From assembly GCF_030913635.1 (NCBI RefSeq), contig NZ_CP133188.1, positions 1,736,001-1,800,000 of the forward strand: 64,000 nt of DNA, written 5' to 3'. The translations under genes were made by a program, and so were the position numbers. Positions 1 to 64,000 of the stretch are shown here, one piece after another. Each line of letters begins with the position of its first letter. Position 1 is the stretch's first letter. Origin of the DNA: Sedimentibacter sp. MB35-C1. GTDB taxonomy: Bacteria > Bacillota > Clostridia > Tissierellales > Sedimentibacteraceae. The notes under the pieces were generated by a model, which saw only the letters and a list, made by a program, of their open reading frames with translations, was not told the DNA's origin and searched no databases.

Positions 1-38
1 TACATCTATCTTATTGTAAAAGATTTTAATTTTATTTT

Positions 39-65
39 GGAACAAATTTTGAACAGAATAAGTCT
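39..65 (+). promoter_or_regulatory. Candidate ECF-sigma promoter upstream of the GH18 gene
   Basis: GGAAC at 39-43 is followed by GTCT at 62-65. The first G of GGAAC lies 23 bases before the G of GTCT. The same GGAACAAAT start and the same 23-base interval occur before the ECF sigma gene (37358-37384). GGAAC with (C)GTC is a typical ECF-class -35/-10 pair. The base before GTC is A here instead of C. Initiation would fall near base 70, giving a leader of about 110 bases. This is pattern-based inference. Confidence 0.4.
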
Positions 66-182
66 ATTATAAGAAAGAGATAAAAAATACCGGCTGATTT
101 TTGTATTGCATTAGGCAATATTTTTGTGTATGGAGTTAAAATGTATAAGGAAACATTGGAATATATTTAAGAGAGGGTTATT

Positions 183-1589
183 ATGAAAAGAAAAAATTTA
201 ACATACGGTCTAATTGCATTGATTTTGTTTGTTAATGTATTCTTGGTAAATGCATCTGCCGCAGAATACGATGAAAATGAAAGCGGAAAAAAGTTTAAAG
301 TTATAGGATATTATTCGGGGGACTTGTTTGATGAGCCCTTGGAGAATTTGCAGACGGATAAGTTGACTCATGTCATATATGCTTTTTTGATTCCTCAAGA
401 GGATGGTTCGCTTATTGAATTGAAGAATCCAGAGAAACTTAGAAAATTGGTTGAAAAATGCCATGCTGATGGAACGAATGTTTTCATTGCTGTGGGAGGC
501 TGGTCATATGAAGGGAACACCTTGCAGCCTGTATTTGAGGAGATTGCTTCATCGGATGAAAAGAGAAAAGCGTTTATAGAAAATATAGCTGATATTGTTG
601 AAGAATACAACCTTGATGGAGTTGAGCTTGACTGGGAGCATCCAAATGCAAATACTGCATTTGATTATGAAAAACTTGCAGTTGAGTTGAGTGAAGCACT
701 AAAACAGATGGGAAAGGAAATGACAGCGGCACTAAACGGTGCTTGGTCTAAGACTGCTGGGCCGGAGCCTTCTATGGTACTGACGGACAAATGTCTTGAA
801 AGTTTCAGTTTTATAAATGTAATGGCATATGATATAAGTAATGCCGATCACAGCCCTTTGTGGTTTTCCGAAACATCCATAGATTATTGGCTGAACAGAG
901 GAGTACCGTCCGAGAAAATTGTACTTGGAATGCCTCTATATGCCAGACCCAGTTGGATGCAGTACAGACATTTAGTTTCTATGAATACAGAATATGCATA
1001 TACGGATTATGCGCCAACAGACCCGCTGGAATCATATTATAACGGAATAAATACGTTAAGAGAAAAGACTGTAATATCTTTGAGCAAGGCGGGGGGAGTA
1101 ATGCTTTTTGATGTCAATGAAGACACAAATGACAAATATAGCATAGTCTCCATGATAGACGATATCGTTAAGAAAACTGCTAATTTATCAGCAGATGAAA
1201 TGAACAGTTATGTAACAGTTGTTTTAAATGGAAGGGAATTGGTGTTTTCGGAAAGCGAAGGCTATGGAAAGCCGTTTATAAGTGAAGCAGGCAGAACGAT
1301 GCTTCCGCTCAGGATGCCTCTGGAGGCAATAGGAGCGAAAGTGAGATATGACAATGAAAATAGAATTGTAACTGCTGTCAAGGATGATATAACAGTAAAA
1401 ATTCCAGTTGATAAAGATGTTGTTTATATAAATGAAAAAGAAATTAAAACAGATGCAAAATCATTTATAATAAGCGGAAGAACGTACATTCCACTAAGAA
1501 CGGTTTTTGAAGCGTTCGAGTATCAAATTGACTGGCACGGCAGCAGCAGAACAGTTTTGTTGACAGAAAAGGAACAGGAAACTAATTAG
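183..1589 (+). CDS. Secreted GH18 glycoside hydrolase with C-terminal stalk domain
   Basis: Residues 1-26 form a signal peptide: a basic start, a hydrophobic core and an NASAAE cleavage region. Residues about 36-335 are a family 18 TIM barrel with the catalytic signature DGVELDWE at 145-152, so E152 is the expected acid/base, and a VGGWS strand at 104-108. Family 18 enzymes cleave beta-1,4 N-acetylglucosamine polymers such as chitin or peptidoglycan-type glycans. Residues about 345-465 resemble a copper-amine-oxidase N-terminal-like (stalk) domain, with the repeated pattern of RTMLPLR and RTYIPLR, common as a wall-associated module in Clostridia. The start follows AGAGAGGG. A candidate ECF promoter lies upstream. 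The true substrate cannot be told from sequence. Confidence 0.85.
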   Translation: MKRKNLTYGLIALILFVNVFLVNASAAEYDENESGKKFKVIGYYSGDLFDEPLENLQTDKLTHVIYAFLIPQEDGSLIELKNPEKLRKLVEKCHADGTNVFIAVGGWSYEGNTLQPVFEEIASSDEKRKAFIENIADIVEEYNLDGVELDWEHPNANTAFDYEKLAVELSEALKQMGKEMTAALNGAWSKTAGPEPSMVLTDKCLESFSFINVMAYDISNADHSPLWFSETSIDYWLNRGVPSEKIVLGMPLYARPSWMQYRHLVSMNTEYAYTDYAPTDPLESYYNGINTLREKTVISLSKAGGVMLFDVNEDTNDKYSIVSMIDDIVKKTANLSADEMNSYVTVVLNGRELVFSESEGYGKPFISEAGRTMLPLRMPLEAIGAKVRYDNENRIVTAVKDDITVKIPVDKDVVYINEKEIKTDAKSFIISGRTYIPLRTVFEAFEYQIDWHGSSRTVLLTEKEQETN

Positions 1590-1650
1590 ATTTATATTAA
1601 GATAGACATTATATAGCTTTAATAAAATAAGATGTGAGGAGTGTGGAAGA

Positions 1651-1842
1651 ATGTACAAGTACAAGTTTGTAAAGGCAACAACAGGAGGAGTATTTAACGG
1701 AAAACAAAACCACAGAGAGTTAATAGACAGGTACAGCAGAGAAGGATGGAGATTTGTAACTGCCATACCAACGGAAAGCAACGGACATGGTGTTATATTC
1801 GAATTTGACCTGGTGTTTGAAAGGGAAATGAAACAAGAGTGA
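1651..1842 (+). CDS. DUF4177-family small protein
   Basis: This is a 63-residue protein with the compact pattern of DUF4177: a beta strand (YKYKFVKA), then a helix with NHRELIDRYSREGWRFV, then two strands. The hallmark is a LID...GWRFV core, where a helix is followed by an aromatic strand. No function is established for the family. The start follows GTGAGGAGTG. It lies 61 bases after the GH18 gene and is followed by a terminator, so it may be co-transcribed with that gene. Confidence 0.7.
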   Translation: MYKYKFVKATTGGVFNGKQNHRELIDRYSREGWRFVTAIPTESNGHGVIFEFDLVFEREMKQE

Positions 1843-1857
1843 TTAAATATTAAAATT

Positions 1858-1896
1858 AAGTCCTTAATTGACTAAGTGTATAGTTAGGGCTTTTTT
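1858..1896 (+). terminator. Rho-independent terminator
   Basis: AAGTCCT at 1858-1864 pairs with AGGGCTT at 1886-1892 (one G-U pair), with further pairing inside, followed by a T6 run. It ends the GH18-DUF4177 unit. Confidence 0.7.
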
Positions 1897-2028
1897 GATG
1901 AGTAAAACCATACACTGGGGAAACTGAAAACACAGGAGTAAAAAATGTGCATAATTTTGGTCAGAATGTTTGGTAAATAAAATGCTTATGATGTATAATT
2001 GAATAATCAACTTTATGGAGAGGTAAAA

Positions 2029-3027
2029 ATGAGTGTTTCAATAACGAAGGCGATACTTCACATTCTTGATCCAAGTCTTGGAATTCCTGTTCTTTCCGAA
2101 AATCTCATGTCATTTAATGATCAGATGAGAGAATATACGGAAAAACACATCTTAAAGAGTTATAATGACGCAGATTTAAAGAAAACAAAATTTGTAAATC
2201 AAGATGGAATATTTTTAAAGCTGGTTAATCAATATTTAAAAAATGATGACTTTATAAAATTTTCAAGAGAGGTTTCTGAATTTTTCTTTAAGATAATAGC
2301 TGAAAACCCTGATATAAAACCTTGTGATTTGATGTTTGTACAAGCTAATGTATTTAACAAGGACTATATAGTGATACTTAAGCTCAATTACAAAAAAGGA
2401 TATATCCATTTTACGAAGCAGGATGACACTACAAAAAATATTATAATAGAACAGCCTTGTTCATTGCCGGCTACATCACAAAAAATAGACGAATTCATAT
2501 TTGTCGATTTAAACAGCCTTGATGTATTTGTAAAAGAGAGAAAATGCCAGGTTTATAATGAACCCAGCTACTATATTTCAAAGCACATACTTGAATGTAA
2601 GGAGGAGAAGCCTGACAAGGAAAAAGTGAAAATTATAACTCAAGCGACAGATAAAATTATCAAGGAATACTACGATGATGATATGCTTATGAAAAGCCGT
2701 GTAAAAAATATAATAAGAGAAAATGTTGAAGAAAAGTTGAATATAAACATAGAAGAAATATCTGAAAAAGCGTTTAAGGATGAGGCTGCAAGGAAGGTAT
2801 ACAACGAAGAAATTCAGATGAAGGGCATAAGAGAGCCGGAAATCAAAGTAAACTTTAACTATGCAAATAAAATAAAAACTAAGCAAAAATTTATTACCGA
2901 TGAAGGAATTGAAATAAATATTCCTTATGAAATGTTGAGTGACAAGGAAAAGGTAGAGTTTATTACTAACACTAATGGTACAATTTCAATTATGCTGAAA
3001 AATATTGACAACATAGTTGACAAATAA
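2029..3027 (+). CDS. Nucleoid-associated protein (NdpA/YejK-like)
   Basis: The protein has 332 residues and begins with the SITKAILHILD pattern typical of the NdpA/37-kDa nucleoid-associated family. These are DNA-binding proteins of unclear role found in many Gram-negative and some clostridial genomes. An alternative TTG at 1999 is unlikely: it overlaps a TATAAT (1994-1999) that reads as the promoter -10. The ATG at 2029 follows GGAGAGG at proper spacing. The C-terminal part is rich in lysine and glutamate. The gene is monocistronic and ends at a clear terminator. Confidence 0.75.
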   Translation: MSVSITKAILHILDPSLGIPVLSENLMSFNDQMREYTEKHILKSYNDADLKKTKFVNQDGIFLKLVNQYLKNDDFIKFSREVSEFFFKIIAENPDIKPCDLMFVQANVFNKDYIVILKLNYKKGYIHFTKQDDTTKNIIIEQPCSLPATSQKIDEFIFVDLNSLDVFVKERKCQVYNEPSYYISKHILECKEEKPDKEKVKIITQATDKIIKEYYDDDMLMKSRVKNIIRENVEEKLNINIEEISEKAFKDEAARKVYNEEIQMKGIREPEIKVNFNYANKIKTKQKFITDEGIEINIPYEMLSDKEKVEFITNTNGTISIMLKNIDNIVDK

Positions 3028-3044
3028 TAATGTTTGAACGCGTT

Positions 3045-3079
3045 AAAAAGGCGGCCTCTAAAAAGAGACAGCCTTTTTT
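3045..3079. terminator. Bidirectional terminator between convergent genes
   Basis: AAAAAGGC at 3045-3052 pairs with GCCTTTTT at 3071-3078, and CTCT/AGAG pairs inside. It is A-rich on the left and T-rich on the right, so it can serve both the nucleoid protein gene and the convergent DUF3343 gene. Confidence 0.8.
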
Positions 3080-3137
3080 GCATTTCGCAACCTTAATTTT
3101 ATGCTGGTGGTACGCAGAAATATCTGCGACTATTGGA

Positions 3138-3377
3138 TTATTCATCTTCATACAACAGCACATATTGGTTAGTTGATTTATCCTCATAAATTCTTTCAAT
3201 TTCCGGTTCTACAAGAGTTAGAGGATTTTCCTCATAAGCAAGCCTGGCACATATTCCGCAGCTGGAACTGAGCTTTCTCGGTACAGGCTGCAAGGTGCAG
3301 GGTATGTTTAGTTTTTTCATTTTGCTGTCAAACTTTATTGCACCGGACTGAGTATGAAAAACTACTGTGTATTTCAT
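3138..3377 (-). CDS. DUF3343 protein, selenium/sulfur cassette
   Basis: A 79-residue protein matching DUF3343: an N-terminal strand (YTVVFHTQSGAIKFD), then a conserved cysteine pair C40-G-I-C43 after PRKLSSS. DUF3343 proteins are regularly encoded next to yedF/yedE and are suspected carriers or receivers of sulfur or selenium on cysteine. The function is inferred from context. Its start overlaps the end of the yedF-like gene by four bases (ATGA), so the two are translationally coupled. It is the last gene of the yedE-yedF-DUF3343 operon. Confidence 0.8.
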   Translation of the reverse strand: MKYTVVFHTQSGAIKFDSKMKKLNIPCTLQPVPRKLSSSCGICARLAYEENPLTLVEPEIERIYEDKSTNQYVLLYEDE

Positions 3378-3583
3378 TTTATTCCTCTGACAATAAATAA
3401 ATCATCAGCTTCTTCTATTTCAACATTGAATCCATTGCTTAAAAGGTATTTTTTTACGTTTGTTTTTGAAGTGTTATTGTCTGTCAGCACTTCAATTTTA
3501 TCTGCTCCCGTATTGCCACTCAGAGCTTTTTTTGTCATTAATACCGGCTGAGGGCAAGAAGTACCACATGTATCAATTCTCAT
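3374..3583 (-). CDS. yedF: TusA/YedF-family sulfurtransferase-like protein
   Basis: A 69-residue TusA-type protein with the CPxP signature (C10-P-Q-P13) preceded by another cysteine at residue 6. TusA-family proteins pass persulfide sulfur, or in YedF probably selenium, via the CPxP cysteine. The ATG at 3583 is preferred over a GTG nine bases upstream, because that GTG is part of the ribosome site AGAGGTG. It is 12 bases downstream of yedE and overlaps the DUF3343 gene. The proteobacterial-type C-terminal extension of YedF is absent here; DUF3343 is a separate gene and may supply the partner function. Confidence 0.8.
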   Translation of the reverse strand: MRIDTCGTSCPQPVLMTKKALSGNTGADKIEVLTDNNTSKTNVKKYLLSNGFNVEIEEADDLFIVRGIK

Positions 3584-3595
3584 TTTTTTCACCTC

Positions 3596-4693
3596 TTAAC
3601 TATTTTTTTTAAGCAAATCTGAGTTTGCTATTGACAAAAGCAATATAAATGCAAAACATATTATAACTGCAATTTGTCCATTTGGAGTAGGTCCGTTTCC
3701 GCTTGAAGCCAAAGAAAAATTATGAGCAAATGCGGCACCGACTATCATTCCGAAGACTGTAACAGCTGAATCTGAATTTCCTTCACCTGAAAGTATAAGC
3801 TGTCTCAACGGGCAGCCGCCTAAAAGAACGGATCCCCAACCTACAAGAGCCATACCGAGGAAGTTCCAAAGGCCGTCAGTATGTGAAACAGGCTGTTCAG
3901 CAAACCCTAGGTTGAAGTTTCCGAGAACAAGATTGCCTATTGCTGTTACAACAATAATTGCAACAAAGCCAAGAAGCAAGTAATTCTGTTTGAACATTAC
4001 TTTATCTCTGAGGCCTCCAACCATGCAAAGTCTTGTCTTTTGTGATAAAAATCCTACAATCAAGCCGCATACAAGTGCAATAAAAATTGGTGCATGCATG
4101 CTTCCAGGACCTTCTTCGCTGAAGAAAATGAACGCTGGTGCAGCCAGCAGAAGTATAAACAGTCCAACTGATGCAATAGGCATTACATATCCGTCAAATG
4201 AGGATGTTTTGTAATTTCTTTTGAGCGAAAAACCCTTATTTAAAAATAATATTCCCACACCTATTCCGGCCATGAAACCAACCAGTCCAACAATTGCATT
4301 TAGATCTCCTCCGCCTATTCTAAGTACCATTCTCAGAGGACATCCTAAGAACATCAGGGCGCCAATCATTACGGCTATTCCTATGAAAAATCTTGTAATT
4401 GGTGAAGATCCACCTTTAGACTTAAACTCTTTACCTGCTAAAGCGGCAATAAATGCTCCTAAGATTAATCCTATTATTTCAGGCCTTATGTATTGAACTA
4501 CCGCCGCTCTGTGGAGGCCTAAAGCTCCTGCTATGTCTCTTTCAAAACATGCTATGCAGAATCCCATGTTTTGGGGGTTTCCAAGAGCAACTAATATTAA
4601 AGCTATGATTCCTACTGCTCCGCCGGCAAAAATTATACCTTTTTTGCTTTCAAAAAAAGGTATTTTTTCGTCTGATAATTTTTCTTTTTCCAT
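3596..4693 (-). CDS. yedE: YedE-family putative selenium transporter
   Basis: A 365-residue integral membrane protein built from two YeeE/YedE (sulf_transp) halves. Each half has a GCPLR motif: GCPLRMVLRIGGGD near residue 117 and GCPLRQLILSGEGN near 294. There is also an early FCIACFERDIAGALGLHRA segment typical of the selenium-linked YedE branch. Family members are thought to move selenium or thiosulfate-like species. The yedE-yedF-DUF3343 order is common in selenium-using anaerobes. The start follows GGAGGAAGAA. No selD, selA or selB is visible in the window. Confidence 0.8.
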   Translation of the reverse strand: MEKEKLSDEKIPFFESKKGIIFAGGAVGIIALILVALGNPQNMGFCIACFERDIAGALGLHRAAVVQYIRPEIIGLILGAFIAALAGKEFKSKGGSSPITRFFIGIAVMIGALMFLGCPLRMVLRIGGGDLNAIVGLVGFMAGIGVGILFLNKGFSLKRNYKTSSFDGYVMPIASVGLFILLLAAPAFIFFSEEGPGSMHAPIFIALVCGLIVGFLSQKTRLCMVGGLRDKVMFKQNYLLLGFVAIIVVTAIGNLVLGNFNLGFAEQPVSHTDGLWNFLGMALVGWGSVLLGGCPLRQLILSGEGNSDSAVTVFGMIVGAAFAHNFSLASSGNGPTPNGQIAVIICFAFILLLSIANSDLLKKNS

Positions 4694-4928
4694 TTCTTCC
4701 TCCTAACATATCAATAATTGTATTATATTTCACAATCTTTTGAAAGTAAAATAGAAAAAAGTTAAAAAAGCAGCACATTGCATAACAAACATTTATATTT
4801 TAAGAAAAAATGGATGTATTTTAATAATTCTACATTTGTTTTTGAAAATAACTCCTACTAATAGTTAAACATTTTAATTATTAAATGAGAAAAAGATGAA
4901 AAAAATTAAAAATCTTTTCTAAAAGTAG

Positions 4929-4956
4929 TTGACAAATTATAAATGAGTGGTATTAT
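4929..4956 (+). promoter_or_regulatory. hsp20 promoter (sigma-A type)
   Basis: TTGACA at 4929-4934 and TATTAT at 4951-4956, 16 bases apart. It lies just upstream of the CIRCE element, so transcription would start within or at the edge of the operator. The rest of the 4694-5029 gap is AT-rich and must also hold the yedE promoter on the other strand, which I cannot place. Confidence 0.65.
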
Positions 4957-4968
4957 ATAACCATAAGA

Positions 4969-4995
4969 TTAGCACTCACCAGACGAGAGTGCTAA
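4969..4995. promoter_or_regulatory. CIRCE operator (HrcA site)
   Basis: A perfect TTAGCACTC (4969-4977), nine-base spacer, GAGTGCTAA (4987-4995). This is the consensus CIRCE inverted repeat bound by the heat-shock repressor HrcA. It is placed between the promoter and the hsp20 start. Confidence 0.97.
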
Positions 4996-5029
4996 CAAAA
5001 TAAATTTAATAATAAAGGAGATGTTGAGC

Positions 5030-5485
5030 ATGTCTGGATTAGTACCATTTAACAGAAAGAACAGAAGTTTAATGAGTAAGGATTTTGATGATTTTGGTAA
5101 CTTTTACAACATGGTTGATGACTTTTTTAATTTTAACTGGCCATCAGGCAAGAATTTTATTAAAGATACCTTCAAGGTCGATGTTCAGGAAGACGATAAA
5201 AAATACTTAATTGAAGCAGAGCTGCCGGGTGTCAGCAAAGATGAAGTAAATATTGAAATGGATGACGGGAAACTAAGTATTAATGTAAAAAAAGAAGAAA
5301 ATGTAAATGAAGAGAAGAAAAACTACATTCATAGAGAAAGACGTTACAGTTCAATGAGCAGATGCATTTACCTGGAGGATGCAAAATCGCAGGATATAAA
5401 AGCCGGCCTTGATAACGGCGTCTTAAAAATTGCGGTTCCAAAAGAATCAAGACCAAATAAATCTGTTAAAATCGATATTGAATAA
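5030..5485 (+). CDS. Hsp20-family small heat shock protein
   Basis: A 151-residue alpha-crystallin protein. The N-terminal arm (about 1-45) is followed by the alpha-crystallin domain (about 46-140), with FKVDVQEDDKKYLIEAELPG and a late GVLKIAVPK strand, then a short C-terminal tail. It acts as an ATP-independent holdase for unfolding proteins. The ATG at 5030 is chosen because the in-frame ATG at 5021 directly abuts the AAAGGAG ribosome site. CIRCE control indicates HrcA repression, which is less usual for hsp20 than for groEL and dnaK. Confidence 0.92.
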   Translation: MSGLVPFNRKNRSLMSKDFDDFGNFYNMVDDFFNFNWPSGKNFIKDTFKVDVQEDDKKYLIEAELPGVSKDEVNIEMDDGKLSINVKKEENVNEEKKNYIHRERRYSSMSRCIYLEDAKSQDIKAGLDNGVLKIAVPKESRPNKSVKIDIE

Positions 5486-5530
5486 AAAAGTAAAGGAAGC
5501 AGGTATTAATCTGTTTCCTTTACTTTTTTT
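5484..5530 (+). terminator. hsp20 terminator
   Basis: A long A-rich stem (AAAAAAGTAAAGGAAGCAG) pairs with CTGTTTCCTTTAC and its T7 tail, ending at 5530. It overlaps the hsp20 stop codon. Confidence 0.9.
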
Positions 5531-5718
5531 GTGCTTTGTGTCATCTGTTATTTATGGCAGAATGATTATTAATTTTAACATTTGAGCTGAAATAATGATA
5601 ATTATATGTTAAGATAATATTATTATTTCAAGGTGAGCATATTAATGGATATTCAGGTGTACTTGCTGATGATAATAAGTAGAATAAGGAATTCTTTTTA
5701 AAAATTTGGGAGATAAGA

Positions 5719-5826
5719 ATGAAAGCCCCATTGATTTACAGCAATAATATATTTAAATTAAAAAAATGCATTGGCGCGCTTCTGAAGCAAGCGCATTTTC
5801 AGGAGGATTTATGGCTGACGTTTTGA
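5719..5826 (+). CDS. Possible 35-residue small ORF ahead of ABC exporter
   Basis: ATG at 5719 follows TTGGGAGATAAGA, a good ribosome site. The frame runs 35 codons to TGA at 5824-5826, overlapping the ABC ATPase start by 16 bases. The peptide is basic in the middle (KLKKC) with one cysteine. A hairpin (about 5764-5800) lies within it, just before the ATPase ribosome site. It might be a leader that couples translation of the exporter, or chance. It resembles no family I know. Confidence 0.3.
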   Translation: MKAPLIYSNNIFKLKKCIGALLKQAHFQEDLWLTF

Positions 5827-6581
5827 AATTGAATCATGTGAGTAAAAGATTTGGAAGCAAGGAGGTACTTAAGGATATTAATTTTACGGTTAACAGCGGT
5901 GAAATTATAGGATATATAGGTTCAAACGGAGCCGGTAAAAGCACTACAATAAAGATTATACTCGGCTTGATTGACGATTATGATGGTGATGTATATGTAT
6001 TCGGCGAAAATATCAAAGGACAAACCGACTATAAGAGAAAAATCGGGTATGTTCCCGAGATATCGGATATGTATGATAATCTCACAGCCTGCGAATATAT
6101 TGGGTTTATAGGTATGCTTTACGGTATAGGATCTATTAAGGCGGTTTCAAAGGCAAAGGAGATGATGAGTGTATTTGGTATTGAGGAAGCTATTGACGGA
6201 AGGATTCACACATTTTCAAAAGGAATGAGGCAGAAGCTGTCTATTATAACTGGAATGCTTCATAATCCCGATATACTTTTTCTGGATGAGCCTCTTGGCG
6301 GTATAGATGCAAACAGCGTCCTTGTGTTTAAGGAAATTATTCAGGGCTTGAAAAATTCAGGAAAGACTATTTTTTATTCGTCACATATACTTGAGGTTGT
6401 GGAAAAACTCAGCGACAGGTTACTTCTGTTAAATGAAGGCAATATTGTCTTGGACGGCACAATGAACGAGGTTAGACAAAAGAAATCTGACTCTTCACTT
6501 GAATCTATATTTAATGATGTAACAGGTTTTCACGATCATGAAAAGCTTGCTCATAAGTTTATTGATGCATTTATGAGCTAG
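5811..6581 (+). CDS. ABC exporter ATP-binding protein
   Basis: 256 residues. Walker A is GSNGAGKST (37-45), the signature is FSKGMRQKL, and Walker B is ILFLDEP followed by the D-loop, with SSHILE as the switch. The family is the ABC-2-type exporter ATPase (DrrA/YtrB/BcrA-like). It would power the permease encoded nine bases downstream. The start at 5811 follows AGGAGGATTT exactly; the upstream in-frame ATG at 5766 lacks a ribosome site and lies inside a hairpin. The substrate is unknown; relatives export lipids, peptides or antibiotics. Confidence 0.88.
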   Translation: MADVLKLNHVSKRFGSKEVLKDINFTVNSGEIIGYIGSNGAGKSTTIKIILGLIDDYDGDVYVFGENIKGQTDYKRKIGYVPEISDMYDNLTACEYIGFIGMLYGIGSIKAVSKAKEMMSVFGIEEAIDGRIHTFSKGMRQKLSIITGMLHNPDILFLDEPLGGIDANSVLVFKEIIQGLKNSGKTIFYSSHILEVVEKLSDRLLLLNEGNIVLDGTMNEVRQKKSDSSLESIFNDVTGFHDHEKLAHKFIDAFMS

Positions 6582-6590
6582 GAGGTAATT

Positions 6591-8237
6591 ATGGAATTTA
6601 TGTCTTTAAAAATTCTTGATAATTTTAAAGGTTTGTTTGGAAGATTAGGAATTGACTATGAAATGATGCGAATAATATTAAATACAAAGCTTTTGCTTGA
6701 TTCAAGAAAAGCTCCTGTTATATCAGGGCAAAACAAAAAAAATGAAACAGAAAATCCTTCATTCATTAAGAGATACCTGCTTCATCTAATTTTTGGCTTA
6801 TTTCTCGCGTTTTTCATATATTTTATAAATGATGAAATGATAAGAATGATATATTTTTCAGGGGCGATGTTTTTTATGACAACTATGTACCTGATTTCAG
6901 ATTTTTCATTCGTACTTTTGGATACAAAGGATAAGAATATTCTAATGACCAAGCCTGTGGATAGCAAAGCTGTGTCTTTGGCAAAGGTTCTGCATATTTT
7001 GATATACATGTTTCGGCTCAATATCTTTCTTGCAGGCCCGTCTCTTGTAGCTATTGTAATGCTAAACGGAGTGTTGGCAATACCTGTGTTGTTGCTGGAA
7101 ATTTTGTTTATGGATTTGCTTATATTTTTGGTTACGGCATTTATATATATTTTGGTGCTAAGATTTTTTGACGGAGAGTTTTTAAGGAATATAATTAATT
7201 ATATTCAGATTCTGCTTACAATTTTGGTAACTGTAGGGTATCAAATTGCAATTAGAATGATTGATTTTTCTGATCTGCAAAATATAACCTATACTTTTAA
7301 AGTTTATAATTATTTAAATCCCATACTGTGGTTCGGCGCACCATTTGAAATCTTGTTCAACGGTGGCGATGAAATGTATCTGTACATATTTGTATTGTTA
7401 TTAATTGTAGTCCCAGTAAGTTGCTTTATAGTGTATATAAAACTAAGCAAAAAAATGGAATCTCTTTTGCTCAAGCTGGAAAGTGACGGAGGTGAAAAGC
7501 CTTTGAGGCATCCGATTGAATCACTTGTGGGCAGAGTTTTAAACAGAAATGAGGTGACAAGGCAGTCATTTCATTTTGCAAATTCTGTAATTAGAAGCGA
7601 TAGAAGCCTTAAGCTGAAAATATATCCTGCTCTGTCTACGGGAATTTTGCTTCCTGTACTCATGATATTTAATATGGGGGTCAGGGGAAAGGGCTATGAA
7701 CCGCTTGGGTTTGAATATCTGTATCTTTACTTTAATCTGCTGATTATTCCTTCTGTCATAAACCTTGTACTGTTTTCATCCGCGTGGAAGGGTGCATATA
7801 TATATGCTGTTACAGGATTTACCGATACAAAAAAGATGTTCAGAGGAATTTTAGAAGCAGTTGTAATACGTCTTTTTATACCTTTAATGATAGTGAACAG
7901 TGCAATTTATATAGTGCTTTTTAAGGATAGATTTGCTGTTGATATAGTTTCTATGCTGATTGCAACTATAGCAATATTTCCGGTGCTGGGGAGAATATAT
8001 CTTACAGAGTTTCCTTTTTCAAGACCTATAGATGAATCAAACCAAGGTAAAGATATGGATAAATTTATTTATTCACTGGGAGTGATAGTATGCATAGTTA
8101 TTATGCATGTTGTTTTTCGAAGATTCCAAATGGGAGTGTGGATTTATATCGGCCTAATGGCGGTTTTACTGCCGTTAAGTTGGATATTTGTTTCTCCTAA
8201 GGTTACTAAGCCAGTAAATGAAGCAAAGAAAATATGA
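6591..8237 (+). CDS. Putative ABC exporter permease
   Basis: A 548-residue polytopic protein with a soluble N-terminal 60 residues, about six hydrophobic segments between residues 60 and 290, a charged central loop (about 290-345, KLSKKMESLLLK onward), and further hydrophobic spans to the C-terminus. The pattern fits the 'putative ABC exporter' permeases encoded with DrrA-type ATPases. It starts after GGAGGTAATT. The next gene (AI-2E family) begins 16 bases after its stop. No peptide or lipid substrate can be assigned. Confidence 0.7.
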   Translation: MEFMSLKILDNFKGLFGRLGIDYEMMRIILNTKLLLDSRKAPVISGQNKKNETENPSFIKRYLLHLIFGLFLAFFIYFINDEMIRMIYFSGAMFFMTTMYLISDFSFVLLDTKDKNILMTKPVDSKAVSLAKVLHILIYMFRLNIFLAGPSLVAIVMLNGVLAIPVLLLEILFMDLLIFLVTAFIYILVLRFFDGEFLRNIINYIQILLTILVTVGYQIAIRMIDFSDLQNITYTFKVYNYLNPILWFGAPFEILFNGGDEMYLYIFVLLLIVVPVSCFIVYIKLSKKMESLLLKLESDGGEKPLRHPIESLVGRVLNRNEVTRQSFHFANSVIRSDRSLKLKIYPALSTGILLPVLMIFNMGVRGKGYEPLGFEYLYLYFNLLIIPSVINLVLFSSAWKGAYIYAVTGFTDTKKMFRGILEAVVIRLFIPLMIVNSAIYIVLFKDRFAVDIVSMLIATIAIFPVLGRIYLTEFPFSRPIDESNQGKDMDKFIYSLGVIVCIVIMHVVFRRFQMGVWIYIGLMAVLLPLSWIFVSPKVTKPVNEAKKI

Positions 8238-8253
8238 TAAAAGAGGGGATGCC

Positions 8254-9366
8254 ATGATGGATGATTTAAAAAAGCGGAACTTTATTGTAAAAATGATACT
8301 TTTAATTGGGCTAGTTATGATTGTAGTCCTTAATTTCGATGCCGCTATTGGTGTGATGAGAAAAATAAATGCCGTTATTTCACCGCTTATATACGGTGCT
8401 GCGATTGCGTTTGTTTTGAATATTCTGGTTGTTTTTTACGAAAGAATATATTTCCCCAGGAGCAGAAACAAATTAGTCAATAAGTCTAAAAGAGGAATGA
8501 GCATACTTTTTTCTTTGCTGACAATTATTTTAGTAGTTATATTTTTTCTTAATATAGTCATACCGCAAATTGTCCAATTTGTATCTCTCTTGATAAAGGG
8601 ATTCCCTGACGTTTATGACAGTGCTTTAAAATGGGCCATTGACAATTCGGACGTTATACCGTCACTGCAGAAAAAGGTGGAGGGCTTTAGCATGAACGGT
8701 GAAGAGGTGTTGAAAAAAAGCATGGAAATTCTGGGGAACTGGACATTCGGTACCGTATCATTTATAGGCTCTGCTTTTGGAGCTGTTATAAAATTTATAC
8801 TTGCACTAACCTTCGGAATATATATACTGGCCGATAAGGAAGAATTGAAACGTAGATTTGATAGGCTATTTAAAGCATATATAAAACCAAGCACAAGAAA
8901 AAAACTTTATGAAGTTATGGAAACTGCAAATGATACTTTTTCAGGCTACATAGTGGGCCAGTGCAAGGAAGCTGTTATATTGGGAATTCTATGCACCATA
9001 GGAATGCTTATCCTTAGGTTTCCATATGCTAAAGTCATAGGGCCGGTTATTGGATTGACAGCGCTTATTCCGATGCTTGGGGCATATATAGGAGCAGTGT
9101 TGGGATTTTTATTAATAGTAACTATAGACTGGTTTCAGGCAGTATTGTTTCTTGTGTTTATAGTTGTGCTTCAACAGCTGGAAGGAAATTTTATATATCC
9201 AAAGGTTGTAGGAAGCAGTATAGGGCTTCCTGGAATATGGGTTTTTGCGGCTGTGGCCGTAGGTGGAGGTTTAATGGGAATAACAGGCATTTTGTTTGGA
9301 GTTCCGTTAGTGGCGACTGCTTACAAATTACTTAGAAAAGCTGTAAACAAAAGAAATGAAATATAA
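8254..9366 (+). CDS. AI-2E family (PF01594) transporter
   Basis: A 370-residue membrane protein of the PerM/AI-2E family. It has a pair of N-terminal spans (to about residue 75), another near 85-110, a soluble middle (about 115-190), and a C-terminal cluster with PYAKVIGPVIGLTALIPMLGAY and VVLQQLEGNFIYPKVVG, both hallmarks of the family. Members include YtvI, TqsA and Na+/H+ antiporters, so the substrate is open. An ATG at 8254 (GAGGGG upstream) is preferred to one overlapping the permease end at 8218. Confidence 0.85.
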   Translation: MMDDLKKRNFIVKMILLIGLVMIVVLNFDAAIGVMRKINAVISPLIYGAAIAFVLNILVVFYERIYFPRSRNKLVNKSKRGMSILFSLLTIILVVIFFLNIVIPQIVQFVSLLIKGFPDVYDSALKWAIDNSDVIPSLQKKVEGFSMNGEEVLKKSMEILGNWTFGTVSFIGSAFGAVIKFILALTFGIYILADKEELKRRFDRLFKAYIKPSTRKKLYEVMETANDTFSGYIVGQCKEAVILGILCTIGMLILRFPYAKVIGPVIGLTALIPMLGAYIGAVLGFLLIVTIDWFQAVLFLVFIVVLQQLEGNFIYPKVVGSSIGLPGIWVFAAVAVGGGLMGITGILFGVPLVATAYKLLRKAVNKRNEI

Positions 9367-9380
9367 AGAATAAAGTATGC

Positions 9381-9403
9381 GGCCTGCCTTTTTATGACAG
9401 GCC
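9381..9403. terminator. Short GC-rich hairpin between convergent genes
   Basis: GGCCTG at 9381-9386 pairs with CAGGCC at 9398-9403, loop of 11 bases containing CCTTTTT. There is no T-run after the stem on either strand, so termination would be weak or Rho-dependent. Confidence 0.4.
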
Positions 9404-9436
9404 CATAATTAGTATGTTTGAAAAAACACTCCGAAG

Positions 9437-10069
9437 TTAAAATGTAAAATCTACGGTTACAAAAGCTTCAATTTTAATATTTCCTGGCATGACCGGTGTA
9501 GATGATGCAAGTTGTTCCTGCCTGTAATATGGTTGTTGTATAGGAAGTGTACCGCTTTCAACTATTCTCATTGGAACAGGGTTGGCAGAAATTCCTAAAT
9601 TCTGAGAAATTGATTTTGCTTTCTGAATAGCGTTCATCACGGCCATGTTAAGCGCTTGCTGGTAATAATATTCTTTGTTTGAGACCTCAAATGAAATCAG
9701 GTCGATTATGTTAGCTCCGGCATTTACAGAGGCATCTATTATGGTACCTACTCTGTCCATATTTGACGTTCTTATTTCCAGTATATTTTTTACAGAATAT
9801 CCTTTGTCTATGCGTCTTCCGTCTTCATAGTCGTACATCTTGTCTATTGTGTACTGATACGTTTTAATGTCAGAAACACCCATCCGTTTAAGAATATCAA
9901 TGATTGATTGAGTTTTTTGAGCGTTATCGGATTGAATATTGACCAAATTTTCTCCTGTTGTCTGCACGCCAAGACGCAGTACGGCTAAATTAGGAATTGC
10001 TGAAATCTGGCCCTGACCAGTCATTGTCATCGTCCTGTTATGTAAATTGTCGTTATAATATTTAGACAT
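9437..10069 (-). CDS. SIMPL (DUF541) domain protein
   Basis: A 210-residue SIMPL-domain protein. The family hallmarks are the opening RTMTMTGQGQISAIPNLAVL strand pair and a central helix with AQKTQSIIDILKRMGV, then QYTIDKMYDYEDG, where many relatives have ...Y.... There is no signal peptide and the N-terminus is hydrophilic, whereas many family members are exported. SIMPL proteins have been linked to stress and signalling but have no agreed activity. It is monocistronic, read toward the AI-2E gene, and starts after AAAGGAGC. Confidence 0.8.
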   Translation of the reverse strand: MSKYYNDNLHNRTMTMTGQGQISAIPNLAVLRLGVQTTGENLVNIQSDNAQKTQSIIDILKRMGVSDIKTYQYTIDKMYDYEDGRRIDKGYSVKNILEIRTSNMDRVGTIIDASVNAGANIIDLISFEVSNKEYYYQQALNMAVMNAIQKAKSISQNLGISANPVPMRIVESGTLPIQQPYYRQEQLASSTPVMPGNIKIEAFVTVDFTF

Positions 10070-10239
10070 GAAAAGCTCCTTTCTGCAATATATTATTTAT
10101 TATATGACAGAAGGCAGTCGGCTGTACCTGTTATAGCAAATATGACGTGTTAATGGTAAAAATTTTGTTAAATGAAACATATTCTAATGAGAAATTAACC
10201 AAATATTAATGGCGAACAATTTATTAATTGTTAAAATTA

Positions 10240-10268
10240 TTGCATATGGCAAATAAATATATTATATT
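10240..10268 (+). promoter_or_regulatory. Promoter for the VOC gene
   Basis: TTGCAT at 10240-10245, 17-base spacer, TATATT at 10263-10268. The gene starts 30 bases later after CGGAGG. Confidence 0.5.
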
Positions 10269-10297
10269 GTATTAAAGATACATAATCGGAGGTAAGT

Positions 10298-10663
10298 ATG
10301 AAATTTTTATGGACAACAATTTTGGTGAATAATATGGAAGAAAGCTTGAAATTTTACCAGGAATTTTTAGAGTTGAAATTAGAAAGAAGATTCAGCGGAG
10401 CACCTGGAATGGAAATTTGTTTTTTAGGTGAAGGTGAGACAAAGATAGAGTTAATTTGTAATGAAAAAATAAAGAATATAAATCCAGGAAATGCGGTTAC
10501 TCTTGGCTTTAAGGTTGATTCACTTGATAAGGCAGTTCAGTCTGTAAATAAAAGAGGAATTGAAATAAAAACCGGTCCTGTTCAGCCGAATCCGCATATA
10601 AGATACTTTATCATTCAGGACCCTAACGGAGTAAAGATACAGTTTGCAGAACAGCTTGACTGA
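10298..10663 (+). CDS. VOC (glyoxalase/bleomycin-resistance fold) protein
   Basis: A 121-residue protein with two betaalphabetabetabeta VOC modules. The first covers about 1-55 (ILVNNMEESLKFYQEFL... ERRFSGAPG) and the second about 60-120, with the typical ending PHIRYFIIQDPNGVKIQFAEQ. The family binds a metal in enzymes such as glyoxalase I; a C-terminal glutamate (in QFAE) is present but a full metal set is not obvious. Substrate unknown. The start is supported by GGAGG. Confidence 0.85.
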   Translation: MKFLWTTILVNNMEESLKFYQEFLELKLERRFSGAPGMEICFLGEGETKIELICNEKIKNINPGNAVTLGFKVDSLDKAVQSVNKRGIEIKTGPVQPNPHIRYFIIQDPNGVKIQFAEQLD

Positions 10664-10730
10664 AATCAGCAAATATAAAACTGAAATGCAGCATTTAATA
10701 AAGACGATATGAGGTTGGAGAATTTAATAT

Positions 10731-11963
10731 ATGAATGAAGATTGGAAAAAAAATATTGTTTTGTTTTTACTGAGCCAAATTATCTCATTGTTCGGGACTT
10801 CGTTGGTTCAATATGCAATAATGTGGTACATAACTCTTGAAACTCGGTCAGGAGTTATGATGACAATATCAATTTTATGTGGATTTCTTCCTATTTTTGT
10901 ATTATCCCCATTTGCAGGGGTCTGGGCAGACCGTTACGACAGAAAAAAGTTAATTATTCTTGCAGATTCATTTATAGCGTTGGCGACACTCATTCTTGCA
11001 ATTTTGTTTTACATGGGATATGAATCCATATGGCTGTTATTTGCTGCATCAGTCATAAGAGCCTTTGGCTCAGGAGTACAGACTCCTGCTGTTAACGCAT
11101 TTATTCCTCAGCTTGTTCCCGAAGATAAGCTCACTAAGGTCAATGCTACTAACGGAAGTTTGCAGGCTATGGCTACACTGTTTTCTCCAATGGCAAGCGG
11201 AGCATTGTTAAGTTTGATAGGTATAAAAGTCATATTTTTAGTTGATGTTATAACTGCTGTAGTAGCAATATCAATTTTAGTTTTTTTTCTTCATGCTGCT
11301 CCACACGCAAAGGCATTGGAAGAGCATAAATTAAACTATTTTAAAGATATGAAAGAAGGAATAAAATATATTAACGAACGTCAATTTTTGAAGATATATT
11401 TTTCTTTTTTAGCTGTATTTTATGTATTGCTTGCCCCTCCGGCATTTCTGACACCATTGCAGGTCGCAAGAAGCTTTGGAAATGATGTGTGGCGTCTTAC
11501 GACTCTTGAGGTTGTATTTTCGGCAGGCATGGTAATTGGAGGTGCTCTGATGGCATATTGGGAGGGATTCAAAAACAGAATACACACAATGGCGACAGCC
11601 TGTATTATTATAGGTGTGTGTACAGTGTTACTAGGCATTGTACCATATTTCTGGGTATATATTTCTATTATTTGTCTGTTCGGAGTAGCTATGCCAATAC
11701 TTAATACTCCTGCCATAGTGTTGCTTCAGGAAAGGGTCGAAGCAAATTTTATGGGCAGAGTATTCAGCATTCTCGGAATGATATCAAGTATAATGATGCC
11801 TTTTGGAATGCTTGTTTTTGGTCCTGTTTCGGATTATGTAGAAATAGAAATTATTCTTTTGGTAACAGGTGGGATAATTATTGCAATGTCACTTTTCTTT
11901 GGGAAAAATAAAATTTTGATTGAAGCTGGGAAACAGGTACCGACTGATAAACTTGCACAGTAG
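10731..11963 (+). CDS. MFS efflux transporter (MFS_3/Mef-like)
   Basis: A 410-residue protein with about 12 hydrophobic spans. Motif A, GVWADRYDRKK, lies at residues 63-73 in the second loop. The pattern GSGVQTPAVNAFIPQLVPEDKL then NATNGSLQ is typical of the MefA/EntS-like MFS_3 branch, which exports macrolides or siderophores. Drug specificity cannot be read from sequence. The start follows GAGGTTGGAGAA. The EcsC-like gene follows 13 bases after the stop, so they may form one operon. Confidence 0.85.
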   Translation: MNEDWKKNIVLFLLSQIISLFGTSLVQYAIMWYITLETRSGVMMTISILCGFLPIFVLSPFAGVWADRYDRKKLIILADSFIALATLILAILFYMGYESIWLLFAASVIRAFGSGVQTPAVNAFIPQLVPEDKLTKVNATNGSLQAMATLFSPMASGALLSLIGIKVIFLVDVITAVVAISILVFFLHAAPHAKALEEHKLNYFKDMKEGIKYINERQFLKIYFSFLAVFYVLLAPPAFLTPLQVARSFGNDVWRLTTLEVVFSAGMVIGGALMAYWEGFKNRIHTMATACIIIGVCTVLLGIVPYFWVYISIICLFGVAMPILNTPAIVLLQERVEANFMGRVFSILGMISSIMMPFGMLVFGPVSDYVEIEIILLVTGGIIIAMSLFFGKNKILIEAGKQVPTDKLAQ

Positions 11964-11976
11964 GATGGAAATATTT

Positions 11977-12762
11977 ATGGATATTATAAAAAAGCATTTA
12001 AGAAAGCTTGAAAAAAAAGAATTAAAAATTCTGAATAAAAAACAGGGAATTATGGGAGAAAAAATAGAACCCATAGTTAACAAAGTTGAGTCAAAAATAC
12101 CAGATTCTTTAAAAAATACATTGGATGCGGCATTTTATAAGTCTTTTAAGCTTATTTTCAAAAATGGAACAAAGTATATTGAAAAACTGTACAATAAAAA
12201 TAAAATACAATTCAATCACAATATTCATGACTACAACCTTAAAAAGAATTCAAATAGCAGAAGTATCAGGAGAATTGACGGGCATTCCAAAAAAAGTACT
12301 ATGTTAAATGCATCTATTTCAACTCTGGAGGGCGCGGGCTTGGGATTATTGGGCATGGGAATACCTGATATTCCTCTTTTTTCGGCAATGATACTAAAAA
12401 CCGTTTATGAGATATCATTAAGCTATGGGTTTCTTTATGAACTTGAAGAAGAAAAAATATATATTCTTAATATAATAAATGCTTCACTCACAAACGGAGA
12501 AAGACAGAGCAAATACAACCGAAGAGTGGATTTAATATCGGACAAAATAGATAATCATATTATGTTTAAATACGATTTGAACAAAGAAATACTAAATACA
12601 TCAAAGATTTTATCAGATTCTATGCTTACAGCTAAATTTATACAGGGCATACCGGTTGTAGGCGTGGTGGGCAGCATATATAATTATTCGATAATAAATA
12701 AAATCAGCGGGTATTGTTTGATAAAGTACAAGAAAAGATATTTGAAAAATAATAAGAAATGA
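11977..12762 (+). CDS. EcsC-family protein
   Basis: About 261 residues. The central signature GAGLGLLGMGIPDIPLF (about 106-125) followed by a helix and a C-terminal GIPVVGVVGSIYNYSI is characteristic of EcsC. The name comes from the third gene of the Bacillus ecs locus, whose function is unknown. The first 90 residues are lysine-rich and helical. Start 11977 has TAGGATGG at eight bases; 11965 is the other candidate. Its closeness to the MFS gene suggests co-transcription. Confidence 0.78.
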   Translation: MDIIKKHLRKLEKKELKILNKKQGIMGEKIEPIVNKVESKIPDSLKNTLDAAFYKSFKLIFKNGTKYIEKLYNKNKIQFNHNIHDYNLKKNSNSRSIRRIDGHSKKSTMLNASISTLEGAGLGLLGMGIPDIPLFSAMILKTVYEISLSYGFLYELEEEKIYILNIINASLTNGERQSKYNRRVDLISDKIDNHIMFKYDLNKEILNTSKILSDSMLTAKFIQGIPVVGVVGSIYNYSIINKISGYCLIKYKKRYLKNNKK

Positions 12763-12906
12763 TAAATTATAAAAATGCTTCTAAATACTTAATATGATAC
12801 AATAAATAAAACAGATGAAATATAATCTCATTTGCGTGGGGTCAACAAGCCTGCAGCTTATGCAGATATGAACAAATTTTGAAACATTAGATAAAGCGGT
12901 GGAGAA

Positions 12907-13635
12907 ATGTTACGAATTGCAATTTGTGATGACGAAAAAATTATATGCCGGCAGCTGGAGGACATGCTGCTGGAAATAGAAAACTGTATAAACCAGGAAA
13001 TTGAGACGGATGTATATTATTCCGGGGAAGAGCTGTGCAAATCACTTAACAATAAAAGCAGGTATGATATAATATTGCTTGATATTGAGCTCTGCAAAAT
13101 CAGTGGAGTTGAGGTAGGTAGGAAGATAAGGGATGAATTTGGTGATGAGCTTACTCAGATTGTATACATATCATTCAAGGAAAGTTATGCAATGGAATTG
13201 TTTGATATAAGACCACTTAATTTTTTAATAAAACCTGTCAGCATGGAAAAAATCAAAGAAGTTCTGCTGAAAGCGGTTAAGCTTCTCAATAAAGAGAATA
13301 AATTTTTTGAGTATAAAAACGGAAATGTTACAACCAACGTAAACATAAATGATATTTTGTATTTTGAAAGCAGGGGCCGCAAGGTCAATGTCATTCAGGA
13401 TGGCGAAGTCAGCAGCTTTTACGGTAAGCTTTCAGAAGTTGAGGAGCAGATTAAGAATAATGATTTCATTCTGATACATAAATCATACTTAATAAATTTT
13501 AAGAAATGCATTGAACACACCTACGAGCATGTAAAAATGATTAATGGAGAAATTTTGACAATAAGTCAAAATAACAGAAAGACAGTCCGAGAAAAAATAA
13601 TGCAAAGAAAGCTGAGAGAACGGCATGACAAATAA
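12907..13635 (+). CDS. LytTR-family response regulator
   Basis: 242 residues. The receiver domain (1-120) has the acidic pair D8/D9, phospho-acceptor D59 (in IILLDIEL) and K109 in FLIKP. A LytTR DNA-binding domain follows at about 135-235, with NDILYFESRGRKVNVI and FILIHKSYLINFK. Such regulators bind direct repeats upstream of virulence, bacteriocin or autolysin genes. The start follows GGTGGAGA. The partner kinase overlaps by 11 bases. Likely targets are the neighbouring sigma-like gene and MacAB genes, but I cannot see a clear LytTR repeat. Confidence 0.9.
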   Translation: MLRIAICDDEKIICRQLEDMLLEIENCINQEIETDVYYSGEELCKSLNNKSRYDIILLDIELCKISGVEVGRKIRDEFGDELTQIVYISFKESYAMELFDIRPLNFLIKPVSMEKIKEVLLKAVKLLNKENKFFEYKNGNVTTNVNINDILYFESRGRKVNVIQDGEVSSFYGKLSEVEEQIKNNDFILIHKSYLINFKKCIEHTYEHVKMINGEILTISQNNRKTVREKIMQRKLRERHDK

Positions 13636-14908
13636 TGTTGCTTCAGTATACCTTATAACAAATGCGTTCGGTACATATATAATTTATAGATTTATGCGCA
13701 TTTTTTTTGATGTGGCTGAAACAGATAAGAAGGTAGAAGCGGTATCCTACTTACTTTATTTTTTTACTATAGGATTACTGTTCATTGCGTTTAACAATTC
13801 TACGCTTAATGTCTTTGCAAACTTAATTATGTTTTTTTTAATCACTTTTAACTATGAAGCTGCATTGAGAAAAAGAATTACAGTATCGATATCAATTTAT
13901 GTTATACTTGCAATTATAGAGTTGTCCGTTGTATTGCCCATGCAATATTATGACATAACGATTATATCCAAGGATTCTGATCTCAAATTAATGGCCGCGC
14001 TAATAACAATAAAAATAATTACGTACAACATTATGCTTCTTTTGTCAAACTTTAAGAGGATTAAAAATGATGTTAAAGTTTCGGTTTTTCATTGGCTTTC
14101 AATATTTATAATACCTGCCGGTACATTGATTCTGGCATTGATGATGGTTATGAAAGCCAATCCTAATAACCTAACCGGAATAATTACAAGTGTGATTATA
14201 CTTTTTATAATAAATTTATTTATATTTTACTTGTATGACTTTTTAATAAAATCTTATGATGAAAAAATGGAGAATGCTCTGCTTCAACAGCAAAATTATG
14301 CATATCTAGAGCAGCTTGAGATAATTAATCAATCAAAAGAAAATTTGAGAGTGTTCAGCCATGATATGAAAAATCATATGCTTTCAATAAAGACACTTAT
14401 TGAAAATAATGAAAGCGAGAAGGCTCTGGATTATCTGAACAGTGTTTTTAAGTTCACAGATATAACGAATGAGTATTCCAAATCCGGGAATTTTGAGATT
14501 GACAGCATTCTTAATTACAAGCTCCATAATGCAAAATCTCTTGGTATAAATACGGATATAAGCATTAATGTTCCGGAGAGACTCAACATTTTGCCATTTG
14601 ATTTAAGCGTAGTACTTGGGAACCTCCTTGATAACGCAGTAGAAGCAGTCTGCAAATGCGATGAAAAAATAATCAAAATAATGCTGGAGCTTGACAGGAA
14701 TGTATTATATATAAGCATTTCCAATTCGTTTGCGGGAAATCTTCATTATGATGACGGCGTGCTGGCTACAACAAAATGTGATAAGCAAAACCACGGAATG
14801 GGAATTAAGAGTGTAATGAAGTCGCTGGAAAAATATAACGGTGCCATGGAGATACATCACAACGGCAATATGTTTTTTGTTGATGTGTTAATATATAATT
14901 GCTTGTAG
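13625..14908 (+). CDS. AgrC-like GHKL sensor histidine kinase
   Basis: 427 residues. About six or seven hydrophobic spans fill residues 1-210, then a coiled helix. The phosphorylation box FSHDMKNHM has H246 as acceptor (HPK10 class). The GHKL ATPase has an N box LGNLLDNAVEAV near 330-345 and a GMGIKSV glycine box near 395. Members include AgrC and ComD, which sense secreted peptides. No agrB or agrD-like gene is found nearby, so the ligand is unknown. The gene overlaps the response regulator. Confidence 0.88.
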   Translation: MTNNVASVYLITNAFGTYIIYRFMRIFFDVAETDKKVEAVSYLLYFFTIGLLFIAFNNSTLNVFANLIMFFLITFNYEAALRKRITVSISIYVILAIIELSVVLPMQYYDITIISKDSDLKLMAALITIKIITYNIMLLLSNFKRIKNDVKVSVFHWLSIFIIPAGTLILALMMVMKANPNNLTGIITSVIILFIINLFIFYLYDFLIKSYDEKMENALLQQQNYAYLEQLEIINQSKENLRVFSHDMKNHMLSIKTLIENNESEKALDYLNSVFKFTDITNEYSKSGNFEIDSILNYKLHNAKSLGINTDISINVPERLNILPFDLSVVLGNLLDNAVEAVCKCDEKIIKIMLELDRNVLYISISNSFAGNLHYDDGVLATTKCDKQNHGMGIKSVMKSLEKYNGAMEIHHNGNMFFVDVLIYNCL

Positions 14909-14980
14909 GAAGTAAAGAAAATTTAATTATTACATAATTCCTGTTAATTATTACAATTAGCGTCGCACTTTATGTTTTTG

Positions 14981-14989
14981 TGATAGAAT
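14981..14989 (+). promoter_or_regulatory. Extended -10 promoter of sigma-like gene
   Basis: TGATAGAAT is TG-N-TAGAAT, an extended -10 element. It overlaps an in-frame ATG at 14988, so that ATG cannot be the start; this supports the TTG at 15030. I see no convincing -35. Confidence 0.4.
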
Positions 14990-15029
14990 GTTCTCAGAAT
15001 TATCATTAAATAACAATGGAGGATTTGCA

Positions 15030-15461
15030 TTGAATGTCAATGATTATTTTAAGAAAATTTATACTGTGGCTTTTCGCCTTACAGGAGATGAAAAACGGGC
15101 GTCAGACATATCTCATAATGCAATAGACAATGTTTTTTTAGGTGAGTTATCAGAGAAAGTGCAGCCGCAGCTTTTCAAAAAAACTGCAGGTGAAGTTATT
15201 AGGCTGTTTGCGTTAGAATACATTAATGACAATAAGGTTTTTAAATATTCCTCAAGGCTGGAATCATATGATGAGCCGTTTCAATCCACGTTGATGTCTC
15301 TTGAACCAATAATGAGAATATCAATAGTGTGGAGAGATATTCTTGGATTTGAAATAGATGAAATTTCAGACAAAAATTATTCAAGACAAATACTTTATAA
15401 AGAGCTTAATGGTGCAAGATATCAAATAAAAACGCAATTGAAAAATACATTGCGGCAATAA
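15030..15461 (+). CDS. Divergent sigma-70-like protein (degenerate ECF)
   Basis: About 143 residues. The N-terminus reads DYFKKIYTVAFRLTGDEKRASDISHNAID, which matches the layout of sigma region 2 (Y..Y..A.RLTGD...A.DI...AF). The C-terminal half lacks a clear region 4 helix-turn-helix; IVWRDILGFEIDEISDKNYSRQ (about 104-125) is the only remnant resembling 'L.LRDIEGFSYEEIA'. It may be an ECF factor that has drifted, or a non-DNA-binding regulator. The TTG start follows GGAGGA (15018-15023). It sits between the LytTR/AgrC-like pair and MacAB. Confidence 0.55.
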   Translation: MNVNDYFKKIYTVAFRLTGDEKRASDISHNAIDNVFLGELSEKVQPQLFKKTAGEVIRLFALEYINDNKVFKYSSRLESYDEPFQSTLMSLEPIMRISIVWRDILGFEIDEISDKNYSRQILYKELNGARYQIKTQLKNTLRQ

Positions 15462-15503
15462 CCTGAACACTTAAGAAAATCAGGAGATATATTTAGAAAA
15501 AAC

Positions 15504-15527
15504 TAACCTTGCATTAATGTAAGGTTA
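15504..15527 (+). terminator. Palindrome between sigma-like gene and macA
   Basis: A 24-base palindrome: TAACCTTGCAT, two-base centre, ATGTAAGGTTA, with one G-U/mismatch pair. It is followed by ATTTTAAT, so it is either a weak terminator or an operator for the MacAB operon. Confidence 0.45.
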
Positions 15528-15625
15528 ATTTTAATAATGTAAGATAATTCTATGGTTAATACTGGCCGATTTGGCTAATATTATTTATGAAACAGAGTTT
15601 AGAAATTTAATATTTGGAGAGTAAA

Positions 15626-16858
15626 ATGAAAGTATTTAAAAGAAAAAAAGTATTAATTGCAGCACTTATTGTTATAGCAGCCTTGGCTGTTTTTACTGCC
15701 TTAAACAAGGATAAAGGCACAGCGGAAGTTTACGCTAATGCTGAAATTCTGGATACAAAGAGTATTGAGCAGATAATATCTGTAAAAGCTCCACTGGAGG
15801 GAATTGCAAAGGCAGATGTGGTGTCTCCATTAAACTATGAGATTATTGATATACGTGTCAAGGAAGGAGACATAGTTAAAAAAGATCAGGTATTGGCGGT
15901 GCTTGACAGCGAGGAGCTGGAAAAACAAATAGCTTCTGAAGAGAATCAGATAGAACTGTCTACCCTTGAACTTGACGAAAAGCTTAATGCTAAGCAGATA
16001 GAATATGACAATGCAATTCTTTCGGTTAAGGATCTTGAAGGAAATTATGAGCAGAACAAAGAGCTTCTTATAAACGAAATAATAACTCAGGAGGCATTTG
16101 ACAAATTAGAAATGAGTTTGAAAGAAGCGAGAAAAAATCTGGAAAGCTTTAATGTAACAAACGGAAAAGTAGTTGCATCGTCTGCCGAGCTTAAGCGAAT
16201 AGAAATCCAAAAGCAGGAATTGGAAAAGAAAAAAGAGGATCTTGAAAAAATATATGTTAAAAGTCCTATAGATGGTACAGTAACAAGAGTTAATGTAAAT
16301 CTGGGAAGGTATGCCAAGGATACCGAAGACGAAAAAGCAATGTTTGTTGTTGAAAATCTCGACAAGCTTCAGATGAAGGTGTCTATCAGTGAGTATGATA
16401 TAGGGAAGATAAAGACAGGCCAGGAGGTTGTTATACATTCGGATGTTATGGGAGCTGACACTGCGGAAGGAATTGTTTCCAGAATTTCTCCTACAGCTGA
16501 ACAAAAAGATAACAATACGATGGAAAGAGTTATACCTGTAGTTATTGATGTAACAAAAAGGCCTGAAAATTTAATGGCTGGAGTTATTGCTACGGCAAAA
16601 ATCAAAGTTGACAAGGCAGAGAATGTTTTTGCGGTTCCATCAGGAGCAATCATTACAGATGAAAACAATCAAAATAAAGTGTTTGTACAGCAGGATGATG
16701 GCTCAATAAAATCTGTGCTTGTTGATACAGGGCTCGTAACTGACCTTGAAACAGAAATAATAAGCAGTGAGCTTAATGCCGGTATGAAGGTTATTGTTAA
16801 TCCGGATGCAAGTTTTACGGATGGTATGATTGTTACAATTAATGAAAATCAAGAATAA
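15626..16858 (+). CDS. MacA-like periplasmic-adaptor (HlyD/RND-type) protein
   Basis: 410 residues. There is an N-terminal membrane anchor (about 1-25), then a lipoyl/barrel-sandwich half (KAPLEGIAKADVVSPLNYEIID), a coiled-coil hairpin of about 80-200, the second lipoyl half with YVKSPIDGTVTRV, and beta-barrel domains. Adaptor proteins of this class join an ABC exporter in Gram-positives too (MacA/YknX-like). The ATG at 15626 is preferred over TTG at 15614 since GGAGA lies between. It leads a three-gene exporter operon. Confidence 0.85.
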   Translation: MKVFKRKKVLIAALIVIAALAVFTALNKDKGTAEVYANAEILDTKSIEQIISVKAPLEGIAKADVVSPLNYEIIDIRVKEGDIVKKDQVLAVLDSEELEKQIASEENQIELSTLELDEKLNAKQIEYDNAILSVKDLEGNYEQNKELLINEIITQEAFDKLEMSLKEARKNLESFNVTNGKVVASSAELKRIEIQKQELEKKKEDLEKIYVKSPIDGTVTRVNVNLGRYAKDTEDEKAMFVVENLDKLQMKVSISEYDIGKIKTGQEVVIHSDVMGADTAEGIVSRISPTAEQKDNNTMERVIPVVIDVTKRPENLMAGVIATAKIKVDKAENVFAVPSGAIITDENNQNKVFVQQDDGSIKSVLVDTGLVTDLETEIISSELNAGMKVIVNPDASFTDGMIVTINENQE

Positions 16859-16870
16859 AGTAGGCGCAAT

Positions 16871-17566
16871 ATGAGCAATATGATATCTATTAGTAATTTA
16901 AATAAAACATACAAAAATGGTTCAGTTGAAGTTCATGCTCTTAAAGACGTAAGCCTGGAAATCAGTCATGGTGAATTTATAGCGATAATGGGACATTCAG
17001 GTTCGGGAAAATCAACTTTCATGAATATATTAGGATGTCTGGACAGGCCATCGTCAGGAGAATATCTGCTTGAGGGGATTAATATCAAAGACCAGACTCA
17101 GGATGAACTTTCGTTTATCAGGAACAAAAAAATAGGATTTGTTTTTCAGGCATTTAATCTCATACCTAGAACCAGTGTTCTTAAAAATGTGGAGCTTCCT
17201 ATGGTATATGCCAAGACAAAATCTTCTTACAGGAAAAAAAGAGCGATGGAGCTTCTGGAAAAAGTAGGGCTGGCTGAAAGAATAAATCATCTGCCAAACG
17301 AATTGTCAGGGGGTCAGAAGCAAAGGGTTGCAATAGCCAGAGCTCTTTCAAATAATCCGCCCATTATTCTTGCCGACGAACCCACAGGCAATCTTGATAC
17401 ACAGGCTTCGGAAGAAATAATGGAGATATTTAAGACACTGAATAAAGAAGGAAGCAGTGTAATTTTGGTAACCCATGAGCCGGATATAGCAGAATTTGCG
17501 AACAGGATAATAGTTTTCAGAGATGGATGTATTATCGAAGACCGAAAGAAGGAGGCTGTAAGATGA
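16871..17566 (+). CDS. MacB/LolD-type ABC ATPase
   Basis: 231 residues with Walker A GHSGSGKST (41-49), an [15 protein letters not shown] signature and the Walker B IILADEPTGNLD typical of the MacB/LolD/FtsE branch. It energises the MacB-type permease encoded next, whose start overlaps by four bases (ATGA). The function of such systems is export or extrusion, often of antimicrobial peptides (YknXYZ, MacAB). Confidence 0.9.
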   Translation: MSNMISISNLNKTYKNGSVEVHALKDVSLEISHGEFIAIMGHSGSGKSTFMNILGCLDRPSSGEYLLEGINIKDQTQDELSFIRNKKIGFVFQAFNLIPRTSVLKNVELPMVYAKTKSSYRKKRAMELLEKVGLAERINHLPNELSGGQKQRVAIARALSNNPPIILADEPTGNLDTQASEEIMEIFKTLNKEGSSVILVTHEPDIAEFANRIIVFRDGCIIEDRKKEAVR

Positions 17567-18768
17567 TTTGGATGGAAAATGTAAAAATAGCTGTTCAGTC
17601 CATAATATCCAATAAAATGAGATCTCTTCTTACAATGCTTGGAATAATAATCGGTATTAGTTCTGTAATTGCAATAGTGGCAATAGGTGACAGCATGAAG
17701 GGCGTTATGGATGATATATATAAGGACATAGGCAAAAATCGTGCATACATATATACTAACATAGAGGATTACCGTTCTACAGATTTTTTTAACAGGGATG
17801 ATATGGAGCTTCTTAAAGAAAGATTTGGAGATAAAATTTCATATTTGTGTCCTTCAGAATCAATAAGAAGTGATGTTACTCATAATAAAAATATTATTAA
17901 ACTTAGTATGGAATGTGTTGATTATAACTTAAGTGACGTACAGAAGATTAAGATGCTATACGGAAGAATGATAAACAAGAGTGACGTGGACAGAAAAAGC
18001 AAGGTGGTTGTCTTGGAGCAAAGCGCGGCTATGAAGCTGTTCAATAAAGAAAATGTAACGGGACAGACAGTAAGGGTTGAAATAGAAAATAATTTGGAAG
18101 ATTTGCTTGTAGTAGGCGTATACAAGAATGAGGAGTCACCTGTTTTATCTATGCTGCAGGGGCAGAAAACCTATGAGGACAGCTATATACCTTATACTAT
18201 GGCTTTTCCTGACAGCTATTCTTTTTACGGGTTGGATGTCTTTATCGGAGAAAAATATCCTGTAAGCCAAACAGGTGACGAGATACTGTCATATATAGCA
18301 GGGCTTAAGAACAGGCTGCCTGAAAATTACTGGTTTTATACAGTGGAGGAAGATCAGCAGACGGTTGATGGAATATTAGGTGGCATGTCCATAGCTGTTG
18401 CTGCCATAGCGGCCATATCCTTATTGGTTGGAGGCATAGGCATAATGAACATAATGCTTGTTTCGGTAACAGAAAGAACAAGGGAGATAGGTATAAAGAA
18501 GGCACTTGGTGCAAGAACAAAAGATGTTTTGTTTCAGTTTTTGATTGAGTCTGCTACATTGTCGGCACTTGGAGGAATTGTTGGAACGTTGTTGGGCATC
18601 GGACTTGTTATGCTTGGCGGAAAAATAATCTCGCTTCCTATTGTTGTAAATCCTGTATCAATAGTGGTAGCCGTAGCCTTTTCTATGATAATTGGTGTAT
18701 TTTTCGGATACTACCCTGCCAGAAAAGCAGCAAAATCCGACCCTATTGATGCTTTAAGATATGAATAA
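17563..18768 (+). CDS. MacB-type ABC permease
   Basis: 401 residues: an N-terminal span (about 20-40, RSLLTMLGIIIGISSVIAI), a large extracellular MacB_PCD domain (about 45-270), and a C-terminal FtsX domain of three spans with ERTREIGIKKALGA (a hallmark) before the second. The ATG at 17563 has GGAGG seven bases upstream and overlaps the ATPase stop. Paired with the MacA-like adaptor upstream, the unit resembles YknXYZ, which protects bacilli against a secreted toxin. Confidence 0.9.
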   Translation: MIWMENVKIAVQSIISNKMRSLLTMLGIIIGISSVIAIVAIGDSMKGVMDDIYKDIGKNRAYIYTNIEDYRSTDFFNRDDMELLKERFGDKISYLCPSESIRSDVTHNKNIIKLSMECVDYNLSDVQKIKMLYGRMINKSDVDRKSKVVVLEQSAAMKLFNKENVTGQTVRVEIENNLEDLLVVGVYKNEESPVLSMLQGQKTYEDSYIPYTMAFPDSYSFYGLDVFIGEKYPVSQTGDEILSYIAGLKNRLPENYWFYTVEEDQQTVDGILGGMSIAVAAIAAISLLVGGIGIMNIMLVSVTERTREIGIKKALGARTKDVLFQFLIESATLSALGGIVGTLLGIGLVMLGGKIISLPIVVNPVSIVVAVAFSMIIGVFFGYYPARKAAKSDPIDALRYE

Positions 18769-18805
18769 GTCATCGACACTTCATTTGTAATGAAAGGGAA
18801 AGTAA

Positions 18806-19137
18806 ATGGCTTTAATAGGCAGAATAGAAAACAAAAAAGGAAATTTAGCTACAATTTTAGTAAAAAAAGAATTACCCTGTGGAGATAATTGCAGAAAATG
18901 CTCCGCAGGGTGCATTTTTTTGGTATATATATACAAGCAAATGTAGTTGAAGACATAAAGCCCGGAGACTATGAAACAATTATAGAAAAGGGCAGTTTCG
19001 TACTGGATTCCAGAATTATGTTTTATGCAATATCCACAATCATTATTGTAGGTTCTGTAACCGCGGTTCAGATGTTTCCATGCATTCAAAATAAGGCAAA
19101 GAATTTTACCGTAGGAGAGAAACATAATCCTAGATAG
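18806..19137 (+). pseudogene. RseC-family gene, frameshifted at a T7 tract
   Basis: The first frame (18806 to stop at 18944-18946) reads MALIGRIENKKGNLATILVK and then the RseC cysteine cluster CGDNCRKCSAGC. At a run of seven T (18915-18921) it loses frame. One extra T would join it to the next frame, which reads GIYIQANVVEDIKPGDYETI, then a membrane span to 19137. RseC/MucC proteins work with Rnf or SoxR systems in the membrane. The reconstructed protein (about 110 residues) is short, with only one of the usual two spans. It may be a true pseudogene, a phase-variable gene, or a sequencing error. Confidence 0.7.
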
Positions 19138-19222
19138 ACGTACAATATTTTGTGTGTAAACATAAGAATAAGAATGCATCAATAGAATAAATATATAAAT
19201 ATGCAAGAATATGAAAAAATAT

Positions 19223-19251
19223 TTGACACAACCTTCAAAAAGTGCTAATAT
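19223..19251 (+). promoter_or_regulatory. Promoter of amino-acid ABC operon
   Basis: TTGACA at 19223-19228, spacer of 17, TAATAT at 19246-19251. Consensus sigma-A promoter 43 bases before the ATG of the binding protein. Confidence 0.8.
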
Positions 19252-19293
19252 ACGTTTATGTTAAAAAATATAAGGACAATTTTGGAGGATAAA

Positions 19294-20094
19294 ATGAAAA
19301 AGGTAATATCTATTATATTAATGATGACCATGGTTTTTGTTCTGTCAACAGGATGTAGCTCCGATTCAGGCAGTGAACAGCCTGCAGAGACACCAGCCGA
19401 TGTTGAAAATAATAAATTAGTAATGTACACTAATGCGGAATTTGCTCCATTTGAGTATTTTGAAGGAGAAAAGGTTGTGGGTGTTGATCCTGACATAGTT
19501 CAGGAAATAGCTAATGAAATGGGAAAAGAGCTTGTTATAGAGCATACGGATTTTGACAGCCTCATTCCTTCACTTGTAGCAGGCAAAGCTGATTTGGTGG
19601 CTGCAGGAATGACTATAAACCCTGAAAGGGCAGAAGAAGTTGATTTTTCAATACCTTATGTTGAATCAATTCAAAATATTATTTCCAAAAATGATGCTGA
19701 GATTACAACCATGGAAGATTTAGAAGGTAAGAAGATCGGTGTACAGTTGGGGACTACGGGAGACCTTGCTATAAGCGATGCAGTAGATCTTGAGGACGGA
19801 GACTTGTACAACACAGGCGCGGAAGTAAAGACATATGCAAACGCATTGGAAGCGGCACAGGATTTATTGAACGGAAGAATTGATGCGGTTATTGTAGATG
19901 AAATGCCTGCAGAAGAAATTGTAAAAAATAACAGTGAAGAGTTAGTAACATGCATATTTGGAGAAATAAGCGAACAATACGGAATAGCGGTAGAAAAAGG
20001 CAATACAGAGCTGCTTGAGGCTGTAAACAAGACTCTTCAAAAGCTTTTAGATGAAGGTAAGATTGAAGAGCTTATAGCTAAGCATTCTAATTAG
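19294..20094 (+). CDS. Amino-acid ABC transporter substrate-binding lipoprotein
   Basis: 266 residues with a lipoprotein signal ending in LSTGC, then a Ser/Glu/Pro linker and an SBP_bac_3 fold of about 35-262. Visible motifs are FEYFEGEKVVGVDPDIVQEIA and GKADLVAAGMTINPERAEEVDFSIPY. The family binds polar amino acids such as His, Gln, Cys or Arg. The start at 19294 has TTGGAGG; an upstream ATG (19258) lacks a ribosome site. It is the first gene of a three-gene importer. Confidence 0.9.
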   Translation: MKKVISIILMMTMVFVLSTGCSSDSGSEQPAETPADVENNKLVMYTNAEFAPFEYFEGEKVVGVDPDIVQEIANEMGKELVIEHTDFDSLIPSLVAGKADLVAAGMTINPERAEEVDFSIPYVESIQNIISKNDAEITTMEDLEGKKIGVQLGTTGDLAISDAVDLEDGDLYNTGAEVKTYANALEAAQDLLNGRIDAVIVDEMPAEEIVKNNSEELVTCIFGEISEQYGIAVEKGNTELLEAVNKTLQKLLDEGKIEELIAKHSN

Positions 20095-20106
20095 GATTGG
20101 ATTAAG

Positions 20107-20134
20107 GACGATCTGCTTGCGGAGATCGTCTTTT
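20107..20134 (+). terminator. Hairpin attenuator after binding protein
   Basis: GACGATCT (20107-20114) pairs perfectly with AGATCGTC (20123-20130), followed by only TTTT. It probably stops part of the transcripts, so that more binding protein than permease is made, or stabilises the upstream mRNA end. Confidence 0.65.
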
Positions 20135-20154
20135 GTTTGCAGAGGAGTGAGATT

Positions 20155-20847
20155 TTGTTAGACGAATTTATAATAAACTTTACTAAGACATTTATTAAGG
20201 ATGCAAGATATAAATTATTTCTTACGGGTATAAAGAATACAATATTAATTGCTCTTTTTGCCACACTTATGGGAATATTAATAGGGTTGATAGTTGCAGT
20301 TATTCGATATAGCGCCAAAAATAACAAAAAAATGTATATTCCGGACTTGATTTGCAGGTTATATGTCACTGTTATTAGAGGAACGCCTGTGGTTGTACAA
20401 CTTTTAATAATGTACTATGCAGTATTTGTAAATATGGATAATACTATATTTATAGCAATCATGACTTTTGGAATTAATTCAGGAGCCTATGTTGCAGAAA
20501 TAGCGCGAGCAGGAATTGAATCTGTCGATAAGGGTCAGATGGAAGCAGGATTATCACTTGGCCTCAGTAGCAACAGTACGATGTTTCACATAATACTTCC
20601 TCAGGCTGTAAAAAACATATTGCCTGCATTGGGAAATGAGTTCATTGCTCTTTTAAAGGAAACTTCAGTAGTTGGATTTATTCCTGTTATTGATTTGACC
20701 AATGCTGGAAATCTAATTCGAAGCAGGACATACGAGCCATTCTTTTCGCTGTATACAGTAGCTATAGCATACCTTGTAATGGTTCTTGGTATGGGTGCAG
20801 TGCAGAAAAGATTGGAAAGGAGGCTTTCTCAAAGTGATAGAAATTAA
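20155..20847 (+). CDS. Amino-acid ABC permease (HisM/GlnP type)
   Basis: 230 residues with about five spans. The EAA loop is typical: [36 protein letters not shown] with L-P at the turn, which docks the ATPase. The N-terminal signature [17 protein letters not shown] matches polar amino-acid permeases. A TTG start at 20155 has AGGAG seven bases upstream; the TTG at 20137 lacks one. The ATPase start overlaps its end. Confidence 0.9.
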
Positions 20848-21565
20848 AAATGTAAACAAAAGCTTTGGCGAGAACCATGTTTTGAAGAATGTGAATACTT
20901 CTGTCAGCAGAGGTGAGAAAGTTGTAATCATAGGCCCATCTGGATCTGGAAAGAGCACGTTATTAAGATGCATGAACCTGTTGGAGATTCCAAATTCCGG
21001 AAACATATTTTTTGAAGGTGAAGCTATTACAGATAAAAAATGCAAAATAAATAGCGTAAGGCAGAAAATGGGGATGGTGTTTCAACATTTCAATCTTTTT
21101 CCTCACTTAACAGTATTGGAAAATATTACTTTGGCTCCGGTTAAACTGGGCCTTCAAACTAAAACTGAGGCAGAAGAGATTGCGGTAAAGCTTTTGGAAA
21201 GAATAGGACTTGCAGATAAGAAGAATGAATATCCCAATAAGCTTTCAGGAGGACAGAAGCAAAGAATAGCAATTGTAAGATCGCTTGCTATGAAGCCGGA
21301 AATAATGCTTTTTGACGAGCCTACATCGGCTCTTGACCCCGAAATGATTGGAGAAGTGCTTAATCTTATGAAGGATTTGGCGGAGGAAGGCATGACGATG
21401 GTTGTTGTTACTCATGAGATGGGCTTTGCGAAAAGTGTTGCAAACAGAATATTATTCATGGATGACGGGCAGATATTGGAAGAAAATAATCCAAGTGACT
21501 TTTTTACAAATCCCAAGCACGAAAGAGCAAAGGAATTTCTGTCCAAGGTTTTATACAATATATAA
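20834..21565 (+). CDS. Amino-acid ABC ATPase (GlnQ/HisP type)
   Basis: 244 residues. Walker A is GPSGSGKST, the signature [19 protein letters not shown], Walker [16 protein letters not shown], and the family motif [24 protein letters not shown] start at 20834, after AAGGAGG, is preferred to the ATG at 20786 inside the permease. It overlaps the permease by 14 bases, so translation is coupled. Together the three genes form a polar amino-acid importer. Confidence 0.92.
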
Positions 21566-21776
21566 AATCTGACTGATATTTTATGAATGGATAGTTTATG
21601 AAATCTATCCAGTTAATTTCAGAAGATCTGTAGAAACAAATTACTATTTGTTTTAAATTTAGGGTTAAATTCGCACAAATAATTGATATTGCAATAATAG
21701 AATTATTTTTATGATTAGTTTTTTTATGTTAAAAAATTCTGTAATAACATGCAATTTTAAGTTTTGTAATATAGAC

Positions 21777-21805
21777 TTGCATGCCGTAATTTGTTCTGGT
21801 ATAGT
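21777..21805 (+). promoter_or_regulatory. Promoter of DUF1275 gene
   Basis: TTGCAT at 21777-21782, spacer of 17 bases, TATAGT at 21800-21805, 38 bases before the ATG. The rest of the 278-base gap after the ATPase gene is AT-rich without other signal. Confidence 0.65.
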
Positions 21806-21843
21806 GATGATGACATAAATTTAAGGAAGCGTATTTAATTTAA

Positions 21844-22587
21844 ATGAACAAAATGAATAAGAAACAGATAAACAATGAAATTAACAGGTGGCAAATGTCC
21901 GAATCTATTATGATAGGTATACTTTTAGCCTTTTCAGGAGGATATATGGATGCATATACCTATGTTTTCAGAGGTAAGGTTTTTGCCAACGCACAGACAG
22001 GAAATATTATACTTCTTGGAATAAATATTTCAGGATTAAATTATTCGGAAGCTGTAAGGTATCTGATTCCAGTAATATCATTTATAGCTGGTGTTTTTAC
22101 TGCACAGATGTTGAAGCTTAAGTTCGGTAATACCAGAAAGATTCATTGGCGTCAAATCGGAATACTGGTAGAGATTATTATAATGCTGGTGGTGTCTCTT
22201 ATGGGAACTGACCTGAATCTGGTTGCTAACAGTATGATTTCTTATGCATGCGGAATTCAAGTTCAAAGCTTTAGAAAGATACACGATAATTCTTTGGCTA
22301 CGACTATGTGTATAGGAAACCTGCGTACGGCTACAGATTTACTTTGTGGCTCAATAATTAAAAAAGACACTTCGTTATTTCACAGAAGCATATTTTATTA
22401 CGGAGTCATATTTATATTTACAATCGGTGCAATTTCAGGTAAAAACTGCATTGCAATACTTGGGCAACAGGCAATACTTGTAAGTGTAGTAATTTTATCG
22501 ATTGTATTTCTATTTATGTTTTTCGAAAAAGAGGTCGAGATAGATATATTAAGAGCAGGTCAAAAAAATAAAAGAAAGTTCAAATGA
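21844..22587 (+). CDS. YoaK-family (DUF1275) membrane protein
   Basis: A 247-residue polytopic protein of the DUF1275 family. The hallmark early motif reads SGGYMDAYTYVFRGKVFANAQTGNIILLG (about 30-58), where the D-A-x-T and F-x-x-x-QTGN elements are conserved. About six spans. No function is established. The ribosome site AAGGAAG lies rather far upstream (about 13 bases), so start assignment is moderate. Confidence 0.85.
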   Translation: MNKMNKKQINNEINRWQMSESIMIGILLAFSGGYMDAYTYVFRGKVFANAQTGNIILLGINISGLNYSEAVRYLIPVISFIAGVFTAQMLKLKFGNTRKIHWRQIGILVEIIIMLVVSLMGTDLNLVANSMISYACGIQVQSFRKIHDNSLATTMCIGNLRTATDLLCGSIIKKDTSLFHRSIFYYGVIFIFTIGAISGKNCIAILGQQAILVSVVILSIVFLFMFFEKEVEIDILRAGQKNKRKFK

Positions 22588-22651
22588 ACTTTAAAAAGTT
22601 AAACTTTATAATTAATATGATTTAATTGTTACGCCTTATTTAATTGAACTT

Positions 22652-22703
22652 GAAAAACTCCCGAAGTGCCAGTCAATAAATGTATGACTTTTGCTTCGGG
22701 AGT
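22652..22703 (-). terminator. Terminator of ribose operon
   Basis: On the minus strand ACTCCCGAAG (22703-22694) pairs with CTTCGGGAGT (22666-22657) and is followed by TTTTT. The 27-base loop contains a partial second stem. Confidence 0.8.
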
Positions 22704-22713
22704 ATGTTTTTTC

Positions 22714-23616
22714 TTATTTCTTAACAAGTTGCAGATCTACTGGTATCATGCTTTCAACCTGCTCACCATTTAGGATTTTTACTGCTGTTTCAACACCCAG
22801 AGAACCTATTTCCTTTGGAAGCTGCTCAACTGTTGCTGCCATCTCTCCGCTTTCAACCGCTGCTTTTGCATCGTCGGTGGCATCGAAACCTACAACAAGT
22901 ATATCTCTTTTTGAAGCTTTAATAGCTTCTATGGCTCCTAGAGCCATTTCATCATTGTGAGCAAATACGGCATTTATTTCAGTCTGAGCTTGAAGAATAT
23001 TTTCCATTACTGTCAGCCCCTCAGCTCTGTCAAAGTTTGCTGTTTGCTTTGCAACTACCTCAATATCTGTTTCACTTATTGCTTCGTTAAATCCTTGGCC
23101 CCTGTCTCTTGCTGCAGAAGCACCTGGGATGCCTTCAAGCTCAACAACTTTTCCATTTCCGCCCAGAAGCTCAACTATGTATTCTCCTGCCAGTCTGCCG
23201 CCTGCAACGTTATCGGATGCAATGTGAGATACAACTTCACCGCCGTTAGCACCTCTATCCAAAGTTATTACAGGTATGTTTGCATTGTTAGCTGCTTCAA
23301 CGGCGCTTTTAACAGCATCGGAATCTGTAGGGTTAATCATGATGATATCAACACCTTGGTTAATTAAATCCTCTACATTTGACATTTCTGTAGCGGAGTC
23401 GTCCTGAGAGTCAAGAGTAACAAGTGAAACTCCCAGTTCCTGAGCCTTTGCCTTGGCACCTGCCTCCAAGTCTACAAAGAAAGGATTGTTTAATGTTGAA
23501 ATTGCCAGTCCTATGGTTTTTGTTTCTTCGCCGTCTGGATTTTCATTTTTACCGCATCCTGTAAACAGAGACAGTATCATTAGCGTTACAACAACAAAAC
23601 TCAAAAATTTTTTCAT
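22714..23616 (-). CDS. rbsB: Ribose ABC transporter substrate-binding protein
   Basis: 300 residues. A lipoprotein signal ends in LFTGCG, followed by a periplasmic-binding-protein-1 fold (about 33-300). Visible motifs are TIGLAISTLNNPFFVDLEAGAK, ITLDRGANGGEVVSHIASDNVAGG and GHNDEMALGA-like AVFAHNDEMALGAIEA, all typical of RbsB. It would deliver D-ribose to the RbsAC transporter. It is the last gene of the operon, 29 bases after rbsC, and precedes a terminator. Confidence 0.9.
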   Translation of the reverse strand: MKKFLSFVVVTLMILSLFTGCGKNENPDGEETKTIGLAISTLNNPFFVDLEAGAKAKAQELGVSLVTLDSQDDSATEMSNVEDLINQGVDIIMINPTDSDAVKSAVEAANNANIPVITLDRGANGGEVVSHIASDNVAGGRLAGEYIVELLGGNGKVVELEGIPGASAARDRGQGFNEAISETDIEVVAKQTANFDRAEGLTVMENILQAQTEINAVFAHNDEMALGAIEAIKASKRDILVVGFDATDDAKAAVESGEMAATVEQLPKEIGSLGVETAVKILNGEQVESMIPVDLQLVKK

Positions 23617-23645
23617 AAATTCCTCCCTAATTAAAAGTTTTATTT

Positions 23646-24593
23646 TTATCTTGATAATTTTTGTTTTCTATCAAGAAGTACAGCGGCAAGTATTACTATG
23701 CCTTTTGCAACATCCTGGTAATAAGAGGATACTTGCATTAAGTTCAGGGCATTGTTCAGTACGCCGATTATGAGAGCTCCTATTGCCGTACCTGCAATTG
23801 TTCCTATCCCTCCAGCCATGCTTGTTCCTCCAAGAACAACTGCAGCAATAGCATCAAGCTCATATCCTGCTCCTGCCGTGGGCTGTGCTGAGCCCAACCT
23901 GGCTGTAATCAATATTCCAGCCAGTGCGGCCATCATTCCTGAGGCTGAATATACAAACAGCTTAACGCGGTTGGTTTTAATTCCAGAATAAATTGTTGCT
24001 TCCTCATTGGAACCTGTTGCATAAATATATCTTCCTATGCGGGTGTGATTTAGTATATAGTATGCAATGATAAATACTAATATCATTATATAAACTGGAA
24101 TAGGTATTGGGCCGATAAAGCCTGAACCTATTTCTCCGAAAGCTTCGGATGCTTCTGTGCTTCCAGTGCTTATTGGTCGTCCTTGTGTAAATACAAGAAT
24201 TATACCTCTTAGCAGAGTAACGGTGCCCAGAGTTGCAATAAAAGGTTGCAACCGTCCTGCGGTAATAAGTGTTCCGTTAAGAAATCCTATAAATGTTCCC
24301 AGCAGGAGAACGACAATTACAGCAATAAATACATTTGTGCCAGATGAAATCATGGCAGCCGCCACAGCACCACAAATTCCCAAAACCGATCCAACAGATA
24401 AATCAATCCCGCCAATTAGTATTGCAAACGTCATTCCAGTAGCTATTACAGCATTAATTGATGTTTGCCTTAGAACAGTAAGAATATTGCCCCAAGTCAA
24501 AAATCTGGGGTTGAGAATTGCAACAATAATTGAAGTGATAAGCAATACTATCAGAGGTTTGTTTTTAAGCAGCTTTTTTAATAATTTATTCAT
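23646..24593 (-). CDS. rbsC: Ribose ABC permease
   Basis: 315 residues with about eight to ten spans and the RbsC landmarks ILIGGIDLSVGSVLG and GRLQPFIATLGTVTLLRG plus AIAAVVLGGTSMAGGIGTI, the coupling region. The ATG at 24593 overlaps the rbsA stop (TAATG) and has a GGAAAGGA site, so the much longer reading frame upstream of it is not used. It forms the membrane part of the ribose importer. Confidence 0.92.
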   Translation of the reverse strand: MNKLLKKLLKNKPLIVLLITSIIVAILNPRFLTWGNILTVLRQTSINAVIATGMTFAILIGGIDLSVGSVLGICGAVAAAMISSGTNVFIAVIVVLLLGTFIGFLNGTLITAGRLQPFIATLGTVTLLRGIILVFTQGRPISTGSTEASEAFGEIGSGFIGPIPIPVYIMILVFIIAYYILNHTRIGRYIYATGSNEEATIYSGIKTNRVKLFVYSASGMMAALAGILITARLGSAQPTAGAGYELDAIAAVVLGGTSMAGGIGTIAGTAIGALIIGVLNNALNLMQVSSYYQDVAKGIVILAAVLLDRKQKLSR

Positions 24594-26086
24594 TATACTA
24601 CATCCTTTCCTACGGCGAGGGTCATAATTGCCTCCTGTGTAGCATCCTTTTGCTGCAAAAATCCAGAGATCTTTCCCTCGTGCATGACCATTATTCGGTC
24701 GCAAATTCCAAGGATTTCAGGTATATCGGAAGACACTACTATAATGCACATGCCTTTGGTTTTGAATTTATTTATTAAATCGTAGATGTCTTTTCTCGCT
24801 CCAACGTCAACTCCACGTGTAGGCTCATCCAGAATGAGTATTTTCGGATTTGTATTTAAGTTTTTTGCAATGGATACTTTTTGCTGGTTTCCGCCGCTTA
24901 AATATTTTAAAAGCTGTTGTGTCCCGGCAGTTTTAATTGACATTGTTTCTATATAATTATTTGCCGAAGTTTCTTCCTTGCTTCTGTTGATTAAGCCTGT
25001 AGCATTTGTAAATTTTTTAAGAGATGATAGAGTTATATTTTCTCGTACATTCATTTCGTTTATTATTCCGTTAGATTTCCTGTCCTCTGAAACATATGCT
25101 ATACCCAAATTTAAGGCATTCATGGAAGATGAAATTTTTACTTTTTCACCATTTAAGAAGATTTCCCCATTGTATGGATAGATTCCATAAAGAGTTCTCA
25201 TAAGTTCGGTTCTTGAAGAACCCATTAAGCCTGCTACACCTAGTGTTTCGCCTTGTCTTATCGTAAATGAAACATTTTTTACAAACTGATTCGAAAGGTT
25301 TTCCACTTTCAAAACTTCAGGGCCGGCCACCGTTTTAATTCGAGGATATTGCTCATTAAGTTTTCTGCCAACCATCATTTCAATTACTTTATCTTCATCA
25401 GTTTCCTTAATTGATTTTTCTCCGATTAACTCTCCGTCTCTCAATACTGTTACATCATCACAAATTTCAAATATTTCCTGAAGTCTATGAGATATGTACA
25501 CAATGCTTTTTCCTTCAAATTTCAAGTCATTTATTACATTAAATAATTTTTGTGTTTCTGATGGGGTCAAGGCACCGGTTGGCTCATCCATGATGATAAC
25601 ATTTGCATCAATAGAAAGTGCCTTTGCAATTTCAACCAATTGCTGCTTTCCTACACTTAAGTTTTTAACTAATTCTTTGGGGTTCTCATTTAGCCCTAAT
25701 TTTTTCAGCCAGTATTCAGAATCAGAGTAAAGTTTGCTCCAAAGAATTCGCCCACGTGCCGATACAGGCTCTCTTCCCAGGAATATATTTTCTCCTATGG
25801 ACAGATCTTTGACCAAGTTTAGCTCCTGATGTATAATGGCGATTCCGGCTTGTTGAGAGGATCGTGTATCATTGAAATTAACTTGAAGCCCGTTCAGATA
25901 AACTTCGCCGCTTGTTTTTAAGTAAACTCCGGTAAGTATTTTCATGAGGGTTGATTTTCCGGCTCCGTTTTCTCCTACAAGAGCCATGGCATGCCCTTTA
26001 TAAATGTTGAAATTTACATTTTTTAATACATTAACACCTGAAAAATCTTTATTGATATGTTTCATGGATACTGCAATGTCTTTCAA
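24593..26086 (-). CDS. rbsA: Ribose ABC ATPase (two nucleotide-binding domains)
   Basis: 497 residues with two ABC domains. The first (1-240) has Walker A GENGAGKST, the signature LSVGKQQLVEIAKAL and Walker B VIIMDEPTGALTP. The second (about 255-495) has a degenerate Walker A region around VAGLMGSSRTE, where the canonical GxxGxGKS is missing, and an LSGGNQQKV signature with LILDEPTRGVDVGA. This asymmetry is normal for RbsA/MglA. It is located between rbsD and rbsC. Confidence 0.93.
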   Translation of the reverse strand: MKDIAVSMKHINKDFSGVNVLKNVNFNIYKGHAMALVGENGAGKSTLMKILTGVYLKTSGEVYLNGLQVNFNDTRSSQQAGIAIIHQELNLVKDLSIGENIFLGREPVSARGRILWSKLYSDSEYWLKKLGLNENPKELVKNLSVGKQQLVEIAKALSIDANVIIMDEPTGALTPSETQKLFNVINDLKFEGKSIVYISHRLQEIFEICDDVTVLRDGELIGEKSIKETDEDKVIEMMVGRKLNEQYPRIKTVAGPEVLKVENLSNQFVKNVSFTIRQGETLGVAGLMGSSRTELMRTLYGIYPYNGEIFLNGEKVKISSSMNALNLGIAYVSEDRKSNGIINEMNVRENITLSSLKKFTNATGLINRSKEETSANNYIETMSIKTAGTQQLLKYLSGGNQQKVSIAKNLNTNPKILILDEPTRGVDVGARKDIYDLINKFKTKGMCIIVVSSDIPEILGICDRIMVMHEGKISGFLQQKDATQEAIMTLAVGKDVV

Positions 26087-26115
26087 TTAATCACCACCCG
26101 GAAACTGATTATATA

Positions 26116-26535
26116 TTAGAATGTTACTCCAGATACTAGAATTATGTTGGCATAGGACTTATATTCACCTGTTCTTACAACAGCTTTTGTACCTGCAGTC
26201 AGTTTCTTGAATTCTTTATGAGCGACATATTCAACGTCTATAGATCTAATTTCTTCCTTCTCTATACTTTTTATTATTTTTATTATCTTATTGTTCAATT
26301 CCGGATTGCTTTCAATTATTTCCTGCGCAAGTATAACCCTTTCAATAAACAGCTCGTCCAGTACTGCCGTCAATACCGGAATAAGCTCAGGCAGTCCCTT
26401 TGCCACAGCCAGATCTATCCTTTGAACTCCATCCGGAACAGGAAGACCGCAGTCGCCTATGGTAATTGAATCCGTATGTCCCATTTTTCCTATAACGTAT
26501 GAGATTTCAGAATTTAACAGACGTCCTTTTTTCAT
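26116..26535 (-). CDS. rbsD: D-ribose pyranase
   Basis: 139 residues. The family signature KKGRLLNSEISYVIGKMGHTDSI (in pieces: LLNSEISYVIGKMGH, residues 5-19) includes the catalytic His near 19; later GDCGLPVPDG and RTGEYKSYANIILVSGVTF. RbsD interconverts beta-pyranose and beta-furanose forms of ribose so that RbsK can act. It lies 29 bases before rbsA. No rbsK is present in the operon. Confidence 0.92.
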   Translation of the reverse strand: MKKGRLLNSEISYVIGKMGHTDSITIGDCGLPVPDGVQRIDLAVAKGLPELIPVLTAVLDELFIERVILAQEIIESNPELNNKIIKIIKSIEKEEIRSIDVEYVAHKEFKKLTAGTKAVVRTGEYKSYANIILVSGVTF

Positions 26536-26558
26536 TCTACCACCTGCTTTATCATTGA

Positions 26559-27569
26559 TTATACAGAGCTTCTTTCTATTATTTCTGTATTTAGTATGAT
26601 TACTTCTGCTTCTTTGTTTACCTTTTTATCGGAGCTGTTTAAATTTTTTAATAGCAGCTCCATAGCCATGTAACCCATTTCGTAGTTTGGCTGTCTGACG
26701 GTAGTAAGAGAAGGTTCAACAAGTCCTGCCAGATATATATCATCAAAACCAATTATGCCTATATCATCAGGAATATTGAAGCCGCGCTTCTTAAGCTCCT
26801 TAACAGCTCCCACTGCAATTAGATCATTACCGCAAAATATGGCATCAAAATTCTTGTTCTCAGATAACAATTCAATAATACCATTTTTTCCCCATTCAAT
26901 TTTATATTCACCGTACTTAATAAGTTTTTCATCATATTCCAAACCATTGTCACATAAGGCTTTTCTATATCCGGCTAATCGGTCTCTTGCTGTACGTGTT
27001 TTTAAAGACCCTGACAGATATGCTATTTTTTTATACCCTTTATTTATAAGGTGGACAACGCCATTGTATGCTCCTTCTAAATTGTTTACCAAGACCTTTC
27101 CGCAAATGTTTTTGGAATAAAAATCTCTGTCTATCAAAATTACAGGAACCTTGCACCGCTCTAATATTCCGGACATTTTTTCACTGTTGGAAGAGTGCGC
27201 GATTATAATACCGTCAGCCATTTTTTTTGTAAGGGTTTCAATGTGCTTTTCTTCCACTTCAAGCTTATCATCCGTATTGCAAAATATAATGCTGTAGCCC
27301 GATTCATTTGCCTTGTCTTCGGCTCCTCTGGCAACACCGGGGAAAAAGGGATTTGTAATATCAGGAAGTATCAAACCTACAGTATGAGTTTTTTGCGTTA
27401 CGAGACTCCCTGCCATGGCATTTGGAATGTAGTTATATTTTTTTACTGCATCCAGAACTCTGGTTCGGGTTGCATCTGTAATACTTTTATCCTTGTTGTT
27501 TAAAATCATCGAAACTGTGGCAATGGATACGCCAGCTTCTTTTGCGATTTCTTTAATTGTAATTTTCAT
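26559..27569 (-). CDS. rbsR: LacI-family ribose operon repressor
   Basis: 336 residues: an N-terminal LacI helix-turn-helix (TIKEIAKEAGVSIATVSMILNNK, cited in parts) and a periplasmic-binding-like effector domain from about 60, with VGLILPDITNPFFPGVARGAE. The ATG at 27569 is preferred to a GTG three codons earlier that is part of the ribosome site AGGTG. It is the first gene of rbsR-D-A-C-B, with an operator just upstream of its ribosome site, so it is likely autoregulated and ribose-induced. Confidence 0.9.
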   Translation of the reverse strand: MKITIKEIAKEAGVSIATVSMILNNKDKSITDATRTRVLDAVKKYNYIPNAMAGSLVTQKTHTVGLILPDITNPFFPGVARGAEDKANESGYSIIFCNTDDKLEVEEKHIETLTKKMADGIIIAHSSNSEKMSGILERCKVPVILIDRDFYSKNICGKVLVNNLEGAYNGVVHLINKGYKKIAYLSGSLKTRTARDRLAGYRKALCDNGLEYDEKLIKYGEYKIEWGKNGIIELLSENKNFDAIFCGNDLIAVGAVKELKKRGFNIPDDIGIIGFDDIYLAGLVEPSLTTVRQPNYEMGYMAMELLLKNLNSSDKKVNKEAEVIILNTEIIERSSV

Positions 27570-27582
27570 ATTGCACACCTAT

Positions 27583-27594
27583 TTAAACGTTTAA
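27583..27594. promoter_or_regulatory. RbsR operator candidate
   Basis: Perfect 12-base palindrome TTAAACGTTTAA with the central CG expected of LacI-family sites. It starts five bases downstream of the -10 element and so covers the transcription start, which fits repression. Confidence 0.65.
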
Positions 27595-27598
27595 CTAA

Positions 27599-27627
27599 AT
27601 TATAATACTAAATATTGGAAAAGTCAA
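27599..27627 (-). promoter_or_regulatory. rbs operon promoter
   Basis: On the minus strand: TTGACT (27627-27622), 17-base spacer, TATAAT (27604-27599). It faces the rbsR start. Confidence 0.85.
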
Positions 27628-27819
27628 CAATAAAAGCAAACATTTTCCAAAACAAAAATGTTTTTTAAAATTAATGTAGAATAAATTTAGGTATAATATA
27701 ATATAGCAGGGTAATTAAAAACCTGTCTGTTTTACCCGATTAATATATTTTAAGCAATCCGATTGACGGTTTGCACACACAATGATAAAACTAATTTAAA
27801 ATTATAAGGTGGAAAGTAA

Positions 27820-28446
27820 ATGACAAAAATATCGGTTAAAAACCTTGAATATTTTGGAATTATGGATGAGGCAACAAACGAAAATCACTTGGGCTGCAAC
27901 CAAGAATGGTATGTAAAGCACTGGCAGAGAACGGCAGGATGCGGACCTACGGTTGCTGCCGGTATTGTTTCATATTTACAAAAAAATCGTGGATTGGATA
28001 AGGCGAGTTGTCTTAAAATGATGGAAGAAATGTGGAATCATGTTACGCCAACAATAAGAGGAGTGAACAGCACCGGCTTATTTTGTAGCGGACTTTTATC
28101 ATACTCCGAAAGCAAAGGAATAAAGCTAATATATTACTCTGTAGATGTGCCGGAAAAAACAGATGTCAGACCGCCTTTTAAAAGTCTAATTGAATTTATT
28201 TCGTCATCCTTGATAAATGACATACCTGTAGCATTTCTAAACTTGTGTAACGGAGAAGAAAAGAATTTGGATAAATGGCACTGGGTTACAATTGCCGCTT
28301 TGGAATATGAAGATGATTTAAGCAGTGCATATGCAGAAATACTTGATGAAGGTATTAAAAAGCGAATTAATCTTTTGATGTGGTATAATACCACAATGCT
28401 GGGTGGAGGATTTGTTTCTTTTTATTTTGATGATAAAAATCACTGA
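27820..28446 (+). CDS. C39-like (papain-fold) cytosolic protein
   Basis: 208 residues, no signal peptide. A CGPT motif (C41) in TAGCGPTVAAGIVSYLQ starts a helix as in papain-like C39 peptidases. A later KWHWVTIAAL (H154) supplies the expected histidine, and a following acidic or Asn residue in W-Y-N is plausible. It might be a transglutaminase- or phytochelatin-synthase-like enzyme, or a peptidase. The start follows AAGGTGG. The partner is unknown. Its stop codon lies within a bidirectional terminator. Confidence 0.6.
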   Translation: MTKISVKNLEYFGIMDEATNENHLGCNQEWYVKHWQRTAGCGPTVAAGIVSYLQKNRGLDKASCLKMMEEMWNHVTPTIRGVNSTGLFCSGLLSYSESKGIKLIYYSVDVPEKTDVRPPFKSLIEFISSSLINDIPVAFLNLCNGEEKNLDKWHWVTIAALEYEDDLSSAYAEILDEGIKKRINLLMWYNTTMLGGGFVSFYFDDKNH

Positions 28447-28476
28447 TTAGGATAATGAGCCCAATCAGTGATTTTT
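28435..28476. terminator. Bidirectional terminator
   Basis: AAAAATCACTGATT pairs with AATCAGTGATTTTT; the stem of about 14 bases overlaps the upstream stop codon. It serves the C39-like gene and the convergent flavoprotein gene. Confidence 0.85.
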
Positions 28477-28490
28477 GATAATGTTAATGT

Positions 28491-29123
28491 TTATCGCACC
28501 ATATTCATATATGCCTTTCTTTCAGGCATGGGTTTTTCTATTTTGCCTTCGCTAAACTCTATCAGCTTCATGAGCCAAGCCATATTTTTCCCAAGGATTC
28601 GCATTATTTGAACACCTTCATCATCCTTGACAGCTTCACCAGGTCTCAAACCAAAAATAACGTTCCAGTAATTTGATGTGGGCATAAGCATTTCCGAATA
28701 GCTTATGTAATTGTTCAACTGGTTGAATGCAGGGATTCCTCCTGCTCGTCTGACTGATATAATGCCTGTTCCGACTTTATGTCTGAATAATCCGTTGTTT
28801 GCACTCCCCACATATGTAGCCCTGTCAAGAAAGGCTTTCATTGTGGAGCTGATATCTGAAAAGTGAACTGGAGAGCCAAATATTATTCCATCAGCTTCCT
28901 TCATTTTTTGAATCCATTCGTTAACTTCATCATCAATTATACATCGTTCATTCCTTGACTTAAAACAGGAGTTACATGCAGTGCAGCCTTGGATTTTCTT
29001 GTTTCCTACATGAATTATTTCAACATCAATATTTTCATTTATTAGTTGATCAGCCACTATTTTTATTGCTTCATAAGTATTTCCTTCTTTTCTGGGACTT
29101 CCGTTAAATGCAACTACTTTCAT
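28491..29123 (-). CDS. Flavodoxin-family NAD(P)H-dependent FMN protein, iron-sulfur type
   Basis: 210 residues. The opening GSPRKEGNTYEAI is the FMN phosphate loop of NAD(P)H-dependent FMN reductase/WrbA relatives. Cysteines C47, C50, C53 and C61 form C-x2-C-x2-C-x7-C, which fits the compact motif of archaeal iron-sulfur flavoproteins (C-x2-C-x2-C-x4-7-C). Later GSPVHFSDISSTMKAFLDR is the usual FMN ring loop. It likely transfers electrons between a ferredoxin-like and NAD(P)H partner. Monocistronic. Confidence 0.78.
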   Translation of the reverse strand: MKVVAFNGSPRKEGNTYEAIKIVADQLINENIDVEIIHVGNKKIQGCTACNSCFKSRNERCIIDDEVNEWIQKMKEADGIIFGSPVHFSDISSTMKAFLDRATYVGSANNGLFRHKVGTGIISVRRAGGIPAFNQLNNYISYSEMLMPTSNYWNVIFGLRPGEAVKDDEGVQIMRILGKNMAWLMKLIEFSEGKIEKPMPERKAYMNMVR

Positions 29124-29252
29124 AAATTACCTCCTAATCCATTTAAGACATTATACTAAAATGAGTAGCTTATTACAATGATAAGTGCAGTAATAATAGA
29201 AATATTTTAAGTATTGTGGTATAATAATACGACTCAATAAGCGGAGAATTAT

Positions 29253-30692
29253 ATGAAAAATAAAAGTAAAAAAATAAAAAATATAAAATTGCAATATTCT
29301 TTAAGAGTAATTGCTATATGTGTTATTTCAATGCTTTTATCAATTATTATTAACGAATTTGGAATAGGAAAAGAAAATACTTTGATGGTTTTTATCGTAG
29401 GGGTGCTGGCTGTTACCATAGTAACACGTGGTTATGTCTACAGTGCGATTGCATCAATAGTAAGTGTGCTCATGTTCAACTATATGTTTACAAATCCAGT
29501 GCACAGCCTTAAAATAAGCAATACTCATGATATAATCTTGATGATGTTTTTCCTGATTGCAGCTTTAATTTCAAGCAATATGACATCAAAGCTTCAATAT
29601 CAGACTGAATCATCCAAGCGAAATGAAAAAACAGCAAAATTTCTGTATGAAATAACAAAGGGTTTTTTAAATGTAACTGGGAACGAAAACATTATTTTGA
29701 AAGGTATAAAATATATAAAGGAATATGCCGGCTATGATTGTTGTGTAAAATTAAACAGTGAGGAAAAAGTATATGGTACGCTGGGATCGACAGAATATAG
29801 TAAAGTTGATGAAATAAACACTATGATTGTTCCTATAAAAGGAGTAGCAAAACAAAGAGGTGAAGTGCGAATCATTATTGACGACGCCTTATCACAGGAA
29901 AAGGACATGTTAATTAAAGCAATAGTTCATCAGATGGCTATAATCTTGGATAGAGAATTTATTTATGAAGAGAGGCAGAAGATAAAGGTTGACATTGAAA
30001 GAGAGCGTCTTAAGAGTACCCTCTTAAGGAGTATCTCTCATGATATCAGAACACCTCTGACAAGTATCAAGGGTGCTAGTGAACTAATATGCGATAATTA
30101 TGATAATTTAGACGAAGATAATATTAAGAAGTTGGCATCAGATATTTTTGATGAATCTACATGGTTAATGAAGACGGTACAAAATATTCTTGATATGACG
30201 AGAATAAATGAAGGTAAACTTACTGTTAAAAAAAGCTATGAAGCTGTAGATGATATTGTAAACCAAACGTTATCTCTGGTGCCGCGGCTTCATGAGACGG
30301 GAAGACTTTGCGTAAAAATTCCTGATGACATAGTTCTTGTTCCAGTTGACGGCAGGCTTTTTGTTCAGGTATTGGTTAATTTGCTGGATAATGAATATAA
30401 GCATGCAGGAGAAAGTGCCGATATATGCTTAAGTGTGTATGTTGAAGATAAATTTGTTATATTTGAAGTTTCAGATAACGGTATCGGAATTGAGCCATCT
30501 ATGTTGAATAAAATATTTGACGGATTTGTTACCCGCCAAAAGAACAATATTGCGGATGGCAGCTTAGGTGTCGGATTGGGGCTCAGCATATGCAAGGAAA
30601 TTGTAAATGCACACGGAGGTAAAATTATTGCTCATAATTTAAAAGCCGGAGGGGCATCATTCAAAATAGAGCTGCCTATGGAGGTTGAATAA
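29253..30692 (+). CDS. KdpD-like sensor histidine kinase, short form
   Basis: 479 residues. An N-terminal DUF4118 block of four spans (about 15-110) is the KdpD membrane domain. The GAF-like stretch 125-240 precedes HisKA with H263 in SISHDIRTPL, then HATPase with NLLDNEYKHAG, DNGIGIEP and GLGLSICKEIV. The usual N-terminal KdpD and universal-stress domains are missing, so this is a short KdpD. It senses ion or turgor signals, by analogy. It is coupled (TAATG) to the response regulator and lies beside potassium genes. Confidence 0.87.
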   Translation: MKNKSKKIKNIKLQYSLRVIAICVISMLLSIIINEFGIGKENTLMVFIVGVLAVTIVTRGYVYSAIASIVSVLMFNYMFTNPVHSLKISNTHDIILMMFFLIAALISSNMTSKLQYQTESSKRNEKTAKFLYEITKGFLNVTGNENIILKGIKYIKEYAGYDCCVKLNSEEKVYGTLGSTEYSKVDEINTMIVPIKGVAKQRGEVRIIIDDALSQEKDMLIKAIVHQMAIILDREFIYEERQKIKVDIERERLKSTLLRSISHDIRTPLTSIKGASELICDNYDNLDEDNIKKLASDIFDESTWLMKTVQNILDMTRINEGKLTVKKSYEAVDDIVNQTLSLVPRLHETGRLCVKIPDDIVLVPVDGRLFVQVLVNLLDNEYKHAGESADICLSVYVEDKFVIFEVSDNGIGIEPSMLNKIFDGFVTRQKNNIADGSLGVGLGLSICKEIVNAHGGKIIAHNLKAGGASFKIELPMEVE

Positions 30693-31381
30693 TGGATAAT
30701 AAAATATTGATAATAGAAGATGACAATAAAATAGTAAACTTTATGTCTATGGCATTAAAAGCTAAGGGATATTCAGTAATAACGGCAAGAAACGGAAACG
30801 ACGGAATTTTATATTTCTGTACCGAAACTCCTGATATCATTTTGCTGGATTTAGGACTTCCTGATATGGATGGTATTGAAATAATCAATAAGATAAGAGA
30901 AGTTTCAAATATTCCTGTAATAATTGTCTCGGCCAGAGAACAGGACTATGATAAAATTGCAGCTCTTGATGCAGGGGCAAATGATTATGTTACAAAGCCA
31001 TTTTCAATGGGAGAGCTGCTTGCCAGAATAAGAGTAATGGAAAGGCTTATTGAAAGGGAAGTTTTACCTTCTGCTGAAATTATTTACAAAGTGGACTACT
31101 TAACTGTCGATATTGAAAAGCACAGAGTATATGTTGACGACGATGAAATACACCTTACTCCGATTGAGTTCAAGCTGTTGGTTCTGCTTATTAAGAACAG
31201 GGGAAAGGTCATAACGCACAGCCAGATATCAAAAGAAGTATGGGGCTATGGTGAAACTGGGGATTCTAAAAGCATAAGAGTATTTATGGCAAGTCTGAGA
31301 AGAAAGATAGAAAAGGATACATCAAATCCAAGGTATATTCTAACTGAAATCGGTGTCGGATATCGATTTGCAGATGAATAA
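30692..31381 (+). CDS. KdpE-like OmpR-family response regulator
   Basis: 229 residues: a receiver domain with D10/D11, phospho-acceptor D53 in LLDLGLPD and K in YVTKPFS, then a winged-helix DNA-binding domain (about 130-227) with LTPIEFKLLVLLIKNRGKVITH. Its neighbours are a KdpD-like kinase and a convergent Ktr/Trk operon. Whether it regulates that operon is inference. Confidence 0.9.
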   Translation: MDNKILIIEDDNKIVNFMSMALKAKGYSVITARNGNDGILYFCTETPDIILLDLGLPDMDGIEIINKIREVSNIPVIIVSAREQDYDKIAALDAGANDYVTKPFSMGELLARIRVMERLIEREVLPSAEIIYKVDYLTVDIEKHRVYVDDDEIHLTPIEFKLLVLLIKNRGKVITHSQISKEVWGYGETGDSKSIRVFMASLRRKIEKDTSNPRYILTEIGVGYRFADE

Positions 31382-31418
31382 AAGTTTGATAATTTTGCCA
31401 ATAAGAAGCGCCTAAAAC

Positions 31419-31463
31419 GGCACGCAATCACAGTGTATTCAGATATGCGTGAGATTGCATGCC
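31419..31463. repeat. Inverted repeat in the kdpE-like/ktrA gap
   Basis: GGCACGCAATCAC (31419-31431) faces GTGAGATTGCATGCC (31449-31463) with two mismatches or bulges. There is no T-run. It lies in the 140-base gap between the convergent response-regulator and TrkA-like genes, and may be a terminator or a dispersed palindrome. Confidence 0.4.
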
Positions 31464-31521
31464 AGAGCGGGAAACCAATCAAAAAAATTTTAAACAGCTA
31501 AAATAATATATTTTATTTGAT

Positions 31522-32169
31522 TTATATATTATTTGTAAATTTTTGAACCTCTTCTGATTTGCCTATGATAATGAGATTATCATTTTTTCTGAATGTATAG
31601 TCTGCCTTTGGCATTGTAATATCATTTCCGTTTTTAATAAGAAGTATATTAATATGGTGTTTTTTTCTTACGTTTATGTTTTCTATACTTTGCCCTATCC
31701 AATCTTGAATAATTGGTGTTTCAAAAATAGAATATTCCTTAGTAATTGAAAAGTAATCCAGTACATTGTTTGCACTGCATCTTGTTGCTAGTTTCTCAGC
31801 CATGTCCTTATCTGGATATACAACTTCATCTGCGCCGTTTCTTAATAGAAATTTGGCCTGTATATCCCTGCTTGATTTTGATATTACATACTTGGCACCC
31901 AAATCCTTTAGTAAGGATGTTATTTCCAAGGAAGACTGAAAATTATCGCCTATTGTTACAAAGCAAATATCAAAATTGCTTACACCAAGTGCTTTTAATA
32001 CATCTTCTTTTGTGCAGTCTCCGATTTGAGCATCGGTGACTAGAGATGACATTTCATCTATAATAGATGCATCCTTATCAACTATCATTACGTCATTTTT
32101 TAAATCTGACATTTTCAGTGCTAGATGAATTCCAAATGCGCCCATTCCTATAATTAAAACTGATTTCAT
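31522..32169 (-). CDS. ktrA: KtrA/TrkA-type potassium channel regulatory (RCK) protein
   Basis: 215 residues: an RCK_N Rossmann domain (1-130) with GMGAFG (7-12) and acidic VDKD at the end of the second strand, then an RCK_C domain (about 140-215). It binds nucleotides such as NAD(H) or ATP and gates the KtrB/TrkH pore on the cytoplasmic side. It is eight bases downstream of the pore gene. Confidence 0.88.
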   Translation of the reverse strand: MKSVLIIGMGAFGIHLALKMSDLKNDVMIVDKDASIIDEMSSLVTDAQIGDCTKEDVLKALGVSNFDICFVTIGDNFQSSLEITSLLKDLGAKYVISKSSRDIQAKFLLRNGADEVVYPDKDMAEKLATRCSANNVLDYFSITKEYSIFETPIIQDWIGQSIENINVRKKHHINILLIKNGNDITMPKADYTFRKNDNLIIIGKSEEVQKFTNNI

Positions 32170-32177
32170 AATACCAC

Positions 32178-33521
32178 CTACCCGATAATGATTTTTCCGT
32201 ATGGTCTGCTAAGCGGAGATGTTTCTTTCTTCTCAGCCAAAACAGCAGCCATTGATAGCACTCCTACTTTTCCTCCGTACATGAGAAAAGAAATAATAAT
32301 TTTAGAAAAATTACTCAATAACGGTGTAATTCCCAATGATAAACCTACAGTGCCGATTGCTGAAATTACTTCAAACATTGTCTCTTCCAGACTGAAATTT
32401 TGAGTTGCACTTATAAGCATTACAGCTAAAAAAATAGTTGAAATATAAATGACCGTGATTGAGCTTGCTTTTTTCAGAGAATCTGTTTCAAGTCTTCTTT
32501 TAAATATAGTAATGTCTGAAAGCTGTTTTGCCGATGACAAAGCGGTGATGATTAATGTAACAAAAGTGGTTGTTTTTATACCGCCTGCTGTAGATCCGGG
32601 GCTGCCTCCGATAACCATTAATAGCATTGTAAGCAGATACCCTCCTTCAGACATGGTGTTTAAATTAATAGTGTTAAATCCAGCTGTTCTGGGAGTTATG
32701 GAATGAAATAGTGCTGACAGTATTTTCTCTCCCAAGCTCATATTTATCATGCTGTGCTTTGACTCCATTGCTAAAAATATGGCTGCACCTCCAAGTATCA
32801 GAGAAATTGTAGCAGTAAGAACTATTTTGGTATGAAGACTGTATTTGTTGAACTTAAATAAATTTTTAGCAATATCATCCCATACAACAAAACCAATACC
32901 TCCTATTACTATTAGCCCCATTACTACAATATTTACAACAACATCGTTCGCATATGAAGTGAGTGATGAAAATTGACCGTATCTGCCCATTAAGTCAAAG
33001 CCCGCATTGCAAAATGCGGAAACCGAATGAAATATACCGTTATATAATCCTAAGTAAAAGCCCATTTTAGGGCAAAAACGCAGTGAAAGAAATATGGTTC
33101 CTATACCCTCAAAAATAAATGTCCTTATTAAAATTTTTTTAACAAGAAATACAATTCCTCCTATTTTCAATGTATTTGCCGATTCCATCAATAATCTTCT
33201 TTCCTTCAAACCTATTTTTCTTCTAAGAAACATTGAAAATAAGGTAATTATAGTCATAAAGCCAAGTCCGCCTACCTGGATGAGCACAAGTATAACTATT
33301 TGTCCAAATAAAGACCAATGAGTATAGGTATCGTATAGTACAAGGCCGGTTACACAAAACGCAGAGGCTGCGGTAAACAGTGAATCTATATATGGTGTAG
33401 GCATGTTGTTTCTTGATGATACGGGAAGACTCAAAATAATTCCGCCTGCTATTATAATTAACAAAGTACCAAACACAATGATTTCAGTATAAGTCATTTT
33501 TAGGTTTTTTATTTTAAACAT
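32178..33521 (-). CDS. ktrB: KtrB/TrkH-type potassium uptake pore
   Basis: 447 residues. Four pore-loop motifs are visible: SAFCVTGLVLYDT, SAFCNAGFDLMG, TPRTAGFNTIN and SAIGTVGLSLGIT, each with the filter glycine. This fits the four M-P-M repeats of the Trk/Ktr/HKT superfamily. It carries K+ (or Na+-coupled K+) inward. The ATG lies one base after the upstream gene's stop, so it is translationally coupled. Confidence 0.92.
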   Translation of the reverse strand: MFKIKNLKMTYTEIIVFGTLLIIIAGGIILSLPVSSRNNMPTPYIDSLFTAASAFCVTGLVLYDTYTHWSLFGQIVILVLIQVGGLGFMTIITLFSMFLRRKIGLKERRLLMESANTLKIGGIVFLVKKILIRTFIFEGIGTIFLSLRFCPKMGFYLGLYNGIFHSVSAFCNAGFDLMGRYGQFSSLTSYANDVVVNIVVMGLIVIGGIGFVVWDDIAKNLFKFNKYSLHTKIVLTATISLILGGAAIFLAMESKHSMINMSLGEKILSALFHSITPRTAGFNTINLNTMSEGGYLLTMLLMVIGGSPGSTAGGIKTTTFVTLIITALSSAKQLSDITIFKRRLETDSLKKASSITVIYISTIFLAVMLISATQNFSLEETMFEVISAIGTVGLSLGITPLLSNFSKIIISFLMYGGKVGVLSMAAVLAEKKETSPLSRPYGKIIIG

Positions 33522-33522
33522 A

Positions 33523-33996
33523 TTATCTCCTTGTGGCCTTGCTGTTAAGCAGCATTAATACGATTTCAGGTGCTGAGGATTTACCGTCAATACACGTAAT
33601 TTCATTTTCTTCATATATATTTTTGTTATATTGCTTATTGCATATTGCAAATATAATTTTTATTTTCATTAATTTAGACGCTATAGAGCATGCTGTCAGA
33701 TTTTCCAAATCATCATCATTGACAGCCAGCATACAGCTGTAATTACGAGATTTATCCAATTTGTCAATATCGTTAAATATATCTGAAGTTAAATCCTTCT
33801 GCATCAGCAAACAGCTTATTTCACGGCATACAGCTTTGTTGCCGTATATTAAAACATCTTTTTCTCTGCAAACAAAATTATTATTGGAATTGCAGTGATT
33901 TTTAGAAGGAGGTTCGATAATAGTATAAATTTTATCTATAAAAATGAAATTAATTAAGAATACTGCAATAAGCGATAATATAATAGCTGCATTCAT
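33523..33996 (-). CDS. Membrane-tethered RCK-N-like protein of the Ktr operon
   Basis: 157 residues. One span at 1-20, a linker, then residues 44-157 which resemble a TrkA_N domain: a DVLIYGNKAVCREISCLLM strand-loop-helix (glycine loop partly lost), DLENLTACSIASKLMKIKIIFAICNK and a late conserved strand. It lacks the GxGxxG nucleotide loop. I do not know a named family. It is the first gene of the ktr operon and starts after AAGGAGC. It may modulate or assemble the channel. Confidence 0.5.
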   Translation of the reverse strand: MNAAIILSLIAVFLINFIFIDKIYTIIEPPSKNHCNSNNNFVCREKDVLIYGNKAVCREISCLLMQKDLTSDIFNDIDKLDKSRNYSCMLAVNDDDLENLTACSIASKLMKIKIIFAICNKQYNKNIYEENEITCIDGKSSAPEIVLMLLNSKATRR

Positions 33997-34400
33997 ACTG
34001 AGCTCCTTAATTTTATTGTAATTATTATAATATTATTGACATTAAAAATGTATTAAGTTATGTATCAGGGTGTTAATATTGTATAAGTAACAAAACGTAA
34101 AATAATTACTGCCTGATAATTGATACTTTGACTGTGCACTTTCTTTCGTAAAAATATATTATATGTGAATTCTGATTATATTAACCGGATTTTTACTTAT
34201 TTAATTTGTTATGAGCATAAAAAGCGGTATTTATCGATACAAACTCAATATCTGCAGTGAAATTAAATAATATTTGCGGATATTTAGTGGTAAAAAATCA
34301 AATTAACATTTAATTATTAATATTTTATTAAATTTTTAATGGTAATTTTTATTTTGGTTATACTATTTATGAAAAACTAATATTAAATTGGAGGATAATT
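33997..34400. other. 404-base AT-rich intergenic region
   Basis: It separates the divergent ktr operon and the FMN-binding lipoprotein gene, so both promoters lie here. A TTGACA-N17-TATGTA pair (34036-34064) faces right, and TATACT at 34359-34364 is a possible -10 of the lipoprotein gene with a poor -35. I see no c-di-AMP (ydaO-type) or other riboswitch core and no plausible gene. Confidence 0.4.
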
Positions 34401-34832
34401 ATGAAGAAACTTGCATTATTGGTATGTGTACTTATGTTGCTCAGCATGGTGGCATGTACTGAGGATAAAAATAATGATTTGACTGAAGATATTACTGACG
34501 GCAATAATTCAGTAGGTAATGATGTTGTTGATGAGGGTACGGTTACAGATAATGAAACTAATGATATGACCGACACCCAGACTCTGACAGGGACTGCTCA
34601 AGGATATGGCGGAGAAGTGAGCGTAACAGTAAAAGTTAGCGGCGATGACATTATGTCTGTTGAGGCTGTGGGTGAAAAGGAAACCCAGGGTGTAGGTTCT
34701 AATGCCTTAGATCAGCTTCCGGCAAAAATAGAAGAAGCTGATTCGACAGATGTAGAAAGTATTTCCGGAGCAACTGTTACGAGCGATGCTATTAAAGAAG
34801 CCGTTGACAATGCTTTAGAAGGAATGAAATAA
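34401..34832 (+). CDS. FMN-binding-domain lipoprotein
   Basis: 143 residues: a lipoprotein signal with C19 in SMVACT, an acidic Asp/Asn/Thr linker to about 62, and a single FMN_bind domain. The flavinylation motif SGATVT lies at 122-127, so T127 is the expected attachment site by ApbE. FMN-bind proteins include RnfG, NqrC and extracytosolic electron carriers. No rnf, fap or apbE is in the window. The start follows TTGGAGGA. It is transcribed alone. Confidence 0.85.
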   Translation: MKKLALLVCVLMLLSMVACTEDKNNDLTEDITDGNNSVGNDVVDEGTVTDNETNDMTDTQTLTGTAQGYGGEVSVTVKVSGDDIMSVEAVGEKETQGVGSNALDQLPAKIEEADSTDVESISGATVTSDAIKEAVDNALEGMK

Positions 34833-34847
34833 ATATGTTGAATGAAA

Positions 34848-34888
34848 AACCAGGTTGGACTTAATCATAAAGTCTAACCTGGTTTTTT
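34848..34888 (+). terminator. Terminator after FMN-binding lipoprotein
   Basis: AACCAGGTT-x-GACTT (34848-) pairs with AAGTC-x-AACCTGGTT and is followed by TTTTTT. A strong 15-base stem. Confidence 0.9.
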
Positions 34889-34923
34889 ATATACTTAGTT
34901 TTAACTATTTAGTTTTAACTATT

Positions 34924-35358
34924 TTAATTATATACTGAGGTTAATATAAGTGATGTTGATGTTTCTTTAATGCAGTCAATTTTATGTAGTTCGTCCTGCA
35001 AGGACTTTAATCCAAGTGGTGATATGCATCTTACTTTCATCAATATGCACCATGTTCCTGTAACAATGTGGCACTCTTCAATAATGAGATCGGCAATTTT
35101 AAGGTTTTTTAATTGCTCTAAAAATTTATCATAATTAGTGGTTCGCACTCTTAAAGAAATCATTGCATTAGTCTTATAACCGAGCATGGACCAATTTATT
35201 TCGGCCTTGTATCCGGAAATTATTCCTTGCTCTTCGAGTTTTGTAACTCTGTTATGAATGGCAGGTCTGGACAAATTTAAGCGTTTTGATAATTCTTCAT
35301 GCGAAATTCTGCCTTCTTTTTCAATATTTTCAATTATAAGCATATCCAATGAATCCAT
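34924..35358 (-). CDS. Lrp/AsnC-family transcription regulator
   Basis: 144 residues: an N-terminal AsnC helix-turn-helix (about 5-55, with LSRPAIHNRVTKLEEQGIISGYKAEIN) and a C-terminal RAM ligand domain (about 70-142, TGTWCILMKVRC). The family regulates amino-acid metabolism, often with an amino acid as ligand. It reads away from the histidine ammonia-lyase gene, so it probably controls that gene and itself from the shared 298-base gap. Confidence 0.85.
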   Translation of the reverse strand: MDSLDMLIIENIEKEGRISHEELSKRLNLSRPAIHNRVTKLEEQGIISGYKAEINWSMLGYKTNAMISLRVRTTNYDKFLEQLKNLKIADLIIEECHIVTGTWCILMKVRCISPLGLKSLQDELHKIDCIKETSTSLILTSVYN

Positions 35359-35510
35359 TTTATTACCTCTTAAACCAATTAATAATTTTATATTGGAACA
35401 AATCTAACATTGTTTTAATATAGCATATCGGAACATGGTTTGCAAATTTTTTTTTATAAACAATACGTAATAAACTTATATACATGTACAGAAATACACC
35501 TTTTAAACAT

Positions 35511-35539
35511 TTGACAATTTTGCAAAATTATAATATAAT
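35511..35539 (+). promoter_or_regulatory. hutH promoter
   Basis: TTGACA at 35511-35516, 17-base spacer, TATAAT at 35534-35539. This is a full consensus promoter giving a leader of about 110 bases before the start codon. Confidence 0.9.
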
Positions 35540-35581
35540 TTAAGTATTGAAATACGCCTATAGACATGAGATATGAGGGGG

Positions 35582-35629
35582 CAGATTTTAGTGTAGTTTT
35601 TGTACACTGAAATTTGTCCTTATTTTTTT
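35582..35629 (+). terminator. Intrinsic-terminator-like hairpin in the hutH leader
   Basis: CAGATTTTAGTGTA (35582-35595) pairs with TACACTGAAATTTG (35603-35616), all pairs or G-U, then CCTTATTTTTTT to 35629. It lies between promoter and start codon, so hutH may be controlled by premature termination. I see no T-box and no histidine-rich leader peptide. Confidence 0.6.
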
Positions 35630-35656
35630 AAAAAATATTAAATTTAGGAGGTAAAA

Positions 35657-37186
35657 ATGAGCAAAGTAATAATTACGGGAAATACTTTAACTCTTGAAGA
35701 GGTGGCAGCTGTTTGCAGGAATTTCTATGAGGTTGAATTATCAAAATCGGCAGTTGATAAAATAATTGCATCAAGAAAAATAGTGGATGAGTTTGTTGAA
35801 AACGAAGATGTTGTCTACGGCATAACAACGGGTTTTGGGAAGTTTAGCGATGTTTCAATTTCAAAAGAAGAATCGAAGCTTCTTCAAAAAAATCTTATTG
35901 TGACTCATGCGGTTGGTGCCGGAAAACCTTTCGATACAGAAATAGTAAGAGGAATAATACTGCTTAGAATAAATAATCTGGCGAAGGGGTATTCGGGCGC
36001 CAAGCTTGAAACTATCCAAACTATGATAGATATGCTTAATAAGGGAGTGCATCCCGTAGTTCCTCAAAAGGGTTCTCTGGGAGCCAGCGGAGACTTAGCC
36101 CCTTTATCTCATATGGTTCTTCCAATGATAGGCCTTGGAATGGCTGAATATGCAGGTGAGGTTATGAGTGGGGCCGAAGCTATGAAAAAGGCAGGTATAC
36201 CTATAATTGAACTTACTTCAAAAGAAGGTCTTGCATTGATTAACGGTACTCAGGTTATGACTTCAGTGGGAGCATTGACTGTCTACGATGCGATTAACCT
36301 TTTAAAAGTATCGGATATAGCGGCTTCACTGAGTTTTGAAGCACATAACGGTATAGTAGATGCACTTGATCATAAAGTTCATGACGTGCGTCCTCATAAA
36401 GGGCAGAAGGATACGGCCAGAATTATGCTTCAGTTGCTTGCTGAAAGCAAAATGACAACAAGGCAGGGAGATATAAGAGTTCAGGATGCGTATTCTCTTC
36501 GATGTACTCCTCAGGTTCACGGTGCAAGCAAGGATGCAATAAATTATGTAAAGGAAAAAGTTGAAATAGAAATTAATTCAGTAACCGATAATCCAATAAT
36601 ATTCCCTGAAACCAGAGAAGGAATATCAGGCGGCAACTTCCACGGACAGCCTATGGCGCTGAGCTTTGATTTCTTGGGTATTGCTTTAGCAGAGCTTGCG
36701 GATATATCTGAAAGAAGACTTGAGAGGCTGGTAAATCCGTCGCTAAGCGGACTCCCGGCATTTCTTGTTGAACACGGAGGATTGAACTCCGGATTTATGA
36801 TTGTACAATATTCGGCTGCAGCTCTTGTATCCGAAAATAAAGTTCTTGCTCATCCTGCATCTGTTGACAGTATTCCATCATCTGCTAATCAAGAGGACCA
36901 TGTTTCCATGGGAACCATAGCGGCAAGAAAGGCAAAAGAAATAATGGAGAATGTGAGAAGGGTGCTTGCTATGGAGATAATGTGCGCTTGCCAAGGAATT
37001 GATCTGAGAGGAAACAGGGGATTGGGCGATGGTACAGAGCCGGTATACAACGCAGTCAGACAGCGTGTTCCAATGCTAAAAGAAGACAGACCTCTTTATG
37101 AAGACATTAATAAGTGCGAAGAACTTATCATGGATAATACTATTATAAGTGCCAGTGAGCAGGCGGCCGGAAGTATTGAATTTTAA
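35657..37186 (+). CDS. hutH: Histidine ammonia-lyase
   Basis: 509 residues, the usual family length. The MIO cofactor triad A143-S144-G145 is in SLGASGDLAPLSHM, with the catalytic Y54 in VYGITTGFG. TH at 83-84 matches the S-H position of histidine ammonia-lyases rather than the H-L of tyrosine lyases, and SSANQEDHVSMG carries the HAL-type glutamate. It converts histidine to trans-urocanate and ammonia. No hutU, hutI or hutG is adjacent, so other genes elsewhere must use urocanate. Start after AGGAGG. Confidence 0.92.
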   Translation: MSKVIITGNTLTLEEVAAVCRNFYEVELSKSAVDKIIASRKIVDEFVENEDVVYGITTGFGKFSDVSISKEESKLLQKNLIVTHAVGAGKPFDTEIVRGIILLRINNLAKGYSGAKLETIQTMIDMLNKGVHPVVPQKGSLGASGDLAPLSHMVLPMIGLGMAEYAGEVMSGAEAMKKAGIPIIELTSKEGLALINGTQVMTSVGALTVYDAINLLKVSDIAASLSFEAHNGIVDALDHKVHDVRPHKGQKDTARIMLQLLAESKMTTRQGDIRVQDAYSLRCTPQVHGASKDAINYVKEKVEIEINSVTDNPIIFPETREGISGGNFHGQPMALSFDFLGIALAELADISERRLERLVNPSLSGLPAFLVEHGGLNSGFMIVQYSAAALVSENKVLAHPASVDSIPSSANQEDHVSMGTIAARKAKEIMENVRRVLAMEIMCACQGIDLRGNRGLGDGTEPVYNAVRQRVPMLKEDRPLYEDINKCEELIMDNTIISASEQAAGSIEF

Positions 37187-37235
37187 AAGAATTTTTTTAC
37201 AGACTGATATCTTGATGAATTTATCATTAAACTCG

Positions 37236-37260
37236 AGCGTTTCGAAAGAAACGCTTTTTT
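37236..37260 (+). terminator. hutH terminator
   Basis: AGCGTTTC-gaaa-GAAACGCT then a T6 run. Perfect stem of eight with a GNRA-type loop. Confidence 0.9.
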
Positions 37261-37357
37261 GTTGCCAGAAATATTGATAAATGCTATAATTAATTTAATA
37301 TTTTTAGTTATAAAAATATTTTTTGTAAAAGAAAAATTTATTAAAATAAATTTTTTT

Positions 37358-37384
37358 GGAACAAATAAAAATTTTATAACGTCT
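37358..37384 (+). promoter_or_regulatory. ECF-type promoter before the sigma gene
   Basis: GGAAC at 37358-37362, spacer of 17, CGTCT at 37380-37384. It lies 28 bases before the ATG at 37412. ECF factors commonly drive their own gene, and this pair matches that pattern. The same GGAACAAAT and GTCT at identical spacing occurs before the GH18 gene. Confidence 0.55.
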
Positions 37385-37411
37385 TATATTATAACCGAAC
37401 GGGGTGAAATA

Positions 37412-37993
37412 ATGAAAAGCAATGAGCTGTGGCTTGTAGAGCAAAGCAAGAAGGGGAATATAGATGCTTTTGAAGAGCTGATCAAAGATTACAAAAAAAT
37501 TGCATATAACATTGCATTGAAAGTTCTCAAAAATACCGAAGACGCAGAGGACGCATCACAGGAAGCTTTAATTAAGGTATATAAAAGCATAAAAAGTTTT
37601 AACATGGAGTCAACCTTTAAGGTTTGGCTGTATAGAATAGTTGTTAATACATGTATTGATTTAAAAAGAAAAAAGGCTATAAATACCTTTTCAATTGATG
37701 AAAGTATTGATTTGGGAGGAGTAAACGAAGTTCAAAGAGAAATTGCCGATAACTCTGGGAACCCGGATGAATTGGTTGAAAAAAATTTCAAGAATAAACT
37801 TGTTAATGATGCTATAAATAAATTGGATGATGATTTTAAAACCATTATAATTTTAAGAGATATTCAGGGGTTTTCTTACGGTGAAATATCTGAAATACTT
37901 TCATGTAATTTAGGTACGGTAAAATCCAGACTTAACAGGGCAAGAAAGAACTTGAAAGAAATATTAGAAAATGAACTGAAATTTCAGTACTAA
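37412..37993 (+). CDS. ECF-family RNA polymerase sigma factor
   Basis: 193 residues. Region 2 is FEELIKDYKKIAYNIALKVLKNTEDAEDASQEALIKVYKSI (about 14-55), and region 4 is LDDDFKTIIILRDIQGFSYGEISEILSCNLGTVKSRLNRARKNL, cited in parts. The ATG at 37412 has GGGGTGA upstream; the longer reading frame from 37259 has no ribosome site. It is held by the anti-sigma encoded 12 bases downstream. The signal and regulon are unknown. Confidence 0.9.
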   Translation: MKSNELWLVEQSKKGNIDAFEELIKDYKKIAYNIALKVLKNTEDAEDASQEALIKVYKSIKSFNMESTFKVWLYRIVVNTCIDLKRKKAINTFSIDESIDLGGVNEVQREIADNSGNPDELVEKNFKNKLVNDAINKLDDDFKTIIILRDIQGFSYGEISEILSCNLGTVKSRLNRARKNLKEILENELKFQY

Positions 37994-38005
37994 GGCGGTG
38001 AAAAT

Positions 38006-39283
38006 ATGAATTGTAATGAAGTTAGAGATAATTTATCACTCTATATCGATAATGAATTAAGTGAAGAAGAAAAAAAGTTGATGGATGAGCATTTAGATAA
38101 TTGTCCTGAATGCCGAAGTGAACTTGAGGATTACAGGAAGCTTATACAAATGTTGAATGAGCTTCCTGATGAAGAACCGCCTGCCGGATACTGCGACAGA
38201 CTTCATAAAAAGCTTATGAAGGCAGCATCTGAAGATATTGAAGCAACGAAGACCTCCGATATTCAGGAAGTATACAGTAAGAGAAGCGGTAAATTTAAGT
38301 GGATGAAGTATGGCAGTCTTGCCGCTGCGTTTGTATTGGTATTATTAGTATATAGTTTAAACAATGCACGCATGGGAAAATCAAGCAATGAAATGTCATA
38401 TGATACGGCTGAAGCTCCTTCAGAAATGCCTCAGGAGTATATTGAAGAATCAGGTACCGCGCCTGAATCCGCGACAGAAGAACAATATTTCATCGCAGAT
38501 ACGAACAATCTAAAGGCGGCAGGCGTAAGAGGGGAAGAAAATGACAGCATTGATTCAAATCAGTCTGCATTAACTGCCGAGAGTAACAGAGAAATGAAGA
38601 TTATTAAGTCTGCAAGTCTGTATCTGCAGACAAAGGATTATAATGAATTTTTCAATGAGATAAACACAAAAATCAGTTCCATGGGCGGCTTTATTGAAAA
38701 TAATATAACGGAAGTATATCAGGTTTATGAAGATAAAAAGCTTATGCGCGGAAATTTGAAGGTTCGAATCCCGCAGGAGGATTTCTACGAGCTTGTAAGT
38801 TATCTAGAAGAAAACTCCGATGTTAAGAGAAAAAGCATTAGTGAGAAGGATGCAACAAAGGAATACTACGAAAAAGACAACAAGGTAAAAAATCTTGAGA
38901 TTCAGGAGCAGCATTTGAGAGACCTGTTTGAAAAGGCGAGTACGGTCGAAGAAATGCTTAAGATAGAAAATGAGCTTAGAAGAGTCAGAACAGAAATAGA
39001 TGCACTTAATGTAAGCCTTGCAGATATAGATGACAGAGCTTCAATGTCCACAATAGATTTGGATGTTGAGGAAGTAAGAGAAGTCAATTTCACCCTCAAA
39101 AGTGAAAAAGGAATATGGGAACGTGCTAAAGAAGGATTTATCAATACGGTAAATTCAATAGTAAGGGGATTTGGAAACATGGTAGTTGCCGCAGTGACTT
39201 CCTCACCTATACTGATTCCAATTATAATTATATTTATAGTATTACTACTGAAGATTAAAAAATATTGGAAGAAGAAAATGTAA
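38006..39283 (+). CDS. Anti-sigma factor: zinc finger plus DUF4349
   Basis: 425 residues. A cytoplasmic zf-HC2 module (C3...H29, C33, C36) forms the anti-sigma part. One span follows near 97-115 (SLAAAFVLVLLVYSL), then an extracytoplasmic DUF4349 domain of about 195-395 with a coiled stretch (KVKNLEIQEQHLRDLFEKA in part), and a C-terminal span at about 398-420. Location next to the ECF gene supports the anti-sigma role. DUF4349 itself has no known ligand. Confidence 0.85.
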   Translation: MNCNEVRDNLSLYIDNELSEEEKKLMDEHLDNCPECRSELEDYRKLIQMLNELPDEEPPAGYCDRLHKKLMKAASEDIEATKTSDIQEVYSKRSGKFKWMKYGSLAAAFVLVLLVYSLNNARMGKSSNEMSYDTAEAPSEMPQEYIEESGTAPESATEEQYFIADTNNLKAAGVRGEENDSIDSNQSALTAESNREMKIIKSASLYLQTKDYNEFFNEINTKISSMGGFIENNITEVYQVYEDKKLMRGNLKVRIPQEDFYELVSYLEENSDVKRKSISEKDATKEYYEKDNKVKNLEIQEQHLRDLFEKASTVEEMLKIENELRRVRTEIDALNVSLADIDDRASMSTIDLDVEEVREVNFTLKSEKGIWERAKEGFINTVNSIVRGFGNMVVAAVTSSPILIPIIIIFIVLLLKIKKYWKKKM

Positions 39284-39340
39284 AATCAGTTACTTTTCTA
39301 AAGTTAGAATCAAATTATGTGTTGAAAAAAAGAGTATTAA

Positions 39341-39379
39341 AGCCTGTAACCCTAAAGCTAAGGGATCCAGGCTTTTTTC
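39341..39379 (+). terminator. Terminator of sigma/anti-sigma operon
   Basis: AAGCCTG pairs with CAGGCTT plus CCT/AGG inside, then a T6 run. Confidence 0.8.
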
Positions 39380-39480
39380 GCTGTTGCGCTTCGAGTTAAT
39401 TAATTATAAAAGTTATTTAATGATTCTGCTGCATATGTTATAATAACTACTATAAAAAATTAAAAAAGTGAGGCAGATAG

Positions 39481-40494
39481 ATGTCAAGTATAGAAGACTT
39501 GTTAAATGATAAAGCAAAAGAGCAGATGAAAACTATGAGAAATCCCAACAAAAATATTTCTGAGCTGACGGCAGGCGAAAAAGCAGATGGATTCTATCTC
39601 GTAAAAAGCAGCGAGGTTAAGAAGACTACAAACGGAAAGCAGTACATAGATATTGAATTGGTGGATAAAACGGGTGAAATTAACGCGAAAATATGGGAGT
39701 ATACCGAAGAAAAAGAAGCTATCCTGAAAAATAATTCTATTGTCAAAGTAAGAGGAGAGGTTTTAGAATGGAACGGGTCAAAGCAGCTTAAAGTAAATAA
39801 AGTAAGAGCTAAGAACTCTTCGGATTCCATACAAGTATCGGAGCTTATACCTTCGGCACCTATTAGTAATGATGAAATGTATACGGAAGTTGAATCATAT
39901 ATAGATAAAATTAATGATAAAGAAATTAAATTGCTTGTAAGAAATATAATTTCCAAATACAGTAATAAGCTGCTTTACTATCCCGCTGCAAAAAAAAATC
40001 ACCACTCATACATGGGGGGACTGCTGTACCATACGCTTAGGATGTTGCAGTCAGGTGAAAAGCTTGGTCAGGTGTATGGCTTTCTAAGAATGGATTACGT
40101 GTATTCAGGAGTTATACTCCATGACATATGTAAAATACTGGAAATGGACTCTGATGAATACGGTGTTGTTTCTGACTACACAATGGAAGGTAAGCTGTTG
40201 GGGCATATAATCCAAGGAATAAAGGAAATAGAAATTGAAGGAGATAAAATCGGTATAGACAGGGAAAAGAGCATAATTCTACAGCACATGGTTTTATCTC
40301 ACCATTATGAACCGGAATTCGGCAGCCCTAAAAAGCCCATGACTCCCGAAGCAGAGCTTTTGCATTTTCTGGACATAATAGATGCAAGAATGTTTGACTT
40401 TGAACATGCGCTTGAAGGTATAGGAGATGGCCAATTTACCGATAAGATATGGATTTTGGATAACAGAAATTTGTATAAAATGTCAGGTGAGTAA
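39481..40494 (+). CDS. yhaM: YhaM-family 3'-5' exoribonuclease
   Basis: 337 residues: an N-terminal OB-fold (about 30-105, DGFYLVKSSEVKKT and EINAKIWEY) and an HD domain (about 160-300). HD metal motifs are HHSYMGGLLYHT and VILHDICKI, plus HHYEPEFGSPK at the second site. B. subtilis YhaM is a 3'-5' exonuclease that degrades short RNA and ssDNA. Monocistronic, followed by a palindromic element and addB. Confidence 0.88.
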   Translation: MSSIEDLLNDKAKEQMKTMRNPNKNISELTAGEKADGFYLVKSSEVKKTTNGKQYIDIELVDKTGEINAKIWEYTEEKEAILKNNSIVKVRGEVLEWNGSKQLKVNKVRAKNSSDSIQVSELIPSAPISNDEMYTEVESYIDKINDKEIKLLVRNIISKYSNKLLYYPAAKKNHHSYMGGLLYHTLRMLQSGEKLGQVYGFLRMDYVYSGVILHDICKILEMDSDEYGVVSDYTMEGKLLGHIIQGIKEIEIEGDKIGIDREKSIILQHMVLSHHYEPEFGSPKKPMTPEAELLHFLDIIDARMFDFEHALEGIGDGQFTDKIWILDNRNLYKMSGE

Positions 40495-40515
40495 AGCAGC
40501 AATATAAACAGATTT

Positions 40516-40584
40516 AAGGAACGACTTCGTCATCAAAGCGGCAAGGTGATTCAGCAGCTTGTCGATCGATTTATGTCGTTCCTT
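40516..40584. repeat. 70-base palindromic element, possible terminator
   Basis: AAGGAACGAC (40516-40525) pairs with GTCGTTCCTT (40575-40584) around a 49-base interior rich in G and C for this genome, with GCGGCAAGGTG and CGATCGAT inside. It lies between yhaM and addB. It lacks a T-run, so it is not a standard terminator. Confidence 0.45.
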
Positions 40585-40619
40585 TACAATTGTACTGAAA
40601 TTGTAACAGGAGGGAAGGA

Positions 40620-43600
40620 ATGGGACTAACCATTATAGCCGGAAGGGCCAAGACAGGTAAATCAAAATATATAAGTGATGATATAAATAATGAAATACTA
40701 AAGAAAAATCATAATCATTTATTGCTGATAGTTCCTGAACAAATGACATATCAGGCTGAATACGACGTTATTGAAAGAACAGGCAGCAATGGAATAATGT
40801 CTGCTGAGGTTTTAAGCTTTACACGGTTGGGCTATAAAATTCTCGAAGAAGTTGGCGGCCTAAAAATGCAGGAAATTAACGATTATGGAAAGATTATGCT
40901 TTTAAAGCAGGTGTTCGAAGAGAACAAGGACGATCTTAAACTGTTTAGAACAGCTTCAAAGCAGGAGGGGTTCCTGAGAGAATTTAATTCTCTTATCAGT
41001 GAAATGAAGCAAAACTGCATAAGCGTAGAATTTCTTGAAAAAATAATTAAGTACAAGGTAAATGATAATGAAAATAGGCTTTTAAATAAAAAGCTTGAAG
41101 ATATAATTAAAGTTTACGGTGAAATTATTAAGAGAACAAATAACATATTTTTTGATGAAGAAGATAAACTTAATCTTGTTATTGAGGCTGTTGAAAAATC
41201 TGATTATATAAAAAATTCCGTGATATGGATTGACGGATTTGAAAGCTTCAGCATGCAGAGGCACAGACTGATAAAAAAACTGGCTGAAAGTTCAATAAAC
41301 GTTACAATAACACTAAATGCAGAATCAAAAACCTTAATTAGCCCACACAGTACAGAAGACTGGGAGGCATTTAAAATTGTATGTGATACGTATAGAATTT
41401 TGTCAGAGGGTTTGGATGATTCAATTAACTTGATTTCTCTCAGCAGTAGCAGAATAAAGAACGAAATCAAAACAATAGAACAAAACCTATTTTCCGTAAG
41501 TCCGTCAAAATTCATCCAAGGCACCGGAGCCATACAGATATTTTCATCGCTGAATCCTTATTCCGAGACGGAAAGAGTTGCTCAGAAGATTGTTTCACTT
41601 GTTCGGGATGACGGATACAGGTGGAAGGACATAGCTATTGCCGCAAGTGATATGGATAGCTATTCTGTCAATGTGAAAAAGGTGTTCGCAAAATATGAAA
41701 TTCCTTACTTCCTTGATTATAAGAGAGATATAATGGGAAACCCCCTTACGAAATTCATATTGTCTCTGTTTGATATGCTTATTTATAATTTCAGGCATGA
41801 CAGCACATTTGAATTTTTGAAAACAGGATTTTCCGATTTGAATTATGATGAAGTAAGCAGACTTGAAAACTTTGCTCTTCAATACGGAATCAAAGGAGAT
41901 AAGTGGTTTAAGCCTTTCAAATTTAACGCTGATGGTATTGAGTATTTTAATTTACTGAGAAAAAAGTTTGTGAACGGATTGGTAGCCTATAAAAAGAAAC
42001 TGAAAGATTTAAAAACAACAGCGGATATTACAGTATTTATGCTTGACTTTCTCAGAGAATACAAGGTTCAGGAAAAAATTGAAAGACAGGTTGAAATATT
42101 TAAGAAATCAGGACAATTCGAGCTGTCAGGCGAAAATGCTCAAGTATGGAACTATGTAATAGATATTTTTGAACAAATTGTTCTTGTGGGAGGAGATACA
42201 GAAATAAGCCCGCGTGAATATAAAAAAATGATAGAGACAGGATTTAGCGAAGTTAAAATAAGCATTATCCCGCCTACTCTGGATAAGGTTACTGTAGGTG
42301 AAATTGAGAAAATATCTTTAAAATCCTCAAAGGTTCTTTTTATACTTGGAGCCAATGAAGGAAAACTTGATTCAAGAAACAACGAAAAGGGTCTACTTCT
42401 TGATTACGAAAGAGAATTTCTTGAAAAGTCAGGCATGAAGCTTTTAAATGATTCCGACTATTATGTTTACAAGGAAAAGCATACAATTTATAAGCTGTTT
42501 ACAAATGCTTCTGACAGACTATATTTGAGCTGGGCTCTTGGAAATGCTGAGGGAAGAACTATGCAGCCGTCAATGTATGCGGACAAGCTGAGGCAGATAT
42601 TTCCGGCAGTCAAGGAGCAGACTGACTTAAGTGGAATGAGCCAGTGGGAAAGGATATCAAACCGAAGCGGAACCGTTGACTATCTTATTTCAAACATGAG
42701 AGATTTTGTTGAAGGAAACAACATTGATGTTGTCTGGAAGGATGTGTATTCATGGTACGAAGCAAATGAAGAAATTGTAATAGATTTGATACACAAAGGG
42801 CTGTCCTATAAAAATAGCACAGAAAATATAAATAAAAACAGCCTGAAGAAGATACATGAGAATCCTGTTTTAATGTCGGTATCTAAAATTGAAAATTTTG
42901 CTGCATGCCCGTTTAAATTTTTTATGGACAATGTGATCAGGCCGCAACCTAGATTAGTTCAAAAAATAGAATTTTATGACCTGGGAAATATATATCACCA
43001 GTCTGTTGAACAGTTTACTAAATCAATTTCTAGTGAGCTTGAAAATATAGATAAATTGGACAAGGGTAAAATACATACCATGTCTCAAGAATGCACGGAG
43101 AAAATCTTACAAGGCGGAGCTATGGATTATACAGCTTTTGATTCAAACGAACGGAACAGATACATGAAAGAAAAGGTAAAAAGGCTGGTAAACAGGGCCG
43201 CAAAAACAATTGTTGAGCAGCTTAAAAAAGGTAAATTTCGTCCCACGTATACAGAGCTTGTTATAGGTGACAGGCATATGGAAATTAGGATTGACCCTGT
43301 TGAAATAAAGCTGACAAATAATACAAGCATATTTCTGCAAGGCAGGATTGACAGGGTGGATATTCTTAAGAAGAATGATAAGGTATATATAAATGTAATA
43401 GACTATAAGTCTTCATATAAGGATATTGATTTGTCCGATGCTGTGCAGGGACTCCAGCTTCAGCTGTTGATATATATGTCGGCAGTAATCAAAAATGGTA
43501 AAAAGCTGTTTGAGACAGCTCCCGAGATAGGTGGAGCGTATTACTTTTGTATAGATGATCCCATGATTGACGGCGATGAAGTTTTATCTTCAGAATCGGA

Positions 43601-44021
43601 AAATGAAATATTTAAAAAACTTTCTCTCAAAGGTTACATTGTTGAAGATATGGATGTTATTTTGAACATGGACAGTGATGTTGAAGCTGTAAGGAAATCT
43701 GATGTTGTTCCCGTTTCGTTAAACAAGGACGGAAGTACGTCCAGATTTTCAAAAACACTCACTTATAAAGAATTTAAAGCGATTTTAAACAAAGCAGATG
43801 AAGTTGCGGGAGAAATTGCAGAAAAAATAATGGATGGAAATATTGATATAATGCCGTACAGGAAAGATTCAGGAAGCAAGACCCCCTGTCAATATTGTGA
43901 ATTCAAATCTGTGTGTCAGTTTGACCCGGCTGTGGATGGAAATAATTATCGAAGGATAAAAAAACTGCGCAAGGAAGAAATATTGTCGGAAATATTGAAA
44001 AAAGGTTGTGAAGATGAATGA
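40620..44021 (+). CDS. addB: AddB, helicase-nuclease subunit B
   Basis: 1133 residues, near the B. subtilis length. Residues 5-13 have the P-loop AGRAKTGKS of the inactive or weakly active helicase. The C-terminal RecB-like nuclease is at about 905-1110 with IDYKSS. The Fe-S cluster cysteines are one in FAACPFKFF and three in PCQYCEFKSVC. With AddA it resects double-strand breaks and initiates recombination. It is coupled (ATGA) to addA. The start follows GGAGGGAAGG. Confidence 0.93.
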   Translation: MGLTIIAGRAKTGKSKYISDDINNEILKKNHNHLLLIVPEQMTYQAEYDVIERTGSNGIMSAEVLSFTRLGYKILEEVGGLKMQEINDYGKIMLLKQVFEENKDDLKLFRTASKQEGFLREFNSLISEMKQNCISVEFLEKIIKYKVNDNENRLLNKKLEDIIKVYGEIIKRTNNIFFDEEDKLNLVIEAVEKSDYIKNSVIWIDGFESFSMQRHRLIKKLAESSINVTITLNAESKTLISPHSTEDWEAFKIVCDTYRILSEGLDDSINLISLSSSRIKNEIKTIEQNLFSVSPSKFIQGTGAIQIFSSLNPYSETERVAQKIVSLVRDDGYRWKDIAIAASDMDSYSVNVKKVFAKYEIPYFLDYKRDIMGNPLTKFILSLFDMLIYNFRHDSTFEFLKTGFSDLNYDEVSRLENFALQYGIKGDKWFKPFKFNADGIEYFNLLRKKFVNGLVAYKKKLKDLKTTADITVFMLDFLREYKVQEKIERQVEIFKKSGQFELSGENAQVWNYVIDIFEQIVLVGGDTEISPREYKKMIETGFSEVKISIIPPTLDKVTVGEIEKISLKSSKVLFILGANEGKLDSRNNEKGLLLDYEREFLEKSGMKLLNDSDYYVYKEKHTIYKLFTNASDRLYLSWALGNAEGRTMQPSMYADKLRQIFPAVKEQTDLSGMSQWERISNRSGTVDYLISNMRDFVEGNNIDVVWKDVYSWYEANEEIVIDLIHKGLSYKNSTENINKNSLKKIHENPVLMSVSKIENFAACPFKFFMDNVIRPQPRLVQKIEFYDLGNIYHQSVEQFTKSISSELENIDKLDKGKIHTMSQECTEKILQGGAMDYTAFDSNERNRYMKEKVKRLVNRAAKTIVEQLKKGKFRPTYTELVIGDRHMEIRIDPVEIKLTNNTSIFLQGRIDRVDILKKNDKVYINVIDYKSSYKDIDLSDAVQGLQLQLLIYMSAVIKNGKKLFETAPEIGGAYYFCIDDPMIDGDEVLSSESENEIFKKLSLKGYIVEDMDVILNMDSDVEAVRKSDVVPVSLNKDGSTSRFSKTLTYKEFKAILNKADEVAGEIAEKIMDGNIDIMPYRKDSGSKTPCQYCEFKSVCQFDPAVDGNNYRRIKKLRKEEILSEILKKGCEDE

Positions 44022-47000
44022 AATTCAGTGACGGTCAACTAAAAGTAATAAATACGAGGAACAAAAATATACTTGTGTCTGCAGCGGCAGGGTCTGGAAA
44101 GACTACAGTCCTGGTAGAAAGAATTATTAAGTTGTTGATTGACGATAATGAGGACATAGATAAATTTTTGATTGTAACCTTTACAAATGCTGCTGCTTCC
44201 GGCATGAAGCAGAAAATTCACAAATCTCTTATAAAGGCAGTGCAGAATAGCAGTAACAAAGGGCATCTAAGCAGGCAGCTTAATCTTTTAAGCAGGTCAA
44301 ACATTTCTACAATACACGCATTCTGCATTGATATTGTTCGAAAAAACTTTCATGTAATCGGAATCGATCCGAATTTTAGGATAGGCGATGTAAATGAAAT
44401 TGATATACTTCTTAATGAAACAATAGACGAGATTTTGGAAAAGCATTATACAGAGAAAACACCTGGATTTATTCAGCTTGTTGAGAGTTTTACCGGAAAC
44501 CGCGGCGATTTTGAACTTAACGAAATTATTAAGGATATTTACAGATTTATTTTAAGCTTTCCAGATCCAATGAAGTGGCTCGATGAAAAAATTAATCTGC
44601 TTTTGATGTCTAGTGATGGTTTGAAAAAATCACCGTGGTTGGAGGCAATAAAGGATAATCTTAGGCTTCAGCTATCAGGAGGCGAAGAAATACTTAAAAC
44701 CGCGATAAAATTGTGTGCTGATGATGGAGGTCCCACTCCGTATAAAGAAACACTGACGGATGATATGCAAAATATTCAAAATTTGGAAGAGTTCCTTGAA
44801 AATGATTTTGAAAAGTTTCTATATTCGATACACAGCGTGAAGTATTTGTCACTGAAGCAGATAAGGGGAAAAGCAAAGGAAGAGATTGATGCGGAAAAAC
44901 AGGAAGAAGTAAAACTTCTGAGAGATGAATACAAGAAAATTATAAGCAGCATTAACAAGATGATACCGAACAGAACATTGTCTGAATTTGCTGCTGATGT
45001 TAATTATATGCATGTTTCTATGAGGGCTCTGTTTGACATTATTTGCGATCTGGACAAAAGTTTCAAAACCAAAAAAATGGATAAATCGATTGCGGATTTC
45101 AATGATGTAGAACATTACGCCCTTGAAATTTTGAGGCAGGAGGACATAGGCAAAAGTTACAGGAGCAGGTTTAAATATATATTTATTGATGAGTACCAGG
45201 ATAGCAACAGCCTCCAGGAGGAATTGCTGAGCAAAATAAAAAGAGAAAATAATTTATTTATGGTAGGAGATGTAAAGCAGAGCATATACCGTTTCAGATT
45301 GTCTGATCCTGCGATTTTTAACGAGAAGTGCGAAACATACCCACTTTCTGAGAGGAGCGGTCAGGATATAAGAATTGATCTGACGCAAAACTTCAGAAGC
45401 AGAAAGGAAATATTGAGCGGGATAAATTATGTATTCAGTAATGTTATGAATAAGACTCTTGGAGAGGTGGATTATAACCGGGATGTATTTTTAAACCCCG
45501 GTTCGGAATTCACAGATAACCGTTCGGATGAAAGAGACTGCTTTATGGATCTTACAATTATAGATAAGGATACCTCGGAATCAGATGACTTGGATGATGA
45601 AATCAGATCTATGAAGACAGCAGAACTTGAAGCTTATATGGCTGTTCAAAAAATAAATCAGCTTCTTAAAAAAAACATGAATGAACCTATAAGAGCAAAT
45701 AATGTATATAACAAAGCAGGTGTAGAAGCAAAAAAAATTCAATACAAGGACATAGTGCTGCTTATGCGTTCTGTATCAGGGTGGGCAGGTATATTTGAAC
45801 AAATTTTCAATGATAATGGGATACCTTTCTATTTTGACGGAGGATCCGGTTATTATGAAACTATTGAAATACAAGTTATATTGAATTTGCTTAAAATAAT
45901 TGATAACATAAGGCAGGATGTTCCGGCTTTAAGTGTTATGAGATCTCCAATAGGCTTGTTTGAAGCTGATGACCTTGTACAAATACGTCTTAAGAATCCA
46001 AAATTAAATTTTATTGATGCTCTGTACGAATATAAAAATAACTGCTCTGATGATCTTGCCATAAAAATAAGAAATTTTATAGACAAAATTGAAAACTGGA
46101 AAAAGAGGAGCAGGTACAGTCAGCTAAGTGATTTTATATGGGAGGTATTGATGGAGACAAATTATTATTATTTTGTCGGAATGCTTCCCAATGGGAGAAT
46201 AAGGCAGGCAAATCTAAGGATGCTGACTGAAAAAGCATCTGATTTTGAAAAAACTTCCATGAGTGGTCTGTTTAATTTTTTAAGGTATGTTGAAAAGCTT
46301 AATAATTCTTCATCTGATACCGGTAGTGCAAAAACACTTGGAGAAAATGACAATGTTGTACGGCTTATGTCTGTGCACAAAAGCAAGGGCCTTGAATTCC
46401 CTGTTGTAATTATTTGCGGCCTGAACAAAAAGTTTAATCGGACCGATTCGTCAAAAAGCATATTAAAGCATAAACTGCATGGAATCGCTCCAAAATATAT
46501 TAATCCGCAGCAGAGGATATACAGAGAGACTTTGCCGAGAATCGCCGTAAAAAATATAATAAGAACTGAAAATATTTCAGAAGAAATGAGGGTTCTTTAT
46601 GTTGCCATGACGAGAGCAATTGACAGGCTAATAATGATAGGAACAGTTGATAAATTCGACAGAAGGTTGAAAAAATGGTCAAAAGGACCGTCTTTGTATA
46701 ATATTTACAATGGCGATTCATTTTTGGAATGGATTTGCACCACTTTATTTAAAAACTTAGATGCATACAGCACGCTTAGTAGTGTAAGCTCTGAAAATAT
46801 GATTTTCGAAACATTTGTCAGCGAAGGTGTCAGTCCTGCAAAATGGAATGTAAACAAGATTACATTATCTCAAATAAACAGAAATGAGTGTGAAGCGGCT
46901 GAAAAAAAAGCTGTGAGGATAAATGAAATGAATTTGTTTAAATGCCATGATTACAGCAATGAGAAAACAGAAATAAACCGCAGGCTGAGCTGTGAATACT

Positions 47001-47656
47001 CTTTCAGAAGTTCCATAAATGTTCCTACAAAGCTTTCGGTAACAGATTTAAAGGTTTTAAAGCGCGAGAATATTGAAACGGTTAAGTTTAATATTCCTGC
47101 TTTGAGAGACATACCTCAGTTTAAAGAAAAGGATTCTGATTTTACACAGGCAGAAATAGGGTCAATTGTCCACTTCGTAATGCAGCATCTCAATATTTAT
47201 GACAACATGGGAATAGAAAATATTAAGGAACAAATAGATGGTATGGTTCAAAAAAAACTTTTGACTGAGCAGGAAGCAAGTGTGGTTGATGTAAAAAAAA
47301 TATTTGGGTTTTTCAGAACTGATATAGGCAGAAGAATGAGATCGTCGTTACAAGTAAAGAGAGAAGTTCCATTTGTGATCAAAAAAAGTGCTTCTGAGAT
47401 TATTGAATACCTGGATGGTGATGATATGATACTAATTCAGGGAATTATAGACTGCTATTTCTATGAAGACGATAAAATTGTAATAATAGACTATAAAACG
47501 GATGAAATTATTGACGGCAATACAGATGCTGCTATTGATGAATACAGCCGTCAGATATTGTCATATAAGGAAGCTGTAGAAAAAATAACGGGAGTCGAAG
47601 TTAAGGAATGTTACCTGTACTTGTTTGATATTGAACAGGCGGTTGAGATAAGATAA
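44018..47656 (+). CDS. addA: AddA, helicase-nuclease subunit A
   Basis: 1212 residues. UvrD-type helicase motifs include Walker A AAAGSGKTTVL (near 21-31), FIDEYQDSN (motif II near 390), GDVKQSIYRFR and VMSVHKSKGLEFPVV (motif V). The C-terminal nuclease has IIDCYFYEDDKIVIIDYKTDE near 1150. It is the 3'-5' translocating motor and the 3'-strand nuclease. It overlaps addB by four bases and ends at a long bidirectional terminator. Confidence 0.95.
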   Translation: MKFSDGQLKVINTRNKNILVSAAAGSGKTTVLVERIIKLLIDDNEDIDKFLIVTFTNAAASGMKQKIHKSLIKAVQNSSNKGHLSRQLNLLSRSNISTIHAFCIDIVRKNFHVIGIDPNFRIGDVNEIDILLNETIDEILEKHYTEKTPGFIQLVESFTGNRGDFELNEIIKDIYRFILSFPDPMKWLDEKINLLLMSSDGLKKSPWLEAIKDNLRLQLSGGEEILKTAIKLCADDGGPTPYKETLTDDMQNIQNLEEFLENDFEKFLYSIHSVKYLSLKQIRGKAKEEIDAEKQEEVKLLRDEYKKIISSINKMIPNRTLSEFAADVNYMHVSMRALFDIICDLDKSFKTKKMDKSIADFNDVEHYALEILRQEDIGKSYRSRFKYIFIDEYQDSNSLQEELLSKIKRENNLFMVGDVKQSIYRFRLSDPAIFNEKCETYPLSERSGQDIRIDLTQNFRSRKEILSGINYVFSNVMNKTLGEVDYNRDVFLNPGSEFTDNRSDERDCFMDLTIIDKDTSESDDLDDEIRSMKTAELEAYMAVQKINQLLKKNMNEPIRANNVYNKAGVEAKKIQYKDIVLLMRSVSGWAGIFEQIFNDNGIPFYFDGGSGYYETIEIQVILNLLKIIDNIRQDVPALSVMRSPIGLFEADDLVQIRLKNPKLNFIDALYEYKNNCSDDLAIKIRNFIDKIENWKKRSRYSQLSDFIWEVLMETNYYYFVGMLPNGRIRQANLRMLTEKASDFEKTSMSGLFNFLRYVEKLNNSSSDTGSAKTLGENDNVVRLMSVHKSKGLEFPVVIICGLNKKFNRTDSSKSILKHKLHGIAPKYINPQQRIYRETLPRIAVKNIIRTENISEEMRVLYVAMTRAIDRLIMIGTVDKFDRRLKKWSKGPSLYNIYNGDSFLEWICTTLFKNLDAYSTLSSVSSENMIFETFVSEGVSPAKWNVNKITLSQINRNECEAAEKKAVRINEMNLFKCHDYSNEKTEINRRLSCEYSFRSSINVPTKLSVTDLKVLKRENIETVKFNIPALRDIPQFKEKDSDFTQAEIGSIVHFVMQHLNIYDNMGIENIKEQIDGMVQKKLLTEQEASVVDVKKIFGFFRTDIGRRMRSSLQVKREVPFVIKKSASEIIEYLDGDDMILIQGIIDCYFYEDDKIVIIDYKTDEIIDGNTDAAIDEYSRQILSYKEAVEKITGVEVKECYLYLFDIEQAVEIR

Positions 47657-47662
47657 AAGCTG

Positions 47663-47711
47663 AAAAAAAAATAATGAAGAATGATTGGCCGTCACTCTTC
47701 ATTATTTTTTT
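47663..47711. terminator. Bidirectional terminator after addA
   Basis: AATAATGAAGA pairs with TCTTCATTATT, flanked by an A8 run upstream and a T7 run downstream, so it can end both convergent transcripts. Confidence 0.9.
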
Positions 47712-47715
47712 ATGC

Positions 47716-48648
47716 CTAACGTCTCCTTCTCTGCTTAATGCGAATTGGTGTTGGATTCTCTTTTTTTTCGTTGTAGTTGGCTTTGTGTTCATCATAATTT
47801 ATTGTTTTTTCGTGACTTTCATAGCGGTTGTTTTTATAGTGTTTGCTATATCTGTCATTTTCAAGTTTGTTATAGTTTTCATCCCTGCTGTCGTATGTAT
47901 TCTTTTCATTTTCTTTATGTTGTGCTGCAAGATTTGGTATTGCAACTTCATCATCCTCATCATCCGGTAAAAATGATTCGTTTCGGAATTCAGGTTTATC
48001 AGTGTAATCGTCATAAGTTTCTAAATCTTTGACATCTATATCTTTATAATTGTCATTTTTCTCTTCTGCTTTAGTGTTCATGCTATTTATCATAGGCATG
48101 AAAGCTTCCATGAGGCTGTTTAAATCAACATTATTTTCGGAGGACCCGCTATCCGAATTTTGTGCAAAATTTGATATAATATCGCTAATGTTTTCATTTT
48201 TAAGCAAATCATTAAAACCGCCGTTTTTCATCATATTCATTGCAACGGTACTCATTATTTTTTCCATGTTGTTTGCAATAAGCGGCTGTGAAAGAATTTT
48301 GCCCATTGGAACATTTCCACCCTTCATTAGTGCGGTCATCATGTCGGTGGGAGATTTTGCATTTAAAGATTCAATTGGCTTGAATGTCTGAGCTCGGTTC
48401 AGAAATGAATATAATCCGAGCAATGTGCTTATTTTTTCAAAAAGCGGCAAATATGTATTAACTCTTGTTACTGTGCCTGGAGATGTCAGCGGAGCAAATG
48501 TCCGAACCATGCCGATTAAATTTTCAACCTTTTGCGGATCTGATATTAAGCCGGATGTCAGGTTTTTTGTAGTTCCTGATAATTTAGACACCATGCCCGG
48601 AAGCTGGTTTGTTCCGAAAATATACTTTGCGGCAAATAAATACAGCAA
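47716..48648 (-). CDS. Hypothetical protein with charged C-terminal tail
   Basis: At least 310 residues. It starts with a hydrophobic segment (LLYLFAAKYIFG), then a helical middle rich in Met and Asn (PTDMMTALMKGG, NMMKNGGFNDLL), and residues about 190-310 form an acidic then basic, disordered tail rich in Asp, Glu, Asn, Lys, ending RIKQRRRR. The middle resembles sporulation/YqfC-like helical proteins only loosely; I do not recognise the family. A TTG at 48648 is assigned, but AGAGGG (48676-48671) is far upstream and an ATT at 48663 sits at ideal distance. Confidence 0.5.
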   Translation of the reverse strand: MLYLFAAKYIFGTNQLPGMVSKLSGTTKNLTSGLISDPQKVENLIGMVRTFAPLTSPGTVTRVNTYLPLFEKISTLLGLYSFLNRAQTFKPIESLNAKSPTDMMTALMKGGNVPMGKILSQPLIANNMEKIMSTVAMNMMKNGGFNDLLKNENISDIISNFAQNSDSGSSENNVDLNSLMEAFMPMINSMNTKAEEKNDNYKDIDVKDLETYDDYTDKPEFRNESFLPDDEDDEVAIPNLAAQHKENEKNTYDSRDENYNKLENDRYSKHYKNNRYESHEKTINYDEHKANYNEKKENPTPIRIKQRRRR

Positions 48649-48810
48649 TATTTGAACTGGAATAATATCACCCTCTTAAAATGATAATCAATATTACATT
48701 TTATTCATGGGGTTATATTGTGTTACACAAAAATGAGCCATTAAGATAAATTAATCTGTAATCTATTTAATTTTGCGGCATATTATGTAATTAGGAATGG
48801 AGGTATACAC

Positions 48811-49128
48811 ATGTCAAAAATTTTTAAAAGTTTCGATGACAATGAATTAAATAAAATCACTGAAAGCAAGGAGTTTAAGAAGGTAGCTAACAACAAAAAG
48901 GTCAATGATTTTGTGAACAATAAACAGTTTAAAGAATTCCAAGAGAAATATACGGGCAAGTCAGAAGATGAAATTTTAAATGATGCTAAAAACATGAGCA
49001 AAAAGCTTAAGGAACAATACGGAGAAGAGGAATATAACAAAAAAATAAACGACCTAAAAAACTTTGAAATGTTTCTAAGTCCTGAACAAAAAAAGAAAAT
49101 GAGAAAGTTTTTGGATAGTTTAAAATAG
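48811..49128 (+). CDS. Hypothetical highly charged helical protein
   Basis: 105 residues, nearly all helix-favouring, with many Lys, Glu, Asn and Phe. The phrases KEFKKVANNKKVNDFVNNKQFKEF and LSPEQKKKMRKFLDSLK (each cited short) suggest repeated helical hairpins. No transmembrane or signal segment. I do not recognise a family. It is divergent from the 310-residue hypothetical, with a 162-base gap, and starts after AATGGAGG. Confidence 0.6.
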   Translation: MSKIFKSFDDNELNKITESKEFKKVANNKKVNDFVNNKQFKEFQEKYTGKSEDEILNDAKNMSKKLKEQYGEEEYNKKINDLKNFEMFLSPEQKKKMRKFLDSLK

Positions 49129-49147
49129 TCTTGATTTAAAGTAAGTT

Positions 49148-49173
49148 AAAAGGGAATAAAACCTCCCTTTTTT
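49148..49173 (+). terminator. Terminator
   Basis: AAAAGGGA pairs with TCCCTTTT, loop of eight, then more T. Confidence 0.8.
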
Positions 49174-49277
49174 CTTTATTTTTATAAAAATTTTTATACA
49201 ACAAGATACATATTTATATTATTTTGTTTTTTTAATGCATACAAATGTTAAAAAGTGTTTGTATTTAAAAATTGAAC

Positions 49278-49363
49278 TGAAAACGCTAACATCATTATGT
49301 GTTTATTTTGAAAACGTTTCAAAATTTATTAAAATAATTAAAAAAAATAAATAATCGTTTTCA
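49278..49363. promoter_or_regulatory. Cluster of three TGAAAACG (cre-like) motifs
   Basis: TGAAAACGCTAACA at 49278-49291 fits the cre consensus TGWNANCGNTNWCA fully. TGAAAACGTTTCAA lies at 49309-49322 within a palindrome TTTTGAAA-x3-TTTCAAAA (49306-49324). A reversed copy, TGAAAACGATTATT on the minus strand, is at 49363-49350. All are upstream of the promoter. CcpA or a LacI-type regulator is likely. The 363-base gap otherwise is AT-rich. Confidence 0.6.
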
Positions 49364-49424
49364 TTAAAATACAAAAATTAGCAAAACATTTATAAATGGA
49401 AAAAACAGGACATATAATAATTGT

Positions 49425-49453
49425 TTGACAATTCATATATATTCAATTATAAT
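49425..49453 (+). promoter_or_regulatory. Consensus promoter of the DUF3798 operon
   Basis: TTGACA (49425-49430), 17 bases, TATAAT (49448-49453), a perfect sigma-A match. Confidence 0.9.
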
Positions 49454-49491
49454 TAAAACCAGGTTATATTTTATTAATTAGGAGGGACAAA

Positions 49492-50730
49492 ATGAAGAAG
49501 GTTATAAGTATCTTGTTAGTGCTTGTTATGGTTTTCGGTTTAGCTGCTTGCAGTAAACCTGCGGAAGCACCGGCAGAACAACCGGCAGAGCAGCCGGCAG
49601 AACAACCTGCGGAAGCACCAGCAGAACAACCTGCAGGAGATGCAGAGCCTTTTGAAGGCAAAATTGCTATTGTAACAAATACACTTTCACAAAATGAAGA
49701 AGAGTATCGTTCGGCTCAGGAAATGGTAGAGAGATACGGCGAAGATAAAGTATCACATGTTTTATGGCCGGATAACTTTATGACTGAGCAGGAACAAATG
49801 ATCAGTATTATTACAAAGATAGGTTCAGACCCTGATGTAAAAGCGCTGATTATAAACCAGGCTGTACCGGGAACAAATGCAGCCGTTGATAAATTGCTGG
49901 AAATGCGTGATGACATGTTTATTGTTTACTGTGCACCTCAGGAAAATCCTCCAGATGTTGTGGCAAGAGCAAACTTAATCCTTCAGCCGGATGAGCTTGG
50001 AATGGGTAACAGTATTCCGGAGCAGGCTCAATTATTAGGAGCTAAGACATTGGTTCACTATTCATTCCCAAGACATATGTCAGTTGTACTTCTTTCAGCA
50101 AGAAGAGACCTTATGATAGCTAAGTGCGAAGAAATAGGACTTGAATTTGTTGATGCAACTGCACCGGATCCAACAGGAGATGCAGGTGTACCTGGAGCGC
50201 AGCAATTTATTCTTGAAGATGTTCCTAAAATGGTAGAAAAATACGGTAAAGATACTGCATTCTTCTCAACAAACTGTGCAATGCAGACACCGTTAATTAA
50301 AGCTTGTTATGATGCAGGAGCTATTTATCCTCAGCCATGCTGTCCATCACCATATCACGGATACCCGTCAGCACTAGGTATTGAATCAACAGGATATACC
50401 GTAGATGCGATGGCAAATGTAATAAGCGAAACAGCAAAAAAACTTCAAGAAGGCGGAGTTCTTGGCAGATTCTCAACATGGCCAGTACCTGTAGCTATGA
50501 TGAACACTGTATCTGGAAGTGAATATGCTATCAAATGGATAAAAGGTGAAGTTGGAGATGACCTTGAGCCGGAAGTATTGGAACAATTAATGACGGAATA
50601 TGCTAACGGACTTGAAGTTTCTACAACACAATACATAGAAGAAACAACAGACGGGACAGCTGAATATCCTACATTCAGACTGATAATGATGGATTTCTTA
50701 ACATATGGTGAAGAGCATATTATAGATTAA
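49492..50730 (+). CDS. DUF3798-family substrate-binding lipoprotein
   Basis: 412 residues. The lipobox ends at C20 (LAAC). Residues 22-47 are a repetitive PAEAPAEQPAEQ linker. From 53 the DUF3798 domain begins (KIAIVTNTLSQNEEEYRSAQ) and runs to the end, with a type I binding-protein layout: two alternating alpha/beta lobes, and an RDLMIAKCEEIGLEFVDATAPDP hinge region. It contains several Cys and a PCCPSPYHGYPSA segment. The partners are an RbsA-like ATPase and two permeases, so it is the importer's ligand-binding protein. The ligand is unknown. Start after GGAGGG. Confidence 0.85.
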   Translation: MKKVISILLVLVMVFGLAACSKPAEAPAEQPAEQPAEQPAEAPAEQPAGDAEPFEGKIAIVTNTLSQNEEEYRSAQEMVERYGEDKVSHVLWPDNFMTEQEQMISIITKIGSDPDVKALIINQAVPGTNAAVDKLLEMRDDMFIVYCAPQENPPDVVARANLILQPDELGMGNSIPEQAQLLGAKTLVHYSFPRHMSVVLLSARRDLMIAKCEEIGLEFVDATAPDPTGDAGVPGAQQFILEDVPKMVEKYGKDTAFFSTNCAMQTPLIKACYDAGAIYPQPCCPSPYHGYPSALGIESTGYTVDAMANVISETAKKLQEGGVLGRFSTWPVPVAMMNTVSGSEYAIKWIKGEVGDDLEPEVLEQLMTEYANGLEVSTTQYIEETTDGTAEYPTFRLIMMDFLTYGEEHIID

Positions 50731-50756
50731 CACTTTATTAATATTAAAAGGTAATT

Positions 50757-50806
50757 AAGGAATGTTTCGGAGTTTCCTATTGATGAACTTCCGTTGCATT
50801 CCTTTT
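50757..50806 (+). terminator. Hairpin attenuator after DUF3798 gene
   Basis: AAGGAATG pairs with CATTCCTT, and CGGAGTT with AACTTCCG inside (one bulge), followed by TTTT. It lies between the binding-protein gene and the ATPase gene and probably limits transcription into the transporter. Confidence 0.65.
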
Positions 50807-50831
50807 ATTAAACATACCACAGGAGGTAAAA

Positions 50832-52427
50832 ATGAGTGAAAACCTTCTAAGCTTAAAAAATGTTTCAAAGGAGTATTCCGGAAACAAAGTATTAAAGGAT
50901 ATAAATATTGAGCTGGAAAAAGGTGAAATACTTGCTCTAATAGGTGAGAACGGTGCTGGAAAATCAACATTAATGAACATATTGTTTGGAATGCCCGTTA
51001 TTCATACGACTGGAGGATTTGATGGTAATATTGAAATTGAAGGAAAACATGTTAATATAAAATCTCCACACGATGCAATGGATTATGGTATAGGTATGGT
51101 ACATCAGGAATTTATGCTTATACCCGGTTTTACAATTACAGAAAATATTAAATTAAACAGGGAAATTACCAAGCCTAACGTTGTGAGCCAAGTTTTTGGT
51201 AAACGTATGGAATCTTTGGACGTAAAGAAAATGAACGAAGATGCAAGAAAAGCTCTTGATATTCTTGACATGAACATTGATGAGTTTCTTCCTGTTGCAG
51301 GGCTTCCCGTAGGGCATATGCAGTTTATAGAAATTGCACGTGAAATAGATAAAAAGGGAATTAAAATTCTTGTGTTTGATGAACCCACTGCGGTATTGGC
51401 AGAAGCCGAAGCTAAAAATCTTCTAAATGCAATAAAAAAATTGTCCAAAAAAGGTATAGGTATTATATTTATCAGTCATAGGCTTGATGAAATTATAGAT
51501 GTAGCAGATAAAGTTACAGTACTTAGAGATGGTGAGCACGTTGCAACAAAAAAAATAAAAGACACAAATAAGTTTGAGATAGCCCAGCTTATGGTTGGCA
51601 GAAAGGTTTCAATTGACAGAAAAAGCGCTGAAAATAAAGTTATAAGTGATGAAACAATTTTAAGCATCAAAGATTTGAATGTATCCATGCCCGGAGAAAG
51701 AGTAAAGGGTGTGAACCTTGATATCAAAAAAGGAGAGATAGTAGGAATAGGAGGCCTTGCGGGACAAGGAAAACTGGGTATCGCCAATGGCTTAATGGGA
51801 ATATATCCGGCAACAGGAGAAATTACTTTTAACGGAGAAAAACTCTCCCTAAATGATCCTAAGGAAGTTATACAGGCAGGGCTTGCATTTGTTAGCGAAG
51901 ACAGAAAAGGCATAGGCCTTTTACTGGATGAATCTATAGAGGGTAACATAGTTTTTTCTGCAATGCAGACGAGAAATGATTTTCTTACTGAAATTGGTCC
52001 TTTCAGATTTAAGGATTCAAAAATGATAAGGCAGCATGCTTTAAAGATGATTAAGGATCTTGATATTAGATGCACATCTTCTCTGCAAAACGCTGGGAGA
52101 CTCAGCGGAGGCAATCAACAGAAAGTGTGCGTTGCTAGGGCTCTTACTTTAAATCCAAATCTTCTTCTGGTTTCAGAGCCTACAAGAGGAATTGACATAG
52201 GTGCCAAGAAACTGGTACTGGATTTATTGAAAAAATTGAACGAAGAATACGGTATGACCATAGTTATGACTTCCTCCGAACTTGCGGAATTAAGAAGTAT
52301 ATGTGACAGGATTGTAATAATATGCGAAGGCAAGGTTGAAGGAGTTCTTTCTCCTGAGGCTCCCGATGCGGATTTTGGTCTGATGATGTCAGGAAGCCGG
52401 CATGATGTAGAAGGGAGTGAAGCATAA
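50832..52427 (+). CDS. Simple-sugar-type ABC ATPase (two domains)
   Basis: 531 residues with two ABC domains in the RbsA/MglA/BMP layout. The first has Walker A GENGAGKST (38-46) and a Walker B ILVFDEPTAVL; its signature segment reads LPVGHMQFIEIAREI, where the usual LSxGxxQ is altered. The second has a degenerate Walker A (GGLAGQGKLG) and LSGGNQQKVCVARAL with TSEPTRGIDIGA-like SEPTRGIDIGAKK. It ends in TAATG overlap with the permease. It differs from rbsA of the ribose operon in sequence. Confidence 0.9.
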   Translation: MSENLLSLKNVSKEYSGNKVLKDINIELEKGEILALIGENGAGKSTLMNILFGMPVIHTTGGFDGNIEIEGKHVNIKSPHDAMDYGIGMVHQEFMLIPGFTITENIKLNREITKPNVVSQVFGKRMESLDVKKMNEDARKALDILDMNIDEFLPVAGLPVGHMQFIEIAREIDKKGIKILVFDEPTAVLAEAEAKNLLNAIKKLSKKGIGIIFISHRLDEIIDVADKVTVLRDGEHVATKKIKDTNKFEIAQLMVGRKVSIDRKSAENKVISDETILSIKDLNVSMPGERVKGVNLDIKKGEIVGIGGLAGQGKLGIANGLMGIYPATGEITFNGEKLSLNDPKEVIQAGLAFVSEDRKGIGLLLDESIEGNIVFSAMQTRNDFLTEIGPFRFKDSKMIRQHALKMIKDLDIRCTSSLQNAGRLSGGNQQKVCVARALTLNPNLLLVSEPTRGIDIGAKKLVLDLLKKLNEEYGMTIVMTSSELAELRSICDRIVIICEGKVEGVLSPEAPDADFGLMMSGSRHDVEGSEA

Positions 52428-53527
52428 TGGTTGAAGTAAAGGATAAAAGCAAAAGCTTTAAGGAAATTATAAATAAGATAGGCTTACCGACGATGATCAT
52501 AGGTACATTTTGGATAGCTCTTCTTATTATGGGAGGCGCTTTGGGTATATCAATGTCAACTCTGATGAGTGATACGTTAAAAAGAGCTGGCATGAACGGA
52601 ATACTTGTTCTAGCTATGGTTCCTTCTATCCAGTCAGGAACGGGACCTAATTTTGCATTGCCTATAGGCATTGTGTGCGGCTTGTTTGCTATAGTTCTTT
52701 CCATAGAATTCGGTTTTATGGGAGCATCATGGTTGTTTGTTTCTATCGCTCTTGCAATTGTATTTGCAACTATCCTTGGGTATTTGTATGGAAAGCTATT
52801 AAATGCAGTTAAGGGTTCAGAAATGACCATAGCTACTTATACGGGATTTTCTATATCCGCGTTTATGTGTCTTGCATGGCTTATGATTCCATTCACAAGC
52901 ACCAAAATGGGATGGTTTATGGGAAATGGATTAAGGGAAACAATTCAGTTGGATGCTGTTGAAGGAGCTCAAATATTAAGCAATTTCTGGAGATTTGCAA
53001 TTGGAGGAGAGAACGGATTGATCACTGTAGGCGGTACTAAAGGACTTATAATACCTACAGGGATGATACTGATATTCCTTTTATGCTGTGCGCTTGTATG
53101 GCTGTATTTCAGATCAAAATCCGGTATAGCAATATCAGCTGGAGGAATCAATCCTAGATTCGCTCAAGCATCCGGCATCGAAATAAATAGAAACAGGGTA
53201 AAAGCTAATATTTTGTCCACAGTATTGGGGGCAGTGGGAATAATAGTATATTCGCAGGGATATGGATATGCTCAGCTTTATAATGCACCTCTAATGATGG
53301 CGTTCCCAGCTGTAGCAGCCGTTCTCATAGGAGGGGCAACAGCTTCAAGAGCCAAGGTTTCGCATGTAATAATAGGAACAATTATATTCCAGGGACTTTT
53401 GACGACTGCATTGCCTGTAGCAAATCAGTTATTTGAAGGCACCGACTTGTCGGAAATACTTCGTATGGTAATTCAGAACGGAATAATCCTTTATGCTTTA
53501 ACTCAGGTTAAAGGAGGCGATAAATAA
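52427..53527 (+). CDS. ABC permease 1 of DUF3798 importer
   Basis: 366 residues with about eight to nine spans. The coupling region reads NPRFAQASGIEINRNRVKANILSTVLGAVGIIVYSQGY and later VAAVLIGGATASRAKVSHVIIG, the BPD_transp_2 (RbsC/branched-chain) hallmark. TAATG overlaps join it to both neighbours. The two permeases are different and probably form a heterodimer. Confidence 0.88.
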   Translation: MVEVKDKSKSFKEIINKIGLPTMIIGTFWIALLIMGGALGISMSTLMSDTLKRAGMNGILVLAMVPSIQSGTGPNFALPIGIVCGLFAIVLSIEFGFMGASWLFVSIALAIVFATILGYLYGKLLNAVKGSEMTIATYTGFSISAFMCLAWLMIPFTSTKMGWFMGNGLRETIQLDAVEGAQILSNFWRFAIGGENGLITVGGTKGLIIPTGMILIFLLCCALVWLYFRSKSGIAISAGGINPRFAQASGIEINRNRVKANILSTVLGAVGIIVYSQGYGYAQLYNAPLMMAFPAVAAVLIGGATASRAKVSHVIIGTIIFQGLLTTALPVANQLFEGTDLSEILRMVIQNGIILYALTQVKGGDK

Positions 53528-54828
53528 TGAATAATATATCTACAGGAGAGAGACTTAGTAATAAGAAAGATACGTCATGGATTGCGGATAACATAGTTAC
53601 GCTGATTTTTGTTGCATTTACCTTATTTGGTTTTCTAGTATCTGACGGTGTAACAGTAAATTACTTTCTTACTGAATTGTCTAGCAGGTTTTTTAGAAAT
53701 GCATTTCTTGTATTGTCGCTGATAATACCAGTTGTTGCAGGCCTTGGGCTTAACTTTGGTATTGTTGTAGGAGCAATGGCTGGACAGGTTGCCATAGCAA
53801 TTGTAAGATATTTTGAGCTGGGAGGATATTCCGGAATGGCTCTTACATTTTTGCTGGCATTACCTATTGCAGCATTGTTCGGATATTTTACGGGAGCTTT
53901 ATACAATAAAACCAGGGGCCAGGAAATGATTGCCAGCTTAATAGTAGGCTTTTTCGCAAATGGTATTTATCAATTTCTGTTTTTGTTCGTTGTGGGAGTT
54001 ATCATAAAAGTTCCTGATACACATCCAATGATTAAGCCTGACGGAGTAGGCATAAGAACAACGGTTGACCTTGTTAAGGTAGAAGAAGGCGGATTAAAAT
54101 ACGCACTTGACAGCATTATGGAAATACCATTTATGTGGGCTGTCCTGGTAGTAGCAGCTGCTATACTTGCTTTGCAAATTATAAGACTTGCAAGGAAAAA
54201 GAATACGGCAGTTTTCACTAAAAACAAAAAAATGATGACTATTTTAAATTCCGTTATATGTCTTGTGATTATAGCTATAAGCATCTTTGCTATAGCAACA
54301 GATTCCGGCCTGATGAAAGTAAGAAAAGTACCTGTTGTAATAGGTATTTTTATCATAGGTTTGTGTGTATTTAATGAATTGATATTAAGAACAAAACTTG
54401 GACAGGATTTCAGAAGTGTTGGTCAGAGTCAGCATATTGCGCAAGTTTCTGGTATAAATGTTGATCGGACAAGAATAATTGCAACAATTATGTCGACGGT
54501 TCTTGCAGCGTGGGGGCAGATTATGTACCTTCAGAACATGGGAACGTTGAACACATATGGAGCCCATACTCAAATAGGTATGTTTTCGGTTGCAGCACTT
54601 TTGGTAGGAGGTGCTTCAACTCAAAAAGCAAACATACGCCATGCCATACTTGGAACATTGCTATTTAACTCAATGTTTATCATGTCACCAGAAATAGGGT
54701 TGTCCTTATTTGGCAACGCACTTCTGGGAGAATATTTCAGAACATTTATGGTATACGGAGTAATAGGTCTTGCGCTTGGACTTCATGTTTGGAGAACAAA
54801 CAAGAAAGCGAAAGAATCACTAGAATAA
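53527..54828 (+). CDS. ABC permease 2 of DUF3798 importer
   Basis: 433 residues with about ten spans and the BPD_transp_2 landmarks SQHIAQVSGINVDRTRIIATIMSTVLAAW and SVAALLVGGASTQKANIRHAILG. It has a charged insertion around 185-240 between spans. It overlaps the first permease (TAATG) and ends the operon. Confidence 0.88.
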   Translation: MNNISTGERLSNKKDTSWIADNIVTLIFVAFTLFGFLVSDGVTVNYFLTELSSRFFRNAFLVLSLIIPVVAGLGLNFGIVVGAMAGQVAIAIVRYFELGGYSGMALTFLLALPIAALFGYFTGALYNKTRGQEMIASLIVGFFANGIYQFLFLFVVGVIIKVPDTHPMIKPDGVGIRTTVDLVKVEEGGLKYALDSIMEIPFMWAVLVVAAAILALQIIRLARKKNTAVFTKNKKMMTILNSVICLVIIAISIFAIATDSGLMKVRKVPVVIGIFIIGLCVFNELILRTKLGQDFRSVGQSQHIAQVSGINVDRTRIIATIMSTVLAAWGQIMYLQNMGTLNTYGAHTQIGMFSVAALLVGGASTQKANIRHAILGTLLFNSMFIMSPEIGLSLFGNALLGEYFRTFMVYGVIGLALGLHVWRTNKKAKESLE

Positions 54829-54849
54829 ATTTCTTATATCGCTAATTTT

Positions 54850-54886
54850 AACAGCTGCTTGTATAAGCAATACACGCAGCTGTTTT
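54850..54886 (+). terminator. Terminator of DUF3798 operon
   Basis: AACAGCTGC pairs with GCAGCTGTT, loop of 17, then TTATTTATTTTT. Confidence 0.8.
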
Positions 54887-54967
54887 ATTTATTTTTGATT
54901 TGTATTTTGCTTCTTGCGCAAAGAGCCCTTTTGGATTATAATCAAAACAATCGAAGCGGAGGAAAAT

Positions 54968-55990
54968 ATGAAAGAAAATATATTGATACTTGCAATAGAA
55001 TCATCATGTGATGAAACAGCTGCTTCTGTTATTAAAAATGGAAGAGATGTTTTATCAAACGTTATATCATCTCAGATAGATATACATAAGGAATTTGGAG
55101 GTGTTGTACCTGAGGTAGCCTCAAGAAAGCACATAGAAAATATAAACGGAGTTGTTGAAGAGGCCTTGAGAACTGCAGATGTAACAAAGGATCAGGTTGA
55201 TGCAATCGCTGTAACATATGGACCAGGGTTAGTGGGTGCACTGCTTGTGGGAGTAAACTTTGCAAAGGGGCTGTCCTACGCATTTAATAAACCTCTTATT
55301 GGGGTTAATCACATAGAAGGTCATATAAGTGCTAATTTTATTGAAGATAAAAACCTTGAACCTCCATTCATATGCCTGGTTGCATCAGGTGGCCACACAC
55401 ATCTCGTATATGTGAAAGATTACGGAAAGTATGAGATAATGGGGAAGACAAGAGATGATGCGGCAGGGGAGGCTTTTGACAAGATTGCCAGAGCAGTAGG
55501 TCTAGGATACCCTGGAGGTCCGTTGATAGATAAAGCTGCAAAGCAAGGCTGCAAGACGGCTATCAAATTTCCTAGAGTAATTATAGATGAAGATACTTTG
55601 GATTTTAGTTTCAGTGGATTAAAATCTTCAGTGCTGAATTATCTGCATAATAGTGAGCAAAGAAACGAAAAAATTGTTGTCGAAGATGTTGCGGCAAGTT
55701 TTCAGGAGGCAGTAGTAGAAGTCCTTGTTATGAAAACAATTAAAGCTGCCAAGCAAAAGAACTGCAAGACGATTGCACTTGCCGGAGGTGTTGCTTCAAA
55801 CTCACGCTTGAGAGAAATGCTTATGGAGAAATGCCAGGAAAATAATTATAAATTTACAAAACCATCACCTATTTTATGCACCGATAATGCAGCTATGATT
55901 GGATGCGCCGGATATTATAAATATTTAAATAAGCAGTTTTGCGATGCATCATTAAATGCGATACCTAATTTGGAGCTTGAAAACTTATAA
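54968..55990 (+). CDS. tsaD: tRNA threonylcarbamoyladenosine transferase TsaD
   Basis: 340 residues of the Kae1/TsaD ASKHA fold. The opening [12 protein letters not shown], the Fe/Zn-site HIEGH motif ([12 protein letters not shown]), [10 protein letters not shown] and [11 protein letters not shown] are hallmarks. With TsaB, TsaC and TsaE it makes t6A37 on ANN-decoding tRNAs. The ATG at 54968 has GCGGAGGA; an upstream in-frame ATG at 54914 does not. Confidence 0.95.
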
Positions 55991-56008
55991 ACAGATTAAG
56001 TGTAAAAA

Positions 56009-56042
56009 AGTATCAACAGCTGTGGATAAAGCTGTTGATACT
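56009..56042. repeat. Perfect 13-bp hairpin holding a DnaA box
   Basis: AGTATCAACAGCT pairs with AGCTGTTGATACT around an eight-base loop. TGTGGATAA at 56021-56029 is TTATCCACA on the minus strand, a perfect DnaA box. It lies after the tsaD stop. Confidence 0.6.
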
Positions 56043-56054
56043 GAAATACTAATG

Positions 56055-56099
56055 AAAAAGTTGTTCACAGTTCATTAACAACATGTGGACAACTTTTTT
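56055..56099. terminator. Bidirectional terminator with DnaA-box-like arms
   Basis: AAAAAGTTGTTCACA pairs with TGTGGACAACTTTTT (one G-U). It ends tsaD and also overlaps the ABC-F stop codon. Its arms hold TTGTTCACA (+) and TTGTCCACA (-), each close to the DnaA box. Confidence 0.75.
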
Positions 56100-58014
56100 A
56101 ATTTTCTAAAAGTTCCGTCCAATCTGTGTATAGAATGTCAAGTTCATTTTTATAAGTGTTTAATTTTTCATTTAAATCAATAATTAGAACTTTATCTTCA
56201 TATGTTGAAGGTTGGCATAATTCAAATTCAAGTTCATGAATTTTATTTTCATGCAATTGAATTTTTTCTTCTAGTTTTTGAATTGTCTTTTCTCTTTGTT
56301 GTCGGTCGCGTATATTTTCACGCTCTTTTTTCTTTTCAGCATTTAATTGTGTCTTTGTTTTTAAAACAGTTACTGACTCGTCAGTTTCCTCAAGCTCCGC
56401 TTTTTTTTGAATGTAGTAATCATAGTTGCCAAGATACTGGAAGGCGCTGTCTGATGACACATCATAAATTTTATCTGCAACTTTGTTAAGAAAATATCTG
56501 TCGTGGGATACAACAAGTACTGTTCCTTCATAGTTAACGAGTGCATCCTCTAAAATTTCCTTTGAGTCAATGTCCAGATGATTTGTGGGTTCATCCATCA
56601 GAAGAAAATTTGAGTTTGAAGTCATAAGCTTCAGCAGTGATAATCTGCTTTTTTCACCTCCGCTTAAGTCTCCGACTATTTTGTACATATCATCGCCGTT
56701 AAATAAAAATCTTGCCAGCATGCTGCGTATGTCATAATAGTTTAAATCAGGATTATAATCCCAGATCTCATCTATAACAGTACTTTCGCTGTCCAAATTA
56801 GTTTGTTCCTGATCATAATAGCCTATATTTACATTATGACCAATAGTTACATTACCCTCATAAGATTCAACTTTACCTGCTATTACTTTTAACAGAGTAG
56901 ATTTTCCGATACCATTCGGGCCAATTATTCCGACCTTTTCACCTTTGTATACGTTAATGTTGATATTGTTGAAAACTCTATGCTCTCCATAATTTACGGC
57001 TAAGCCTTCTGCTGCGAGAACGTCGGTTCCGCTTTTTATTCTTGTTGCGAACCGAAGCTTGACTTTTTTATTGTTCAGAGCCGGTTTGTCCATTTTTTTA
57101 ATTTTGTCCAGGGATTTTTGTCTGCTGAGTGCCTGTCTTATATTTCGTTTGCTTCCGTAAGCGTGAAGGCGCCGAATCATTTCCTCCTGCCTGTTTATTT
57201 CCTTTTCATACTCTTCATATTGCTTTGCCCGCTGTTCAAGCTCAATCTTCCTTTTTTTTATGAATTCCGTAAAGTTTCCGTCGTATTCTTTCAAATTCTT
57301 GTTTTCCATTAGAAAGATTCTACTTACTGTATTGTCCAAGAAATATCTGTCATGGGAAATAATTATTACAGCACCCTTAAAATCTTTTATATATTTCTCA
57401 AGCCAAGAAATTGCTTCGATGTCCAGGTGGTTTGTAGGTTCATCCAAAAGAAGTACATCTGCCTTTTCCAGCAGCAACTTAGCGAGCATAACTCTGCTTT
57501 TTTGTCCTCCGCTGAGCAAGTTGACAGGCTTGTCAAACTCGCTTTCAGAAAAACCTAAGCCCTTTAGTACACCCTTTATGTGACTTTTGAAAATATAGCC
57601 GTCCATTTCTTCAAATTTTTCGCTCATTTTTGCATATGTTTCCATGATTTGCTGAAGTTCCTCTGAATCATCGTTTTCAGTGTAGCTGCTTATTTTATGA
57701 GATAATTCATGGAGGTCTTGTTCAAGCTTGATTACATTTTGATATATGGTGAGCATTTCATTCATAATGCTGCGGTTGCTTTCTATATTTGTGTTTTGTT
57801 TTAAATAACCAATCTTTTTTCCTTTAGCTAGATATATTTCTCCGCTGTCAAAATCTGATTTTCCGGTCAATATATTGAATAAGGTAGTCTTACCTGCTCC
57901 ATTTAGTCCTATCAATCCAACTTTTTCGTTGTCATTAACTGTGAATGATATATTTTCAATAATATTATCAACAACGTAGGCTTTTGAAACATCATTGCAT
58001 GATAAAACAATCAT
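56098..58014 (-). CDS. ABC-F family ATPase (YdiF-like)
   Basis: 638 residues: two ABC domains without membrane spans. Domain 1 has Walker A GLNGAGKTT and LSGGQKSRVMLAKLL with VLLLDEPTNHLD; domain 2 has GPNGIGKST, LSGGEKSRL and LLMDEPTNHLD. Between them is a P-site tRNA-interaction linker of about 70 residues, and about 100 coiled residues form the C-terminus. ABC-F proteins act on the ribosome in translation or antibiotic protection. The start at 58014 follows GGAAAGGA. Confidence 0.88.
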   Translation of the reverse strand: MIVLSCNDVSKAYVVDNIIENISFTVNDNEKVGLIGLNGAGKTTLFNILTGKSDFDSGEIYLAKGKKIGYLKQNTNIESNRSIMNEMLTIYQNVIKLEQDLHELSHKISSYTENDDSEELQQIMETYAKMSEKFEEMDGYIFKSHIKGVLKGLGFSESEFDKPVNLLSGGQKSRVMLAKLLLEKADVLLLDEPTNHLDIEAISWLEKYIKDFKGAVIIISHDRYFLDNTVSRIFLMENKNLKEYDGNFTEFIKKRKIELEQRAKQYEEYEKEINRQEEMIRRLHAYGSKRNIRQALSRQKSLDKIKKMDKPALNNKKVKLRFATRIKSGTDVLAAEGLAVNYGEHRVFNNININVYKGEKVGIIGPNGIGKSTLLKVIAGKVESYEGNVTIGHNVNIGYYDQEQTNLDSESTVIDEIWDYNPDLNYYDIRSMLARFLFNGDDMYKIVGDLSGGEKSRLSLLKLMTSNSNFLLMDEPTNHLDIDSKEILEDALVNYEGTVLVVSHDRYFLNKVADKIYDVSSDSAFQYLGNYDYYIQKKAELEETDESVTVLKTKTQLNAEKKKERENIRDRQQREKTIQKLEEKIQLHENKIHELEFELCQPSTYEDKVLIIDLNEKLNTYKNELDILYTDWTELLEN

Positions 58015-58115
58015 AGTATTTTCCTTTCCGGTCATTATTGTATAAAGTCATATAATTATAACAGTTTTAATTTTATTTTTCAAATGTATTAAATTGATAC
58101 GGTTGAGCCAATTAA

Positions 58116-58505
58116 TCATTTGCTGACTATCATATTCATATTTTCTAATACGAGATTTAAATTATTTTTGAATATTATGACAATTTTGCTATCAAGGCGA
58201 TCGCCGTTGAAAATCATGCAATTTTTGCCATTCAAAGAAGAAATGATTTTATTCAATAATTCAGAATAATCGGTATCGAGTTCCTCTAATTTATTTTTTT
58301 CATAAGAATCAGAAATGCCTAGGATAAAATCGGTAGAAACATCAAAGTAATATGCCATTTTAACTATCAGATCGACACTCGGTCGCCTTTTGCCGCTTTC
58401 ATACAATGAAATTGACGATTCTGATACGTTCAGAGCTTTGCTCAGCTCTTTTGAAGTAAGATTATACTTGGTGCGAAGATAGCGGATTCGTTCGTCTATT
58501 TTCAT
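58116..58505 (-). CDS. XRE-family helix-turn-helix regulator
   Basis: 129 residues. Residues 1-65 form an HTH_3 domain with LTSKELSKALNVSESSISLYESG (in part) and ending VSTDFILGISD. The C-terminal 60 residues are helical and hydrophobic, probably dimerisation or ligand binding. It is divergent from the 158-residue orphan gene, and a palindrome lies between them. The start follows AAAGGAC. Confidence 0.8.
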   Translation of the reverse strand: MKIDERIRYLRTKYNLTSKELSKALNVSESSISLYESGKRRPSVDLIVKMAYYFDVSTDFILGISDSYEKNKLEELDTDYSELLNKIISSLNGKNCMIFNGDRLDSKIVIIFKNNLNLVLENMNMIVSK

Positions 58506-58569
58506 CTTTGTCAGTCCTTTTAATTATTATAATTATATTATAATGTAATTCGTGATAAAAAACTACAAA

Positions 58570-58588
58570 AATTTACAAAAAGTAAATT
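58570..58588. promoter_or_regulatory. Palindrome, candidate XRE operator
   Basis: AATTTAC (58570-58576), five A bases, GTAAATT (58582-58588), a perfect seven-base inverted repeat in the divergent gap, upstream of the -35 of the orphan gene. Confidence 0.45.
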
Positions 58589-58601
58589 ATTAATATAAAT
58601 A

Positions 58602-58630
58602 TTGACAACTGGCAAAGTAAAGAGTATTAT
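58602..58630 (+). promoter_or_regulatory. Promoter of the orphan gene
   Basis: TTGACA (58602-58607), 17 bases, TATTAT (58625-58630). Confidence 0.8.
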
Positions 58631-58668
58631 ATATTTGAAAACTACATTACATATTAAGGAGAATTGAT

Positions 58669-59145
58669 ATGCAAAGCAAGACTGTTGCTGTAGAATTCGA
58701 CATTGAAAATTATGTGGAAGTTGCAGACTTTTATGATCTCGTAAAAACAGGGGAGAATGCTCACTTGGTTGCTGCATTGACAGGGTGTATTGAAGGCATT
58801 ATCGTTCCCGGTAAAGAAAATTCTTTTTTTACAATTGCAGGACTCAGCAAAGTGAAATGCAGAGATAGCTATTTATTTCTTGATATCTACAGATTTGTTT
58901 CCAAAAACAGAAATATGTTCAACTACATAGTTGATTACTTTAATTTGTGGCATAATAATGAGTATAAAGTGTTTTCATATGATAAATATAATAAGAATGA
59001 TTTAATAAATAATTTTAATGAGCTTGCTTCGCTTTTAATTGAAGAAAGAAATATTGCTTCTCTTAAGAATAATGAAGCAGTAACTGAAGCTTATGATATT
59101 TTTAATAGGAGCTTGTCAGATTTATATATGAGCAGTTTAAAATAA
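58669..59145 (+). CDS. Orphan protein divergent from XRE regulator
   Basis: 158 residues, soluble by sequence, mixed alpha/beta, with no signal peptide. Segments FDIENYVEVADFYDLV and SLLIEERNIASL are helical; there is one cysteine at 40 and one at 64. I do not recognise a family. Own consensus promoter, AAGGAGA ribosome site and a terminator show that it is a real monocistronic gene. The divergent XRE regulator is its likely controller. Confidence 0.6.
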   Translation: MQSKTVAVEFDIENYVEVADFYDLVKTGENAHLVAALTGCIEGIIVPGKENSFFTIAGLSKVKCRDSYLFLDIYRFVSKNRNMFNYIVDYFNLWHNNEYKVFSYDKYNKNDLINNFNELASLLIEERNIASLKNNEAVTEAYDIFNRSLSDLYMSSLK

Positions 59146-59199
59146 ATTGTTTGACAAAATAATTTATTTAGTATAAATTAAAATAATATACTTTGTATA

Positions 59200-59223
59200 A
59201 AATCCTCATTATGAGGATTTTTT
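59200..59223 (+). terminator. Terminator
   Basis: AAATCCTC pairs with GAGGATTT around a five-base loop, then more T. Confidence 0.85.
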
Positions 59224-59321
59224 ATATACTTAATTTTTTGAAGTATGTTTGACATACAGATTACAGCAGATTAAATCTGATGTGACAAGATTTTAAACAT
59301 TGACACAAGGAGGAAAAACAC

Positions 59322-60260
59322 ATGCCGGTAATAATACCCTCAACACTTCCAGCTTACAACACTATGCACGAAGAAAACATATTTGTAATGAGCAGCGAAC
59401 GGGCAAAATCTCAGGATATAAGGCCTCTTGAAGTTGCCTTGGTAAATCTTATGCCTACAAAAATTGAAACAGAAACACAGTTTGTAAGGCTTTTATCAAA
59501 TTCACCCATACAGATAAATGTTGAATTTATTCACACATGTACACATAATACGAAAAATGCATCAGAAAGCCACATGAAGAGTTTTTATAAAAGTATTGAC
59601 GACATAAAAGATAAAAAATATGATGCTATGATTATAACAGGAGCACCAGTTGAGTTAATGGAGTTCGAAGAAGTGGATTATTGGAAAGAGCTTGAGAGAA
59701 TACTGGACTTTTCTTCTTTGAACGTTACATCCACAATGTTTATTTGCTGGAGTGCGCAGGCTGCGCTTCATTATTATTACGGACTTAATAAAAGAGTTCT
59801 TGACAAAAAGGTCTTTGGAGTGTTTGAACATGAGAAGAAACATGAAACATGCATGCTCCTGAACGGATTTGATGACATATTTTATGTTCCACATTCGAGA
59901 CATACAGAAGTGACAGCGGAAGATATAAAAAGCGTTGAAGAATTAATTATACTTGCAGAGTCGAAAGATGCCGGAGTACATATTGCAGTTACAGATGATT
60001 ATAGTAAAATATTTGTAATGGGACATTCAGAGTATGATCCTTTAACACTTAAAAAGGAATATGACAGAGATATAAGTCTTGGAAAGTACATAAATATTCC
60101 AATGAACTATTATCCTGAAAATGATCCGTCCCGCAAGCCGTTTGTCAAATGGAGAAGTCATGCAAATTTGTTGTTTAAAAATTGGATAAATATAATATAC
60201 CAAGAGACTCCATACGATATAAGGGAAGTCGGGAAAAAAAGAACTGATTGGTACCATTAG
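59322..60260 (+). CDS. metA: Homoserine O-acetyltransferase (MetA family)
   Basis: 312 residues. The catalytic triad occupies canonical positions: C142 in TMFICWSAQ, H235 and E237 in GHSEYD. Residue 111 is Glu (GAPVELMEF), where the succinyl-specific E. coli enzyme has Gly; Glu at 111 marks acetyl-CoA use in MetA homologues. It acylates homoserine for methionine synthesis. The start follows AAGGAGG. I see no SAM riboswitch in the 100 bases upstream. Confidence 0.92.
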   Translation: MPVIIPSTLPAYNTMHEENIFVMSSERAKSQDIRPLEVALVNLMPTKIETETQFVRLLSNSPIQINVEFIHTCTHNTKNASESHMKSFYKSIDDIKDKKYDAMIITGAPVELMEFEEVDYWKELERILDFSSLNVTSTMFICWSAQAALHYYYGLNKRVLDKKVFGVFEHEKKHETCMLLNGFDDIFYVPHSRHTEVTAEDIKSVEELIILAESKDAGVHIAVTDDYSKIFVMGHSEYDPLTLKKEYDRDISLGKYINIPMNYYPENDPSRKPFVKWRSHANLLFKNWINIIYQETPYDIREVGKKRTDWYH

Positions 60261-60296
60261 TTTATTGTTAGAATGTTGTATATAATGAAGAATAGC

Positions 60297-60328
60297 ATAC
60301 CATTATATTTAATGGTATCTTTTTTTTT
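60297..60328 (+). terminator. metA terminator
   Basis: ATACCATT-atattt-AATGGTAT then a run of nine T interrupted by one C at the start. Confidence 0.9.
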
Positions 60329-60396
60329 GAACTAAAATGTGATAAAATATTATGTGCTGCTTTGAGGCAGCTATAAATTGTGATTTTGGAGGAAAT

Positions 60397-61743
60397 ATGG
60401 GTAAATTATTTGGTACTGACGGAGTAAGGGGTATTGCAAATAAAGATTTGTCACCTGAACTGGCTTACAAACTTGGGCGAATAGGAGGCTTTTTTTTAAC
60501 ACAGGGTAAAAAGAGGCCAAAGATGGTTGTGGGAACAGATACAAGAATTTCAGGTGATATGCTCGTGGCAGCCTTGTCCTCAGGCTTAAATTCTGCCGGA
60601 GTGGATGTGTTATACCTGGGTATATTGCCGACACCAGCGGTAGCCCGCATGATAAAAGTTTTGGAAGCAGACGGTGGAGTTATGGTTACTGCTTCTCACA
60701 ATCCTGTTGAATATAACGGAATAAAATTTTTTAACGAACATGGCTTAAAACTTACTGATGAAATAGAAAATTCCATTGAAGAATACATACTTAACAATTT
60801 AGACATAGAATTTTTGCCTGTTGCGGGAGAGGTAGGAAGAATAATTCGAGTTGAAAATCCCTTAAGAAAATATACGGATTTTTTAAAACAAACTATTGAT
60901 ACTGACCTTACAGGGATAAAAGTTGCTGTTGACTGTGGCAACGGGGCAGTTTACAAGGCTGCACCAGAGCTGTTGAGAGAACTTGGAGCGCAGGTATATG
61001 TAATTCACAATGACCCTAACGGAATCAATATAAATGTAGAATGTGGTTCTACTAAGCCGGAAGAGGTTCAAAAGCTTGTTTTAGAGACTGGAGCGGACGT
61101 GGGACTGTCTTTTGACGGAGACGCAGACAGACTGATAGCTGCGGATGAAAACGGAAGTATTGTGGACGGAGATCATATACTGGCAATTTGCGGTTCTAAT
61201 ATGAAAGAATCAGGAAAGCTTAAAAGCAATACCATAATCGGAACCGTAATGACGAACATGGGGCTGGATATATGTCTTAAGGAAAAAGATATAAATATTA
61301 TAAAAACAAAAGTTGGGGACAGATATGTTCTGGAAGAGATGATTAAAGGAGGACACTCAATAGGAGGAGAGCAGTCTGGGCATATAATCTTTCTTGATCA
61401 TAATACTACTGGAGACGGACTTCTCACTGCAATTCAGCTTTTGAGCGTAATGAAGAAAAAGAATATGAAACTCTCCGAACTTGCATCTGTAATGGAGGTA
61501 ATGCCTCAGGTATTAGTAAACGCACGTGTATCAGAAGAAAAGAAAAAGTCATATACTGATGATGATATAATAAAAAGTAAAATAGAAGAAATTGAACGAC
61601 ATTTTCACGGCAATGGAAGGGTGCTCATAAGACCTTCTGGAACAGAGCCTCTTGTAAGAGTCATGATAGAAGGAGAGAGGCAGGAGGAGCTTGACAAATA
61701 CGCAAATGAGCTTGCGGTGTTAATAGAAGAAAGACTTAATTAA
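60397..61743 (+). CDS. glmM: Phosphoglucosamine mutase
   Basis: 448 residues. The four-domain phosphohexomutase layout is clear: an opening GTDGVRGIAN, the phosphoserine loop TASHNP with S100, the metal loop FDGDADRL, the sugar loop GGEQSGH, and a C-terminal RPSGTEPLVRVM. It converts glucosamine-6-P to glucosamine-1-P for peptidoglycan. The ATG at 60397 has TTGGAGGA. No glmS or cdaA is linked. Confidence 0.95.
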   Translation: MGKLFGTDGVRGIANKDLSPELAYKLGRIGGFFLTQGKKRPKMVVGTDTRISGDMLVAALSSGLNSAGVDVLYLGILPTPAVARMIKVLEADGGVMVTASHNPVEYNGIKFFNEHGLKLTDEIENSIEEYILNNLDIEFLPVAGEVGRIIRVENPLRKYTDFLKQTIDTDLTGIKVAVDCGNGAVYKAAPELLRELGAQVYVIHNDPNGININVECGSTKPEEVQKLVLETGADVGLSFDGDADRLIAADENGSIVDGDHILAICGSNMKESGKLKSNTIIGTVMTNMGLDICLKEKDINIIKTKVGDRYVLEEMIKGGHSIGGEQSGHIIFLDHNTTGDGLLTAIQLLSVMKKKNMKLSELASVMEVMPQVLVNARVSEEKKKSYTDDDIIKSKIEEIERHFHGNGRVLIRPSGTEPLVRVMIEGERQEELDKYANELAVLIEERLN

Positions 61744-61750
61744 GAATGAT

Positions 61751-61791
61751 AAAAAAGACAGAACAAACGAATCGTTGTTATGTCTTTTTTT
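61751..61791. terminator. Bidirectional terminator
   Basis: AAAAAAGACA pairs with TGTCTTTTTT. It ends glmM and the convergent RNA ligase-like gene. Confidence 0.85.
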
Positions 61792-61792
61792 A

Positions 61793-62293
61793 TTATCTCC
61801 CTATAGGGATCTGCATGTAAGGTACATAAATGAATCGCTCTCTTGGCTGGCGATATATTGTAACAGAATTTAAAATGTACTCGGAAAATTCAGGCAGTTT
61901 AACTTCTGCTCGCTTTCGTGCAATATCAATATCAATCTTTTTTTTCGGCCTTTCTTTTATGACAGTGAGATGAGGCGTGTAGTCTCTTGCTTCTTTTTTA
62001 AGCCCTAATGACTGGAAGAGATCATTATATAAGGATATAAGTTCCGGTGAATCAACGCTTACATATAACACCCTGCGTCCAAACTGTTCTAAGGAGCCCA
62101 GCTTAATATGAAATTTTTCTGTTTTCCTGCACACTTCAACTGTGTTTTTTATGAAAGAGTCATTATCAGGAAGCGATGGTGGCGGAACAATAGTTATATG
62201 TGGTTCCGTAGAAAAAAAACTAAATTCTGCTCGCAGCATTTCAATTTTATGTTTGTAATCTTTTGGAATAGGTATACCTATAAAATATTTCAT
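61793..62293 (-). CDS. 2'-5' RNA ligase / cyclic phosphodiesterase family (LigT-like)
   Basis: 166 residues with two HxT motifs of the 2H phosphoesterase fold: H32-I-T34 (PHITIVPPP) and H108-L-T110 (PHLTVIKE). The RNA 2',3'-cyclic phosphodiesterase activity is common in the family. The start follows AGAAAGGAT. The physiological RNA is unknown. Monocistronic. Confidence 0.85.
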   Translation of the reverse strand: MKYFIGIPIPKDYKHKIEMLRAEFSFFSTEPHITIVPPPSLPDNDSFIKNTVEVCRKTEKFHIKLGSLEQFGRRVLYVSVDSPELISLYNDLFQSLGLKKEARDYTPHLTVIKERPKKKIDIDIARKRAEVKLPEFSEYILNSVTIYRQPRERFIYVPYMQIPIGR

Positions 62294-62430
62294 GAATTAT
62301 CCTTTCTGAGTTGTTCTTTTTATATTATATTTTATATTTCAAATTATTCAAGTCTGTATTATAATAAATCAGAACCAAAAAACAGGGTATATTATATATA
62401 AATTATGAAGTAAGGAATTGAAAAGAAATC

Positions 62431-63006
62431 ATGGATTATGAAAAATTTTATATTTTGTTTGACTATGTTGAAAAAATCGGACCGCTGGCAGGTATATTGC
62501 TGCCTATAATAGAGGCATTTATTCCTGTATTGCCGCTGGTTGGATTTGTAATAATAAATGTTGCTGCCTTTGGATTTTTCTTCGGCTATCTTTACTCATG
62601 GCTGGGGAATTGCATCGGAACTTTTCTTTTATTTTTAGTAATCAGGAAAATAGGGGGAAACAGACTTGAGGTTAGGATAAAAAATAGCAGATACAGAGGA
62701 ACTCTTGATAAGATAAAAAAGAAAGATATGACGGTTTTGTTCTTTTTGTATTGTTTTCCTTTTACACCTTCATTTTTGATAAGTGGTGCTGCTGCTCTCG
62801 CTAACATGGATACTCAGCGGTTTTTAATCACTATGCTTCCTTCAAAATTCGTGATGGTTTTATCCTTGTCCTTTATAGGTGAAAATGTCAGTTCATTTTT
62901 TGAAAACCCGGTAAAATCTATACTGTACATATTATTAATTCTTGTATTTAATTTAATTAGTAAAAAAGCGTTTCAGAAATACGAAGAGCACCACAGAGGT
63001 AATTAA
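62431..63006 (+). CDS. TVP38/TMEM64 (VTT-domain) membrane protein
   Basis: 191 residues with about five hydrophobic spans. The VTT signature appears as IEAFIPVLPLVGFVIINVAAFGFFFG, a reentrant-loop region with the G-x-x-x-G pattern, then FPFTPSFLISGAAALANMDTQRFLI, which carries the family's F.P..P......G motif. The DedA/VTT superfamily includes lipid scramblases and undecaprenyl phosphate flippases. Specific substrate unknown. An ATG at 62431 follows GGAATTGAAAAG, a weak ribosome site. Confidence 0.83.
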   Translation: MDYEKFYILFDYVEKIGPLAGILLPIIEAFIPVLPLVGFVIINVAAFGFFFGYLYSWLGNCIGTFLLFLVIRKIGGNRLEVRIKNSRYRGTLDKIKKKDMTVLFFLYCFPFTPSFLISGAAALANMDTQRFLITMLPSKFVMVLSLSFIGENVSSFFENPVKSILYILLILVFNLISKKAFQKYEEHHRGN

Positions 63007-63127
63007 TAAATTCAATATTATCTTATGATATTACAATTAAATTTTAATAATTCATTAATCTTTATTTTATAGTAAATTAAAATTATTGTTCCATAATTGG
63101 AGGCATAGCAGAAATAAGGAGCTAATT

Positions 63128-63715
63128 ATGGAAAACAAAAAAATTTATATTGTTCTAACAAGAACAAATACAATTTTGTCAAGATTAATCGGAGTTGTAA
63201 CAGGGGATGAATATACGCATGCCTCAATTTCTCTGGATAAAAATTTGAGCAAAATGTACAGCTTCGGCAGAAAATATACATACAACCCTTTTTTAGGACG
63301 TTTCGTCAAGGAGGATTTGAATAAAGGAGTGTACGGCATACACAATAATCTCTGCGGTTTAGTAATGGAAATTGAGATAACATATGAGCAGTATTTAAAA
63401 GCGGAGAATTTAATAAATGAATTTATTTTAAACAGCAATTTATACAAATATAACTATATGGGACTTATTAATTGCTTTCTTAACAGAGAATCACGTAATG
63501 ATAACAGATTTTTATGTTCGGAATTTGTATATTATATTCTAAATAAAAGCAATATAGTTGATTTTAGTAAATCGAGAAATCTTGTGAGGCCTCAAGATTT
63601 TCTAAATATAAAGGGCAGAACCGTATTTAGCGGAAATCTTAAAAATGCGGATTGGTCGAGAAAAGTATATAACGGAGATGAACTTTTGCCAATATATCAA
63701 TATGCGGAGATATAA
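63128..63715 (+). CDS. C92/NlpC-like (YiiX-type) cysteine hydrolase
   Basis: 195 residues. H31 in EYTHASISLD and C130 in FLCSEFVYYIL are in permuted order, His before Cys, as in YiiX/C92 amidase-like members of the NlpC/P60 superfamily. No signal peptide is visible, so it seems cytosolic. The family includes peptidoglycan, lipid or protein-amide hydrolases. The ATG at 63128 follows AAGGAGC; an in-frame ATG at 63086 has no such site. Confidence 0.7.
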   Translation: MENKKIYIVLTRTNTILSRLIGVVTGDEYTHASISLDKNLSKMYSFGRKYTYNPFLGRFVKEDLNKGVYGIHNNLCGLVMEIEITYEQYLKAENLINEFILNSNLYKYNYMGLINCFLNRESRNDNRFLCSEFVYYILNKSNIVDFSKSRNLVRPQDFLNIKGRTVFSGNLKNADWSRKVYNGDELLPIYQYAEI

Positions 63716-63852
63716 ACCGCATATTGATTTTTAGATTATAAGAATATATTTTTTAAACTATTTGAAACAAGACTGGAGGTAGCATCATAAATACTTCCAA
63801 ATTTATTATAAAACATTATGCTGTGTGCAATATATAAGTTAAGAATAAGTGA

Positions 63853-63881
63853 TTGACAAAAAGATTGTTATGAGCTATAAT
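63853..63881 (+). promoter_or_regulatory. Promoter of the TetR-like gene
   Basis: TTGACA (63853-63858), 17 bases, TATAAT (63876-63881), 50 bases before the start. No clear palindromic operator. Confidence 0.85.
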
Positions 63882-63930
63882 GACTAAAAAAATAAATATA
63901 GTCAAACAGTACAAACGAGGAGAGAAAAAT

Positions 63931-64000
63931 ATGCCAAAGCCTTTTACTGAACAAGAAAGAGAGTATATTAAAACTAGGCTGAAAGAAGAAGCGAAAGAGT
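63931..64000 (+). CDS. N-terminal fragment of probable TetR regulator (cut by window)
   Basis: Only the first 23 codons are present, reading MPKPFTEQEREYIKTRLKEE then AKE. Length and pattern of the first helix fit a TetR-type regulator, but this is too little to be sure. GAGGAGAG precedes the start at good distance. Confidence 0.45.
   Translation, partial: MPKPFTEQEREYIKTRLKEEAKE

Follow-up and report, generated by a model that had tools for sequence, protein, structure and literature searches.

The closest sequence relatives in the PDB of the protein analyzed here are TM1088A and TM1088B, the two subunits of the TrkA ring of Thermotoga maritima (PDB 3l4b, 2g1u). In the sections of PMC4380455 that deal with this ring, TM1088A is an RCK_N-only subunit that can occupy the gating ring next to TM1088B, which has both RCK_N and C domains. 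AMP is bound by TM1088A but not by TM1088B, one of the two thus being nucleotide-blind. The AMP contacts given there for TM1088A include Gly14, Gly16, Gly19, Asp37, Thr80, and Arg105, and Leu80, Phe81, and Met111 are named at the TM1088A:TM1088B interface. The protein described below, referred to as X, resembles TM1088A in that its gene neighbors those of a full RCK subunit and of a TrkH/KtrB channel. Unlike the T. maritima subunits as described in those sections, X has a membrane span and a partner, KtrB, of the Ktr type, and here it is X that has lost the nucleotide-binding loop and KtrA that keeps it.

PhoU links the Pst transporter to PhoR, and which signal is sensed by KdpD-type kinases is a long-running question. 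For S. aureus KdpD, binding of c-di-AMP through the Usp domain is reported (PMC4686210).

The window is a stretch of 64,000 nucleotides from Sedimentibacter sp. MB35-C1 that sits on a single 3.6-Mb contig, and all coordinates refer to it. The features discussed below are as follows.

33523..33996, minus strand: X, a predicted 157-aa membrane-tethered, GxGxxG-less RCK_N-like protein (ATG start)
33934..33993, minus strand: predicted membrane span of X, residues 2-21 (hydropathy)
33526..33861, minus strand: RCK_N-like domain of X, residues 46-157 (profile alignment; best conserved, 86-133)
34003..34008, minus strand: ribosome-binding site of X, AAGGAG (read from the sequence)
34052..34076, minus strand: tandem TTAAC-N15-TTAAT box, candidate response-regulator operator (from genus upstream regions)
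32178..33521, minus strand: ktrB, TrkH-family channel subunit (TIGR00933, 339.5 bits; cut-off 331)
31522..32169, minus strand: ktrA, RCK_N + TrkA_C subunit with an intact GMGAFG
29253..30692, plus strand: histidine kinase with DUF4118, HisKA, and HATPase_c (N-terminal KdpD and Usp domains absent)
30692..31381, plus strand: KdpE-like response regulator (NCBIfam KdpE, 235 bits; cut-off 325)

X is the first gene of a ktr operon and carries one predicted membrane span

The stop codon of X and the start of ktrB are separated by a single base (33522). The operon order is X-ktrB-ktrA, with X first since the next listed upstream gene (34401) is divergent; the position at the head of the operon, one base ahead of ktrB, had been claimed in a preliminary description of this DNA and was confirmed from the ORF coordinates. 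The divergent gene (34401-34832, plus strand) encodes an RnfG-like FMN-binding protein and has a similar counterpart, likewise divergent from X, in some genus relatives (L189 and L190). Over window positions 28000-36000, Rfam gave zero matches at E ≤ 1, and thus none to the known riboswitches for K+ or c-di-AMP.

Hydropathy analysis of X yielded one hydrophobic segment, at approximately residues 2-20 (Kyte-Doolittle mean 2.56; best value elsewhere in the protein 1.51), which bears out the earlier claim of one membrane span. The span begins inside the first seven residues, and Lys or Arg ahead of it is absent in 22 of 23 aligned family members; because of this absence, the domain is predicted to be cytoplasmic by the positive-inside rule. 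The 23-row alignment leaves out the G015 copy (same locus as L001), the second near-identical G011/G007 copy, the G289 duplicate of G489, and the truncated copies of G020 and G373.

A Sedimentibacter MAG encodes a protein 97% identical to window X. Comparison of window X with the G015 copy (97% identical) gave six synonymous and four nonsynonymous changes (dS 0.068, dN 0.011); as judged from these substitutions, X is a constrained gene, with a dN/dS estimate that is imprecise because the changes are few. AlphaFold2, run with a two-row alignment, returned a mean pLDDT of 38.4, with values above 70 for the first helix only (approximately residues 1-14). A spurious ORF was ruled out by conservation of the gene at 28 loci, and a pseudogene by the fact that two copies are truncated (G020 and G373) and the others open. 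A toxin or phage gene was rejected, there being no pointer to either.

The X family is related to RCK_N domains at the profile level

Taken alone, window X scored 15.9 bits against TrkA_N (PF02254) over residues 85-132 (E 0.017), the curated cut-off being 23.8 bits. Across the family, 8 of the 23 members reached TrkA_N at E ≤ 0.01, the best at 2.3e-9. TrkA-type chains were absent among the matches of window X in a phmmer search against the PDB. A profile built from 14 members matched TrkA-type proteins in many genomes as well as TM1088A in the PDB (2.5e-8), and the 23-member profile matched TM1088A at 2.7e-9 and, across positions 38-146 of its 153, TM1088B at 7.5e-8. These profile matches indicate that the X family is related to RCK_N domains. 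The TrkA_N-like domain proposed in the preliminary description thus holds at the family level, and the RCK similarity that it expected of a profile search was found, with the comparison to the partner KtrA as the exception: hhalign gave a probability of 2.3% (E 0.021), a weak match, yet one over the matching region. With a match of this size, X is not a recent copy of KtrA.

In a tree of RCK_N domains, a branch with 100% bootstrap support set all 23 X rows off from KtrA and from the Trk-locus domains of A and B type. The order within the family is unsure, because a number of X branches are long, two of them joining each other.

None of the 23 members has a complete GxGxxG, and window X retains the first glycine only, in agreement with the loop loss noted beforehand. 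The motif is intact in 12 of 12 partner KtrA proteins (invariant G8, G10, and G13). A search of X for a TrkA_C domain gave no match. The idea that X is a nucleotide-binding KtrA paralogue was rejected, the loop being lost in every member. Compared with KtrA and TrkA_N, X therefore shares RCK_N fold kinship and the operon but has a span, lacks GxGxxG and TrkA_C, and, for the window copy, stays under the Pfam cut-off. No Pfam or NCBIfam model scored above its own cut-off on X, and a search of the open-access literature turned up neither a named family nor any description of an RCK_N-only protein that is anchored in the membrane and partners KtrB.

X had been called poorly conserved, which is correct for overall identity (13-44% between window X and the 22 other members) but not for D96, N99, and N120, which are invariant in the family. 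Mean entropy was 1.97 bits for residues 86-133, 2.07 bits for the span, and 2.60 bits for the GxGxxG half. TM1088A Thr80 and Arg105 align with N93 and I118 of window X, and Arg survives at the I118 position in 5 of 23 members (L171, L173, L174, L181, and L183). In a count along the profile alignment, the TM1088B residues opposite D96, N99, and L100 of X are D76, N79, and L80, and M111 stands opposite N131. X keeps the stretch that aligns to the TM1088B interface, so the face for assembly into an octameric ring would appear to survive. By this measure of conservation, the half of X with the ring-assembly residues is the best kept, and the nucleotide half has decayed. C119 is present in 21 of the 23 members and C103 in 17; L172 is without both.

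X accompanies one type of KtrB locus

The 28 X loci found belong to nine family groups in two classes. Thirteen are in the genus (12 of 25 genomes, G011 having two), four in group g50 of another family, nine elsewhere in the class together with a truncated one in G373, and one in another class (G724). Presence of X in related ktr operons, as the preliminary description would have it, was seen at 13 of 13 complete-enough close-type KtrB loci of the genus (at least 65% identity), where X precedes ktrB and is truncated once; a fourteenth close locus (G006), a fragment at a contig end, was left out of this count. Genus KtrB loci of 38-44% identity had X in 0 of 16 cases. By eye, the distant genus ktrB paralogues L163, L164, L165, and L153 lie just after a ribosomal protein L20-like gene.

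X lies beside ktrB in six of the nine family groups (f1, f5, f39, f41, f63, and f171). The wider context was read at 22 of the 28 known X loci, namely 20 fetched together, the window, and G373; the six outside this count are those of G015, G007, G003, and G022 and both of G011. KtrB occurred within the stretch read at 21 of these 22 loci and KtrA at all 22. Most families outside the genus have these genes on one strand in the order X-ktrB-ktrA-kinase-regulator. X stands directly before the kinase in G289 and G489, with ktrB-ktrA divergent, and in G373, it is placed between ktrA and the kinase and cut to approximately 86 codons. In G553, X precedes the kinase with ktrA divergent; at E ≤ 1e-20, this genome has a single KtrB match, which lies at 64-65 kb of the contig, more than 1.5 Mb from X at 1749 kb. 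The G553 kinase reads as two overlapping ORFs and may be broken.

At the G020 locus (L190:6854-7000), the X span and approximately 25 further residues run in frame into ktrB, and the RCK-like domain is missing. This is possibly a natural fusion, or else a deletion or draft artefact, with unresolved bases nearby.

X tracks a DUF4118-type kinase and a KdpE-like regulator

In the window, the kinase and regulator genes are convergent with X-ktrB-ktrA. A DUF4118-type kinase and a KdpE-like regulator similar to those of the window were found at 22 of 22 X loci read in wide context. At the nearest class KtrB loci without X, the kinase was found at E < 1e-40 in 0 of 24 and the regulator in 1 of 24; this one, G278, has the KtrB closest to that of the genus (66%) and a regulator after ktrA, with neither X nor kinase. 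In 21 of these controls, the view on the two sides of ktrB extends to 700 bases or more upstream and 4.7 kb or more downstream, and three are limited by their contigs (G256 and G486 show approximately 0.8 kb past ktrB, and G286 nothing before it).

On the KtrB tree, the joint state of X and kinase changes six times. X and kinase changed together in five of five independent pairs, for which the two-sided sign test gives p 0.0625, the floor for five pairs, on a tree made by a quick method; the pairs were taken on starred branches, and X and kinase states are identical in all rows, with no independent scoring per event. The agreement stands at five of five after removal of the three contig-limited controls. 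The genome-wise association of X with the kinase was also put to a Fisher test, which was set aside, as the genomes are related, the counts were hand-tallied, and the remainder held the genome of the window itself.

The reverse search, for the kinase in 291 class genomes, gave eight full-length matches of at least 39% identity besides that of the window, seven of them in X loci. The eighth stands with a regulator in G517 (44% identity), and the 16 kb read at this locus contain no X and no ktrB. A kinase and regulator without X count against a coupling role for X.

In two of the controls without X, G354 and G376, ktrB is preceded by an ORF for a soluble RCK_N-only protein, and a different kinase and regulator are present; the one kinase of this type that was scanned has 4HB, HAMP, and PAS domains. 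These ORFs, L205:7361-7792(-) and L207:7364-7786(-), lie directly before ktrB and after the regulator and PAS/HAMP-type kinase, and they represent a second, different arrangement of an RCK_N-only protein with a two-component system. Trk-type loci L246, L247, L248, L250, L251, and L252 encode an RCK_N-only protein with a full TrkA and TrkH, and a kinase and regulator adjoin all six, three of which are biased, having been picked via the kinase search. The kinases near RCK_N-only proteins in Trk-type loci may reflect the clustering of potassium genes, nothing more. A TPR-like small protein is encoded at L260:1916-2350(-) and L022:490-882; in these Trk-type loci, its gene separates the regulator from the RCK_N-only protein.

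Kinases of loci with intact X lack KdpD and Usp domains, and a tandem box precedes X

KdpD and Usp domains were absent from eight of eight kinases scanned at loci with an intact X, that of the window included. The window kinase matches NCBIfam KdpD at 232 bits (cut-off 1123), and the match is limited to the C-terminal half of KdpD. The kinase of G373, where X is truncated, carries a Usp domain (E 1.9e-5); this combination fits replacement of the missing cytoplasmic sensor by X, as one case and not a rule. No KdpA was found in the Sedimentibacter genome, which leaves the regulator without a Kdp pump to control. The window pair thus shares with KdpD/KdpE the DUF4118 membrane domain with HisKA and HATPase and a regulator nearest to KdpE, but differs in that the kinase has neither KdpD nor Usp domain and adjoins KtrAB in a genome without KdpA.

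A tandem box of the form TTAA[CT]-N15-17-TTAA[CT], a pattern picked after inspecting an alignment, occurs upstream of X in 8 of 11 genus regions, compared with a mean of 0.49 and a maximum of 3 in 500 rounds of first-order shuffling. Outside the genus, it occurs at 2 of 13 X loci, which is within reach of the shuffles, and seven further regions upstream of genes in the window are all without it. Binding of the regulator at the tandem TTAAC box is assumed in what follows.

Discussion

Two aspects of this system are new. X tracks the sensor kinase as well as ktrB, and an RCK_N module has become membrane-bound and nucleotide-blind inside a module of KtrAB and a two-component system. We tentatively read X as a membrane-tethered subunit that couples the KtrA ring to the kinase, an explanation to which we give slightly less than even odds and whose mechanism we infer. 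A signaling role is favored over that of a channel subunit because the kinase and regulator give the strongest signal in the gene context. KtrB, KtrA, the short DUF4118 histidine kinase, the KdpE-like regulator, and X would form one module, in which the cytoplasmic domain of X would use its ring-assembly face to bind either the KtrA gating ring or KtrB, and the span would lie next to the four-helix DUF4118 domain of the kinase. X would then inform the kinase, in a PhoU-like manner, of the state that the channel is in, and may stand in for the KdpD and Usp cytoplasmic domains that these kinases lack; the regulator, acting on the tandem box before X, would adjust the X-ktrB-ktrA operon. The principle that an adaptor reports the state of a transporter to a histidine kinase may be common to this module and PstSCAB-PhoU-PhoR, although the proteins are unrelated and the coupling proposed here is drawn entirely from gene context.

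The main rival explanation, less probable in our view but serious by analogy with the TM1088A precedent and given the adjacency to ktrB, is that X belongs to the channel itself as a structural or gating component, forming a mixed ring with KtrA and fixing this ring to KtrB through its span, with the kinase as a mere neighbor. That the best PDB relatives are both TM1088 ring subunits and that the interface residues fall in the best conserved half of X would suit such a subunit. The place of X as first gene, one base before ktrB, and its position next to ktrB in most lineages (six of nine family groups) fit a channel subunit equally well, and the in-frame run of the G020 span into ktrB points the same way. 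A channel subunit is harder to reconcile with the 24 of 24 near KtrB loci that are without X and presumably work with KtrA alone, with G553, where X stays with the kinase away from ktrB, and with the missing TrkA_C and the weak direct match to the KtrA profile.

It is improbable that the role of X is to help KtrB or the kinase, through its span, to assemble or stay stable, with an RCK-like domain that is decaying and of little importance; KdpF is the comparison for such a role. The span is kept and most of the domain lost in two lineages (G020 and G373), though each truncation comes from one draft genome, and the GxGxxG half is indeed variable, but no aligned member departs from D96, N99, or N120, and conservation is higher over residues 86-133 than over the span itself. 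Still less probable is a reading in which X is itself a sensor, for example of an ion or, via C103 and C119, of redox state, and signals to the kinase with the channel untouched. The frequency of the two cysteines and the occurrence of X, kinase, and regulator without ktrB in G553 speak for it; against it, the cysteines are not invariant, as L172 illustrates, and the X model, at a mean pLDDT of 38, allowed no ligand site to be obtained.

Returning to X as a coupling subunit, the broader proposal, which we hold with more reserve than the coupling role itself, is that clostridial and related bacteria may have a self-reporting K+ channel, in which a nucleotide-blind, ring-detached, membrane-tethered RCK module would read the KtrA ring and control a sensor-less KdpD-like kinase, the signal being the state of the channel and not the ion. 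Because X, a gating ring-like subunit, is missing where the kinase is missing, the idea that a kinase reads the state of a K+ channel becomes testable. The idea of a two-subunit ring would be extended from soluble to membrane-tethered RCK modules, and the X family, now missed by automatic annotation, would gain a name and a role.
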